39,532 nt of DNA from Lachnospiraceae bacterium (GTDB taxonomy: Bacteria > Bacillota > Clostridia > Lachnospirales > Lachnospiraceae). The stretch spans positions 1-39,532 of the forward strand of contig JAQXIR010000011.1 in assembly GCA_029007885.1 (NCBI GenBank), read 5' to 3'. Shown piece by piece: positions 1 to 39,532 of this stretch. Position 1 is the first letter of the stretch. The number at the start of each line of letters is the position of its first letter. A program made the translations under genes and the position numbers. A model generated the notes under the pieces. That model was not told where the DNA came from, did no database searches, and saw only the letters and a program-made list of their open reading frames with translations.

Positions 1-74
1 CAACCTACAAGTGCTACTGAACCGATTGTCAGAACAGCTGCCATCATAAGTGCCATGGTTTTTTTCATTTTCAT
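1..74 (-). CDS. Lipoprotein, N-terminal fragment (cut by window edge)
   Basis: Only the first 24 codons lie in the window. They encode a typical signal peptide: a short Lys-rich start (MKMKKT), a hydrophobic stretch, and VALVG followed by a codon beginning TG. If that codon is Cys, LVGC is a lipobox, so a lipid-anchored surface protein is expected. A GAGGAAGG ribosome site precedes the ATG. A very good promoter lies 50 to 80 bases upstream, so this is the first gene of its own unit. ABC transporter substrate-binding proteins often begin this way, but the fragment cannot show the function. Confidence 0.75.
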   Translation of the reverse strand, partial: MKMKKTMALMMAAVLTIGSVALVG

Positions 75-125
75 AATTCCTTCCTCTCTTATTCCTCTTT
101 TGGAATGATTAACATTAACTCGTTT

Positions 126-154
126 ACTATATCACTTTAAATAGGTAAAGTCAA
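126..154 (-). promoter_or_regulatory. Sigma-A promoter for the lipoprotein gene
   Basis: Read on the minus strand, TTGACT (149-154) and TATAGT (126-131) are separated by exactly 17 bases. The promoter sits between the radical SAM stop codon and the lipoprotein start, so the lipoprotein is transcribed independently. Confidence 0.75.
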
Positions 155-157
155 CAT

Positions 158-1081
158 TCATTCTTTTGGTACCCCTTCATAATCAAATTTTGGTATAAAG
201 CTCTCTTTTGCAACATCTCCTTCCTGGATAAATGCCTGCGTAATCCCGCATTGCAGTGCAAAATCAATCACTTTTTCATACTCTCTTTTTGTCACGGTAC
301 GATTTAGTTCCGGAAATCGGCTTTGCCTTACAACCGGTGTGTATTGATTCATAATGCTGATATAAACGGAATCTTGATAAGTATCGTGCAAATATTTCAA
401 AACCTTCATCGAATCTTTCGTATGACCCGGTAAAATCAAGTGGCGGATAATAACCCCTCTTTTCATAAGACCTGTCGTTTCATCAAAAGAAAGTTCTCCT
501 GCCTGTGTAACCATTTCTGCAATTGCCGCGGCTGCTATCTCAAAGTAGTCCGGTGCATGAGAAAAATCCCGTGATAAAGCAGAGTCGTAATATTTACAAT
601 CGGGAAGATAAATATCGACAAGTCCGCTCAACTGTCTGATTGCCTCAACCCGCTCATACCCGCTGCTGTTATATACAATCGGAATTTTTAATCCTTTTTC
701 CTTCGCAAGATGCAGTGCTTCTACGACTTGCAAAAGAAAATGTCCCGCCGTGACAAGATTGATATTAGCTGCACCTTTTGTCTGCAGCATCAGAAAAATG
801 TCTGCAAGCTGTTCTGAAGTAACCTCTCTTCCGACTGTTCCGTCAGCAATGTTATGATTCTGGCAAAAAATACATCTTAATGAGCACCCCGTAAAAAAGA
901 CTGCTCCCGAGCCCACTTTTCCGGAAATGCACGGTTCTTCCCAAAAATGCAGTGCTGCTCTTGCAATTCGTACACGGCTGCCTTCTCCGCAGAAGCCTTT
1001 TTGCGTTCCATTACGGTCAGCATGGCAATTACGCGGACATAACCTACAATTGTCAGACGATAAAAGTTCTTCTTTTGTCAT
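158..1081 (-). CDS. Radical SAM protein, PflX/COG1313 type
   Basis: Predicted iron-sulfur enzyme of the radical SAM superfamily, in the branch annotated as PflX or pyruvate-formate-lyase-activating-enzyme-like (COG1313). With the chosen start it is 307 residues. C66, C70 and C73 (CSLRCIFC) form the CxxxCxxC motif that binds the catalytic 4Fe-4S cluster. Another cysteine group near the N-terminus (CRLCPRNC, residues 12 to 19, plus C31) may bind a second metal site. The frame stays open upstream to 1255, but that part overlaps the SRP RNA gene. The ATG at 1081 is preceded by AGAGGAGA, so it is taken as the true start. No pyruvate formate lyase or other glycyl radical enzyme is nearby, so the substrate is unknown. 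Confidence 0.85.
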   Translation of the reverse strand: MTKEELLSSDNCRLCPRNCHADRNGTQKGFCGEGSRVRIARAALHFWEEPCISGKVGSGAVFFTGCSLRCIFCQNHNIADGTVGREVTSEQLADIFLMLQTKGAANINLVTAGHFLLQVVEALHLAKEKGLKIPIVYNSSGYERVEAIRQLSGLVDIYLPDCKYYDSALSRDFSHAPDYFEIAAAAIAEMVTQAGELSFDETTGLMKRGVIIRHLILPGHTKDSMKVLKYLHDTYQDSVYISIMNQYTPVVRQSRFPELNRTVTKREYEKVIDFALQCGITQAFIQEGDVAKESFIPKFDYEGVPKE

Positions 1082-1115
1082 AGTCTCCTCTACTTTCTCT
1101 GTAAGCAGATGATAG

Positions 1116-1328
1116 AAAAAATCCTGTACACATGGGAACTTATATACGTTACCTTTACAGCCGGCTCCGCCAGGCACCCTCACGGCACATGGGAGATTCT
1201 TCTTATGGCTGCTGCATTCCTGCCCTGACCAGATTCGTAGATTCCCATTGCGCAAGACCCGAACTTCAACGCCACTTATAAAGGGCGGCTATATAAGTCC
1301 CCATCCATACAGGATTTTTTGATTAGCG
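1116..1328 (-). ncRNA. ffs: Signal recognition particle RNA (long, 6S-like Gram-positive form)
   Basis: The minus strand carries the SRP helix 8 signature: GGTCAGG (1224-1230), then GCA-GGAA-TGC, a short stem closed by the GGAA tetraloop (1217-1220), then AGCAGCC. The 5' and 3' ends pair over about 20 bases (GGGGACTTATATA near 1300 with TATATAAGTTCCC near 1140), as expected for the long SRP RNA with an Alu domain. The GTGCCGTGAGGGTGCC block fits the 3' side of that domain. The 3' end is a TTTTTT run at 1116-1121. A strong promoter lies just upstream. SRP RNA next to tadA is also the arrangement in Bacillus subtilis. It acts with Ffh in membrane targeting of nascent proteins. Confidence 0.9.
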
Positions 1329-1334
1329 ATACCT

Positions 1335-1363
1335 AGTATACTGATTTTTTCCTGCTTTGTCAA
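1335..1363 (-). promoter_or_regulatory. Strong sigma-A promoter for SRP RNA
   Basis: On the minus strand TTGACA (1358-1363) is a perfect -35 box. It is followed after 17 bases by TATACT (1335-1340), one mismatch from consensus. Transcription would begin near 1328, at the 5' end of the SRP RNA. Confidence 0.9.
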
Positions 1364-1370
1364 ACCACAT

Positions 1371-1680
1371 TTACAGTTTGTGTGAGCTGTTTACAGTTGT
1401 GTGAGCTGTTTTGCACGGTATGGAGGATTTTTACTTGTTTTAATACTTCTCCGCTACTTTTGCAAGAGTTACTTGGTTTGATGTGGAGGATTCTTGCCTA
1501 GTCTGGTGTTTTCCCGCCACTTTACCCCCACTTTCCCGCAACTTGCTTAGCTTGATGTGGAGGATTCTTGACTGGTCTGGTGTTTTCCCGCTACTTTTGC
1601 GAGAATTACGTTGCAAGAAGTGGAGGATTTTTACTTGTTCTAATGTTTCTCCGCTACTTTTGTGAGTGTCACGTTGCAAG
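1371..1680. repeat. Imperfect tandem repeat array, about 63-bp units
   Basis: Four units begin with TGGAGGATT at 1421, 1484, 1558 and 1621, so the spacings are 63, 74 and 63 bases. Shared blocks are CCGCTACTTTTG, CGTTGCAAG and TCTGGTGTTTTCCCG. Just before them a 20-bp sequence ending in GTGTGAGCTGTT is itself repeated in tandem (1371-1410). A 79-residue minus-strand frame crosses the array, but the 74-base unit shifts it, so repeated peptides are not maintained. It is therefore treated as non-coding. It fills the gap between tadA and the SRP promoter. Confidence 0.8.
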
Positions 1681-1696
1681 TTGTAACATTACATGT

Positions 1697-2185
1697 TTAC
1701 TGATTAAGTTTCTTCTTTTCTTCTTTATTCCGTATTCGCAGTTGCTTAAAAAATTCAGAAAGCATTGTCGAACACTCTTCTTCCATAACGCCACGTACAA
1801 TCTCTACCTGATGATTAAATTGCGGCATCTGCAAAACGTTTAATATAGAGCCGGCACATCCGGCTTTCGGATTCATACATCCGATAACGACCCTTTTTAT
1901 CCGTGCCTGGACAATCGCTCCGGAACACATCTGGCATGGCTCCAATGTCACATATAGCGTACAGTCTTCCAATCGCCAGTCACCCATCTTTTTGCTTGCT
2001 TTGCGAATCGCATTCAGTTCCGCATGAGAAAGTGTGTTTTTATCGGTTTTTCTGCGATTATATCCCCGTCCGATGATTTTACCCTGATATTCAATCACAC
2101 ATCCGATTGGCACTTCCCCAAGTGCTTCTGCCTTTTTTGCCTGTGCAATTGCTGCTTTCATAAATCGTATCTGCGTCTTGTCCAT
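1697..2185 (-). CDS. tadA: tRNA-specific adenosine-34 deaminase
   Basis: Deaminates adenosine to inosine at the wobble position of tRNA-Arg (ACG). At 162 residues it has the normal length. The zinc-dependent deaminase motifs are complete: H54-A-E56 supplies the zinc ligand and proton-shuttling glutamate, and P83-C84-Q-M-C87 supplies the other two zinc ligands. The KAGCAGSI segment is typical of TadA rather than of cytidine deaminases. The start is preceded by AGAGGAAAG at a slightly long distance. The gene diverges from the nrdG-like gene, whose promoter lies directly in front of it. Confidence 0.95.
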   Translation of the reverse strand: MDKTQIRFMKAAIAQAKKAEALGEVPIGCVIEYQGKIIGRGYNRRKTDKNTLSHAELNAIRKASKKMGDWRLEDCTLYVTLEPCQMCSGAIVQARIKRVVIGCMNPKAGCAGSILNVLQMPQFNHQVEIVRGVMEEECSTMLSEFFKQLRIRNKEEKKKLNQ

Positions 2186-2187
2186 TC

Positions 2188-2216
2188 TTGTCTTTTTCTT
2201 TCCTCTGAAATATAAT
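2188..2216 (+). promoter_or_regulatory. Sigma-A promoter for the nrdG-like gene
   Basis: TTGTCT (2188-2193) and a perfect TATAAT (2211-2216) are 17 bases apart on the plus strand, 34 bases before the start codon. The -35 box nearly touches the divergent tadA start. Confidence 0.75.
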
Positions 2217-2249
2217 CATATATAGATAATTGTGAATAAGGAGTTTGTC

Positions 2250-2945
2250 ATGCGTATACTCGGTCTTACCAAAACCACATTATTAGATTATCCGGGACGC
2301 GTTGCTGCCGCTGTGTTTGTCGGCAGTTGTAACTTTCGCTGTCCGTTTTGTCATAACGGAAACCTTGTTTTGCATTCGGAAAGTTTTCCTGAAATTACAC
2401 AGGAAGAACTTTTTTCTTTTTTGGAAAAACGCCGCGGTATCCTTTCCGGTGTCTGTATTACCGGAGGGGAACCGACACTGTATGATGATCTCCCCGAATT
2501 GATTCAAAAAATCCGCTCTTTGGGATATGCGGTAAAACTGGATACAAACGGTTATCGGCCGCAGGTTCTTTCTTCTCTTCTGGAAAGGAATCTGCTTAAT
2601 TACGTTGCCATGGATATTAAATCTGACCGGGAGCATTATGCGGATACTGCCGGTTTGGAAAACTTGGATTTTTCAAGAATCGAAGAGTCTGTCAATATTC
2701 TAAAGACCTGTTCCATTCCTTATGAATTTCGTACGACTGTCGTAAAAGGACTTCATACTTCTTGTATTTTTGAAAATATCGGGAAATGGCTTATGGGAGA
2801 TTCCCATTATTTTTTACAATCTTATCAGGAAAGCGATGCCGTCATCTGCAAACGGTTTTCCTCTTTTTCCAAGGAAGAACTGGAACAGTTTTGCAGTCTG
2901 GTAAAATGCCGGGTTCCCAATACTTTTTTAAGGGGCGTGGAATGA
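2250..2945 (+). CDS. nrdG: Anaerobic ribonucleotide reductase activating protein (radical SAM, NrdG-like)
   Basis: Glycyl-radical activase-like protein of 231 residues, in the group annotated as anaerobic ribonucleoside-triphosphate reductase activating protein (TIGR02495 type). C27, C31 and C34 (CNFRCPFC) form the radical SAM cluster motif, and the GGEPT motif binds SAM. The frame opens at 2232, but AAGGAG lies at 2238, so the ATG at 2250 is the start that the ribosome site supports. No nrdD is in the window, so the partner is not proven. The gene converges with the DUF6128-like gene, with only six bases between stop codons and no visible terminator. Confidence 0.85.
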   Translation: MRILGLTKTTLLDYPGRVAAAVFVGSCNFRCPFCHNGNLVLHSESFPEITQEELFSFLEKRRGILSGVCITGGEPTLYDDLPELIQKIRSLGYAVKLDTNGYRPQVLSSLLERNLLNYVAMDIKSDREHYADTAGLENLDFSRIEESVNILKTCSIPYEFRTTVVKGLHTSCIFENIGKWLMGDSHYFLQSYQESDAVICKRFSSFSKEELEQFCSLVKCRVPNTFLRGVE

Positions 2946-2951
2946 TTTTGT

Positions 2952-3731
2952 CTATTCCACGGTTATCATGTAGTAGCCGAAGCTTCCGTTCCCGTAATCC
3001 CTCTGTGAGCCCTCAAATCCTTCAAATCCGAACATTTTAGCTGCCATGACCTCACGGTCATAATAAACACCGGGTACCCCTAAAAGATATTCCCCGGTAT
3101 CATTTCCTTCTTTTTTCCCCAGAATCAGATAATGGTAATTATAATATCCGTGCAAAAGAAAACTGTTCCCTGCAAGATGCTGATACGATTCGCGGAACAG
3201 ATAAAAGTCCCCCGGCGTAATCTTTACGCAGGTTCTCTCATCTCCAAACGGATGCACTGTATCAAACATATCACACAGCCTTTCCCATTTGCTTTCATAG
3301 CGCTTTTCTTCCGGAATCTCTTCCTTTTCCGCAGATTGCAGAACTTCTGCCGGCTCTACCGTTTTGGGCGGTTCTGCCGCAGTATCATAAGGAAGCCGGT
3401 TTCTCCATTGTGCCCGTAAGACTCTGCCACCGGGAATCACACAGTGAATTTCACAAAGTTCACGCACCGGTATCCTGTCATATCCTACCGTATCCTCTTT
3501 CCCTGTCAAAAGGCATGTGCCTTCTCCCTTAACAAGTTGTATCCGTTCCAGCAGTCTGTTATCTTTTGTTCGTATCTCAACCGTTATTGTATCCGTTTTG
3601 TAAAGTCCTTTCACGCGAATCTCTATTCGGTAAGTCCCTCTATTTGTTTCCCACTTTACAAATCCTGCATTTCCTTTTCGGATACCGTCTTCTATCAAAT
3701 CTATATAGACAATCTGTCTGTCGTATTCCAA
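2952..3731 (-). CDS. Uncharacterised protein, DUF6128-like
   Basis: A 259-residue soluble protein without signal peptide or membrane segment. The N-terminal 110 residues look like a beta-rich domain (EYDRQIVYIDLIEDG, then IRVKGLY and IEIRTKDN strands). A variable Glu/Pro-rich linker follows, then a C-terminal domain ending YGNGSFGYYMITVE. This layout resembles proteins carrying DUF6128, known mainly from Lachnospiraceae; the family call is from memory. The start is TTG, nine bases after AAGGAG. I do not know its function. The neighbour upstream is a CdaR-type regulator gene, 61 bases away. Confidence 0.7.
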   Translation of the reverse strand: MEYDRQIVYIDLIEDGIRKGNAGFVKWETNRGTYRIEIRVKGLYKTDTITVEIRTKDNRLLERIQLVKGEGTCLLTGKEDTVGYDRIPVRELCEIHCVIPGGRVLRAQWRNRLPYDTAAEPPKTVEPAEVLQSAEKEEIPEEKRYESKWERLCDMFDTVHPFGDERTCVKITPGDFYLFRESYQHLAGNSFLLHGYYNYHYLILGKKEGNDTGEYLLGVPGVYYDREVMAAKMFGFEGFEGSQRDYGNGSFGYYMITVE

Positions 3732-3792
3732 TTCTATCGTCTCCTTGTCCTTTTTCTATAATATATTCGGACAATAGAGACTTTAGACCTGT

Positions 3793-4878
3793 TTATTCCT
3801 GTGCATCCAGGTATTTCATATAGTCAACAACCATCATGGCAATTTTAAAAGTCAGTGCATCTTCAAAATTCCGCATATCCAGTCCGATTGCTTTCTGTAG
3901 TTTTTCAATACGGTATACCAGCGTATTCCGGTGAATATACAATTGTCTGGATGTCTCTGATACATTTAAATTATTTTCAAAGAATTTATTGACTGTAATC
4001 AAGATTTCTTCATCGATTTCATCCGGAGATACCTCTCCGAATACTTCTTTAACAAAAATTCGGCATAGATTAACCGGAAGCTGATAAATCAGACGCCCGA
4101 TGCCAAGTGTCTCATAGGAAATAACCCTCATATAACTATAGAAGATACTGCCGACATCCAAAGCCATTTTGGCTTCTTTATAAGACTTGGATACATCTTT
4201 TAGTTCATTAACCGGGATGCCGTATGCCACACGGACATTTAACATTGCCTCGGTATTTAACATATCTACAATTGTGTTCGCTGTTTCTTCAAATTGCGCC
4301 GCACCATCGGAAGGGCTCAGTTCTTTAATCAAAATCACATTTCTTTCGTCCACTGCGGTGACATAATCCCCACTCTGTGGCAGAAAAATACTCTTTAACA
4401 GTTCCATTACAAGATTGTCTTTATCCATCTTAGTCTCAATCAGATAAACAATCCTTTTCTTTTCTACTTCAATGTGCATTTTCTGTGCACGATTGTAAAT
4501 ATCAACAAGCAACAGATTATCCAAGAGGAGACTCTGGAAAAAATTATTCCGGTCGAAGCGCTCCTTGTATGCAACAATCAGATTCTGAATTTGAGCAACC
4601 GCGATCTTGGCAAGCATATAAACATCGTCTCCGGGGCCCTTTGCAATTAAGATATATGCCGGCTGACCATCATCTAAAATTTTCAGAAAATGGCATCCTT
4701 CCAGCACCTGGCTATCCGCTTTCGAATCCGCAAAGGAATCCACCGCTTCCTCTGAAAACGGTAATTTTTCAAACGTAGATGCAACCTGTCTGCCCTCCAC
4801 TTCAAACACACAGAAATCTACTTTCGTAATTGTCTTTAAGTCATCAATGCTGTTTTGAATCACCTGATTGGAAATCAT
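3793..4878 (-). CDS. CdaR/PucR-family transcriptional regulator
   Basis: 361 residues. The C-terminal 60 or so residues are the PucR-type helix-turn-helix: NLNVSETSRQLYIHRNTLVYR followed by a second helix pair and DALTFKIAMM. The N-terminal region (NSIDDLKTITKVDFCVF) resembles the sugar-diacid recognition domain of CdaR proteins, and the middle has a GGDEF-like regulator fold seen in this family. Two ATGs compete. The first, at 4887, has AAAGG directly against it; the second, at 4878, has the same site ten bases upstream and is preferred. Its own promoter is clear. Next to an orphan sugar ABC ATPase gene, it may sense a sugar acid or related metabolite, which is inference. Confidence 0.85.
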   Translation of the reverse strand: MISNQVIQNSIDDLKTITKVDFCVFEVEGRQVASTFEKLPFSEEAVDSFADSKADSQVLEGCHFLKILDDGQPAYILIAKGPGDDVYMLAKIAVAQIQNLIVAYKERFDRNNFFQSLLLDNLLLVDIYNRAQKMHIEVEKKRIVYLIETKMDKDNLVMELLKSIFLPQSGDYVTAVDERNVILIKELSPSDGAAQFEETANTIVDMLNTEAMLNVRVAYGIPVNELKDVSKSYKEAKMALDVGSIFYSYMRVISYETLGIGRLIYQLPVNLCRIFVKEVFGEVSPDEIDEEILITVNKFFENNLNVSETSRQLYIHRNTLVYRIEKLQKAIGLDMRNFEDALTFKIAMMVVDYMKYLDAQE

Positions 4879-4910
4879 TTTGTGCATCCTTTCTTATTCT
4901 TAATACTACT

Positions 4911-4939
4911 ATCATAATTCATTCAGATTTTTTTCGCAA
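4911..4939 (-). promoter_or_regulatory. Sigma-A promoter for the CdaR-type regulator
   Basis: TTGCGA (4934-4939) and TATGAT (4911-4916) are 17 bases apart on the minus strand, downstream of the ugpC terminator. This makes the regulator a separate transcription unit. Confidence 0.65.
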
Positions 4940-4951
4940 GAAAGTCAATTT

Positions 4952-4979
4952 AAAAAAGGGAGATGCTTTTGCATCTCCC
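4952..4979 (-). terminator. Intrinsic terminator after ugpC/msmK
   Basis: On the minus strand a perfect 9-bp stem GGGAGATGC/GCATCTCCC with an AAAA loop is followed by TTTTTT. Confidence 0.92.
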
Positions 4980-4994
4980 CCCCGTGAGTGTTTC

Positions 4995-6104
4995 CTAGTT
5001 TGTAATAATCTGTTCTGTTTCTTTGTCAAAGATGTGAATCTTTTCTACATCGAATGCAAATTTAACAGAATCGCCCGGTCTTGCTGTTGTACGGGAATCT
5101 ACTCTTGCTGTAATCGGGAATTCATCCAGATCAAAATACAGATAAACTTCTGCACCAAGTAATTCATATACTTTAATGGTAGATTCAAATACACATTTGG
5201 ATGTTTCGATAAACATTTCGGAATCATATACATCTTCCGGACGAATACCAAATGTAACTGTCTTTCCTGCATAGCCGCCTTCGATTACTTTCTTTGCTTT
5301 TGCCGGCGGAAGCGGAATAGAATGACCTGCGACAAGAAGATTTGCCTCTTCACCCTTAACTTCAACTGTAGCATCTAAGAAGTTCATCTGCGGTGAACCC
5401 ATGAATCCTGCAACGAACAGGTTCTGCGGTTTGTCATATAAGTTCTGAGGAGTATCAACCTGCTGGATAACACCGTCTTTCATAACTACGATTCTTGTTC
5501 CCAGTGTCATAGCTTCTGTCTGGTCATGTGTTACGTAGATGATGGTGGTACCTAATCTCTGGTGTAATTTTGCGATTTCAATACGCATCTGTACACGAAG
5601 TTTTGCATCCAGGTTAGATAACGGTTCGTCCATAAGGAAAACCTTCGGGTTACGAACAATTGCACGACCCATAGCAACACGCTGTCTCTGACCACCGGAA
5701 AGAGCCTTCGGTTTACGGTCAAGCAGTGCGGTAAGATCAAGGATCTTTGCTGCTTCTTTAACCATCTTATCAATTTCATCTTTCGGAACTTTTCTTAATT
5801 TTAATCCGAAAGCCATATTATCATATACTGTCATATGCGGATACAGAGCGTAGTTCTGGAATACCATTGCAATATCTCTGTCTTTCGGCTCTACATCGTT
5901 AACAATTCTGTCACCGATTTTTAATTCACCGGAAGTGATATCTTCGAGTCCGGCAATCATACGAAGTGTTGTAGATTTACCGCATCCTGAAGGTCCTACG
6001 AAAATAATAAACTCTTTATCTGCAATTTCAAGAGAGAAGTCCTTAACAGCTTCAAATCCGTTAGGATATTTTTTGCAAATATTTTTTAATGATAAACTTG
6101 CCAT
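4995..6104 (-). CDS. ugpC: Multi-sugar ABC transporter ATP-binding protein (UgpC/MsmK/MsmX type)
   Basis: 369-residue ATPase that energises carbohydrate import ABC transporters of the CUT1 class. Walker A GPSGCGKST is at 37-45, the signature LSGGQ at 135-139 and Walker B FLMDEP at 156-161. After about residue 235 comes the regulatory TOBE/MalK-like domain. No permease or binding protein gene is adjacent. It is therefore probably a shared ATPase serving several sugar transporters encoded elsewhere, as known for MsmX and MsmK. AGGAGG precedes the ATG. It is a single-gene unit with a terminator behind it. Confidence 0.93.
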   Translation of the reverse strand: MASLSLKNICKKYPNGFEAVKDFSLEIADKEFIIFVGPSGCGKSTTLRMIAGLEDITSGELKIGDRIVNDVEPKDRDIAMVFQNYALYPHMTVYDNMAFGLKLRKVPKDEIDKMVKEAAKILDLTALLDRKPKALSGGQRQRVAMGRAIVRNPKVFLMDEPLSNLDAKLRVQMRIEIAKLHQRLGTTIIYVTHDQTEAMTLGTRIVVMKDGVIQQVDTPQNLYDKPQNLFVAGFMGSPQMNFLDATVEVKGEEANLLVAGHSIPLPPAKAKKVIEGGYAGKTVTFGIRPEDVYDSEMFIETSKCVFESTIKVYELLGAEVYLYFDLDEFPITARVDSRTTARPGDSVKFAFDVEKIHIFDKETEQIITN

Positions 6105-6153
6105 TCTTTTATCCTCCTACTTTTGTCGGTAGTTACCGATTTAATCTAGATTC

Positions 6154-6159
6154 AGTATA
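6154..6159 (-). promoter_or_regulatory. Probable -10 box for ugpC/msmK
   Basis: TATACT on the minus strand lies about 50 bases before the ATG. No good -35 hexamer stands 16 to 18 bases upstream, so the promoter may need an activator or the call may be wrong. Confidence 0.4.
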
Positions 6160-6247
6160 CGCAAATTACCTTGGAATTTCTATGCCACTATTCCACAAAT
6201 ATTTTACAATTCATTGTTAAATCTGCTCACTTTCCGCATGGGAAGGC

Positions 6248-6300
6248 AAAAAAATAGACAATCTGCTTAACATTCAAAAGAATTTTTATACAGATTGTCT
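6248..6300 (-). terminator. Intrinsic terminator after the GGDEF gene
   Basis: AGACAATCTG (6256-6265) pairs perfectly with CAGATTGTCT (6291-6300). Read on the minus strand, the stem is followed by ATTTTTTT. The loop is long at 25 bases. Confidence 0.8.
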
Positions 6301-6312
6301 TTTTAATTCTTA

Positions 6313-7893
6313 TCATGCTTTTGTTCCGTCATTATCAATCGGAACCGGCTCACGTTTCTCCATGGAAACGGCATCTAATTCCTTATTATAGAATACTAAC
6401 TGATTTTTACCACGGCGTTTTGCCTCATATAATGCTAAATCCGCTGTTTTGTACAAGTCCCGGAAGTTCTTTGCATCCCTTGGATATACAGCTGCACCTA
6501 TACTTGCCGTTGCGGAATATTTTACATATTCTCCGGCTTTAAACTGATGGAAGAAATTCGTAATACGGTTTCCTTCCCGCTCAAGTTGTTCATCGCTCTT
6601 AATGTTTTTCAGGAAAAGGATAAATTCGTCACCACCCGTTCTTCCCATAATATCCGTTACGCGGAACTCGCTCTTTAACTGATGCCCCAAAGAACGAAGT
6701 ACTTCATCACCGAACGCATGCCCCATCGTATCGTTAATCTTTTTAAAATTATCAATATCAAATAAGAACATCAAACACTGCGTATCGGAGTTTTCATCCA
6801 TGAACTCCTGAATTCGCCGTTCTGTTGCAATCTTATTGTAAAGGTCTGTCAAAAGATCGGTATCTGCTTTATCTGCCAGTTGTTTACTCTCACTGTTGTA
6901 GCGGAACTTATTGATAACAGCAATCAGAATAATCATTTCCAGGAACATGCATACGGCTATGATAATGTTTCTTACCATATTGCTTGCAGTTGACCATCCT
7001 TTTGTTTCAAGCATATCAACGTGGCTCTGATTAATAACTGTTATGTACTGCCAGTCACCGATTCCGACCGGAACCGAAATAAATGCTTTCTCTTCGCCGT
7101 TCTTCTTTGCCGAGAAGGAAAAATTTACCTGATTTTCAAGACGCATTGAAAGTTTGGCAAAGGTAATATCAATCAATTCGGATGAACGGAGATTGTTCAT
7201 CAGACTGGAACCTGTTGTAAAATAAGATTCCGCACCAAATCGGGAAAGAATTTCACCGTTTTTGGAAACAATTGCAAACGAAGCTTTTCCGTCAAATCCA
7301 TACACCGGGAATATCGGGGCCAGTTCGGAAGCGGGAATGCACATATAAATCATGCCGATACTTTCACCCTTGTATTTAATCGGAACAACCGATACATATG
7401 CTTTGTTCCCCAGAATTCCGTCATTTTCGGTAATCAAATACTTCTGGGTCCGCGTCTGTACAAAATAATCCTTTTGCGACAAATCTACCTGCGGTGTTAC
7501 ATTGGAAACACCATTTCCGTCCATGTCAACAATCGCAATCGCACATGGTGTCGGAATGCTGGAACTTAAAAGTTGTGAATAGCGAAGCCATGTTGACTGT
7601 TCCGTTATATTTTCGTCACCGATTACCGCAGCAATCGCCTGACCCGCACTGGTAATGCTGCTGACCATTGCGTTAATATCATCTGCACACGCAGCACTGT
7701 CTGCCATAAGGTCACCATGAACCGTCTGTTTTGCTGCTTCCTTACTGGTCATTGAAAAATGCCATAACAGTACAATTATGACAACAAAAAGGATTCCAAT
7801 CAGTACTCCCCATTGGATAATGACGTTTCTTTTGGACGTATCCCTGTTATTCAGTTTCTTTTTACGTGAATCACCTATCATCCGCTGTTTCAT
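6313..7893 (-). CDS. Membrane-bound diguanylate cyclase with extracellular sensor domain
   Basis: Synthesises cyclic di-GMP. The 526-residue protein has a membrane segment at about 25-46, an extracellular region (50-300) that looks like a dCache ligand-binding domain (VSNVTPQVDLSQKDYF, KAYVSVVPI), a second membrane segment at about 308-330 and a C-terminal GGDEF domain. The active-site motif is intact (GGDEF, 420-424). The inhibitory I-site RVTD (411-414) stands five residues before it, so product feedback is expected. DIDNFKKIND is the metal-binding segment. Two ATGs are possible; the second (7881) has better spacing to AAAGGA. It lies 18 bases after the YesL gene and shares its promoter. 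Confidence 0.93.
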   Translation of the reverse strand: MKQRMIGDSRKKKLNNRDTSKRNVIIQWGVLIGILFVVIIVLLWHFSMTSKEAAKQTVHGDLMADSAACADDINAMVSSITSAGQAIAAVIGDENITEQSTWLRYSQLLSSSIPTPCAIAIVDMDGNGVSNVTPQVDLSQKDYFVQTRTQKYLITENDGILGNKAYVSVVPIKYKGESIGMIYMCIPASELAPIFPVYGFDGKASFAIVSKNGEILSRFGAESYFTTGSSLMNNLRSSELIDITFAKLSMRLENQVNFSFSAKKNGEEKAFISVPVGIGDWQYITVINQSHVDMLETKGWSTASNMVRNIIIAVCMFLEMIILIAVINKFRYNSESKQLADKADTDLLTDLYNKIATERRIQEFMDENSDTQCLMFLFDIDNFKKINDTMGHAFGDEVLRSLGHQLKSEFRVTDIMGRTGGDEFILFLKNIKSDEQLEREGNRITNFFHQFKAGEYVKYSATASIGAAVYPRDAKNFRDLYKTADLALYEAKRRGKNQLVFYNKELDAVSMEKREPVPIDNDGTKA

Positions 7894-7911
7894 CCTTTAT
7901 CAAGAGTCCTG

Positions 7912-8559
7912 TTACACAGTTTCATTTTCCGTGTCCGTATCTCCCATATCCGGTTCCAGTTTTTTAAAAATACGAACCCATATCAGACTCGAAAGATAAG
8001 CGGGTATCGAAAATCCAAACATGAACAGGAACGGTAAGGTCCAAAAAATAAATAGCATTGCCACAAAAGGAAGTAAGAAAAGAATCAAAAGCAAAACCGT
8101 ATATGGCATATTGGCCAGTGAAAGCAAAAAAGCATTTTTAATTGTGTTTTTAATCGTATTGCTATAGCGGGAAAGTACCGGAAAAACATAAATAACCGTA
8201 CTTAGTACAATCAATACAACCGCAAAAACAATGACCATTAGCACAATCGGAATGCTATCAGGCATGGCCCGATAAATCATAAAATCCGCTACAAACACTG
8301 CACTTGCTGCAAGCACCATAAGCCAGATGCAGGTGGCCTGCTTAAAGTTTTCCTTAAAAGAGTGGAAGAAGTCTTTGAAAATATAGCCTTCTTCTTTCTT
8401 AACCATTTTAATTGTCACATAGTAAAGTGCAGTCCATGATGCTCCAATGGTAATAATGGGCAGGGAACAGACAATTGCCAACAAATTCAGTAAAATCAAG
8501 TCAGCAACTTTTCCCATAAAAACCATAATTGGATTATCCAAATTAAATAATCTGCCCAT
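7912..8559 (-). CDS. YesL family (DUF624) membrane protein
   Basis: A 215-residue polytopic membrane protein with about five hydrophobic segments. The start MGRLFNLDNPIMVFMGKVADLI and the SLPIITIGASWTALYY segment are typical of the YesL/DUF624 family. These genes often sit near carbohydrate ABC transporter genes, but the molecular role is unknown. AAAGGA lies eight bases before the ATG, and a near-consensus promoter is upstream. It is the first gene of a pair with the diguanylate cyclase, which suggests a membrane partner or a shared signal; that is inference. Confidence 0.88.
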   Translation of the reverse strand: MGRLFNLDNPIMVFMGKVADLILLNLLAIVCSLPIITIGASWTALYYVTIKMVKKEEGYIFKDFFHSFKENFKQATCIWLMVLAASAVFVADFMIYRAMPDSIPIVLMVIVFAVVLIVLSTVIYVFPVLSRYSNTIKNTIKNAFLLSLANMPYTVLLLILFLLPFVAMLFIFWTLPFLFMFGFSIPAYLSSLIWVRIFKKLEPDMGDTDTENETV

Positions 8560-8585
8560 CTAACCAATCCTTTACAACTGTCTAA

Positions 8586-8614
8586 ATTATATTACTTTTT
8601 TCCTATAATAGCAA
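8586..8614 (-). promoter_or_regulatory. Sigma-A promoter for yesL-GGDEF
   Basis: TTGCTA (8609-8614) and a perfect TATAAT (8586-8591) are 17 bases apart on the minus strand, 27 bases before the YesL start. Confidence 0.85.
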
Positions 8615-8631
8615 TCAATAATCTTGTATAA

Positions 8632-9123
8632 TTATAAATAAAATTCCATTGGAATATACGTTATTCCGTCTTTTGTCGTAGTATCACCGGTATCTTGAAA
8701 GCCAATTTTGTGATAAAAAGGGATTCCATACGGTGCCGCATTGACTGTAAGACGCTCAAATGCTGTATTTTGCAACATATATTCCTGAAGGTATCGAATC
8801 AGTGCCGTTCCGATTCCTTTGCGATGATACCGTTCTTCTACAAAAAGCAGGGAAATATGATTTCCGTTTCTAAGTGATATCAATCCGACCAGATTCTCTT
8901 TTTCCTCTGCGACAAAAAGTTTATATTCTCCCCGCAAAAACATGTTATATAAAAATCTGTCCGTTACGAATTCCTTAAAATTTTTGGTTCCTTCCGGACC
9001 GTACTGCTCACTTTCAAATTTTAGAAATGTGCGAAACGCAAGCTGCATTGCCTCATTCCATTCGGTTTTCTTTGCCGGGCGGATTCGTATACTGCCGGAT
9101 TGTTGTCTGGTGTCATCTTCCAT
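8632..9123 (-). CDS. GNAT-family N-acetyltransferase
   Basis: 163 residues, one acetyltransferase domain. The acetyl-CoA pyrophosphate-binding motif is RYHRKGIGTALI, preceded by the beta-4 strand HISLLFV and followed by ERLTVNAAPYGIPFYHKIGF, the usual motif B. The acceptor cannot be deduced. It is the last gene of the long minus-strand run that begins with transketolase, 30 bases after the DUF1002 gene. No hairpin terminator is visible behind it. Confidence 0.88.
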   Translation of the reverse strand: MEDDTRQQSGSIRIRPAKKTEWNEAMQLAFRTFLKFESEQYGPEGTKNFKEFVTDRFLYNMFLRGEYKLFVAEEKENLVGLISLRNGNHISLLFVEERYHRKGIGTALIRYLQEYMLQNTAFERLTVNAAPYGIPFYHKIGFQDTGDTTTKDGITYIPMEFYL

Positions 9124-9153
9124 TTCTTACGTATTTCCTCCGAAATCCGATAC

Positions 9154-10065
9154 TTATTTCCTTTTAAAGAGATTGGTAAAAAAGTCTTTGAATCTGTCTG
9201 ACATCGTGGAAAAATAATTCTGCACCGACTCTCCCAGACTCTTTTTAATCACATCTTCCGTCTGGTCAAAAAGTTCATTGCCGAATTTTTTATAAAGGTC
9301 TTCTGCCTGATTCAGAAGTTTTTGCGGATCAAGTCCCAATTCCTTTATTTTATGCATCACTTCCAGAATTTTTTCTTTCTCTTCGTCGGTCAGGGTAACG
9401 CCGAATTTCTGTTCGCCTTCTTGAATGGCCCCTTCTATATCTTCGTCGCTTTCCAATTCTCCGGCTGCCAGTTTTGCTTTTATATAGGCTACCAGTTCTT
9501 CTACTTCTTCACTGTTTTCTGTATTTTCTGCCAGTTCACCGGTAGTAATCAATTCATTTAATGCCGTATCCAACGTCTGGTCCGAAACGGTTTCTCCCGA
9601 CATTGCTTCATATCCTTTCACCGCTCCGATTAAAGCTGCCGTCCCGGACATCGGTGAAGGTGCCACCACCAGCACATTGGTATCTTCCAGTCCGGCTGTA
9701 AGCAGAGCATTCCGATACATACCCGTTGTACAATAATTAATATTTTTAGAGGAAACGAGAACACCGTTTCCTTCTTCAGCTTTTGTCAACATAACACTTG
9801 AGAGTGATTTTGTTCCAATCACAGAAGAATCAATGTAAGAATCAAGGTATTGATGTTCCTGGTCATTTGTAACGGTAACTACCACACAGTTTGCAAGATT
9901 TTCTTCGGTAAGCCCCATCAGATTAAGAACTTCTTCCCTTTGCCCGTCGCTTAAATCTGCGCCGAGTGCAACGACAGGGCGGTCTGTCTGTCCCTGTGCA
10001 AGTGCATCAAAACCACTGATCCAAAAAAAGGCTGTCATAATCAGCAGCAAATAAATCTTTTTCAT
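9154..10065 (-). CDS. Secreted DUF1002 protein
   Basis: 303 residues with a Sec signal peptide (MKKIYLLLIM to about FDALAQ, residue 24) and no lipobox or anchor. VVALGADLSDGQREEVLNLMG and the following part match the DUF1002 family of exported Firmicute proteins with unknown function. The C-terminal 100 residues are acidic and helical, then end in a basic FTNLFKRK tail. GGAGGAAAT before the ATG supports the start. It lies 35 bases behind the lipase-like gene in the same run. Confidence 0.88.
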   Translation of the reverse strand: MKKIYLLLIMTAFFWISGFDALAQGQTDRPVVALGADLSDGQREEVLNLMGLTEENLANCVVVTVTNDQEHQYLDSYIDSSVIGTKSLSSVMLTKAEEGNGVLVSSKNINYCTTGMYRNALLTAGLEDTNVLVVAPSPMSGTAALIGAVKGYEAMSGETVSDQTLDTALNELITTGELAENTENSEEVEELVAYIKAKLAAGELESDEDIEGAIQEGEQKFGVTLTDEEKEKILEVMHKIKELGLDPQKLLNQAEDLYKKFGNELFDQTEDVIKKSLGESVQNYFSTMSDRFKDFFTNLFKRK

Positions 10066-10100
10066 AATATTTCCTCCCGCTAAAGCAGTCAGCTTTGCAG

Positions 10101-11039
10101 TTATCCCCGCTTATCCAATATATGCTCGCAAATCCAGCTATATACATCTGCCATGACGATATCCCTGTCTTTTTCATTTAACAATTCATGGCGGTCGCCT
10201 TCATATTTCTTAATCTTGACATGCTTCATCCCCAATGCAAGATACGAACGGTATGTTTTTTCTACCTCTGTTCCGTAAGCCCCTATCGGGTCTTCCGTTC
10301 CGTACAGAAATAAAACCGGCAATTCCTTCGGAATCGCTAAAAGTGCTTTTTTATCATAAAGACGCGTTCCAAGTTCCTTTAATGTGCGAAATCCGTTAAC
10401 AGTAAAACAGAATCCGCACAATGGGTCTTCGTTATACTTTTTAACAATTTCACTGTCGGTGGACAACCAGTCAAATGTGCTGACCGGATTTTTAATTCTT
10501 CTGCCGCAGTTGCCAAATCCCAGATAATTCAGAAAATGGCTCTCATGTTCTTCTCCCTGAAGCAAAGCCAGTACACGCGTCAGAAATCCGCTCACGCATA
10601 ATTTTAGTCTGTTCGGCATTGTAGTCGCGCAGATAACCGCTCCGTCAATTCCCGTGCCGTATTTCGTAAGATAATTGCGTACCATCATGGAACCCATACT
10701 GTGTCCGAATATGATATACGGAATCTGCGGATACTCTTCCTGAACCATTTTTTTCAGACGGTGAACATCACGTACAACAACTGTTGCCGCATCCTTTTTG
10801 CAAAAATATCCGGGTGGATGGTTTCCGATTGACTGTCCGTGTCCCAGATGATCTTCTCCGACAACAAGGATGTTCTTTGCGGTAAGATACTCTGCAAATT
10901 CTTCATACCGCTCTACATATTCCGACATTCCATGTACAATTTGAACGATGCAGGAAGGAGATTCATCCGGTATCCACTTTACCGCATGAATCCTGCTTTC
11001 CCGATCACGTGAATCAAAAAAGAATTCTTCTTTTCTCAT
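10101..11039 (-). CDS. Alpha/beta hydrolase, monoglyceride lipase/lysophospholipase type
   Basis: 312-residue cytosolic esterase of the PldB/Hydrolase_4 group. The nucleophile elbow GHSMGS has S114. The acid is probably the Asp in LYGTEDPIG, and the histidine is in EGDRHELLNE. HLGHGQS near residue 66 is the conserved segment found in monoacylglycerol lipases. The ATG overlaps the metG stop codon by one base (TAATG), so translation is probably coupled. The frame also allows a TTG two codons upstream, which lacks support. Substrate is likely a monoacylglycerol or lysolipid. Confidence 0.88.
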   Translation of the reverse strand: MRKEEFFFDSRDRESRIHAVKWIPDESPSCIVQIVHGMSEYVERYEEFAEYLTAKNILVVGEDHLGHGQSIGNHPPGYFCKKDAATVVVRDVHRLKKMVQEEYPQIPYIIFGHSMGSMMVRNYLTKYGTGIDGAVICATTMPNRLKLCVSGFLTRVLALLQGEEHESHFLNYLGFGNCGRRIKNPVSTFDWLSTDSEIVKKYNEDPLCGFCFTVNGFRTLKELGTRLYDKKALLAIPKELPVLFLYGTEDPIGAYGTEVEKTYRSYLALGMKHVKIKKYEGDRHELLNEKDRDIVMADVYSWICEHILDKRG

Positions 11040-13009
11040 TAGCAAATTTCCGCTCCCGCAGGCATATCTTTTTCCGGAACCATAAGTCCCAGATTTCCGT
11101 TTTCATCTTCTGCACATAACAGCATTCCTTCCGAAAGGACTCCTGCCAGCTTTGCCGGCTTTAAGTTTGTCAGTACACAAACTTTCTTTCCAACCATTTC
11201 CTGTGCCGAATAATGCTGCTTAATTCCCGATACAATCTGTTTTACTTCACTGCCGATCTGTACCTGTGAGCAAAGCAGCTTTTTGGATTTTGGAACTTCT
11301 TCACAGGCAATAATCTTGCCGACACGGAATTGTAATTTATCAAAGTCTTCGTAGGAAATCTCCGGTTTTGCGTCCATATCAATAACCGGCTCTTTTTCCT
11401 CGTTTTCTTCCGGGCTCTTTTGTGCTTCTCTTCTCTTACTGTAAAGCTCTTCAACTTTTTCCACAACTTCTTTGACATCGAGTCTTGCAAAGAGAATCTG
11501 CGGTGCGTCCGTCACTTTTGTACCGGATACATATTTTCCGAATTCGTTTAATTCTTCGAAACCGCGAAGGGAAGTCTTAAACTGCTCGGCAATCTTTTCT
11601 GCGGTCTTAGGCATAAACGGCTCCAGTAAAGATGCCCCGATTATAATGCTCTCCGTAAGGTTATAAAGGACAGTGGAAAGTCTTGCTTTCTTTGCTTCAT
11701 CTTTTGCCAGTACCCACGGTTCAGTTTCATCAATATATTTATTGCATCTCTTAAATACGCTAAAAATCTCTGTCAGCGCATCTGCCACACGCAGTTCGTT
11801 CATTTTTGCTTCTACTTTGTCATATGCGGAAAGAACCGTGTTCTTTAAGTCATTGTCTACTTCTTCAGCACAATGCTCATCACTTACCGTGCCGCCAAAG
11901 TATTTGTTTGTCATGGAGATTGTTCTGTTTACCAGGTTGCCGAGTGTGTTGGCAAGGTCGGAATTCAAACGTTCCACCAAAAGTTCCCAGGAAATGACCC
12001 CGTCATTTTCAAACGGCATCTCATGCAATACAAAATAACGTACCGCATCTACTCCGAAAAAGTCTACAAGGTCATCGGCATAAATCACGTTTCCTTTGGA
12101 TTTACTCATTTTACCGTCTCCCTGTAACAGCCACGGATGTCCGAACACCTGCTTCGGAAGCGGTTCGCCGAGTGCCATTAAGAAAATCGGCCAGTAAATG
12201 GTATGGAACCGGATAATGTCTTTTCCAATCAGATGCAGGTCTGCCGGCCACAATTTTTTGTATTGCTCGGAACTGTTTCCGTCTGCATCATAGCCGATTC
12301 CGGTAATATAGTTTGTCAAAGCATCCAGCCATACATAAACGACATGTTTGTCATCGAAATCAACCGGAATTCCCCATTTAAAGGAACTTCTCGATACACA
12401 TAAATCCTGCAGTCCCGGCAGAAGGAAATTATTCATCATTTCATTCTTTCTGGATACCGGCTGAATAAATTCCGGATGTTCGTTAATATGCTGAATCAGG
12501 CGGTCTGCATATTTACTCATTTTAAAGAAATATGCTTCTTCTTTTGCGGGTTTTACCTCTCTGCCGCAGTCCGGACATTTTCCGTCTACAAGCTGGGACT
12601 CCGTCCAGAAGGATTCGCACGGTGTACAGTACATTCCTTCATAAGCCCCTTTGTAAATGTCGCCCTGATCATACAGCTTCTTAAAGATTTTCTGAACCTG
12701 CTTTTCATGGCTTTCATCTGTTGTACGGATGAATTTGTCATAAGAAGTGTCCATCAAATCCCAGATTCTTTTGATTTCTCCCGCAACGTTATCAACGTAT
12801 TGTTTCGGAGTAATACCGGCTTCCTGTGCCTTAATCTCAATCTTTTGGCCGTGTTCATCCGTTCCCGTCTGGAAAAATACGTCATATCCGTCTTTTCTTT
12901 TATACCTTGCAATACTGTCTGCCAACACAATTTCATAAGTGTTGCCGATATGCGGTTTTCCCGATGTATATGCAATTGCTGTTGTAATATAATATTTTCC
13001 TTTATTCAT
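11039..13009 (-). CDS. metG: Methionyl-tRNA synthetase
   Basis: 656-residue class I synthetase that charges tRNA-Met. HIGN (20-23) is the HIGH motif and KMSKS is at 300-304. C128, C131, C145 and C148 make the zinc knuckle. The C-terminal 110 residues (FDKLQFRVGKIIACEEVP onward) form the EMAP-like tRNA-binding domain that many bacterial MetG proteins use as a dimerisation and tRNA-binding unit. It overlaps the rpe stop by four bases, a translational coupling. No T-box leader is visible, in keeping with its internal position in the run. Confidence 0.97.
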   Translation of the reverse strand: MNKGKYYITTAIAYTSGKPHIGNTYEIVLADSIARYKRKDGYDVFFQTGTDEHGQKIEIKAQEAGITPKQYVDNVAGEIKRIWDLMDTSYDKFIRTTDESHEKQVQKIFKKLYDQGDIYKGAYEGMYCTPCESFWTESQLVDGKCPDCGREVKPAKEEAYFFKMSKYADRLIQHINEHPEFIQPVSRKNEMMNNFLLPGLQDLCVSRSSFKWGIPVDFDDKHVVYVWLDALTNYITGIGYDADGNSSEQYKKLWPADLHLIGKDIIRFHTIYWPIFLMALGEPLPKQVFGHPWLLQGDGKMSKSKGNVIYADDLVDFFGVDAVRYFVLHEMPFENDGVISWELLVERLNSDLANTLGNLVNRTISMTNKYFGGTVSDEHCAEEVDNDLKNTVLSAYDKVEAKMNELRVADALTEIFSVFKRCNKYIDETEPWVLAKDEAKKARLSTVLYNLTESIIIGASLLEPFMPKTAEKIAEQFKTSLRGFEELNEFGKYVSGTKVTDAPQILFARLDVKEVVEKVEELYSKRREAQKSPEENEEKEPVIDMDAKPEISYEDFDKLQFRVGKIIACEEVPKSKKLLCSQVQIGSEVKQIVSGIKQHYSAQEMVGKKVCVLTNLKPAKLAGVLSEGMLLCAEDENGNLGLMVPEKDMPAGAEIC

Positions 13010-13671
13010 TTTCTTCCTCCGTTTTGAAGAATATCCATAAATTGCTTTGTATTATTCCGGATGTCGTCTTTATAAACCGCAGAACCTGCTACGATGACAT
13101 TTGCTCCTGCTTCCAGTACCGTCGTGACATTGGAAAGATTAATTCCTCCGTCTACTTCCAAATCGATTTCATACGGTGAAGAGTCAATCATTTCCCGTAC
13201 CTTTGCGATTCGTTCCGTAGAAGCTTCGATGTACTTCTGCCCGCCAAATCCCGGTTCTACCGACATAATTAAGATCATATCCGTAATATCAAGGAAGGGG
13301 CGCAATGCCTCGATGTCCGTTCCCGGTTTTATGGTAAGTCCTGTCTTGCAGCCACATTCTTTAATCTTTAGAAGCGTCGCTCTCACATCCCGGCAGGCCT
13401 CTAAATGTACCGTAATAATATCTGCCCCGTCCTTTGCAAATTCCTCAATATAGCGAATCGGTTCCGTAATCATCAGATGAACATCAAAAACCATATCCGT
13501 AATGCCGCGAATAGATTGAATCACGCACATACCGAAAGAAATTGCCGGCACAAAAACTCCATCCATCACATCAATATGGAGATACTGTGCGCCGCCCTCT
13601 TTTGTCTGTATAATCTGCTCACCCAGTTTTGAAAAATCTGCCGATAATATAGACGGTGATAAAATATTCAT
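13006..13671 (-). CDS. rpe: Ribulose-phosphate 3-epimerase
   Basis: Interconverts ribulose-5-phosphate and xylulose-5-phosphate in the pentose phosphate pathway. At 221 residues it is full length. Family marks are LSPSILSADF at the start, the HIDVMDG metal-binding segment, VHLMI, MSVEPGFGGQ and the C-terminal VDGGIN and GSAVY phosphate-binding loops. AGGAGGAAAAG precedes the ATG. It lies 23 bases behind the transketolase genes, whose substrate xylulose-5-phosphate it makes. Confidence 0.97.
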   Translation of the reverse strand: MNILSPSILSADFSKLGEQIIQTKEGGAQYLHIDVMDGVFVPAISFGMCVIQSIRGITDMVFDVHLMITEPIRYIEEFAKDGADIITVHLEACRDVRATLLKIKECGCKTGLTIKPGTDIEALRPFLDITDMILIMSVEPGFGGQKYIEASTERIAKVREMIDSSPYEIDLEVDGGINLSNVTTVLEAGANVIVAGSAVYKDDIRNNTKQFMDILQNGGRK

Positions 13672-13694
13672 CTTTTCCTCCTGTAACCGGTAAT

Positions 13695-14660
13695 TTACCT
13701 GTTGTTTCCCAAAAATTCCTTAACCTGTCTGTATACCCCTTTGGCATCCAGTTCATATTTTTCAACAAGTTCTGCCGCACTTCCGGATTGTCCGAATACA
13801 TCCCGGATTCCGATGCGGTATACCGGTGTCGGTGCTTTTTCACTTAAGCACTCGCATACGGCGCTTCCAAGGCCACCGATGATGGAATGTTCTTCCGCGG
13901 TTACAACTTTTCCTGTTTTTCTTGCACTGGCAACAACCAGTTCTTCATCTAATGGTTTTATCGTGGCAATATTGAGAACTTCTGCGTCAATACCGTCTTC
14001 TTGCAGCATCTTTGCGGCATCCAGTGCGGAACTTACCAAAAGTCCCGTCGCAATTATTGTCACATCTTTTCCTTCTTTTAAAATGCTTCCTTTTCCAATT
14101 TCAAATTTAAAATTGGGATTATCGTTTATCACCGGAACGGCTGCACGCCCAAAGCGGATATATACCGGTCCCTCATAATTGTATGCGGCAATTACCGCTT
14201 CTTTTGCTTCCACTACATCGGACGGATTAATGACAACCATCCCCGGAATGTTACGCATCAGCGCAAGGTCTTCGTTACACTGATGGGTTGCGCCGTCTTC
14301 TCCTACCGTGATTCCGGCATGAGATGCTCCGATTTTTACATTTAACCCGGGATATCCGATGCTGTTACGAATCTGTTCATATGCACGTCCTGTCGCAAAC
14401 ATGGCAAAAGAACTCATAAACGGTACTTTTCCCGCTGTTGCAAGTCCTGCTGCAATTCCCGCCATATTACTCTCTGCAATTCCGCAGTCAATATGTCTGT
14501 CCGGAAACGCTTTCTGAAATACGGAAGTTTTTGTGGCTGCCGCAAGGTCTGCATCGAGTACGACAAGTTCGGGATGTTCTTTTCCCAGTTCTACCAATGC
14601 CTCGCCGTAGCCCTCTCTTGTCGCGATTTTTGAAACGACGTTCGTCTTTACTTCTGACAT
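13695..14660 (-). CDS. Transketolase, C-terminal subunit
   Basis: 321 residues: the pyrimidine-binding and C-terminal domains of transketolase as a separate polypeptide. IDCGIAESNMAG contains E63, the glutamate that activates the thiamine diphosphate aminopyrimidine ring. The C-terminal domain has ATIKPLDEE and EEHSIIGGLGS. It overlaps the N-terminal subunit gene by 13 bases, so the two are co-translated and should form an alpha2-beta2 enzyme. Split transketolases are common in anaerobes. AGGAAGAATT precedes the ATG. Confidence 0.94.
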   Translation of the reverse strand: MSEVKTNVVSKIATREGYGEALVELGKEHPELVVLDADLAAATKTSVFQKAFPDRHIDCGIAESNMAGIAAGLATAGKVPFMSSFAMFATGRAYEQIRNSIGYPGLNVKIGASHAGITVGEDGATHQCNEDLALMRNIPGMVVINPSDVVEAKEAVIAAYNYEGPVYIRFGRAAVPVINDNPNFKFEIGKGSILKEGKDVTIIATGLLVSSALDAAKMLQEDGIDAEVLNIATIKPLDEELVVASARKTGKVVTAEEHSIIGGLGSAVCECLSEKAPTPVYRIGIRDVFGQSGSAAELVEKYELDAKGVYRQVKEFLGNNR

Positions 14661-15484
14661 AATTCTTCCTCCCGGTTCTCCAGTTCTTTCATTGCAGCCT
14701 CATACTGTTCGTCATTTGGAGCCTTTCCATGCCATCCTGCTTCCCCTTCCATAAAGGAAACTCCTTTTCCTTTTACGGTCTTTGCAATGATTGCCGTCGG
14801 TTTTCCTTTGATGGTACGTGCTTCTTTGCATGCACTGCGAATCTGGTCAAAGTCATTGCCGTCAATATTGATTACATGGAATCCGAATGCCTCAAACTTT
14901 TGGTCAATCGGGTACGGAGAACATACCTCTGCAATGTCCCCATCGATCTGAAGGCCGTTATTATCGACTATCACAAGAAGATTATCCAGTTCTTTATGGC
15001 TGGCAAACATTGCTGCCTCCCAGACCTGTCCTTCCTGAATCTCGCCGTCTCCTAAAAGTGTATAGACACGATAATCCTGATTGTCCATTTTCGCTGCCAA
15101 AGCCATGCCGACTGCTGCCGAAACTCCCTGTCCCAGAGAGCCTGTCGACATATCAATGCCCGGCAGCTCCTGCATACACGGATGCCCCTGCAGTTTCGAT
15201 CCTACTTTTCGCAATGTAATCAATTCTTCGGGTGGGAAATATCCTCTGTATGCCATAGCTGCATACAGTCCCGGTGCCGTATGTCCCTTACTTAAAACAA
15301 AACGGTCTCTGTCCGGCATAAACGGGTTTGCCGGATCTATATTCATTTCTTCGAAATAAAGAAATGTAAAAATATCAGCTGCGGATAACGATCCTCCCGG
15401 ATGTCCCGACTTTGCGCTGTGCGTCGATGCTATAATTCCTTTTCTTACTTCAAGCGCATACTTCTGAAGTTCTAAATTCGTCAT
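14648..15484 (-). CDS. Transketolase, N-terminal subunit
   Basis: 278 residues: the diphosphate-binding domain. GDGEIQEGQVWEA (145-157) with DNNGLQIDG (174-182) is the thiamine diphosphate and magnesium motif. SGHPGGSLS and SKGHTAPGLY carry the substrate-site histidines. It is the first gene of the run transketolase N, transketolase C, rpe, metG, lipase, DUF1002, GNAT. GGAGG lies before the ATG. It is divergent from the DUF885 peptidase gene. Confidence 0.95.
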   Translation of the reverse strand: MTNLELQKYALEVRKGIIASTHSAKSGHPGGSLSAADIFTFLYFEEMNIDPANPFMPDRDRFVLSKGHTAPGLYAAMAYRGYFPPEELITLRKVGSKLQGHPCMQELPGIDMSTGSLGQGVSAAVGMALAAKMDNQDYRVYTLLGDGEIQEGQVWEAAMFASHKELDNLLVIVDNNGLQIDGDIAEVCSPYPIDQKFEAFGFHVINIDGNDFDQIRSACKEARTIKGKPTAIIAKTVKGKGVSFMEGEAGWHGKAPNDEQYEAAMKELENREEELCQK

Positions 15485-15551
15485 GGTAAACCTCCGTTAT
15501 AAATACAGGCCGAATCTTCTGTACGCAGAAAACGCAAACCATATCTATGTT

Positions 15552-15581
15552 ATGATACCACCTTTCTTCCTGTTCTGTAAA
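15552..15581 (-). promoter_or_regulatory. Probable sigma-A promoter for the transketolase run
   Basis: TTTACA (15576-15581) and TATCAT (15552-15557) are 18 bases apart on the minus strand, about 70 bases before the transketolase start. No other good candidate lies in this divergent gap. Confidence 0.5.
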
Positions 15582-15665
15582 CCCCGCTATCGCACGATTT
15601 ATTGCAGATATTGTTCATCATCTTACAGCATTTTGCATAAGTTTAAAAAAACGGATTTCAAAATC

Positions 15666-17471
15666 ATGTCAAAAAGGAAACGATTATTTTGGAGTGCGGC
15701 CGTCGGAGTTTTTCTGTTGGCTGCCTTATTTTACTTTTTTCGGATAAAATCCTTTTCTTTTCAAAAATATTGTCATCATATTTTCCAAGCTGAGGCTGCA
15801 GTCGACACTATCAGTCTTCACTATACGCTTGCAAATCCAAAAGATTATGGTATTCATACATATGAAGTAACACTTCCGTTCTATAATAAAGAAGCGCAAA
15901 AAGAACATTATGCCAAGGCAGAAAACTATTTAAACGGGCTGAAACGATTTGAGAATGGTTCCTTGTCTAAAGAAGATGCTTATACGCATATGCTCCTTAG
16001 TAAAGCTTTGCAGCATGAATTGAAGGGAAGTCGCTTTTTCTATTTTCAGGAAGTCTTCTCTCCTTCTTGCGGAGCACAGACACAACTTCCTATCTTAATG
16101 GCAGAATATACATTCCGCAGCAAACAGGATGTGGAAGACTATTTATCCCTCCTGTCACAAACAGACTCTTATTTTAAAAGTCTAATCTCTTTTGAAGAGG
16201 AAAAAGTAAAGCGCGGATACGGAATGCCCGACTACTCCCTGGCAAAAGTTATCACACAATGTCATACATTGATTACCCGAAAGTCCCTTGAAAACAACTC
16301 TCACTTTCTTCAGACCACCTTCCGGGAACGGATGTCGCAGTGTGTTTCATCCAAAATTCTATCGAAAGAGGACGCTGATGCTTATCTTGTCCAAAATGAC
16401 AGGATTTTATTGGAAACCGTACTTCCGGCATACGAAAATCTTGCTGTTTTGCTTGCCCGCTTTCAATCTGCCGGTAAAAATGAAAACGGCCTTTGCTTTT
16501 ATAAAGACGGAAAGGAGTATTATCAATGGCTCTTTTACAAGAATACCGGCTCATCTGTTTCTCCCCAAACCGCTTATGAAGATCTCTGTAAGAATTATTA
16601 TGAATCTCTTCATAAGTTATCGGATGATCTTACAAAATTCCATGAAGATACAACACTATCCGAAGAAGACCTTTCCTATTTTCCGCTAAATGATCCCGAT
16701 CAGATTCTTTCTAATCTTTTGGGACAAATGACAGATGATTTTCCGCAGGATGCACTAAGTACAATAACTTTGCAGGCTACCGTAAAAGAAGTCAGTGCTT
16801 CCATGCAGGAATATACTGCTCCTGCATATTATCTGACTCCGCCGATAGATGATAACAGCAGTAATGTGATTTATATTAACCCGAAGAGTACCCCTGCCGG
16901 ATTAAGTCTTTATACGACCTTGGCACACGAAGGATATCCCGGTCACCTTTACCAGACCACTTATTACCAGGCGCACCAACAAAAGGAAAAGATTTCTCCG
17001 ATACGTCATATTCTAAACTATGGCGGCTATGTGGAAGGTTGGGCATTGTATACGGAACTTAACTCTTATGATTATGCTTCCTGTCTGTATCGTGACTCTG
17101 AAAAAAAGGAAGCATGCGCACTCCTGTGTGATATCTTCAGACAGGAACGCTGCTCCCAGTTGGCGATGTTATCTTTGCTTGATATCGGCATCCATTATTA
17201 CGGTTTCACTTTTGACCGTGCTTTTGAAATTCTATCCGCCTACGGAGTAAATGACCGGGCGCAGGCACGCGACATCTATGAATATATCGTAGAGGAGCCG
17301 ACCAACTATCCCAAATATTACTGGGGATATCTTGAAATCCTCTCATTAAAAAAGGAGGCACAACACCTATGGGGTTCCTCCTACTGTGACTATCGCTTCC
17401 ATCAATTCTTTTTACAAAGCGGGCCTTCCGATTTTGACAGCCTTAAGATAAGACTGCATAAACTTAAATAA
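15666..17471 (+). CDS. Membrane-anchored DUF885 family metallopeptidase-like protein
   Basis: 601 residues with the chosen start. A basic MSKRKRLFW start and one hydrophobic segment (about 8-25) make an N-terminal signal anchor, so the bulk lies outside the membrane. H421-E-G-Y-P-G-H427 is the zinc-binding HExxxGH-like motif of the DUF885 family, followed by GGYVEGWALYTE, whose glutamate is the likely third ligand. DUF885 proteins are predicted zinc peptidases; substrates are unknown. The frame is open back to 15483, which would overlap the transketolase start and bury the anchor, so ATG 15666 is preferred even though its ribosome site is poor. Confidence 0.88.
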   Translation: MSKRKRLFWSAAVGVFLLAALFYFFRIKSFSFQKYCHHIFQAEAAVDTISLHYTLANPKDYGIHTYEVTLPFYNKEAQKEHYAKAENYLNGLKRFENGSLSKEDAYTHMLLSKALQHELKGSRFFYFQEVFSPSCGAQTQLPILMAEYTFRSKQDVEDYLSLLSQTDSYFKSLISFEEEKVKRGYGMPDYSLAKVITQCHTLITRKSLENNSHFLQTTFRERMSQCVSSKILSKEDADAYLVQNDRILLETVLPAYENLAVLLARFQSAGKNENGLCFYKDGKEYYQWLFYKNTGSSVSPQTAYEDLCKNYYESLHKLSDDLTKFHEDTTLSEEDLSYFPLNDPDQILSNLLGQMTDDFPQDALSTITLQATVKEVSASMQEYTAPAYYLTPPIDDNSSNVIYINPKSTPAGLSLYTTLAHEGYPGHLYQTTYYQAHQQKEKISPIRHILNYGGYVEGWALYTELNSYDYASCLYRDSEKKEACALLCDIFRQERCSQLAMLSLLDIGIHYYGFTFDRAFEILSAYGVNDRAQARDIYEYIVEEPTNYPKYYWGYLEILSLKKEAQHLWGSSYCDYRFHQFFLQSGPSDFDSLKIRLHKLK

Positions 17472-17481
17472 TAACACAAAA

Positions 17482-17611
17482 AATGAATTTTGCCATTCTA
17501 TTGCAGACTGTTACGGAACGTTGGTACTTAATAAGCGTTTTTTGCGAATTTAGTACCACTACGTTCCGTATAAAGCGAGAGTACTTCTGCGAAATGAAAT
17601 AATGAGATTAG
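17482..17611. repeat. Palindromic repeat element, copy 1 (degenerate right arm)
   Basis: The first 100 bases (17482-17581) are identical to 17612-17711, 130 bases downstream. The inner stem ACGGAACGT/ACGTTCCGT is intact. The right-hand outer arm has decayed, though TTCTGC and AAATG remnants show that it once matched. Confidence 0.88.
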
Positions 17612-17746
17612 AATGAATTTTGCCATTCTATTGCAGACTGTTACGGAACGTTGGTACTTAATAAGCGTTTTTTGCGAATTTAGTACCACTACGTTCCGTA
17701 TAAAGCGAGAGCGCGTCTGCAAATGGAATGGCAAAATTCATTCTAA
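17608..17746. repeat. Palindromic repeat element, copy 2 (complete)
   Basis: A 139-bp element bounded by perfect 21-bp inverted arms (17608-17628 and 17726-17746), extended with one mismatch and one gap by ATTGCAGAC/GTCTGCAAAT. Inside are nested inverted blocks: ACGGAACGT (17643) with ACGTTCCGT (17691), and GGTACT (17653) with AGTACC (17682). It could fold into one long hairpin on either strand. It lies between two convergent genes and may act as a bidirectional terminator. No ORF or transposase is inside, so it is MITE-like or a structured repeat. Confidence 0.88.
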
Positions 17747-17769
17747 CTCTATTATATTTTATTCTTTAT

Positions 17770-18225
17770 CTACTCTTCCTCAATCATGCTGTCTAAATAT
17801 CCTCTGTCCCAAAGAAGAATCTTCAATTTTTTGGCTGCCTCCACCGCCGGTTTTGTAAAATACTGATTGGTAAGGACCGCACCGACCATGCGGTCATAGT
17901 ATTCCTTTCCGGCAAATGCTTCCTGAACCGCCTTGACACCTACCGGCGTGGAATATGCCTTACACTGAATGGCATATGTCACACCGTCCTTTTCCGCAAG
18001 GACATCCACGCCGTAATCCCCGCTGCCCTTTGTAACGGTTACATCCAAAAATCCTCTTTTTTTCAGTAGTTCTGCACAGTAATACTCAAAATCATGTCCT
18101 TCTATCTCATCTAAGGAAACCGCCTTATATTTTTTACGATATTTTCCTGCCAGCAGATATGCGCCGGCAATCAGCAGAAGAAAACCTGCTGCCAATATGA
18201 TCAATAAAATCATTCTGTTATCCAT
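17770..18225 (-). CDS. Membrane-anchored Mrr-like restriction endonuclease fold protein
   Basis: 151 residues. One hydrophobic segment (5-27) is followed by a basic stretch and a small nuclease domain. GSGDYGVDVLAE with D74, and AIQCK with Q87-x-K89, make the D...QxK active site of the Mrr branch of the PD-(D/E)xK superfamily. E47 in the first helix fits as well. No methyltransferase or restriction partner is adjacent, so this is not an obvious restriction system. It starts 26 bases behind the DUF5722 gene, with GAGGAAA before its ATG, so the two are co-transcribed. Confidence 0.85.
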   Translation of the reverse strand: MDNRMILLIILAAGFLLLIAGAYLLAGKYRKKYKAVSLDEIEGHDFEYYCAELLKKRGFLDVTVTKGSGDYGVDVLAEKDGVTYAIQCKAYSTPVGVKAVQEAFAGKEYYDRMVGAVLTNQYFTKPAVEAAKKLKILLWDRGYLDSMIEEE

Positions 18226-18251
18226 TATCTTTCCTCATAAATACCAATACG

Positions 18252-20114
18252 TTATCGGTTTTGAATAACTGCCGACCAGTCACTGATTCCCAAAATTCCT
18301 TTGGCAAATTCCGTAGCGTTCTTCGATTCCGCAGTATCGATTTGTTTAAACACTTGATAAATCTGTTTATGCGACCCGTCAGGATTAGACAGACCAAAAG
18401 CAAGTCCCTGTGCAATTTCCTCAACCGCATCCGTCTGTCTGTTCAGCAAAAGTCCGTCGATATGGCTGTTTGCTTCCGCAATATAATACGCATAGGCAAA
18501 TGCTGCCGCCTGCACGCTTTCGCCGCCGGATAAGGAAGTAAATCCCACTTCACTAAGAAGCAAAGAACGAACTTCCCCGGTATCTGTAAGCATCTCTTCC
18601 CGCTGTAAATAATCGGTAATGACATGGATGTTTTTCATACAGATCATCGGACTGTCTGAGCCATTCTGAATCAGTTTGTTAAAATATGCCCCTGTGTTCC
18701 AAAATGCTGCATTGGTAAGCGGTACGGGATACGGATGATGGGATAAGTGCCAGTCGATATTACCGCGTTCTTTAATAATGGTATTAAATGCATCCAGCAC
18801 ATCTCTCGCATCATAGTCCCCACTGTTTGAAAGATTTCTGTTCCATGTCTGATCAAGCGGCATATAAATCTGTGCTGCGGCATTTACCGAGCGGATTGCA
18901 TTATAGAATACCCGGAATGCCTGTGCATACTCCCGTGTATAAGAAGTAACGTCGGTATGTTCCATATAGTTCCATTCTTTCCGGGCATTGATTTCATTTG
19001 CAATGACCCAGTTGGAAATTTTCCCGTGTCCCGTACCGGAATATCGTTCCGCAAGAAAAGTCGCAACTGCTGCCATACAGTCCACTCCGGCTTTCTCGGC
19101 ACCGTTAAACATCAAATACGGTGCGCTGCTTCCGCTCCTTGCCTTAGGGTGAATCAGTTCCGGATAAACACCGTTTTGATCGTTTAATAGAATGGCTGTG
19201 ACCTGTATACCTTTTGCCGTCAAAGAGCCAAAGACAATGTCGTATTCGGCAATTGTCTGTCCGTTAAACGCATATGTCTTTCCGTTATAATCATAATAGA
19301 TTGTAGGATGATTTGCACTGGAAGTCTGTCCTGTAATTCTGGCAATCGGAATATTATACGCTGCCTGCTTTACGGAAAGGTCCTCCAATTCTCCGGAGTT
19401 TAATTTATTGGGGTCTACCAAAAGTCCCTTTTTCGAAGAAGCTTCCGTATAAGTATTATATTTTGCGATTACCTCCGGGTTGGTAATATAACGGCTTTTC
19501 GAAACAATTCGGTAAGCTCCGTCTTTTTTTACGGCAATTACAAATTTTTTAAAGAATCTCGAATCAGAACGTCGATTGTTTAAATCGACGGTAAATGAAA
19601 AGGAAGGAGATTTCATTTTTTCCAGTCGACGCGTGCACAAAGGCTCTGCCTCTACGGAAATTTCTGTTTCATATGTATTTAGATCAAACAGGTAAATATC
19701 GTCGCTGTCACTTACAGGAATACCGGGCACTTTTCCCTCAATGATAATTTTTGAAGGATCTTCTTCTGAAATCAGGCAGCTTGTCAATTGTGCAAATGTG
19801 GACGCATTTTCCGATGTCAGTTCTATTTCTGTAAGCCACATCTCTTCCCATGCCTGCTGCAGACCACTTGCTGCTTCTATTCTTGCCTTAGCATCCGCAA
19901 TCATTTTTTCTCGTGCTTCCCGTTCCTGCTCTTCTTTTACAATCCGTTCTTCCTCTATTTGTTTCATCACTGCTTTTTCATGCATCATTTCACGGATCTG
20001 TATGATAATAAAGGATGTCAGAAGAAGGATAAGCAATCCTGCCGCACATCCCCAGACAATCTTTATTTTTCGTGTAATTTTAATCTTGGAAACAACTCTT
20101 TTCTTTTTCTTCAT
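18252..20114 (-). CDS. Membrane-anchored DUF5722 protein, glycoside hydrolase-like
   Basis: 620 residues. A very basic start, one membrane segment (about 20-40) and a Glu/Lys-rich coiled coil (43-85) lead to a beta-rich domain (about 95-225) and a C-terminal TIM-barrel-like domain (from about 250). NWVIANEIN with N373-E374 and LLLSEVGF with E522 resemble the acid/base and nucleophile positions of clan A glycosidases. This matches my memory of DUF5722. The substrate is unknown; an extracellular or cell-wall glycan is plausible. Transcription probably starts here and runs into the Mrr-like gene. Confidence 0.8.
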   Translation of the reverse strand: MKKKKRVVSKIKITRKIKIVWGCAAGLLILLLTSFIIIQIREMMHEKAVMKQIEEERIVKEEQEREAREKMIADAKARIEAASGLQQAWEEMWLTEIELTSENASTFAQLTSCLISEEDPSKIIIEGKVPGIPVSDSDDIYLFDLNTYETEISVEAEPLCTRRLEKMKSPSFSFTVDLNNRRSDSRFFKKFVIAVKKDGAYRIVSKSRYITNPEVIAKYNTYTEASSKKGLLVDPNKLNSGELEDLSVKQAAYNIPIARITGQTSSANHPTIYYDYNGKTYAFNGQTIAEYDIVFGSLTAKGIQVTAILLNDQNGVYPELIHPKARSGSSAPYLMFNGAEKAGVDCMAAVATFLAERYSGTGHGKISNWVIANEINARKEWNYMEHTDVTSYTREYAQAFRVFYNAIRSVNAAAQIYMPLDQTWNRNLSNSGDYDARDVLDAFNTIIKERGNIDWHLSHHPYPVPLTNAAFWNTGAYFNKLIQNGSDSPMICMKNIHVITDYLQREEMLTDTGEVRSLLLSEVGFTSLSGGESVQAAAFAYAYYIAEANSHIDGLLLNRQTDAVEEIAQGLAFGLSNPDGSHKQIYQVFKQIDTAESKNATEFAKGILGISDWSAVIQNR

Positions 20115-20195
20115 GCCTTCTTTTCCTTTTTGTCTGCTGTTTTTTATTGTACAACGAACCTTTTTATTACGCTATCCTTTTTTACAGATGTTTCC

Positions 20196-20723
20196 TCAGA
20201 CCATCTTCCCCAGAATAATGCTTGCAATCACTCCCGCTAATGTACTGAGCAATGCTCCCGCTAACGTCCATCTTGTTTTTGTGATTTTCACTGTCATATA
20301 GTAAAGGGACATTGTATAAAAAACCGTTTCCGTACAACTGCATAAGATAGAGGCCGTCATTCCCGTCACCGAATCCGTCCCATGCGTTTTGAAAATATCA
20401 ATGGCAAGCCCTGTCGCGGCAGACCCTGAAAACAATTTTACAATAATCAGGCTAAAGATATCCGTGGAAATTCCGATTCTTCCAAATGCCTTTCCTGCAA
20501 CATTCCCCAGAAAATTCAAAAAGCCGGAAGCACGCAAAATTCCAACTCCGACCATTAGTGCAATCAGAGTTGGAATAATTTTGATAACTGTATAAAGCCC
20601 GTCCTTTGCTCCTTTGATAAAATCTTCATAAACGTTGCATTTTGATATAATTCCGTATGCAACAACATAAAAGATCAAAAGCGGTATGATAATATTGGAA
20701 AAATTCGTCAGTGCATTTGCCAA
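20196..20723 (-). CDS. spmB: Spore maturation protein B
   Basis: 175-residue membrane protein of the nucleoside-recognition (Gate) family. With SpmA it is needed for spore core dehydration and heat resistance in Bacillus. IPTLIALMVGVGILRASG and the FSGSAATGLAIDIF and CSCTETVFYTMSLYY segments are characteristic. The only start in frame behind a ribosome site is TTG at 20723 (GAGGAAGTAGGA upstream). It is separated from spmA by nfo, with 54 bases between nfo and spmB. Confidence 0.93.
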   Translation of the reverse strand: MANALTNFSNIIIPLLIFYVVAYGIISKCNVYEDFIKGAKDGLYTVIKIIPTLIALMVGVGILRASGFLNFLGNVAGKAFGRIGISTDIFSLIIVKLFSGSAATGLAIDIFKTHGTDSVTGMTASILCSCTETVFYTMSLYYMTVKITKTRWTLAGALLSTLAGVIASIILGKMV

Positions 20724-20777
20724 ATATCCTACTTCCTCAAATGCATTTTACTATAATTTATTACCTCCTGCCGTTTT

Positions 20778-21611
20778 CTATTCCTGATAGTGTTCTCTAA
20801 GCAGGGCAATTTCCTGCTGATATCCGTCCAATTCATTCGGCGTTTCCAAATAAAACGGAAGGTTCTTTAAAACCGGGTGATTGATGACCCTCACAAGTGC
20901 ATCCAATCCGATTTTTCCCTCTCCGATTCTGGCATGGCGGTCCTTATGCGATCCCATTTCATTCAAGCTGTCATTTAAATGGACTGCTTTTAACTTATCA
21001 AGTCCGATGATGTTATCAAACTCTGTAAGCACTTCATCCAGGTGATTTACAACATCGTATCCTCCGTCCCAGATATGGCAGGTATCAAGACATACCCCCA
21101 TATGGTCCTTTAACTCTACTCTGTCAAGAATCTCCCGCAGTTCTTCAAATTTCCCACCGATTTCACTGCCCTTTCCCGCCATCGTTTCAAGAAGGACTGT
21201 TGTCTGCTGTTTCGGTTCTAATATTGCATTCAGCATCTCACAAATATAGGTGATTCCCGTTTCTACACCTTGTCCAACATGCGAACCCGGATGAAAGTTG
21301 TAGCAGTTTCCCGGTGTATATTCCATCCGAACCAAATCATCCGCCATTGTATTTTTTGCAAACTCCCGAATACCGGGATCAGCAGATGCCGCATTTAATG
21401 TATACGGCGCGTGTGCCAAAATGCGGTTGATTCCCTCTTCCTGTGACAGAGCAAGAAAACGGTCCACATCTTTTTGCTCAATTGCTTTTGCTTTTCCTCC
21501 ACGCGGATTCCTTGTAAAAAACTGAAGGGTATTCGCATGTATTTTGACTGCATCTTTTCCCATTGCCTCATAGCCTTTGGAAGAAGATAAATGGCATCCT
21601 ATTGTAAGCAT
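20778..21611 (-). CDS. nfo: Endonuclease IV (AP endonuclease)
   Basis: Repairs abasic sites in DNA. 277 residues form the TIM-barrel with its three-zinc site: [44 protein letters not shown] and FYLETP are all present. The frame can start at a TTG (21617), but AGAGAGGA stands seven bases before the ATG at 21611, two bases after the spmA stop, so that start is chosen. Its position between spmA and spmB suggests joint expression in sporulation. Nfo is known to protect Bacillus spores from DNA damage. Confidence 0.95.
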
Positions 21612-21613
21612 AT

Positions 21614-22231
21614 TCAAGTCCTCTCTTTTGCGTGAAATGAAGTAATATTTTGCATCATTTTACAGAATATGACCGCAACTGCGGTTCCTATTGTCGTTGC
21701 TATCAGCCCCGGTGCAATCACTGCCGTCGGGTTGACGCTTCCGTATTGACTGCGATAAGCAATAATATTGACCGGAATGAGTTGGAGGGAAGAAATGTTA
21801 ATTACCAAAAATGTGCACATTTCATCCGTTGCGGTAGTTACGGTTTCCCGTTTCCCCCGCTTTTTCTCAAATTCCGTTAATTCTTCCATCGCTTTTAACC
21901 CTGCCGGGGTTGCGGCCCAGCCCAGCCCCAATATATTGGAAATCATATTTACCGATATATATTCCCTCGCCTTATGATTTTTCGGAATATTGGGAAACAG
22001 GTATGTGACAAATGGGCTGATTCCTTTTGTCATTTTATCAATCAGACCGCTCTTATCCGCAATTTCCATCAGTCCCGTCCAAAGCGACATCGCACCACAC
22101 ATTGTAATGCACAGAGAAATTGCTTCTTTTGCAGAATTCAGTGCCGCATTGGTAAGGGCCTCCATATTTCCGGTAAATACACCATAAATAATACCGACAA
22201 TAATCATAAAGGCCCAGATATAGTTCATCAT
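21614..22231 (-). CDS. spmA: Spore maturation protein A
   Basis: 205-residue polytopic membrane protein with the nucleoside-recognition/Gate fold. [44 protein letters not shown] and [17 protein letters not shown] are SpmA features. GGAG lies nine bases before the first ATG. A TATAAT box stands 42 bases upstream inside the end of the preceding gene, without a good -35, so both own transcription and read-through are possible. Confidence 0.94.
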
Positions 22232-22272
22232 CGCAGATGACTCCTTTTGCGGATCATTTGCTCTTATTATAT

Positions 22273-23046
22273 TCAGTCGTTTTCTTTTTCATTCTTAATT
22301 TCATTCTTATCTACTACTTTGATGATTCCCTTTTTCCACATGATACGGGATGAAATCAAAGCAATCGGAAGCATAAACAGAATCAAAAATCCAATCATGC
22401 CGAATAAAGATCCACCGCTTGTTACACGAACCAAAATGGATAAAACGGATACGATAATAAGTACCGGCACAACACCCATAACGCCGTTTTTAACAACCTT
22501 ATTGCCTGCATTTGTGCTGGAGAAAAGTCCCAGTGTCAGAGATCCGAACAATGCCGGGATGATATAATTAGATGCTGTTTTTACAGACGGAAGTTCAAAC
22601 ACAGGACTAATCCATGCACTGAGTAATGCAGCGAGTGCCAGAATAATAACTGTCATAATGGAGCTTACCGCAACCGCTACGGAGGCAACAGCATCGCCTT
22701 CCGGCGTATTTGGCTCTTTCTTTGCAATTTTCATTGCATTTACGGCACACGGAAGTTTTAAGTTCATAATGTTACCTGTAATAAAGGTAAGGTAAGAAGA
22801 TGATCCGAGAATCGGTGTATAACTGAGTGCCTCGGAAATTCCCACCGGAATATAAATCATTAAAATACTGATTGTAGACAGATTGATTACTTCACCGATT
22901 GACGGAATGCAACCATAGTATCCGAGTACGATAAACGGCAGTGCAATCATATATACCAAGGCGATTACTGTGCCGAATCGTCCCCATTTGTGAGACCATT
23001 TCTGAAAAGGGTCCATTGTTTGTACCGGTTTATTTTCTTTACTCAT
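22273..23046 (-). CDS. Polytopic membrane protein, possible transporter subunit
   Basis: 257 residues with about seven membrane segments. I do not recognise a named family with certainty. TPILGSSSYLTFITGNIMNLKLPCA and FSSTNAGNKVV are polar stretches inside membrane regions, as expected for a substrate path. Both ends are charged and cytosol-like (SKENKPVQTMDP and KNEIKNEKEND). AAGGAGGA lies before the ATG. The gene follows the DUF5058-like gene by 21 bases, after an M20 amidohydrolase. The three probably form a unit in which the two membrane proteins import what the enzyme cleaves. Confidence 0.75.
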   Translation of the reverse strand: MSKENKPVQTMDPFQKWSHKWGRFGTVIALVYMIALPFIVLGYYGCIPSIGEVINLSTISILMIYIPVGISEALSYTPILGSSSYLTFITGNIMNLKLPCAVNAMKIAKKEPNTPEGDAVASVAVAVSSIMTVIILALAALLSAWISPVFELPSVKTASNYIIPALFGSLTLGLFSSTNAGNKVVKNGVMGVVPVLIIVSVLSILVRVTSGGSLFGMIGFLILFMLPIALISSRIMWKKGIIKVVDKNEIKNEKEND

Positions 23047-23067
23047 AATGAGATCCTCCTTGTTGTG

Positions 23068-23781
23068 TTATTGAAACAAATTTGTCCAGAAAATTGCTGA
23101 TATCATACCGCCTATCATGGAAAATGCCATGATAAACTCGCTAAGCCAGCGAAGTTTCGGACTCTTAGAAGCAATCACACCAAGCAGGACTGCAATCACA
23201 AGACCTGTTATCATAACTGCTGCCTGAATAGTATCTCCAAACAACAATACCGGAACATAAACGGCGAACAGACAAAGCATAAAGGTTCCGCTCAACACAT
23301 ATTTCCATGTGCTTGCTTCTTTTGTTTTGTTAACACTCATAGAAAGTTTTTTCCCGAAAGGAATCAGAATGGTAAAACCGCTTAACATACCGATGCTCAT
23401 TAAAATCATAACAACTCCGAATTCTCTTCCCGTTGCACTTTCTAACATCTCTGCAGCAGTCGAAAATCCGATTGCAGATGATACGCTGCTGGCAATCAAA
23501 GATTCATAGGAAAGAGAACCGATAACAGACAGTCTCCACCAGGACCATACAACTCCCAATACGGCAATTAATGCGAACAGACCTACTACAATTGACAAAC
23601 TCGGAACAACAGAGAATACAAGGCTTGACTTAATAACCTTTCGAAGTTCCTCTTTTGTAATTCCCATTTCAAGGCAACGGGTATACGCCTTTTTCAGATA
23701 AACCAATGAAAATCCGACAATATACAGCAGACCGATTACAACCAGGGTCAGCAATAACGGACTTGAAATAATTTCTTTCAT
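23068..23781 (-). CDS. DUF5058-like membrane protein
   Basis: 237 residues with about seven membrane segments. It resembles DUF5058 proteins from memory: a first hydrophobic helix, then a charged cytosolic loop TRCLEMGITKEELRKVIKSS, then a large membrane domain with SSAIGFSTAAEML. The open frame runs to 23856 and would overlap the M20 gene. AGAGAGGT before the ATG at 23781 fixes the start and leaves 53 bases after the M20 stop. Function is unproven; a two-subunit transporter with the next gene is likely from size and adjacency. Confidence 0.75.
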   Translation of the reverse strand: MKEIISSPLLLTLVVIGLLYIVGFSLVYLKKAYTRCLEMGITKEELRKVIKSSLVFSVVPSLSIVVGLFALIAVLGVVWSWWRLSVIGSLSYESLIASSVSSAIGFSTAAEMLESATGREFGVVMILMSIGMLSGFTILIPFGKKLSMSVNKTKEASTWKYVLSGTFMLCLFAVYVPVLLFGDTIQAAVMITGLVIAVLLGVIASKSPKLRWLSEFIMAFSMIGGMISAIFWTNLFQ

Positions 23782-23834
23782 AATAACTACCTCTCTTTCG
23801 TTTCTCGCAATTTTATCTATTCTAAAAGCATACG

Positions 23835-25061
23835 TTAATTGTGTTCTTCCAACCAACGCATTGCTGTATATGCATAAACGGTACTTCCGCCCGCTAAAAC
23901 GGATTCATCAAATTTTACTTTCGGATGATGCTGCGGATAGCAGTAACCCTGCTGTGGATTTCCTGCCGCAAGCGCAATCATAATGGAAGGTACTTCCTGA
24001 CTCACATAAGCAAAATCCTCTGAACCTGCAGATTTAGGAGCCTTTTTCTCACCTGATAAAGCATTTAACTGTCCGACGGTAAATGCTTTTTGCCCTAATA
24101 ATTCTTTTGCATATTGAACCGTACATGCAGAAAGATCCGGATCATTTTTAAGAGAAGGACATCCGGAGCCGAAGGAAACTTCCGCTGTGGCGCGAAAAGA
24201 TGCTGCAATCCCCTGAGAAATTTCCGTCATTCGTGTTTTCAGGAAAGAACGAATCTCTTCGTCATAAGTACGAATGGTTCCGCCAAGTTCCACGGTGTCC
24301 GGTATAACGTTTGCCGCAGCACCTCCATGAATTGTCCCGATTGTCAGAACCGCTTCGTCCATCAAAGAAAGTTCTCTTGCATGCAATTCCTGCAAAGCTG
24401 TAATGATATGAGCCGCGACATTAATCGGGTCAACCCCGTTGTTGGGCATGGAGCCGTGACATCCTTTTCCCTGAATTTTAATTGTAAAATAATCAGCTCC
24501 CGGAGCGCTGACACCTCCGTCACTTACGACAACCGTACCGGCCGGCATCGGCATACCTGCCATAACGTGAATCATAAGTGCCGCATCTACATCAGGATTT
24601 TTCAGTACTCCCGCTTCAATCATATCATGAGAGCCCTCGAAGATTTCTTCGGCGGACTGAAACATCAGTTTCACACTTCCCTGTATCTCATCTTCATGTG
24701 CTTTTAACAGTTTTGCTGCCCCAAGCAGCATCGTTGTATGAAGGTCATGTCCGCAGGCATGCATTTTCCCTTCATTTTCCGATTGGAAATCTACATCTGC
24801 TTCTTCTTTCATCGGAAGTGCATCCATATCTGCGCGAAGCAAAAATACTTTGCCCGGTTTTTTCCCACCGGCTACAACAGTAAGTCCTGCTTTCCCACAC
24901 TCCTTAGGCTCGTATCCCATGGCAATTAATTTTTCTTTTACATAAGCAATTGTCTCTTTCGTATCAAACCCGGTTTCCGGATGCCTGTGAAGATTGTGTC
25001 TGATTTTTAACAATTCTTCTTCCTGTTCCTTTGATTCCTGCAATAATTCTTCTGCGGTCAT
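23835..25061 (-). CDS. M20 family amidohydrolase (hippurate/N-acyl-amino-acid type)
   Basis: 408-residue metal-dependent amidohydrolase of the M20D group, which removes acyl groups from amino acids or cleaves related small amides. The metal ligands are visible: C103 and H105 in HACGHD, E138-E139 in QSAEE, H165 in MIHV, and a C-terminal His in QHHPKV. NGVDPINVAAHI belongs to the dimerisation domain. No signal peptide, so it is cytosolic and its substrate must be imported or made inside. AAAGGAGGA lies before the ATG. It heads a unit with two membrane protein genes. Confidence 0.9.
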   Translation of the reverse strand: MTAEELLQESKEQEEELLKIRHNLHRHPETGFDTKETIAYVKEKLIAMGYEPKECGKAGLTVVAGGKKPGKVFLLRADMDALPMKEEADVDFQSENEGKMHACGHDLHTTMLLGAAKLLKAHEDEIQGSVKLMFQSAEEIFEGSHDMIEAGVLKNPDVDAALMIHVMAGMPMPAGTVVVSDGGVSAPGADYFTIKIQGKGCHGSMPNNGVDPINVAAHIITALQELHARELSLMDEAVLTIGTIHGGAAANVIPDTVELGGTIRTYDEEIRSFLKTRMTEISQGIAASFRATAEVSFGSGCPSLKNDPDLSACTVQYAKELLGQKAFTVGQLNALSGEKKAPKSAGSEDFAYVSQEVPSIMIALAAGNPQQGYCYPQHHPKVKFDESVLAGGSTVYAYTAMRWLEEHN

Positions 25062-25083
25062 GGCAGTAATCCTCCTTTTTTAT

Positions 25084-25089
25084 ATTATA
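25084..25089 (-). promoter_or_regulatory. -10 box for the M20 unit
   Basis: A perfect TATAAT on the minus strand, 22 bases before the M20 start codon. The matching -35 position falls inside the edge of the long palindrome and is poor (ATGTTT). Confidence 0.5.
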
Positions 25090-25100
25090 ATCATAGATGC

Positions 25101-25284
25101 TTACGAAACATATTTTAAGCGGACCGGCAGAAAAGTTTTCCGCTCGGGTCCTTAAAAAACGTCAGCACTTGGATTTTTCAAGCATCGCGACGAAAAATCC
25201 TTAGTACTGTTACGTTTTTTACGGGCGAAAGCGTACCCGGACGGAAAATTTTACTGCCGGTCCGCTTTCGACAATGTTTCGTAA
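25101..25284. repeat. Long near-palindromic element, 184 bp
   Basis: The two halves are inverted copies around a short centre near 25180-25190. Matching blocks from outside in: TTACGAAACAT, AAGCGGACCGGCAG, TTTTCCG, CGGGT, TAAAAAACGT and GGATTTTTC, each with its reverse complement on the other side. The right arm has about ten extra bases (GCTTTCGCCC region near 25225), and scattered mismatches suggest age. No ORF is inside. With the gln terminator at 25317 it fills the 316-base gap between the M20 gene and glnQ. Confidence 0.9.
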
Positions 25285-25316
25285 TCGCCTTATATCATAT
25301 TATTCCCAATTTTATA

Positions 25317-25347
25317 TAAAAAAGAGGCTCTTTTATAGAGCCTCTTT
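25317..25347 (-). terminator. Intrinsic terminator after the amino acid ABC genes
   Basis: On the minus strand AAAGAGGCTC/GAGCCTCTTT closes a TATAAAA loop and is followed by TTTTATAT. Confidence 0.9.
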
Positions 25348-25377
25348 GCTTGAAGGAGATATTATCATCTTATGATT

Positions 25378-26121
25378 TTATAATACCTTCGACAAAAATT
25401 CTTTTAACCGTTCATTCTGCGGATGGTCAAAAAATTCCTGCGGTGTATTTTCTTCTTTAATCTGCCCCTCATCAATAAAAAGAACTCTCGTTCCGACTTC
25501 CTTTGCAAATCCCATCTCATGGGTAACGATGACCATCGTCATACCACCCTTTGCAAGATCGCTCATTACATTTAAAACTTCTCCAACCATCTCGGGGTCG
25601 AGAGCCGAAGTCGGTTCGTCAAATAATATAACATCCGGATTCATACAGAGAGAACGTACAATGGCAATTCTCTGTTTCTGCCCTCCGGAAAGTTGTGCCG
25701 GATATGCGTTCGCTTTTTCTTCCAGCCCAACTCTTTTTAGCAGTTCCATCGCTTGTTTTTCCGCTTCATCCTTTGATTTTTTTAATACTTTCATCGGTGC
25801 AAGCGTCATATTTTCTAAAATAGTCTTATGCGGGAACAGATTAAAATGCTGAAATACCATTCCGATTTTCTGGCGATGTTTATTGATATCACATTTCGGA
25901 TCTGTAATATCAAGGCCTTCAAACAAGATAGAGCCGCCGGTCGGTACTTCCAAAAGATTCAGGGAACGCAAAAAGGTTGATTTTCCGGAACCGGAAGGAC
26001 CTACAATTACTACAACTTCTCCTTGCGAAATCGTAGTACTGATGTGATCGAGCACTTTTACTTTTCCAAAATCTTTACATAAATCTTTAATTTCAAATAA
26101 AATCTGTTTATTATCGCTCAT
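25378..26121 (-). CDS. glnQ: Polar amino acid ABC transporter ATP-binding protein
   Basis: 247-residue ATPase of the polar amino acid uptake class (GlnQ/HisP-like). Walker [10 protein letters not shown], signature LSGGQKQR and Walker [15 protein letters not shown] are complete; [14 protein letters not shown] contains the Q-loop, and [13 protein letters not shown] the switch histidine. It overlaps the permease gene by 11 bases, and GAGGAGG stands ten bases before the ATG, inside the permease coding sequence. The real amino acid is not known. Confidence 0.94.
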
Positions 26122-26812
26122 CCGTGCGCAGCCTCCTCTCTAATTTTGAGACTCCTGCCGTGAGCAGTGTCACGATAATCAGGTAGATTGCCGCTGCAGC
26201 AAGAAGAGGCATAAGCGGTTCATATGTCTGGCTTCTGATTACGTTTGCACCGTGCGTAATATCCGTCAATGCAATGTAACCACAGATAGATGTCTCTTTT
26301 AATAACGTAATGAATTCATTCGCAAGTGCGGGCAAAACATTTTTAAAAGCCTGCGGAGAAATGATATAAACCATCGTCTGTGCATAATTCAAACCAAGGC
26401 TTCTACCGGCCTCAAACTGTCCGTTATCAATCGACATGATTCCGGAACGGAAGATTTCCGCAACATATGCACCGGAGTTAATCCCAAACGTAAGAATCGC
26501 AACCAGCCTTTTGCTTACATCCGGGCTTGTAAATACGATATAGTACATGATAAGTAACTGAATCATCGCCGGTGTACCGCGGATAATCGTAAGATATACC
26601 TTACAAATACTGTCCAGAACCTTTATGATAATGGAATGCTTATCACTTTTATCTGCGGTTGACCGGATAACAGCAACAATAAATCCAAGTGCCAGACCCA
26701 GTAAAATTGCGAAAATAGTAACGATAAACGTCGTGCTGAGTCCTTCTGTAATATATCGCCATCTATTATCTTCAATAAAATTCAAAATAAACTTAGCTTT
26801 TAAATCTGCCAA
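26111..26812 (-). CDS. Polar amino acid ABC transporter permease
   Basis: 233-residue inner membrane subunit of the HisM/GlnP family with about five membrane segments. [23 protein letters not shown] is the EAA loop that contacts the ATPase. [17 protein letters not shown] is the family start signature. The start is TTG, four bases behind GGGGTGG. It follows the binding protein gene by 38 bases. Only one permease gene is present, so a homodimer is expected. Confidence 0.93.
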
Positions 26813-26850
26813 AATTCCACCCCGTTATTCTTTACGTAAAAGTTTCGTTA

Positions 26851-27642
26851 TTATTTATTACGAACAATGATAACCTGTGTTGCGGTTGTGTAAGGATCGG
26901 AGAAATTAACGCTTTCCAGACGGTCCTCTGTAACAGTCATACCCGCAATACCAACATCTGCTTTTCCGCTTGTTACAGCATTGATGATGGAATCAAATTC
27001 CATATCTTCAATCTTTAATTCCATACCAAGCTTATCACAAATAGCCTGTGCGATATCTGCATCGATTCCGACTACTTTCTGATCCTGATAATATTCATAC
27101 GGTTCAAATGCTGCATTTGTAGCCATAGTTAATGTTCCGTTGGAACGGTCTACACCTTCCGGAGAAACATAAGGAGTTTTTCCTTTCGTATCATCTCCGA
27201 TATAGTTGCTGATAATGCTGTTAATTGTTCCTTCTGCCTGAAGTTCTGCCAGTGCTGCATTAATCTTATCGGTTAATTCCGTGTTGTCTTTTGCAATACA
27301 GATAGCATATTCTTCCAGTGCGAAGTCTTCATCCAGAATCCTAAGGTCAGAGTTCTTTGCAACAAAAGCTTTTGCCGGCTGTTCATCGATAATAACACAG
27401 TCAATCTTGCCCTGTTTTAATGCCTGAACCGCATCTGCGCCTTTGTTGTAACGTTCAATTGTAGAACCTTCTGCTTCATAATCACTTGCATAGATATCAC
27501 CTGTTGTTCCTAACTGAACACCGATTGTTTTTCCCGGTAAGTCATCTACAGAGTTAACGGTATTTGCCGGAACACTGTTTCCGCATGCTGCTAAAGATGC
27601 TGCCATGCAGACAGTAAGTAAAGCTGCTAAAATCTTTTTCAT
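26851..27642 (-). CDS. Amino acid ABC transporter substrate-binding lipoprotein, circularly permuted
   Basis: 263 residues. The signal peptide ends in the lipobox LAAC (17-20), so the protein is lipid-anchored. The rest belongs to the SBP_bac_3 family, but the order is reversed. Residues 30-150 (SVDDLPGKTIGVQLGTTGD through INSIISNYIG) are the part normally found after the first hinge crossing. Residues 166-263 (GTLTMATNAAFEPYEYY through FSDPYTTATQVIIVRNK) are the part that normally begins the mature protein. A linker of about 15 residues joins them. Ligand motifs are kept: FEPYE, GMTVTEDR (R241), QLGTTGD and CVIIDEQPA. GAGGAGG before the ATG at 27642 sets the start. Confidence 0.92.
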   Translation of the reverse strand: MKKILAALLTVCMAASLAACGNSVPANTVNSVDDLPGKTIGVQLGTTGDIYASDYEAEGSTIERYNKGADAVQALKQGKIDCVIIDEQPAKAFVAKNSDLRILDEDFALEEYAICIAKDNTELTDKINAALAELQAEGTINSIISNYIGDDTKGKTPYVSPEGVDRSNGTLTMATNAAFEPYEYYQDQKVVGIDADIAQAICDKLGMELKIEDMEFDSIINAVTSGKADVGIAGMTVTEDRLESVNFSDPYTTATQVIIVRNK

Positions 27643-27686
27643 GGTTATCCTCCTCAAAATATGTATAAATTTTCATTAATAGTACT

Positions 27687-27714
27687 ATTTTATCATGAAT
27701 TATCGGGATTGCAA
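27687..27714 (-). promoter_or_regulatory. Sigma-A promoter for the amino acid ABC genes
   Basis: TTGCAA (27709-27714) and TAAAAT (27687-27692) are 16 bases apart on the minus strand. TGA directly before the -10 makes it an extended -10 promoter. Confidence 0.7.
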
Positions 27715-27742
27715 CAATTATTTGCCAATCCGCTCTATAATT

Positions 27743-27781
27743 GAAAAGGATGGCAATTTTAATTGCTTTGCCACCCTTTTC
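27743..27781. terminator. Terminator hairpin after the chemoreceptor gene
   Basis: AAAAGGATGGCAA pairs with TTGCCACCCTTTT with one mismatch. It lies just behind the MCP stop codon and ahead of the ABC promoter. The T-run is short and part of the stem, so efficiency is uncertain. Confidence 0.65.
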
Positions 27782-27809
27782 ATTCCCTTTCTTAATATGC
27801 AGTTTTTTC

Positions 27810-29969
27810 TTATATTTTGAATATTTGAATGGAACTGCGCAATTTTTCTGAATTTTCCTGTAGTTTCTGAACTTCCACGTCAAATTTTTCTGCGGTGTTC
27901 TCCTGTTTGCTGACTGCTTCCAGAACATCGGCAGCGGCGGCAGCCGTTTCTTCCAATACTACGGAAATATTTGCAATCGCATCCAGTGTACTTTGTTTTG
28001 ACGTATCCATATCATTAACCTTTTGCGTAATTGTTGCAATATTCTCATTCAGGTTGTCCATATGTCTGCTGATTCTTGAAAATGCTGCAATGGTCTCCTG
28101 TAATGCATTCTCCTGTGCATCAACAATATCACTGGCTTTTGATACGTTTTCTGCCGTGGAACTCATCTTTGTCTGAATCTTTCCGATGATTTCCTCAATC
28201 TGTCCGGATGCATTCTTAGACTCTTCCGCAAGTTTTCGAATTTCAAGTGCTACAACCGCAAATCCCTTTCCGGCTTCACCGGCTCTTGCTGCTTCAATTG
28301 ATGCATTCAATGCAAGCAGATTTGTCTGCTCGGCAATTTCATTAATGGTTGTCGTAAAGGACTGAATATGGTTAGATTCCTTTACCAGTGCATCCATGCT
28401 CTCTATTACGGAATTTGTAATCTCTGTCGTACTCTTTACATTCTTTTTCAGTTCATCCATTGTTTCAAGACCGGATTTCAAGATTTCCCTTGTCTCATTG
28501 GATGATTCGTAAATCTTATCGGTGTTATCCGAAACAACTCCGATTACGTTTGACAATTCACTCATTCTGTTACGGCAATCCTGTGCACTTGCTGCCTGGT
28601 CCGTAATACCCGCTTCAATATTCTGCATCGTGTCGGAAATATGTTTCGCGGCATTTAACATCTCACCCGAGCCAACTGCTACCTGGTCTGAAGATTCGAA
28701 AACATTCTTCGTTACTTCCGACACATGGGAAATCAGCCCTTTGATTTCATTTAACATGCCTGAGGTATGAACTGCCAATCGTCCCAATTCATCTTTTCGT
28801 TTACTTTTAACCGTTCCGGAAAGATCTCCTTCTGCCGCCTTTTTTGTAACCTTTTCAATCAGCCGGAGTGCTTTTCCGATACCGCTTGCCATCAGGACAC
28901 TTAAAGCAACCGCAATTATACTTGCAATTAAGACCATTGCAATCGTAAGGTTTTTAATCTCATTCGCCTGTTGCATGATTTCATTCTGCGGAATCATATA
29001 GCAGACGCTGCTTCCCGTATTTCCGATTTTATATGCGATAAACAGGAATTCCTCACCGTCAACATCAACAGTCTTTAAAATATCATTCTCACTTCCTGCT
29101 GTCATTTCCTGATAAAATGGTTTATCTGTAAAACTGCTTCTTCCTGCCAGTTCATCCGTTGTAATCTCTTTTCCGTCCATTGTGACAATCGCACAATATG
29201 CCCGGTCAGAAAATTCCATACTTTGAATCGGAACAATCAGAGTATCTCTTTTATAATCTGTAACGATAATGGCGATATCCCGATTATTTGCATTTCTGAT
29301 TACTCTGCAGTTACTGATTGCATAATCGTCACTCGTCATACCCATAAGTTCATCAAATGACGGATGATTACCAATCCATATTGATTTCGTCGTTGTTGCA
29401 TTGATTCCTTCCATGATTTCGGAAGAACTCAATTTTTCAAAATAATCCGCGCCGACATTTCCTTTTGTGGAAATAGAAGTTCCATAATTTGCAACAACAT
29501 TGATGGAGGAAATCATATTATTGGAGATTGCCTCCTTTTTAATCTGGTTCAACAGATTTTTATAGGTTGTCACTTCTATCGTCGGTTCCTTTTTCAATCC
29601 GCCGGAATAATAATTAATCATATCTTCCTGATTGTAAAAGGCATAATTGGTACTGTCTAAATTGTTGAACAGCAGTGTATAATATTCTCCTGCTTTTGTA
29701 ATTGTGTTATGTGTAGATACTTTATAATTTCCTACAATTGCATCTGCTGCCTTCTGATAGGAAAAGCAACCCAGCAAAACAATAAACACAACCGGAACCA
29801 AACTTGTCAGAATCAATTTGCTCCTGATTCCGAGTCCTATGCGCTTTCCCTTTTTAGACGGCTTCGGAGTTTTTGGTGCTTTGGGTTCTTTGGGTGTTTT
29901 AGATGCCTTTGGCAGTTTCAGTGCTTTAGATTTTTTTTCTTTCTTTTCTTTTTTCTCTAATTTTTTCAT
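27810..29969 (-). CDS. Methyl-accepting chemotaxis protein with Lys/Pro-rich N-terminal tail
   Basis: 719-residue chemoreceptor. The first 44 residues are an unusual cytosolic tail of Lys, Pro and small residues with repeated PK steps ([19 protein letters not shown]). Then come TM1 (about 50-70), an extracellular dCache-like ligand domain (to about 335), TM2 (about 342-365), a HAMP domain and the long helical signalling domain. [20 protein letters not shown] is the hairpin tip that contacts CheA and CheW. GGAGGG stands six bases before the ATG. Ligand unknown. A palindromic operator-like site sits 39 bases upstream. Confidence 0.94.
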
Positions 29970-30007
29970 CTTCTGCCCTCCATCAATCCGCCTTTATTGC
30001 TCGATAC

Positions 30008-30019
30008 GAAAACGTTTTC
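30008..30019. promoter_or_regulatory. Perfect palindrome GAAAACGTTTTC, possible LacI/CcpA-type operator
   Basis: A 12-base perfect palindrome with a central CG, 39 bases before the MCP start. It fits the core of cre sites and LacI-family operators, but the flanks are C and C instead of the T and A of consensus cre. Confidence 0.45.
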
Positions 30020-30131
30020 CTCTATTATTCCAAATCACTTCGATTATCTATAGTTTACATTTTTTATACGATAAAGGATATTAGCAATTTTACCATATTT
30101 ATTTCGTATTTTTTAGTAAATTCAGCCATAA

Positions 30132-30980
30132 TCAGGTTTCGTTTTCCAGCAAATACTGGTAAACTTCACGTTTTGTAATTCCACGATCCCTCGCAACCAG
30201 TTTCATGGCTTCTTTTCGTTCTATTCCCTGCTTCTCATACTGCTGCATGTGTTCTTCGATGGAAATCTCCCGGTAGGAAGCCTGTTTTTCCTCTTCCTGC
30301 TGCTTAAAACTTTTTCCTTCCAGTACAAGAACATATTCTCCTCTTGGTTCTTCCTGCTCGTACAGGGAATTTGCCTGCCCCAGTGTAGTCGGAAGAATGG
30401 TTTCAAACTTTTTTGTCAGTTCCCTGCAAATTGTTATCCTGCGGTCTCCCAGTGTTTCTGAGAGTTCCTGCAGTGTTCCTTTCAAGTGATGGGGTGCCTC
30501 ATAGAGAATAATGGTACGGGATTCCTCTTTCAGATCATCAAGTACTCGCCTGCGTTCCTTTTTATCAGGAGGCAGAAATCCCTCAAAGCAGAATCGTCTT
30601 GTACTTAATCCCGAAAGCGTAAGTGCCGTAATCAGTGCCGCAGGTCCCGGCAGTGAAGTTACGGTAATGCCTTCTTCCTGACACATTTTGACAAGAACTT
30701 CCCCCGGATCGGAAATTGCCGGAGTACCGGCATCCGTAATAAGCGCAATATCCTTCCCGCTCTTTAGTTTTTCAATCAATACCTGCGCTTTCTCTACCTT
30801 GTTATATTCATGATAACTCGTCATTGGTGTTGTAATTTGAAAATGAGTCATCAGCTTTTTACTGTTTCTGGTGTCTTCTGCCGCAATCAGATCCACCTGT
30901 GCAAGAGTCTCTAATACCCTCGGCGTAATATCTTTCAAATTTCCGATTGGTGTTGCACATAAATACAATTTTCCTGCCAT
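30132..30980 (-). CDS. rsmI: 16S rRNA 2'-O-ribose C1402 methyltransferase
   Basis: 282 residues. LYLCATPIGNLKDIT at the start, AAEDTRNS, LITDAGTPAISDPG and ITSLPGPAALITAL-like segments are the SAM-binding loops of the tetrapyrrole methylase fold. The basic C-terminal part (RKEAMKLVARDRGITKREVYQ) is the helical RNA-binding domain. It modifies C1402 in the decoding centre. It is the last gene of the nine-gene run, 15 bases after the trmN6-like gene. No clear terminator follows. Confidence 0.95.
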   Translation of the reverse strand: MAGKLYLCATPIGNLKDITPRVLETLAQVDLIAAEDTRNSKKLMTHFQITTPMTSYHEYNKVEKAQVLIEKLKSGKDIALITDAGTPAISDPGEVLVKMCQEEGITVTSLPGPAALITALTLSGLSTRRFCFEGFLPPDKKERRRVLDDLKEESRTIILYEAPHHLKGTLQELSETLGDRRITICRELTKKFETILPTTLGQANSLYEQEEPRGEYVLVLEGKSFKQQEEEKQASYREISIEEHMQQYEKQGIERKEAMKLVARDRGITKREVYQYLLENET

Positions 30981-30995
30981 TGTGTCATCTCCGTT

Positions 30996-31733
30996 TTAAT
31001 ATCCATAAATATCATAAATTTCGTCTGTATAGACACCTTGTTCTTTATAGACAATCAAAGGCTTTTCTACTGTAAGCCGGGAGCGGCCGCCTCTTACCGC
31101 TTCAATCAGTACCATATTCGGTTCTTTGTCAATATACGGATACACCAGTTTCATTCGCTTCGGTTCCAGGTGAAAAGTAATCAGTAGGTGTAAAATCTCG
31201 GCCAGGCGAAACGGTCTGTGAACCATGAAAAAATGTCCTCCGGGCACAAGCAGTTGGGATGCCTGCAAAACAACATCTTCCAGCGTACATAAAACTTCAT
31301 GTCGTGCAATTGCCTTTTCACTGTGAGGATTAACAAGTCCGTGCTGCCCTATCATATACGGAGGATTTGATGTAACAACCTCAAAGGAAGCTTTTTTAAA
31401 AATCTCGGATGCCTCTTTAATATCTCCTGTCACAATTTCAATTTTGTTTTCCAGTTTATTTAATGCGACACTTCTTCTTGCCATGTCTGCACTTTCCGGT
31501 TGTATTTCCAATCCGGTCAGATGGGAAGCATTTGTCTTTGCCTCCAGCAGAATCGGGATGATTCCCGTACCGGTTCCTAAATCAAGTACTCGGTCACCCT
31601 CCTTAGCCTGAGCAAACCCGGACAGTAAAACAGCATCCATCCCAAAACAAAAACGGTCCGGATTCTGAATAATCCGGTAACCGTTTCTTTGCAATTCATC
31701 TATTCGTTCATTTTCGTGTAATGTAACTTCCAT
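30996..31733 (-). CDS. trmN6: tRNA1(Val) adenine-37 N6-methyltransferase type protein (YabB/TrmN6)
   Basis: 245-residue class I SAM methyltransferase. LDLGTGTGIIPILL is the SAM-binding motif I and TSNPPYM the NPPY motif of N6-adenine methylases acting on RNA or DNA. The position beside rsmI and close to ricT agrees with yabB of Bacillus. The exact target nucleotide in this organism is inferred. GGAGAAAG precedes the ATG. Confidence 0.9.
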   Translation of the reverse strand: MEVTLHENERIDELQRNGYRIIQNPDRFCFGMDAVLLSGFAQAKEGDRVLDLGTGTGIIPILLEAKTNASHLTGLEIQPESADMARRSVALNKLENKIEIVTGDIKEASEIFKKASFEVVTSNPPYMIGQHGLVNPHSEKAIARHEVLCTLEDVVLQASQLLVPGGHFFMVHRPFRLAEILHLLITFHLEPKRMKLVYPYIDKEPNMVLIEAVRGGRSRLTVEKPLIVYKEQGVYTDEIYDIYGY

Positions 31734-31769
31734 GCGGGCTTTCTCCCTGATAATACTTCTTCGTATTTC

Positions 31770-32678
31770 CTAATTATCATCCAGTCCTGCTGTATTATCC
31801 TGCTTTTCCAATTTTTCCAGTTCCTTCATTTCCTCCGCAGATAACTGAAGTTTCTCTTTCTTATGCTTTCTCTTAAAGCGAAGTTCGTCTACACTGTATT
31901 CCTGAATCTCTTTCTCATCGTTATTTTCAACGATTACTTTAACAAGCTGACGTAAAACATTAACACTTTGTACTTCTCCGTGCAGTCCGTCTTTTGTCGT
32001 GACCTGGTCACCGATATTCGGAAGACGGCGGTTTAATTCTTCATACGTCTCTTCTTCATGTTTTAAACAGCACATCAATCTGCCGCAGACGCCGGAAATC
32101 TTTGTCGGGTTTAAAGACAGGTTCTGTTCTTTTGCCATCTTGATTGATACCGGAACAAATTCAGAAAGATGAGTATGGCAGCAAAGCGGTCTGCCACAGA
32201 TTCCGATGCCTCCGCGAATCTTTGTCTCATCACGGACACCAATCTGGCGCAGTTCAATTCTGGTTTTAAATACTCCCGCCAAATCTTTTACAAGTTCCCT
32301 AAAGTCAATTCTTCCGTCTGCCGTAAAGTAGAAAAGGACTTTATTATTGTCAAAGGTATATTCTGCATCAATCAGTTTCATTTCCAAGCCATGCTTTTGG
32401 ATCTTCTCAAGGCAGATTTTAAAGGCTTCTTTTTCTTTACTCTTATTAGCCAGTTCCTGCTCATCATCTCTTTTTGTAGCAATGCGGAGAACCGGTTTTA
32501 AAGGCTGTATTACTTTATCGTCTTCAACTTCCTTCGGATCTCCCACAACCGTTCCATATTCTACACCGCGCGCTGTTTCTACAATCACGTGGTCTCCTCT
32601 TTTTATCGGATAGGACAGGGGATCAAAAAAATAAATTTTACCGGCTGTCCGAAATCTTACACCTATTACTTTAACCAT
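31770..32678 (-). CDS. ricT: PSP1 domain protein RicT (YaaT)
   Basis: 302 residues with the PSP1 domain. The conserved cysteine groups GICGRPLCCHTHL and GVCGRLMCCLKHE are those that, in the Bacillus RicT/RicA/RicF complex, help hold iron-sulfur clusters; the complex stimulates RNase Y-dependent mRNA maturation and sporulation. The C-terminal 40 residues are charged and probably disordered. GAGGTG lies five bases before the ATG. It lies 33 bases behind holB, as in Bacillus. The gene yabA, which follows ricT in Bacillus, is missing. Confidence 0.93.
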   Translation of the reverse strand: MVKVIGVRFRTAGKIYFFDPLSYPIKRGDHVIVETARGVEYGTVVGDPKEVEDDKVIQPLKPVLRIATKRDDEQELANKSKEKEAFKICLEKIQKHGLEMKLIDAEYTFDNNKVLFYFTADGRIDFRELVKDLAGVFKTRIELRQIGVRDETKIRGGIGICGRPLCCHTHLSEFVPVSIKMAKEQNLSLNPTKISGVCGRLMCCLKHEEETYEELNRRLPNIGDQVTTKDGLHGEVQSVNVLRQLVKVIVENNDEKEIQEYSVDELRFKRKHKKEKLQLSAEEMKELEKLEKQDNTAGLDDN

Positions 32679-32711
32679 CTATACACCTCACGTTGCGATA
32701 TTCGCAGATTC

Positions 32712-33701
32712 TTAATTTTCTTTAATCGTCAAAAGAAGCAGTTCCATCGTCAGATCAAAGTTAACATTGGCAGACAAACGTCTCTTTGCAGTATCAAGAG
32801 CTTTCAGAATATTCTCAATACCTTCATATGTGCTCTTCGATGCCGCCTTTTTAATATACTGTATTTCTTCCTTAAAAATCAAGTGGTTTACATCTTTTGT
32901 CGCTTTAAACAAAAGAGCATCCCGATACCAGATTGCAAGAATGTCCAGATAATCATTGATTTCCAGTTTATATTCATTCATCCGCTTGATTGCCTGCGCA
33001 ATCTCATTGATTTCCATATCATCTATATATTTTAAAAGGGTGACTGCCTCGTCCTTAATCTTATCAAAATCTTCACTGGATGCCAACATTTTTGCTTTTC
33101 CAATATTTCCCCTGGCAAAAGCTGCGCAAACCTGTGCCTTGTAATCCGGAATCTGCAATTCCTGCATCAGAAACTTCTTCACTTTTTCATCAGACACCGG
33201 CTTCATGTTAAGAACAATGCAGCGGCTTACGATTGTCGGAAGCATTGCTTCTAAATTGGAAGTAAGGAGAAGAATCACTCCATACTCCGGCGGTTCTTCC
33301 AAGGTTTTCAAAAGTGCATTCTGTGCTGCTACGGTCATTTTCTCAGCATCGTTTACAATATATATTTTTTTCGGTCCCGCATACGGCTTAATCACAATAT
33401 CGTTATTGACCTGGGTACGGATGTCGTCTACGCTGATGGAATTTGGCTTTTCATGTGTAACACGAATAATATCCGGTTGATTTTTACTGAGTGCCTGTTT
33501 GCAGGAGTGGCATTCCCCACATGGCTCTGTTTCTCCACGCTCACATTGCAGTGTCATGGCAAAAACAGAAGCAATAAATTCTTTTCCGCTGCTGCGTTCT
33601 CCATTGATAATATAAGCATGCGATACATTTCCCGACGCAATTGCGCCCTGAAGATGTTCTTTTATCATATCTTGTCCGACAATATCCGAAAATTTTGCCA
33701 T
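32712..33701 (-). CDS. holB: DNA polymerase III delta-prime subunit
   Basis: 329-residue clamp-loader subunit. HAYIINGERSSGKEF (28-42) is the P-loop region, modified relative to an active ATPase, and C53, C61, C64 and C67 make the zinc module. VNDAEKMTVAAQNALLKTLEEPP and the SRC motif (SRCIVLN) are conserved clamp-loader sequences. The C-terminal domain assembles the clamp-loader pentamer. GGAGG precedes the ATG. Confidence 0.95.
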   Translation of the reverse strand: MAKFSDIVGQDMIKEHLQGAIASGNVSHAYIINGERSSGKEFIASVFAMTLQCERGETEPCGECHSCKQALSKNQPDIIRVTHEKPNSISVDDIRTQVNNDIVIKPYAGPKKIYIVNDAEKMTVAAQNALLKTLEEPPEYGVILLLTSNLEAMLPTIVSRCIVLNMKPVSDEKVKKFLMQELQIPDYKAQVCAAFARGNIGKAKMLASSEDFDKIKDEAVTLLKYIDDMEINEIAQAIKRMNEYKLEINDYLDILAIWYRDALLFKATKDVNHLIFKEEIQYIKKAASKSTYEGIENILKALDTAKRRLSANVNFDLTMELLLLTIKEN

Positions 33702-33716
33702 TGCTTTATCCTCCGA

Positions 33717-34157
33717 TTATGTAAAGATGTCCAGTAAAAGTCCTCTGATTTCTCCGATTTTTTGTAGAATCGTGAGATTGTCCTGTTCATCTTTTACCAG
33801 TTCCTGTGCCAATTCATCAAGGTTTTTATCAACCAGTCGAATAATACCGTATACTCTGTGTCGTCCCTTCCGATCCAGAAAATTCTCACGCGAAAACTCG
33901 TGGGAACGATTCACAATTTCATTCATAAAATCCTTAATCAGACTACGATATCTTTTCATGTCTTTGACATCCCGATGCTTTGCAAGTTTTTCTCCCTGCA
34001 TCGTAATCTCTTCCATCATGGAAACCAGGCGGTCCTGTAATTGTGACTCCTCGATATGGCTGGCAAGTGTGAATTTAAAAGAACCGTCTGCCGTATTTGA
34101 CTGTTGAACCGGCTCAACAGGCTGTGACTGCATCACCTGATTGACTTTCATATCCAC
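33717..34157 (-). CDS. YaaR family protein (DUF327)
   Basis: 146 residues, mostly helical, beginning [12 protein letters not shown] and continuing with [20 protein letters not shown] and [19 protein letters not shown], the signature of the YaaR/DUF327 family. Function unknown. AGGAGG stands eight bases before GTG 34157, which is the best start; an ATG two codons later is possible. The gene lies directly upstream of holB, its usual place in Firmicutes. Confidence 0.88.
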
Positions 34158-34189
34158 AATTACCACCTCCTGTCATAAATATCGGTCTG

Positions 34190-34777
34190 TTACCTGTTTT
34201 CCTGAATATATTTTTTGATGGATGCGATGCACTGTTTCAAATCATCGTTGGCAAAACTCTTCGTAATTTTGCACTCTCTGATTTTGTCTTCTGCAAAATC
34301 CTGCGCATCTGCCAAAAAACGTCTGCACATTTCCTCATATTTGGGTGTCGCCTGTTTCTTTTCACGATTTAATGCTCTTTGCAGACGAATGCCGTCATCC
34401 AATGTGATTAGAATTGCTTCTGTTTTCTCTTCTCCGAAATATTTTTGCATGGATAAATACGATTCCGGTGTTCCGATGACCAGATAATCCGATTTTTCAA
34501 GATTGATCTGATCATCATTTACCGTAAAATATTTCCATGCTCCGTAAAACGTATCATAAGAACGAAGTTCAATAATTTTATTCTCTTCTTCCAGTTTCTG
34601 CACTTGTGAATCGTCTGTAAAATAATACTCCACACCGTTCTGCTCACCTGCCCGAATCGGCCTTGTTGTATACGGAATAATCCTCTTTAAATGCAGTGAC
34701 TCTTCCGCAAGCAGTGCTTTGTAAATTGTATCTTTTCCTGTTGAACTTTTTCCCATAATGCAGAAAATTTTTCCCAT
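34190..34777 (-). CDS. Guanylate kinase-like nucleotide kinase
   Basis: 195 residues. CIMGKSSTGKDTIYKALL is a P-loop, and PYTTRPIRAGEQNGVEYYF corresponds to the GMP-binding segment of guanylate kinases (R, E and Y are kept). The P-loop differs from the usual GPSGVGKGT. It occupies the place of tmk in the Bacillus block, next to yaaR-holB, so it may be a specialised paralogue; a second, standard gmk probably exists elsewhere. ATG 34777 follows the pyk stop by one base and has GAGG upstream. A TTG four codons earlier is less likely. Confidence 0.82.
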   Translation of the reverse strand: MGKIFCIMGKSSTGKDTIYKALLAEESLHLKRIIPYTTRPIRAGEQNGVEYYFTDDSQVQKLEEENKIIELRSYDTFYGAWKYFTVNDDQINLEKSDYLVIGTPESYLSMQKYFGEEKTEAILITLDDGIRLQRALNREKKQATPKYEEMCRRFLADAQDFAEDKIRECKITKSFANDDLKQCIASIKKYIQENR

Positions 34778-34778
34778 A

Positions 34779-36191
34779 TTAAACCTCAACTACACGTATC
34801 ATATTTGTCTTTCCCGAAATTCCGAGCGGTACACCTGCCGTAAGAACGACAACATCACCTTTTTTGATATATCCTGCTTTTTCTGATGCATACAATGCTT
34901 CTTTAAACAAGTCTTCCGTTCTGTCCTTTTTTTCAATTAACAAAGGACTGGCACCCCAAAGCAGATTTGTCTGCCTGCAGACACGAGGGTCTACGGAACA
35001 TGCAATAATTCTGCAATTCGGTTTATAGCGTGCAATCATTCCTGCCGTAAATCCGGACATCGTTACTGTGATAATTGCTGCTGCTCTAAGATCCATTGCC
35101 GTCGTACATGTCGCATGAGAAATGGCAGTTGTGATATCAAGTCCCTTACTGCGATCAAGTTTTATCATTCTTCCCGCATAGTCAATATCATTTTCCGTAC
35201 GCTCTGCAATTTTGGACATGGTATTTACCGCCTCTACCGGGTAAAGTCCGTTTGCCGTTTCGCCCGACAGCATAATCGCTGTTGTTCCGTCGTAAATGGC
35301 ATTGGCAACGTCTGTTGTCTCTGCTCTTGTCGGTCTCGGATTTTTTGTCATGGATTCCAGCATCTGTGTCGCCGTAATGACGTGTTTTCCTTGTGCAACT
35401 GCTTTCTTAATCATCATCTTCTGAAGCGGCGGTACATCCTCCATCGGCACCTCAACACCCATATCTCCGCGGGCTACCATAATGCCGTCCGATACTTCCA
35501 GTATCTCATCCAGATTCTCGATGCCCTGCATATTCTCAATTTTGGCAATTATTTTTGCTTTGCTGTTATGTTCATCCAAAATCTTTCTGACTTCCAGAAT
35601 GTCCTCTTTACAGCGTACAAAAGAAGCCGCAATAAAGTCATAGCCCATTTTGATTCCAAACAGAATATCATTGTAATCTGCTTCACTGATAAACGGCATG
35701 GATAATTGTGCCTGCGGTACATTGATTCCTTTTTTGTTGGAAACAAATCCTCCGTTTATAACACGGCAGACAATTTCTGTTTCGGTAACCTTTTCAATTT
35801 CCATTTCGATAAGCCCGTCATCAATTAAGATAGCGGTCCCTTCTTTGACATCCTTTGGAAGGTCTTTATAGGAAATCGAAGCACGTTCATTTGTTCCCGG
35901 CACCTCTTCTGTTGTAAGAACAAAAGTCTGCCCGGGTTTTAATTCTTCTTTTCCGTTTACGAAATCACGAAGCCTGATTTCCGGTCCTTTTGTATCCTGC
36001 AGCATTGCAACCGGTACGCCAAGTTCCTTACTGACTTTGGAAACCGTATTGAATTTTCTTTCCTGCTCTTCATGCGAACCATGAGAAAAATTAAATCTTG
36101 CTACATTCATTCCCGCAAGAATCAGTTCCTTTATCACTTCCGGACTCTCCGATGCCGGTCCAATCGTACAAACAATTTTTGTATTTCGCAT
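34779..36191 (-). CDS. pyk: Pyruvate kinase
   Basis: Last step of glycolysis: phosphoenolpyruvate and ADP to pyruvate and ATP. 470 residues, the short form without the extra phosphohistidine domain found in some Firmicutes. NFSHGSHEE, DTKGPEIR, IAKIENMQGIENLDEI, MVARGDMGVE and the ATQMLESM motif are intact. The C-terminal allosteric domain follows. AGGAGAG precedes the ATG. It lies 18 bases behind the decarboxylase gene, an insertion relative to the Bacillus order. Confidence 0.97.
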   Translation of the reverse strand: MRNTKIVCTIGPASESPEVIKELILAGMNVARFNFSHGSHEEQERKFNTVSKVSKELGVPVAMLQDTKGPEIRLRDFVNGKEELKPGQTFVLTTEEVPGTNERASISYKDLPKDVKEGTAILIDDGLIEMEIEKVTETEIVCRVINGGFVSNKKGINVPQAQLSMPFISEADYNDILFGIKMGYDFIAASFVRCKEDILEVRKILDEHNSKAKIIAKIENMQGIENLDEILEVSDGIMVARGDMGVEVPMEDVPPLQKMMIKKAVAQGKHVITATQMLESMTKNPRPTRAETTDVANAIYDGTTAIMLSGETANGLYPVEAVNTMSKIAERTENDIDYAGRMIKLDRSKGLDITTAISHATCTTAMDLRAAAIITVTMSGFTAGMIARYKPNCRIIACSVDPRVCRQTNLLWGASPLLIEKKDRTEDLFKEALYASEKAGYIKKGDVVVLTAGVPLGISGKTNMIRVVEV

Positions 36192-36208
36192 AAATCAACT
36201 CTCCTATT

Positions 36209-37609
36209 CTATGATATGGTTACATCATCAATTACCTGCAGCATTTCATTTTCTATTCCCTGTACCGAAAGCCCCGCGCTGCAGCAACGTTGAATTTCTT
36301 CTATTATTTCTTCTGTAATAATTTCTCCCGGTGCAAGAATCGGAATCCCCGGCGGATACACATTCACATAATCTGCCGCCACGCGTTTCATCGCATCTTT
36401 TAACAATATTTTTTCTTTATGCATCGCACGCACTTCCGATATTTTGCAAAATGCATTTGTATCTTTTATCGTTACGCACTCTGGCAAAAAGTTTGATGCA
36501 GTCAATTCACAGTCTATCTGTTTTAATGCCTTTGCCAGGCGTTTGAATCCTTCTCTTGTGTCATTCATGGTTGCAATGGCAAGCACATATGTTTTTGATG
36601 CCATTTCCATCTGGATATGGTATTTCTCCAAAAGTATTTTCTGAAGTTCTCTACCCGTTATGTTACTTCCTTTTACCGAAATAATGATTTTACATGGGTC
36701 TTCTCCTGTCTTTGTCGGATAAATCCGAATGTGTTTCATCTTCGACGTATTTTCATAAAATTCATCTCTGATGATAAAGAAATCATCCCAAAGAGTACTT
36801 CCCTTATCATGGAGAAGATGAATACATTCATCCATTCCTGCCATAAACAAATACGACGGAGAACTTGTCTGATAATAGGAAAGATATTTTTCAATCTCCG
36901 AGAAACTGACAATTCCCTTTCTCAAATGAAGAAGTGCCGTCTGTGTAAATGACGGAAGTGTCTTATGAAGACTCTGTACTACGACATCTGCCCCTTTATA
37001 GATTGCACTTTGCGGAAACCGGGGGTGAAAAGAAAAATGTGCTCCGTGCGCCTCATCTACAATCAGCGGAATCCCCTTTTTGTGAACAATCCTTGCAATT
37101 TTCTCTATGTCGGATGGAATGCCTTCATATGTCGGTGAAGTAATAATTACCGCTTTTATATCCGGGAACTGACCAAGTTTTGTTTCTACCTCCTGCGGAC
37201 AGATACCTCCCGCAATATCCCACTCTTCCATTAGGGGAGGAAATAGATAAACGGGATGCAATTCCCATAATTCTACAGCATGATAAACGGCTTTATGGCA
37301 GTTTCTAGCCATCAGAACATGGTCCCCTTTTGTAACACATCCGGCTATGGCGCTTAAAATCCCGACAGTACTTCCGTTTACGAGAAACTTTGTCTTATCT
37401 GCTCCAAATACATTTGCCGCATATTCCTGTGCTTCTTTCAGGATTCCATCTGCTTCATATAAATTATCGTATCCTTCAATCTCTGTAATATCAATATTAT
37501 ACGCCTGTCTTAAGTAACTTTCCGGCATATTGCGTTTATGCCCCGGCATATGAAACGGATATTCTTCTGATTGTTTTAACTCGATTAAATCATTGATTAA
37601 CTCTGACAC
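36209..37609 (-). CDS. Orn/Lys/Arg decarboxylase-family PLP enzyme (YaaO/SpeA-like)
   Basis: 466 residues of the fold I, group III pyridoxal phosphate decarboxylases. PFHMPGHKRN starts the enzyme, IVDEAHGAHF holds the cofactor aspartate D185, and SLHKTLPSFTQ holds the cofactor lysine K216. The C-terminal Orn/Arg/Lys decarboxylase domain ends with VNVYPPGIPILAPGE. Product would be a diamine or agmatine; substrate choice cannot be read from motifs. The start is GTG with AGAGG eight bases upstream, and it overlaps the HD gene by 20 bases. Confidence 0.92.
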   Translation of the reverse strand: MSELINDLIELKQSEEYPFHMPGHKRNMPESYLRQAYNIDITEIEGYDNLYEADGILKEAQEYAANVFGADKTKFLVNGSTVGILSAIAGCVTKGDHVLMARNCHKAVYHAVELWELHPVYLFPPLMEEWDIAGGICPQEVETKLGQFPDIKAVIITSPTYEGIPSDIEKIARIVHKKGIPLIVDEAHGAHFSFHPRFPQSAIYKGADVVVQSLHKTLPSFTQTALLHLRKGIVSFSEIEKYLSYYQTSSPSYLFMAGMDECIHLLHDKGSTLWDDFFIIRDEFYENTSKMKHIRIYPTKTGEDPCKIIISVKGSNITGRELQKILLEKYHIQMEMASKTYVLAIATMNDTREGFKRLAKALKQIDCELTASNFLPECVTIKDTNAFCKISEVRAMHKEKILLKDAMKRVAADYVNVYPPGIPILAPGEIITEEIIEEIQRCCSAGLSVQGIENEMLQVIDDVTIS

Positions 37610-38105
37610 GATTTAAACCTCTGCGTATATGCAATGTTTCCAGAATAGAACAGTATTTATCAACAAACGTAACAACCCATGCCTCCCTGCACAACGGTGG
37701 AACGATGGTCATAGGCCACATGTGTTTTTTGATAATATCTTCTTCTCTTTTAGAAAGTTTATACTCTTTACACGCATTTCTCAATGCAATTCCCGGATGG
37801 TAAAATCCATGAAGTGGCTCATGGTCATTGTTATGCCAGTCATATAAAAAGTAATCGTGGAGAAGCGCTCCTCTGATGAGATCCCTTTCAACGCAGTTCA
37901 AATGAAATTTTCTGTTAATCCACAAACTGCATTGTGCAACATCTGTACAATGTCCATGTACACTTTTGCTACCATGCTGTAGATGCTTTCTTGTTTTTCT
38001 GAAATTCTCAGAGTGCAGGATATCCTTTCCGTTATGATAAATGTATTCCTGTATCAGACGTCTGCTATGCAGTTTGCTTACTTCATCTCGATTTTTGTAC
38101 ATCAT
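37590..38105 (-). CDS. HD domain phosphohydrolase
   Basis: 171 residues. H50, H83-D84 (LLHDYFLYDWH) and D149 (FVDKYC) match the metal ligands of the HD superfamily, with H103 and H128 as further candidates. Such proteins hydrolyse phosphate esters of nucleotides or second messengers; the substrate is unknown. It is the first gene of the nine-gene run ending at rsmI and overlaps the decarboxylase gene by 20 bases. The ribosome site is weak. Confidence 0.82.
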   Translation of the reverse strand: MMYKNRDEVSKLHSRRLIQEYIYHNGKDILHSENFRKTRKHLQHGSKSVHGHCTDVAQCSLWINRKFHLNCVERDLIRGALLHDYFLYDWHNNDHEPLHGFYHPGIALRNACKEYKLSKREEDIIKKHMWPMTIVPPLCREAWVVTFVDKYCSILETLHIRRGLNRVRVNQ

Positions 38106-38174
38106 TATGCTCTCTGCCTATTCTTCTTATTTCGCTCCCGTCTCTATTACCTGCCATATTGGGCAGACATAATT

Positions 38175-38183
38175 ATTTTATCA
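38175..38183 (-). promoter_or_regulatory. Probable extended -10 promoter for the nine-gene run
   Basis: TGATAAAAT on the minus strand, about 70 bases before the HD gene. The -35 region (TGTTTT near 38200) is weak. The same TGATAAAAT occurs in front of the amino acid ABC genes. Confidence 0.45.
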
Positions 38184-38243
38184 TCTTTTATGAAAGAAAA
38201 ACAGCACAACAAAAGGATTTTTTATTATTTCATTCATTTTAAC

Positions 38244-38277
38244 GAAAAAACTGTCTGCTTTACTAAACAGACAGTTC
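38244..38277 (-). terminator. Intrinsic terminator after the Rpn-type gene
   Basis: AACTGTCTG (38249-38257) pairs perfectly with CAGACAGTT (38268-38276). On the minus strand the stem runs into TTTTTT. Confidence 0.88.
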
Positions 38278-38296
38278 CTTAAAAGATTCTCATTAT

Positions 38297-39148
38297 TTAT
38301 CGATTTCCATATTGTTCTAACTTTTCCTTTAGAAATTTATCGTCTGTAGGTAAACGGGGAATCTCTTCTGTTTCTCCATTTTCTGCCATTTTCTGAATCA
38401 AATTCAAAAGGAGTTCTTGACCTTCTTCCATCCCTTCTGCTCGTCCGATTTCAATGCCTTCTTCCAGACCTTCATCTCTTCCTTCTAATCGGATATCCAT
38501 CTCATGTGTGATTGTTTTCATATATTCTCTCCGCCTTTCCTCATTAAAGCGTATCTTTTCTACTTCCCTCTCAAGTTCTTCTGTAAACGGGGTGCTTACG
38601 ATATTCTTTTCAAGATAATCAAACAAATCCCGAATCTCATCCGGCATCCCGCTCCGGTCTGCTGTGATGTTGAAAAACACTTTTGTCGACTTATCATTTA
38701 ATGACAGTTGTGTGTTTTCTTCACAGATATTCCGGAATGTGTACTGATATTTTCCTTCTCCGAATGGGTCAAACGTACAGAGGAAAATCACATAACTTTC
38801 ATTCAAATCCCGGTACAGTGTCCCTCTCTCCATAAGTTGTGAATCAATCAGGGACTGGTAAAACCGGCTCCTCTTTGACAGATACAGTTTCTCAACAGGT
38901 TTGCCGTTTTGATTCTGCATTTCCGCATCATAGATAATGTCATGTTCATCTTTGGTAAAAATATCAAGCCGTACCGACTTCCCTTTTCCGGTAACCCGGA
39001 TTTCTTTTTCCCTGTCAGGATATTCCAGGGTCTCAATTTTTGTTTGCAACAAGATTTCTAGAACATGTCTGCAAAGTTCATTGTTTTCCATGACTTTACC
39101 AAACATAAAGTCATCGGTCATCACCAGTTCTTCAAATTTCTTTGTCAT
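38297..39148 (-). CDS. Rpn family PD-(D/E)XK nuclease (recombination-promoting nuclease/putative transposase)
   Basis: 283 residues. MTDDFMFGKVM is the typical start of the PDDEXK_2/Rpn group. D62 (RLDIF) and E76-M-Q78 form the D...ExQ nuclease site. The C-terminal part has short EG-repeats (EGRDEGLEEGIEIGRAEGMEEG), which give rise to length variation in this family. Related E. coli RpnA-E proteins promote RecA-independent recombination. Lachnospiraceae genomes often hold many copies. It has its own promoter, a leader of about 155 bases and a terminator. Confidence 0.9.
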   Translation of the reverse strand: MTKKFEELVMTDDFMFGKVMENNELCRHVLEILLQTKIETLEYPDREKEIRVTGKGKSVRLDIFTKDEHDIIYDAEMQNQNGKPVEKLYLSKRSRFYQSLIDSQLMERGTLYRDLNESYVIFLCTFDPFGEGKYQYTFRNICEENTQLSLNDKSTKVFFNITADRSGMPDEIRDLFDYLEKNIVSTPFTEELEREVEKIRFNEERRREYMKTITHEMDIRLEGRDEGLEEGIEIGRAEGMEEGQELLLNLIQKMAENGETEEIPRLPTDDKFLKEKLEQYGNR

Positions 39149-39151
39149 TAA

Positions 39152-39175
39152 GACTCCTTTCTTTTAGCAGGAGTC
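39152..39175 (-). promoter_or_regulatory. Hairpin covering the ribosome site of the Rpn gene
   Basis: GACTCCT pairs with AGGAGTC across a 10-base loop. The second arm is the ribosome binding site, five bases before the ATG, so translation initiation could be held back by this structure. Confidence 0.55.
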
Positions 39176-39309
39176 CTTCTCTGTCATACTCTGTTTTCGG
39201 AATCCTGCCTATTCTTTTGTCGTAAGCATGGATTTCCTAAGATTACAGATTTGTAACAGACGGCAGTTTACTCTGCCATAGATTTGAATTAGAAAATATG
39301 CTTGCACAT

Positions 39310-39338
39310 ATTGTATCATATATGCACATTAAGAACAA
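39310..39338 (-). promoter_or_regulatory. Probable sigma-A promoter for the Rpn gene
   Basis: TTGTTC (39333-39338) and TACAAT (39310-39315) are 17 bases apart on the minus strand. A small GGCAG/CTGCC hairpin lies in the leader behind it. Confidence 0.6.
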
Positions 39339-39354
39339 GGCTATTTTCATGTAT

Positions 39355-39396
39355 ATAAAAAGTTGTATATAAACATTACGTTCACATACAACTTTT
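39355..39396 (-). terminator. Terminator after tRNA-Lys
   Basis: AAGTTGTAT pairs with ATACAACTT across an imperfect inner stem. On the minus strand it is followed by a T-run, directly behind the tRNA 3' end. Confidence 0.75.
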
Positions 39397-39398
39397 CG

Positions 39399-39471
39399 TG
39401 AGACACGGGGGATTCGAACCCCCGACAACTTGATTAAAAGTCAAGTGCTCTACCACCTGAGCTAGTGTCCC
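39399..39471 (-). tRNA. tRNA-Lys (TTT)
   Basis: 73 bases, all arms visible on the minus strand: acceptor GGGACAC/GTGTCTC, anticodon loop CTTTTAA with anticodon TTT, T-arm GGGGGTTCGAATCCCCC, discriminator A. CCA is not encoded. Confidence 0.97.
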
Positions 39472-39493
39472 ATATCAATATTTGGTTGTGAAA

Positions 39494-39532
39494 CTGGGCT
39501 AACCAGATTCGAACTGGTGAATGCAGGAGTCA
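39494..39532 (-). tRNA. tRNA-Gln, 3' part (cut by window edge)
   Basis: T-arm ACCAGTTCGAATCTGGT, acceptor 3' strand TAGCCCA and discriminator G are visible. The visible end TGACTCCTGCATTC fits an anticodon loop ...TTGAC, giving tRNA-Gln(TTG). The identity is inferred because the anticodon is only partly inside. It is 22 bases from tRNA-Lys. Confidence 0.75.

What the first reader, a model, noticed from the sequence alone, without database searches (positions are those of the whole stretch)
22273..25061. M20 amidohydrolase with two adjacent membrane proteins: possible undescribed uptake-and-cleavage system
Three minus-strand genes with gaps of 53 and 21 bases: a cytosolic N-acyl-amino-acid-type amidohydrolase, a DUF5058-like membrane protein of about seven segments, and another polytopic membrane protein that I cannot place. 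Neither membrane protein looks like a known M20-associated transporter. The two may form a heteromeric transporter that brings in the acylated amino acid or related amide that the enzyme cleaves.
Basis: partly seen in the sequence, partly recalled or inferred. Interest (0 to 1): 0.55.

Follow-up and report, generated by a model that had tools for sequence, protein, structure and literature searches.

The report
Two-part transporter feeding an amide hydrolase
Three neighbouring genes in a gut bacterium probably make a two-piece membrane carrier and an enzyme that together take in and cut amide compounds, most likely glycine conjugates; the carrier's two pieces are almost always encoded side by side, from gut bacteria to salt-loving archaea, and we found no description of them.

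Summary
In detail: M20D amidohydrolase (23835-25061), DUF5058 (23068-23781) and an unclassified membrane protein (22273-23046), minus strand, gaps 53 and 21. In two genome samples (299 and 246) every genome with DUF5058 above its cut-off (23 and 33) also has the partner, directly downstream except for one contig break; 12 of 12 plasmid records likewise, including haloarchaea and proteobacteria. Hydrolases are by far the commonest other neighbours: 41 of 55 loci have an M20 enzyme, 7 more another hydrolase, with repeated re-pairing on the tree. Charge patterns give the two proteins opposite topologies (64 of 64 rows each) and the same order of elements, so they look like two inverted halves of one carrier; sequence homology between them was not detected and fold comparison is inconclusive. 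New clue to the substrate: in relatives the cassette lies beside a riboswitch-led glycine-cleavage operon (3 loci), is itself behind the genome's only detected glycine riboswitch (3 loci), and in haloarchaea sits near glycine-cleavage genes (5 of 6). Best reading: heteromeric uptake of glycine conjugates plus cytosolic cleavage. Transport and substrate are unproven. The held papers contain neither DUF5058 nor PF16481.

The parts
23835..25061 (-). M20D amidohydrolase, 408 aa, no hydrophobic N-terminus seen in the sequence
   Evidence: TIGR01891 337 bits; Peptidase_M20 and M20_dimer; nearest solved relatives YxeP, 4ewt, ILL2, N-alpha-acyl-glutamine aminoacylase; HACGHD at 101, AEE at 137, IHV at 164, HHP at 378 (their roles as metal ligands are recalled). 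Only TIGR01891 match in its genome.
23068..23781 (-). DUF5058 membrane protein, proposed half A of the carrier (predicted N-out, C-out)
   Evidence: PF16481 147 bits; P60 and R83 in 64 of 64 rows, E93 in 62 of 64; charge pattern 64 of 64 rows
22273..23046 (-). Unclassified partner membrane protein, proposed half B (predicted N-in, C-in)
   Evidence: No Pfam or NCBIfam match; always found with DUF5058 in the genome samples; Y85, G91, P99 in 64 of 64 rows; charge pattern 64 of 64 rows
25321..25347 (-). Terminator-like hairpin that separates the upstream ABC-transporter genes from the cassette
   Evidence: Pattern scan, 11 pairs then a T run; pattern match only

Best explanation
DUF5058 and its partner are the two inverted halves of one secondary transporter, made as separate proteins of opposite topology. 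It brings a small amide into the cell, where the neighbouring hydrolase cuts it. In the clade of this window the amide is most likely a glycine conjugate (an N-acylglycine such as hippurate, or a small glycine peptide), and the M20D enzyme releases glycine and a carboxylic acid. Shown by sequence: near-obligate pairing, opposite charge topology, repeated coupling to hydrolases, glycine-linked gene context in relatives. Inferred: that it transports, that it imports, that the two form a heterodimer, and the substrate. Step-wise estimates: heteromeric transporter 0.85; the amide is its substrate 0.7; glycine conjugate in this clade 0.6.
For: Pairing: 23 of 23, 33 of 33, 12 of 12 plasmid records. 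Hydrolase: M20 near in 41 of 55 loci, another hydrolase in 7, against roughly 1% expected from M20 density (my arithmetic); no other neighbour family nearly as frequent; hydrolase type follows carrier clades and changes repeatedly (21 changes against 41 shuffled). Architecture: opposite positive-inside patterns in 64 of 64 rows of each; fused model pTM 0.62 against 0.35 for the partner alone. Glycine: riboswitch in the cassette leader in L042, L043, L044, the only one found in those genomes; gcvT-H-PA-PB and lipA around the cassette in L009, L014, L046; glycine-cleavage genes near the cassette in 5 of 6 haloarchaeal records.
Against: No transport or enzyme assay exists. No sequence homology between the halves; no significant fold match. 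7 of 55 far loci and 15 of 50 close loci lack a neighbouring hydrolase, among them L009, which keeps the glycine-cleavage context. L036 has the partner without DUF5058. The window itself has no glycine riboswitch and its genome no gcvT. The Lachnospiraceae glycine contexts are few and clade-bound (6 of 38 scanned close loci); no far locus of 54 scanned has a glycine riboswitch.
Confidence: 0.55

Rival explanations
1. The pair carries the product, not the amide: it moves free glycine (or another amino acid), inward, or outward against excess, and the hydrolase merely feeds the same pool.
For: Glycine riboswitch leaders at the cassette and, in the window's own genome, at an agcS carrier gene; L009 has the pair beside glycine-cleavage genes with no hydrolase next to it.
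Against: The pair is coupled to many hydrolase types whose products must differ; haloarchaeal loci already have a Gly_transporter-family gene nearby.
Confidence: 0.22
2. The pair imports amides, but the clade of this window uses another class of N-acyl amino acid; the glycine contexts belong to other branches.
For: Window: no glycine riboswitch, genome without gcvT; only 4 of 26 cassette genomes have gcvT.
Against: L014 and L046, with glycine-cleavage synteny, have M20D about 81% and partner about 80% identical to the window's.
Confidence: 0.15
3. The pair is not a carrier but a membrane platform, sensor or channel that holds or controls the hydrolase.
For: 19 of 22 M20A rows beside the pair have a hydrophobic N-terminal segment (my count), so those enzymes may stay at the membrane.
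Against: Six crossings plus a re-entrant segment in each, with conserved charged, glycine and proline residues there, is carrier-like; M20D rows lack such an anchor apart from a weak segment in L200.
Confidence: 0.08

Closest known systems
DUF969/DUF979 5-oxoproline transporter (PF06149/PF06166)
   Same: Two neighbouring genes for two half-size membrane proteins that together make a carrier for a small amide, next to the enzyme that opens it; a single structural repeat per protein is proposed (section read in PMC11467057; passage of PMC12795558)
   Different: No Pfam match of our two proteins to these families at E<=1; hydrolase partners differ; fold relation untested
YfcC carrier with M20D amidohydrolase under a lysine riboswitch in C. 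difficile
   Same: Carrier plus M20D in an apparent operon under an amino-acid riboswitch (passage of PMC11477304)
   Different: One-protein carrier of another family; lysine, not glycine
AGCS glycine/alanine carriers under glycine riboswitches
   Same: In the window's genome the single glycine riboswitch lies at an agcS gene; in L042-L044 genomes it leads this cassette instead
   Different: Single-protein family (TIGR00835); no hydrolase needed
UraA-fold (7+7 inverted repeat) carriers, SLC26/SLC23/SLC4
   Same: Best rows of the structural second look, spanning both halves of the fused model (Z up to 8.3)
   Different: Z lies in the range the tool calls unspecific for helical proteins; best Foldseek E 0.04, from another family; the charge pattern fits six crossings per half, not seven
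YjiG/YjiH with isoaspartyl dipeptidase IadA in E. coli
   Same: Two small membrane proteins beside an amide hydrolase (recalled; only lists papers that name the genes)
   Different: Gate-domain proteins (recalled); our pair has no Gate match

Membership tests
M20D amidohydrolase (TIGR01891) | Score above the curated cut-off | tested here: met
   337 bits against 153.75
M20D amidohydrolase (TIGR01891) | Metal-ligand motifs (roles recalled) | tested here: met
   HACGHD, AEE, IHV, HHP present, aligned with YxeP
M20D amidohydrolase (TIGR01891) | Amide hydrolysis | not testable with these tools
   Needs an enzyme assay
DUF5058 (PF16481) | Score above the gathering cut-off | tested here: met
   147.1 bits against 28.2 for 23068-23781
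DUF969/DUF979 two-gene carrier | Sequence match to PF06149 or PF06166 | tested here: not met
   Neither protein matches either family at E<=1
DUF969/DUF979 two-gene carrier | Two half-size membrane proteins encoded side by side | tested here: met
   a likeness in organisation, not membership
UraA-fold carrier | Structural match over most of the model | tested here: inconclusive
   Z up to 8.3 on a model of pLDDT 65
Glycine-riboswitch regulon | RF00504 match above gathering score near the cassette in the window | tested here: not met
   None in the window; met in relatives L042, L043, L044
Heteromeric secondary transporter | Substrate transport that needs both subunits | not testable with these tools
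   Needs uptake assays

The most novel reading that the evidence does not exclude
An undescribed transporter family, spread over bacteria and archaea, built from two separately encoded half-carriers of opposite topology and re-paired again and again with different cytosolic amide hydrolases as interchangeable uptake-and-cleavage cassettes; in gut Lachnospiraceae it is a glycine-salvage route for N-acylglycines or glycine peptides that can take the place of the glycine carrier under riboswitch control.
Probability: 0.4. Interest if true: 0.8.

Novelty: new variant of a known kind. Interest (0 to 1): 0.64.

Why it matters
It would give a function to DUF5058 and to an unnamed partner family, add a further case of a carrier still made as two half-proteins (an evolutionary intermediate seldom seen), and offer a rule for guessing substrates: read the hydrolase next to the pair. 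For gut ecology it points to direct bacterial use of glycine conjugates, a large class of host and microbial metabolites.

Tried and rejected
Homology between the two subunits: no signal with narrow or broad profiles. Solved relatives of the membrane proteins by sequence: none credible. Fold search of the fused model: best Foldseek E 0.04; the structural second look lists mainly UraA-fold carriers with low Z, so I do not claim that fold; folds that are not listed there are not excluded. The partner alone gave a poor model, so no fold search was run with it. L045 looked like a natural fusion, but the frame lacks parts of both proteins; I take it for an assembly or deletion artefact. No natural fusion was seen among the loci. 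Gate-domain genes downstream as part of the system: no match to them near the cassette in the 51 relatives. Riboswitch in the window: none at gathering score. YjiG/YjiH-IadA as a described precedent: search listing only. Paper searches for a description: DUF5058, a DUF5058 combination, PF16481, an N-acylglycine combination: none found. Papers PMC12452182 and PMC9943018: passages only, nothing on this cassette.

Full report
Observation. The three minus-strand genes are as described, gaps 53 and 21. The first is an M20D amidohydrolase (TIGR01891 337 bits), the second DUF5058 (147 bits), the third has no family. The M20D gene is the only TIGR01891 match in its genome. A terminator-like hairpin (25321-25347) lies between the upstream ABC-transporter genes and the cassette.

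The two membrane families go together. In a phylum sample of 299 genomes, 23 have DUF5058 above its cut-off and all 23 carry the partner directly downstream on the same strand; two more have only sub-threshold DUF5058 matches and no partner, and one (G218) has a partner fragment at a contig end without DUF5058. In an order sample of 246, 33 have DUF5058 above cut-off and exactly the same 33 have the partner, adjacent in all but G461, where the two lie on different contigs; four more have sub-threshold DUF5058 matches only. G000 and G246 are in both samples. Among plasmid records 12 hold the partner and the same 12 hold DUF5058, adjacent each time (six haloarchaea, three Paracoccus, Vibrio, Paenarthrobacter, Arthrobacter; in the last the partner match is short). 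Exceptions among the 51 close loci: 50 have a partner match and 46 have DUF5058 adjacent; L036 has a full partner without DUF5058, L044 keeps only the tail of DUF5058, and some hold partial partners.

The hydrolase. Nearest neighbours: M20A 21, long M20D 8, M20D 7, HyuC-type M20C 3, another M20 1, PGA_cap 2, ATC hydrolase 2, Amidohydro_3 2, Amidohydro_1 1, M42 1 (representatives were scanned against Pfam or NCBIfam; other rows were assigned with profiles that I built from these). PGA_cap is counted as 'other hydrolase' though its function is unsure. Background: 215 M20 genes in 23 such genomes of together about 56.5 Mb (my sum of rounded sizes), so about 1% of loci would have one by chance, while 17 of these 23 loci do. 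Of 50 close loci with the partner, 35 have M20 near and 15 do not, several at contig ends. In eight genomes without an adjacent M20D, seven have one elsewhere, best matches 44-72% identical to the window's. Clustering of neighbours by similarity: in the close loci partner 44, DUF5058 38, M20D 33, next 7; in the far loci 50, 49, M20A 23, long M20D 7, M20D 7, next 6. On a tree of 68 concatenated pairs (13 of them without a hydrolase), labelled rows need 12 changes of hydrolase type, and with all labels 21 changes against a shuffled mean of 41 (quick method, some long branches). So hydrolase type follows carrier clades and has changed many times. Distances of the two subunits correlate at r 0.96, which shared descent alone can also give.

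Architecture. In 64 rows of each family positively charged residues mark opposite sides: DUF5058 has them in loops 1, 4 and 6, the partner at its N-terminus, loops 3 and 5 and C-terminus; 64 of 64 rows agree for each (segments were set by hand from hydropathy and the model, and the sides were read from the same charges, so this is consistency, not an independent test). Both show the same order of elements in the model. This fits two inverted halves, each with one re-entrant segment, in or near which the best conserved residues lie: P60 and R83 (64 of 64) and E93 (62 of 64) in DUF5058; Y85, G91 and P99 (64 of 64) in the partner. The fused readthrough chain gave pLDDT 65.4 and pTM 0.62, the partner alone 53.2 and 0.35; in the fused model the partner's half averages about 67 (my mean of the printed blocks). 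That hints at co-folding but is not an interface score, and the two alignments differ somewhat. Foldseek found nothing significant; the second look lists mostly SLC26, SLC23 and SLC4 carriers across both halves at Z up to 8.3, within the range the tool calls unspecific for helical proteins.

Glycine. Rfam scans at gathering score covered the window, 54 of the 55 far loci (L210 left out) and 38 of the 51 close ones (two haloarchaeal loci were added to the last). No far locus has a glycine riboswitch; six close loci do. In L009, L014 and L046 it leads a gcvT-gcvH-gcvPA-gcvPB operon that runs away from the cassette, and lipA lies downstream of the partner (families confirmed on L014, L046 and L009 proteins); in L046 a 306-aa frame starts 19 bases after the partner, and its counterpart in L009 is a lipoate-protein ligase. 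These three fall in one clade. In L042, L043 and L044 the riboswitch lies in the cassette's own leader, same strand; in L042 and L044 a hairpin with a T run follows it (fold of L042), and it is the only one found in those genomes. gcvT is present in 4 of 26 cassette genomes and beside the cassette in 3 of the 4. In the window's genome gcvT is absent and its one glycine riboswitch is at an agcS carrier gene. Independently, haloarchaeal plasmids have DUF5058, partner and amidohydrolase (254-264 bits to TIGR01891 in the four scanned) near glycine-cleavage genes in 5 of 6 records (Haloterrigena turkmenica, Haloterrigena sp. KLK7, Haloarcula, Natronococcus, Halobellus; not Halalkalicoccus), and a TRIC-annotated gene within the stretches read in 5 of 6; the one scanned matches Pfam Gly_transporter.

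Reading. A two-part carrier that imports a small amide and a cytosolic hydrolase that opens it would explain the pairing, the exchange of hydrolases and the glycine contexts together. Glycine riboswitches are described before glycine catabolism genes as ON switches and before AGCS carriers as OFF switches (passages of PMC11477304). That the pair carries free glycine instead is open, because L009 has the pair in the glycine cluster without a hydrolase beside it. The closest precedent is DUF969/DUF979 (section of PMC11467057; passage of PMC12795558), a two-gene carrier for 5-oxoproline with no sequence link to this pair at the level tested. No paper in the held library contains DUF5058 or PF16481.

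Noticed in passing
window 25082-25303: Long imperfect palindrome between the ABC-transporter genes and the M20D gene; it is a repeat family with 16 matches in the own genome, two of them this place and its own reverse, perhaps a MITE-like element.
   Followed up: partly
window 20196-20723 and 21614-22231: Two Gate-domain membrane proteins (one above, one just below Pfam's cut-off) flank a deoxyribonuclease IV gene directly downstream of the cassette; not conserved with it.
   Followed up: partly
window 26851-27657: Substrate-binding protein whose two SBP_bac_3 stretches match in swapped order (N-terminal part of the protein to the end of the profile), so it may be circularly permuted or two half copies.
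   Followed up: no
   Followed up: no
phage collection records MT838272.1, MT839493.1, MT835800.1, MT836200.1: Partner homologues in four unannotated faecal 'Bacteriophage sp.' records; probably bacterial fragments filed as phage.
   Followed up: no
L109, L202, L203: A HyuC-type M20C enzyme (allantoate or N-carbamoyl amino acid hydrolase family) lies upstream of the pair, and PucR-type regulators recur near long-M20D cassettes.
   Followed up: partly
L044 5521-6080: Glycine riboswitch and terminator followed by only the tail of DUF5058 and then the intact partner; deletion or assembly gap.
   Followed up: no
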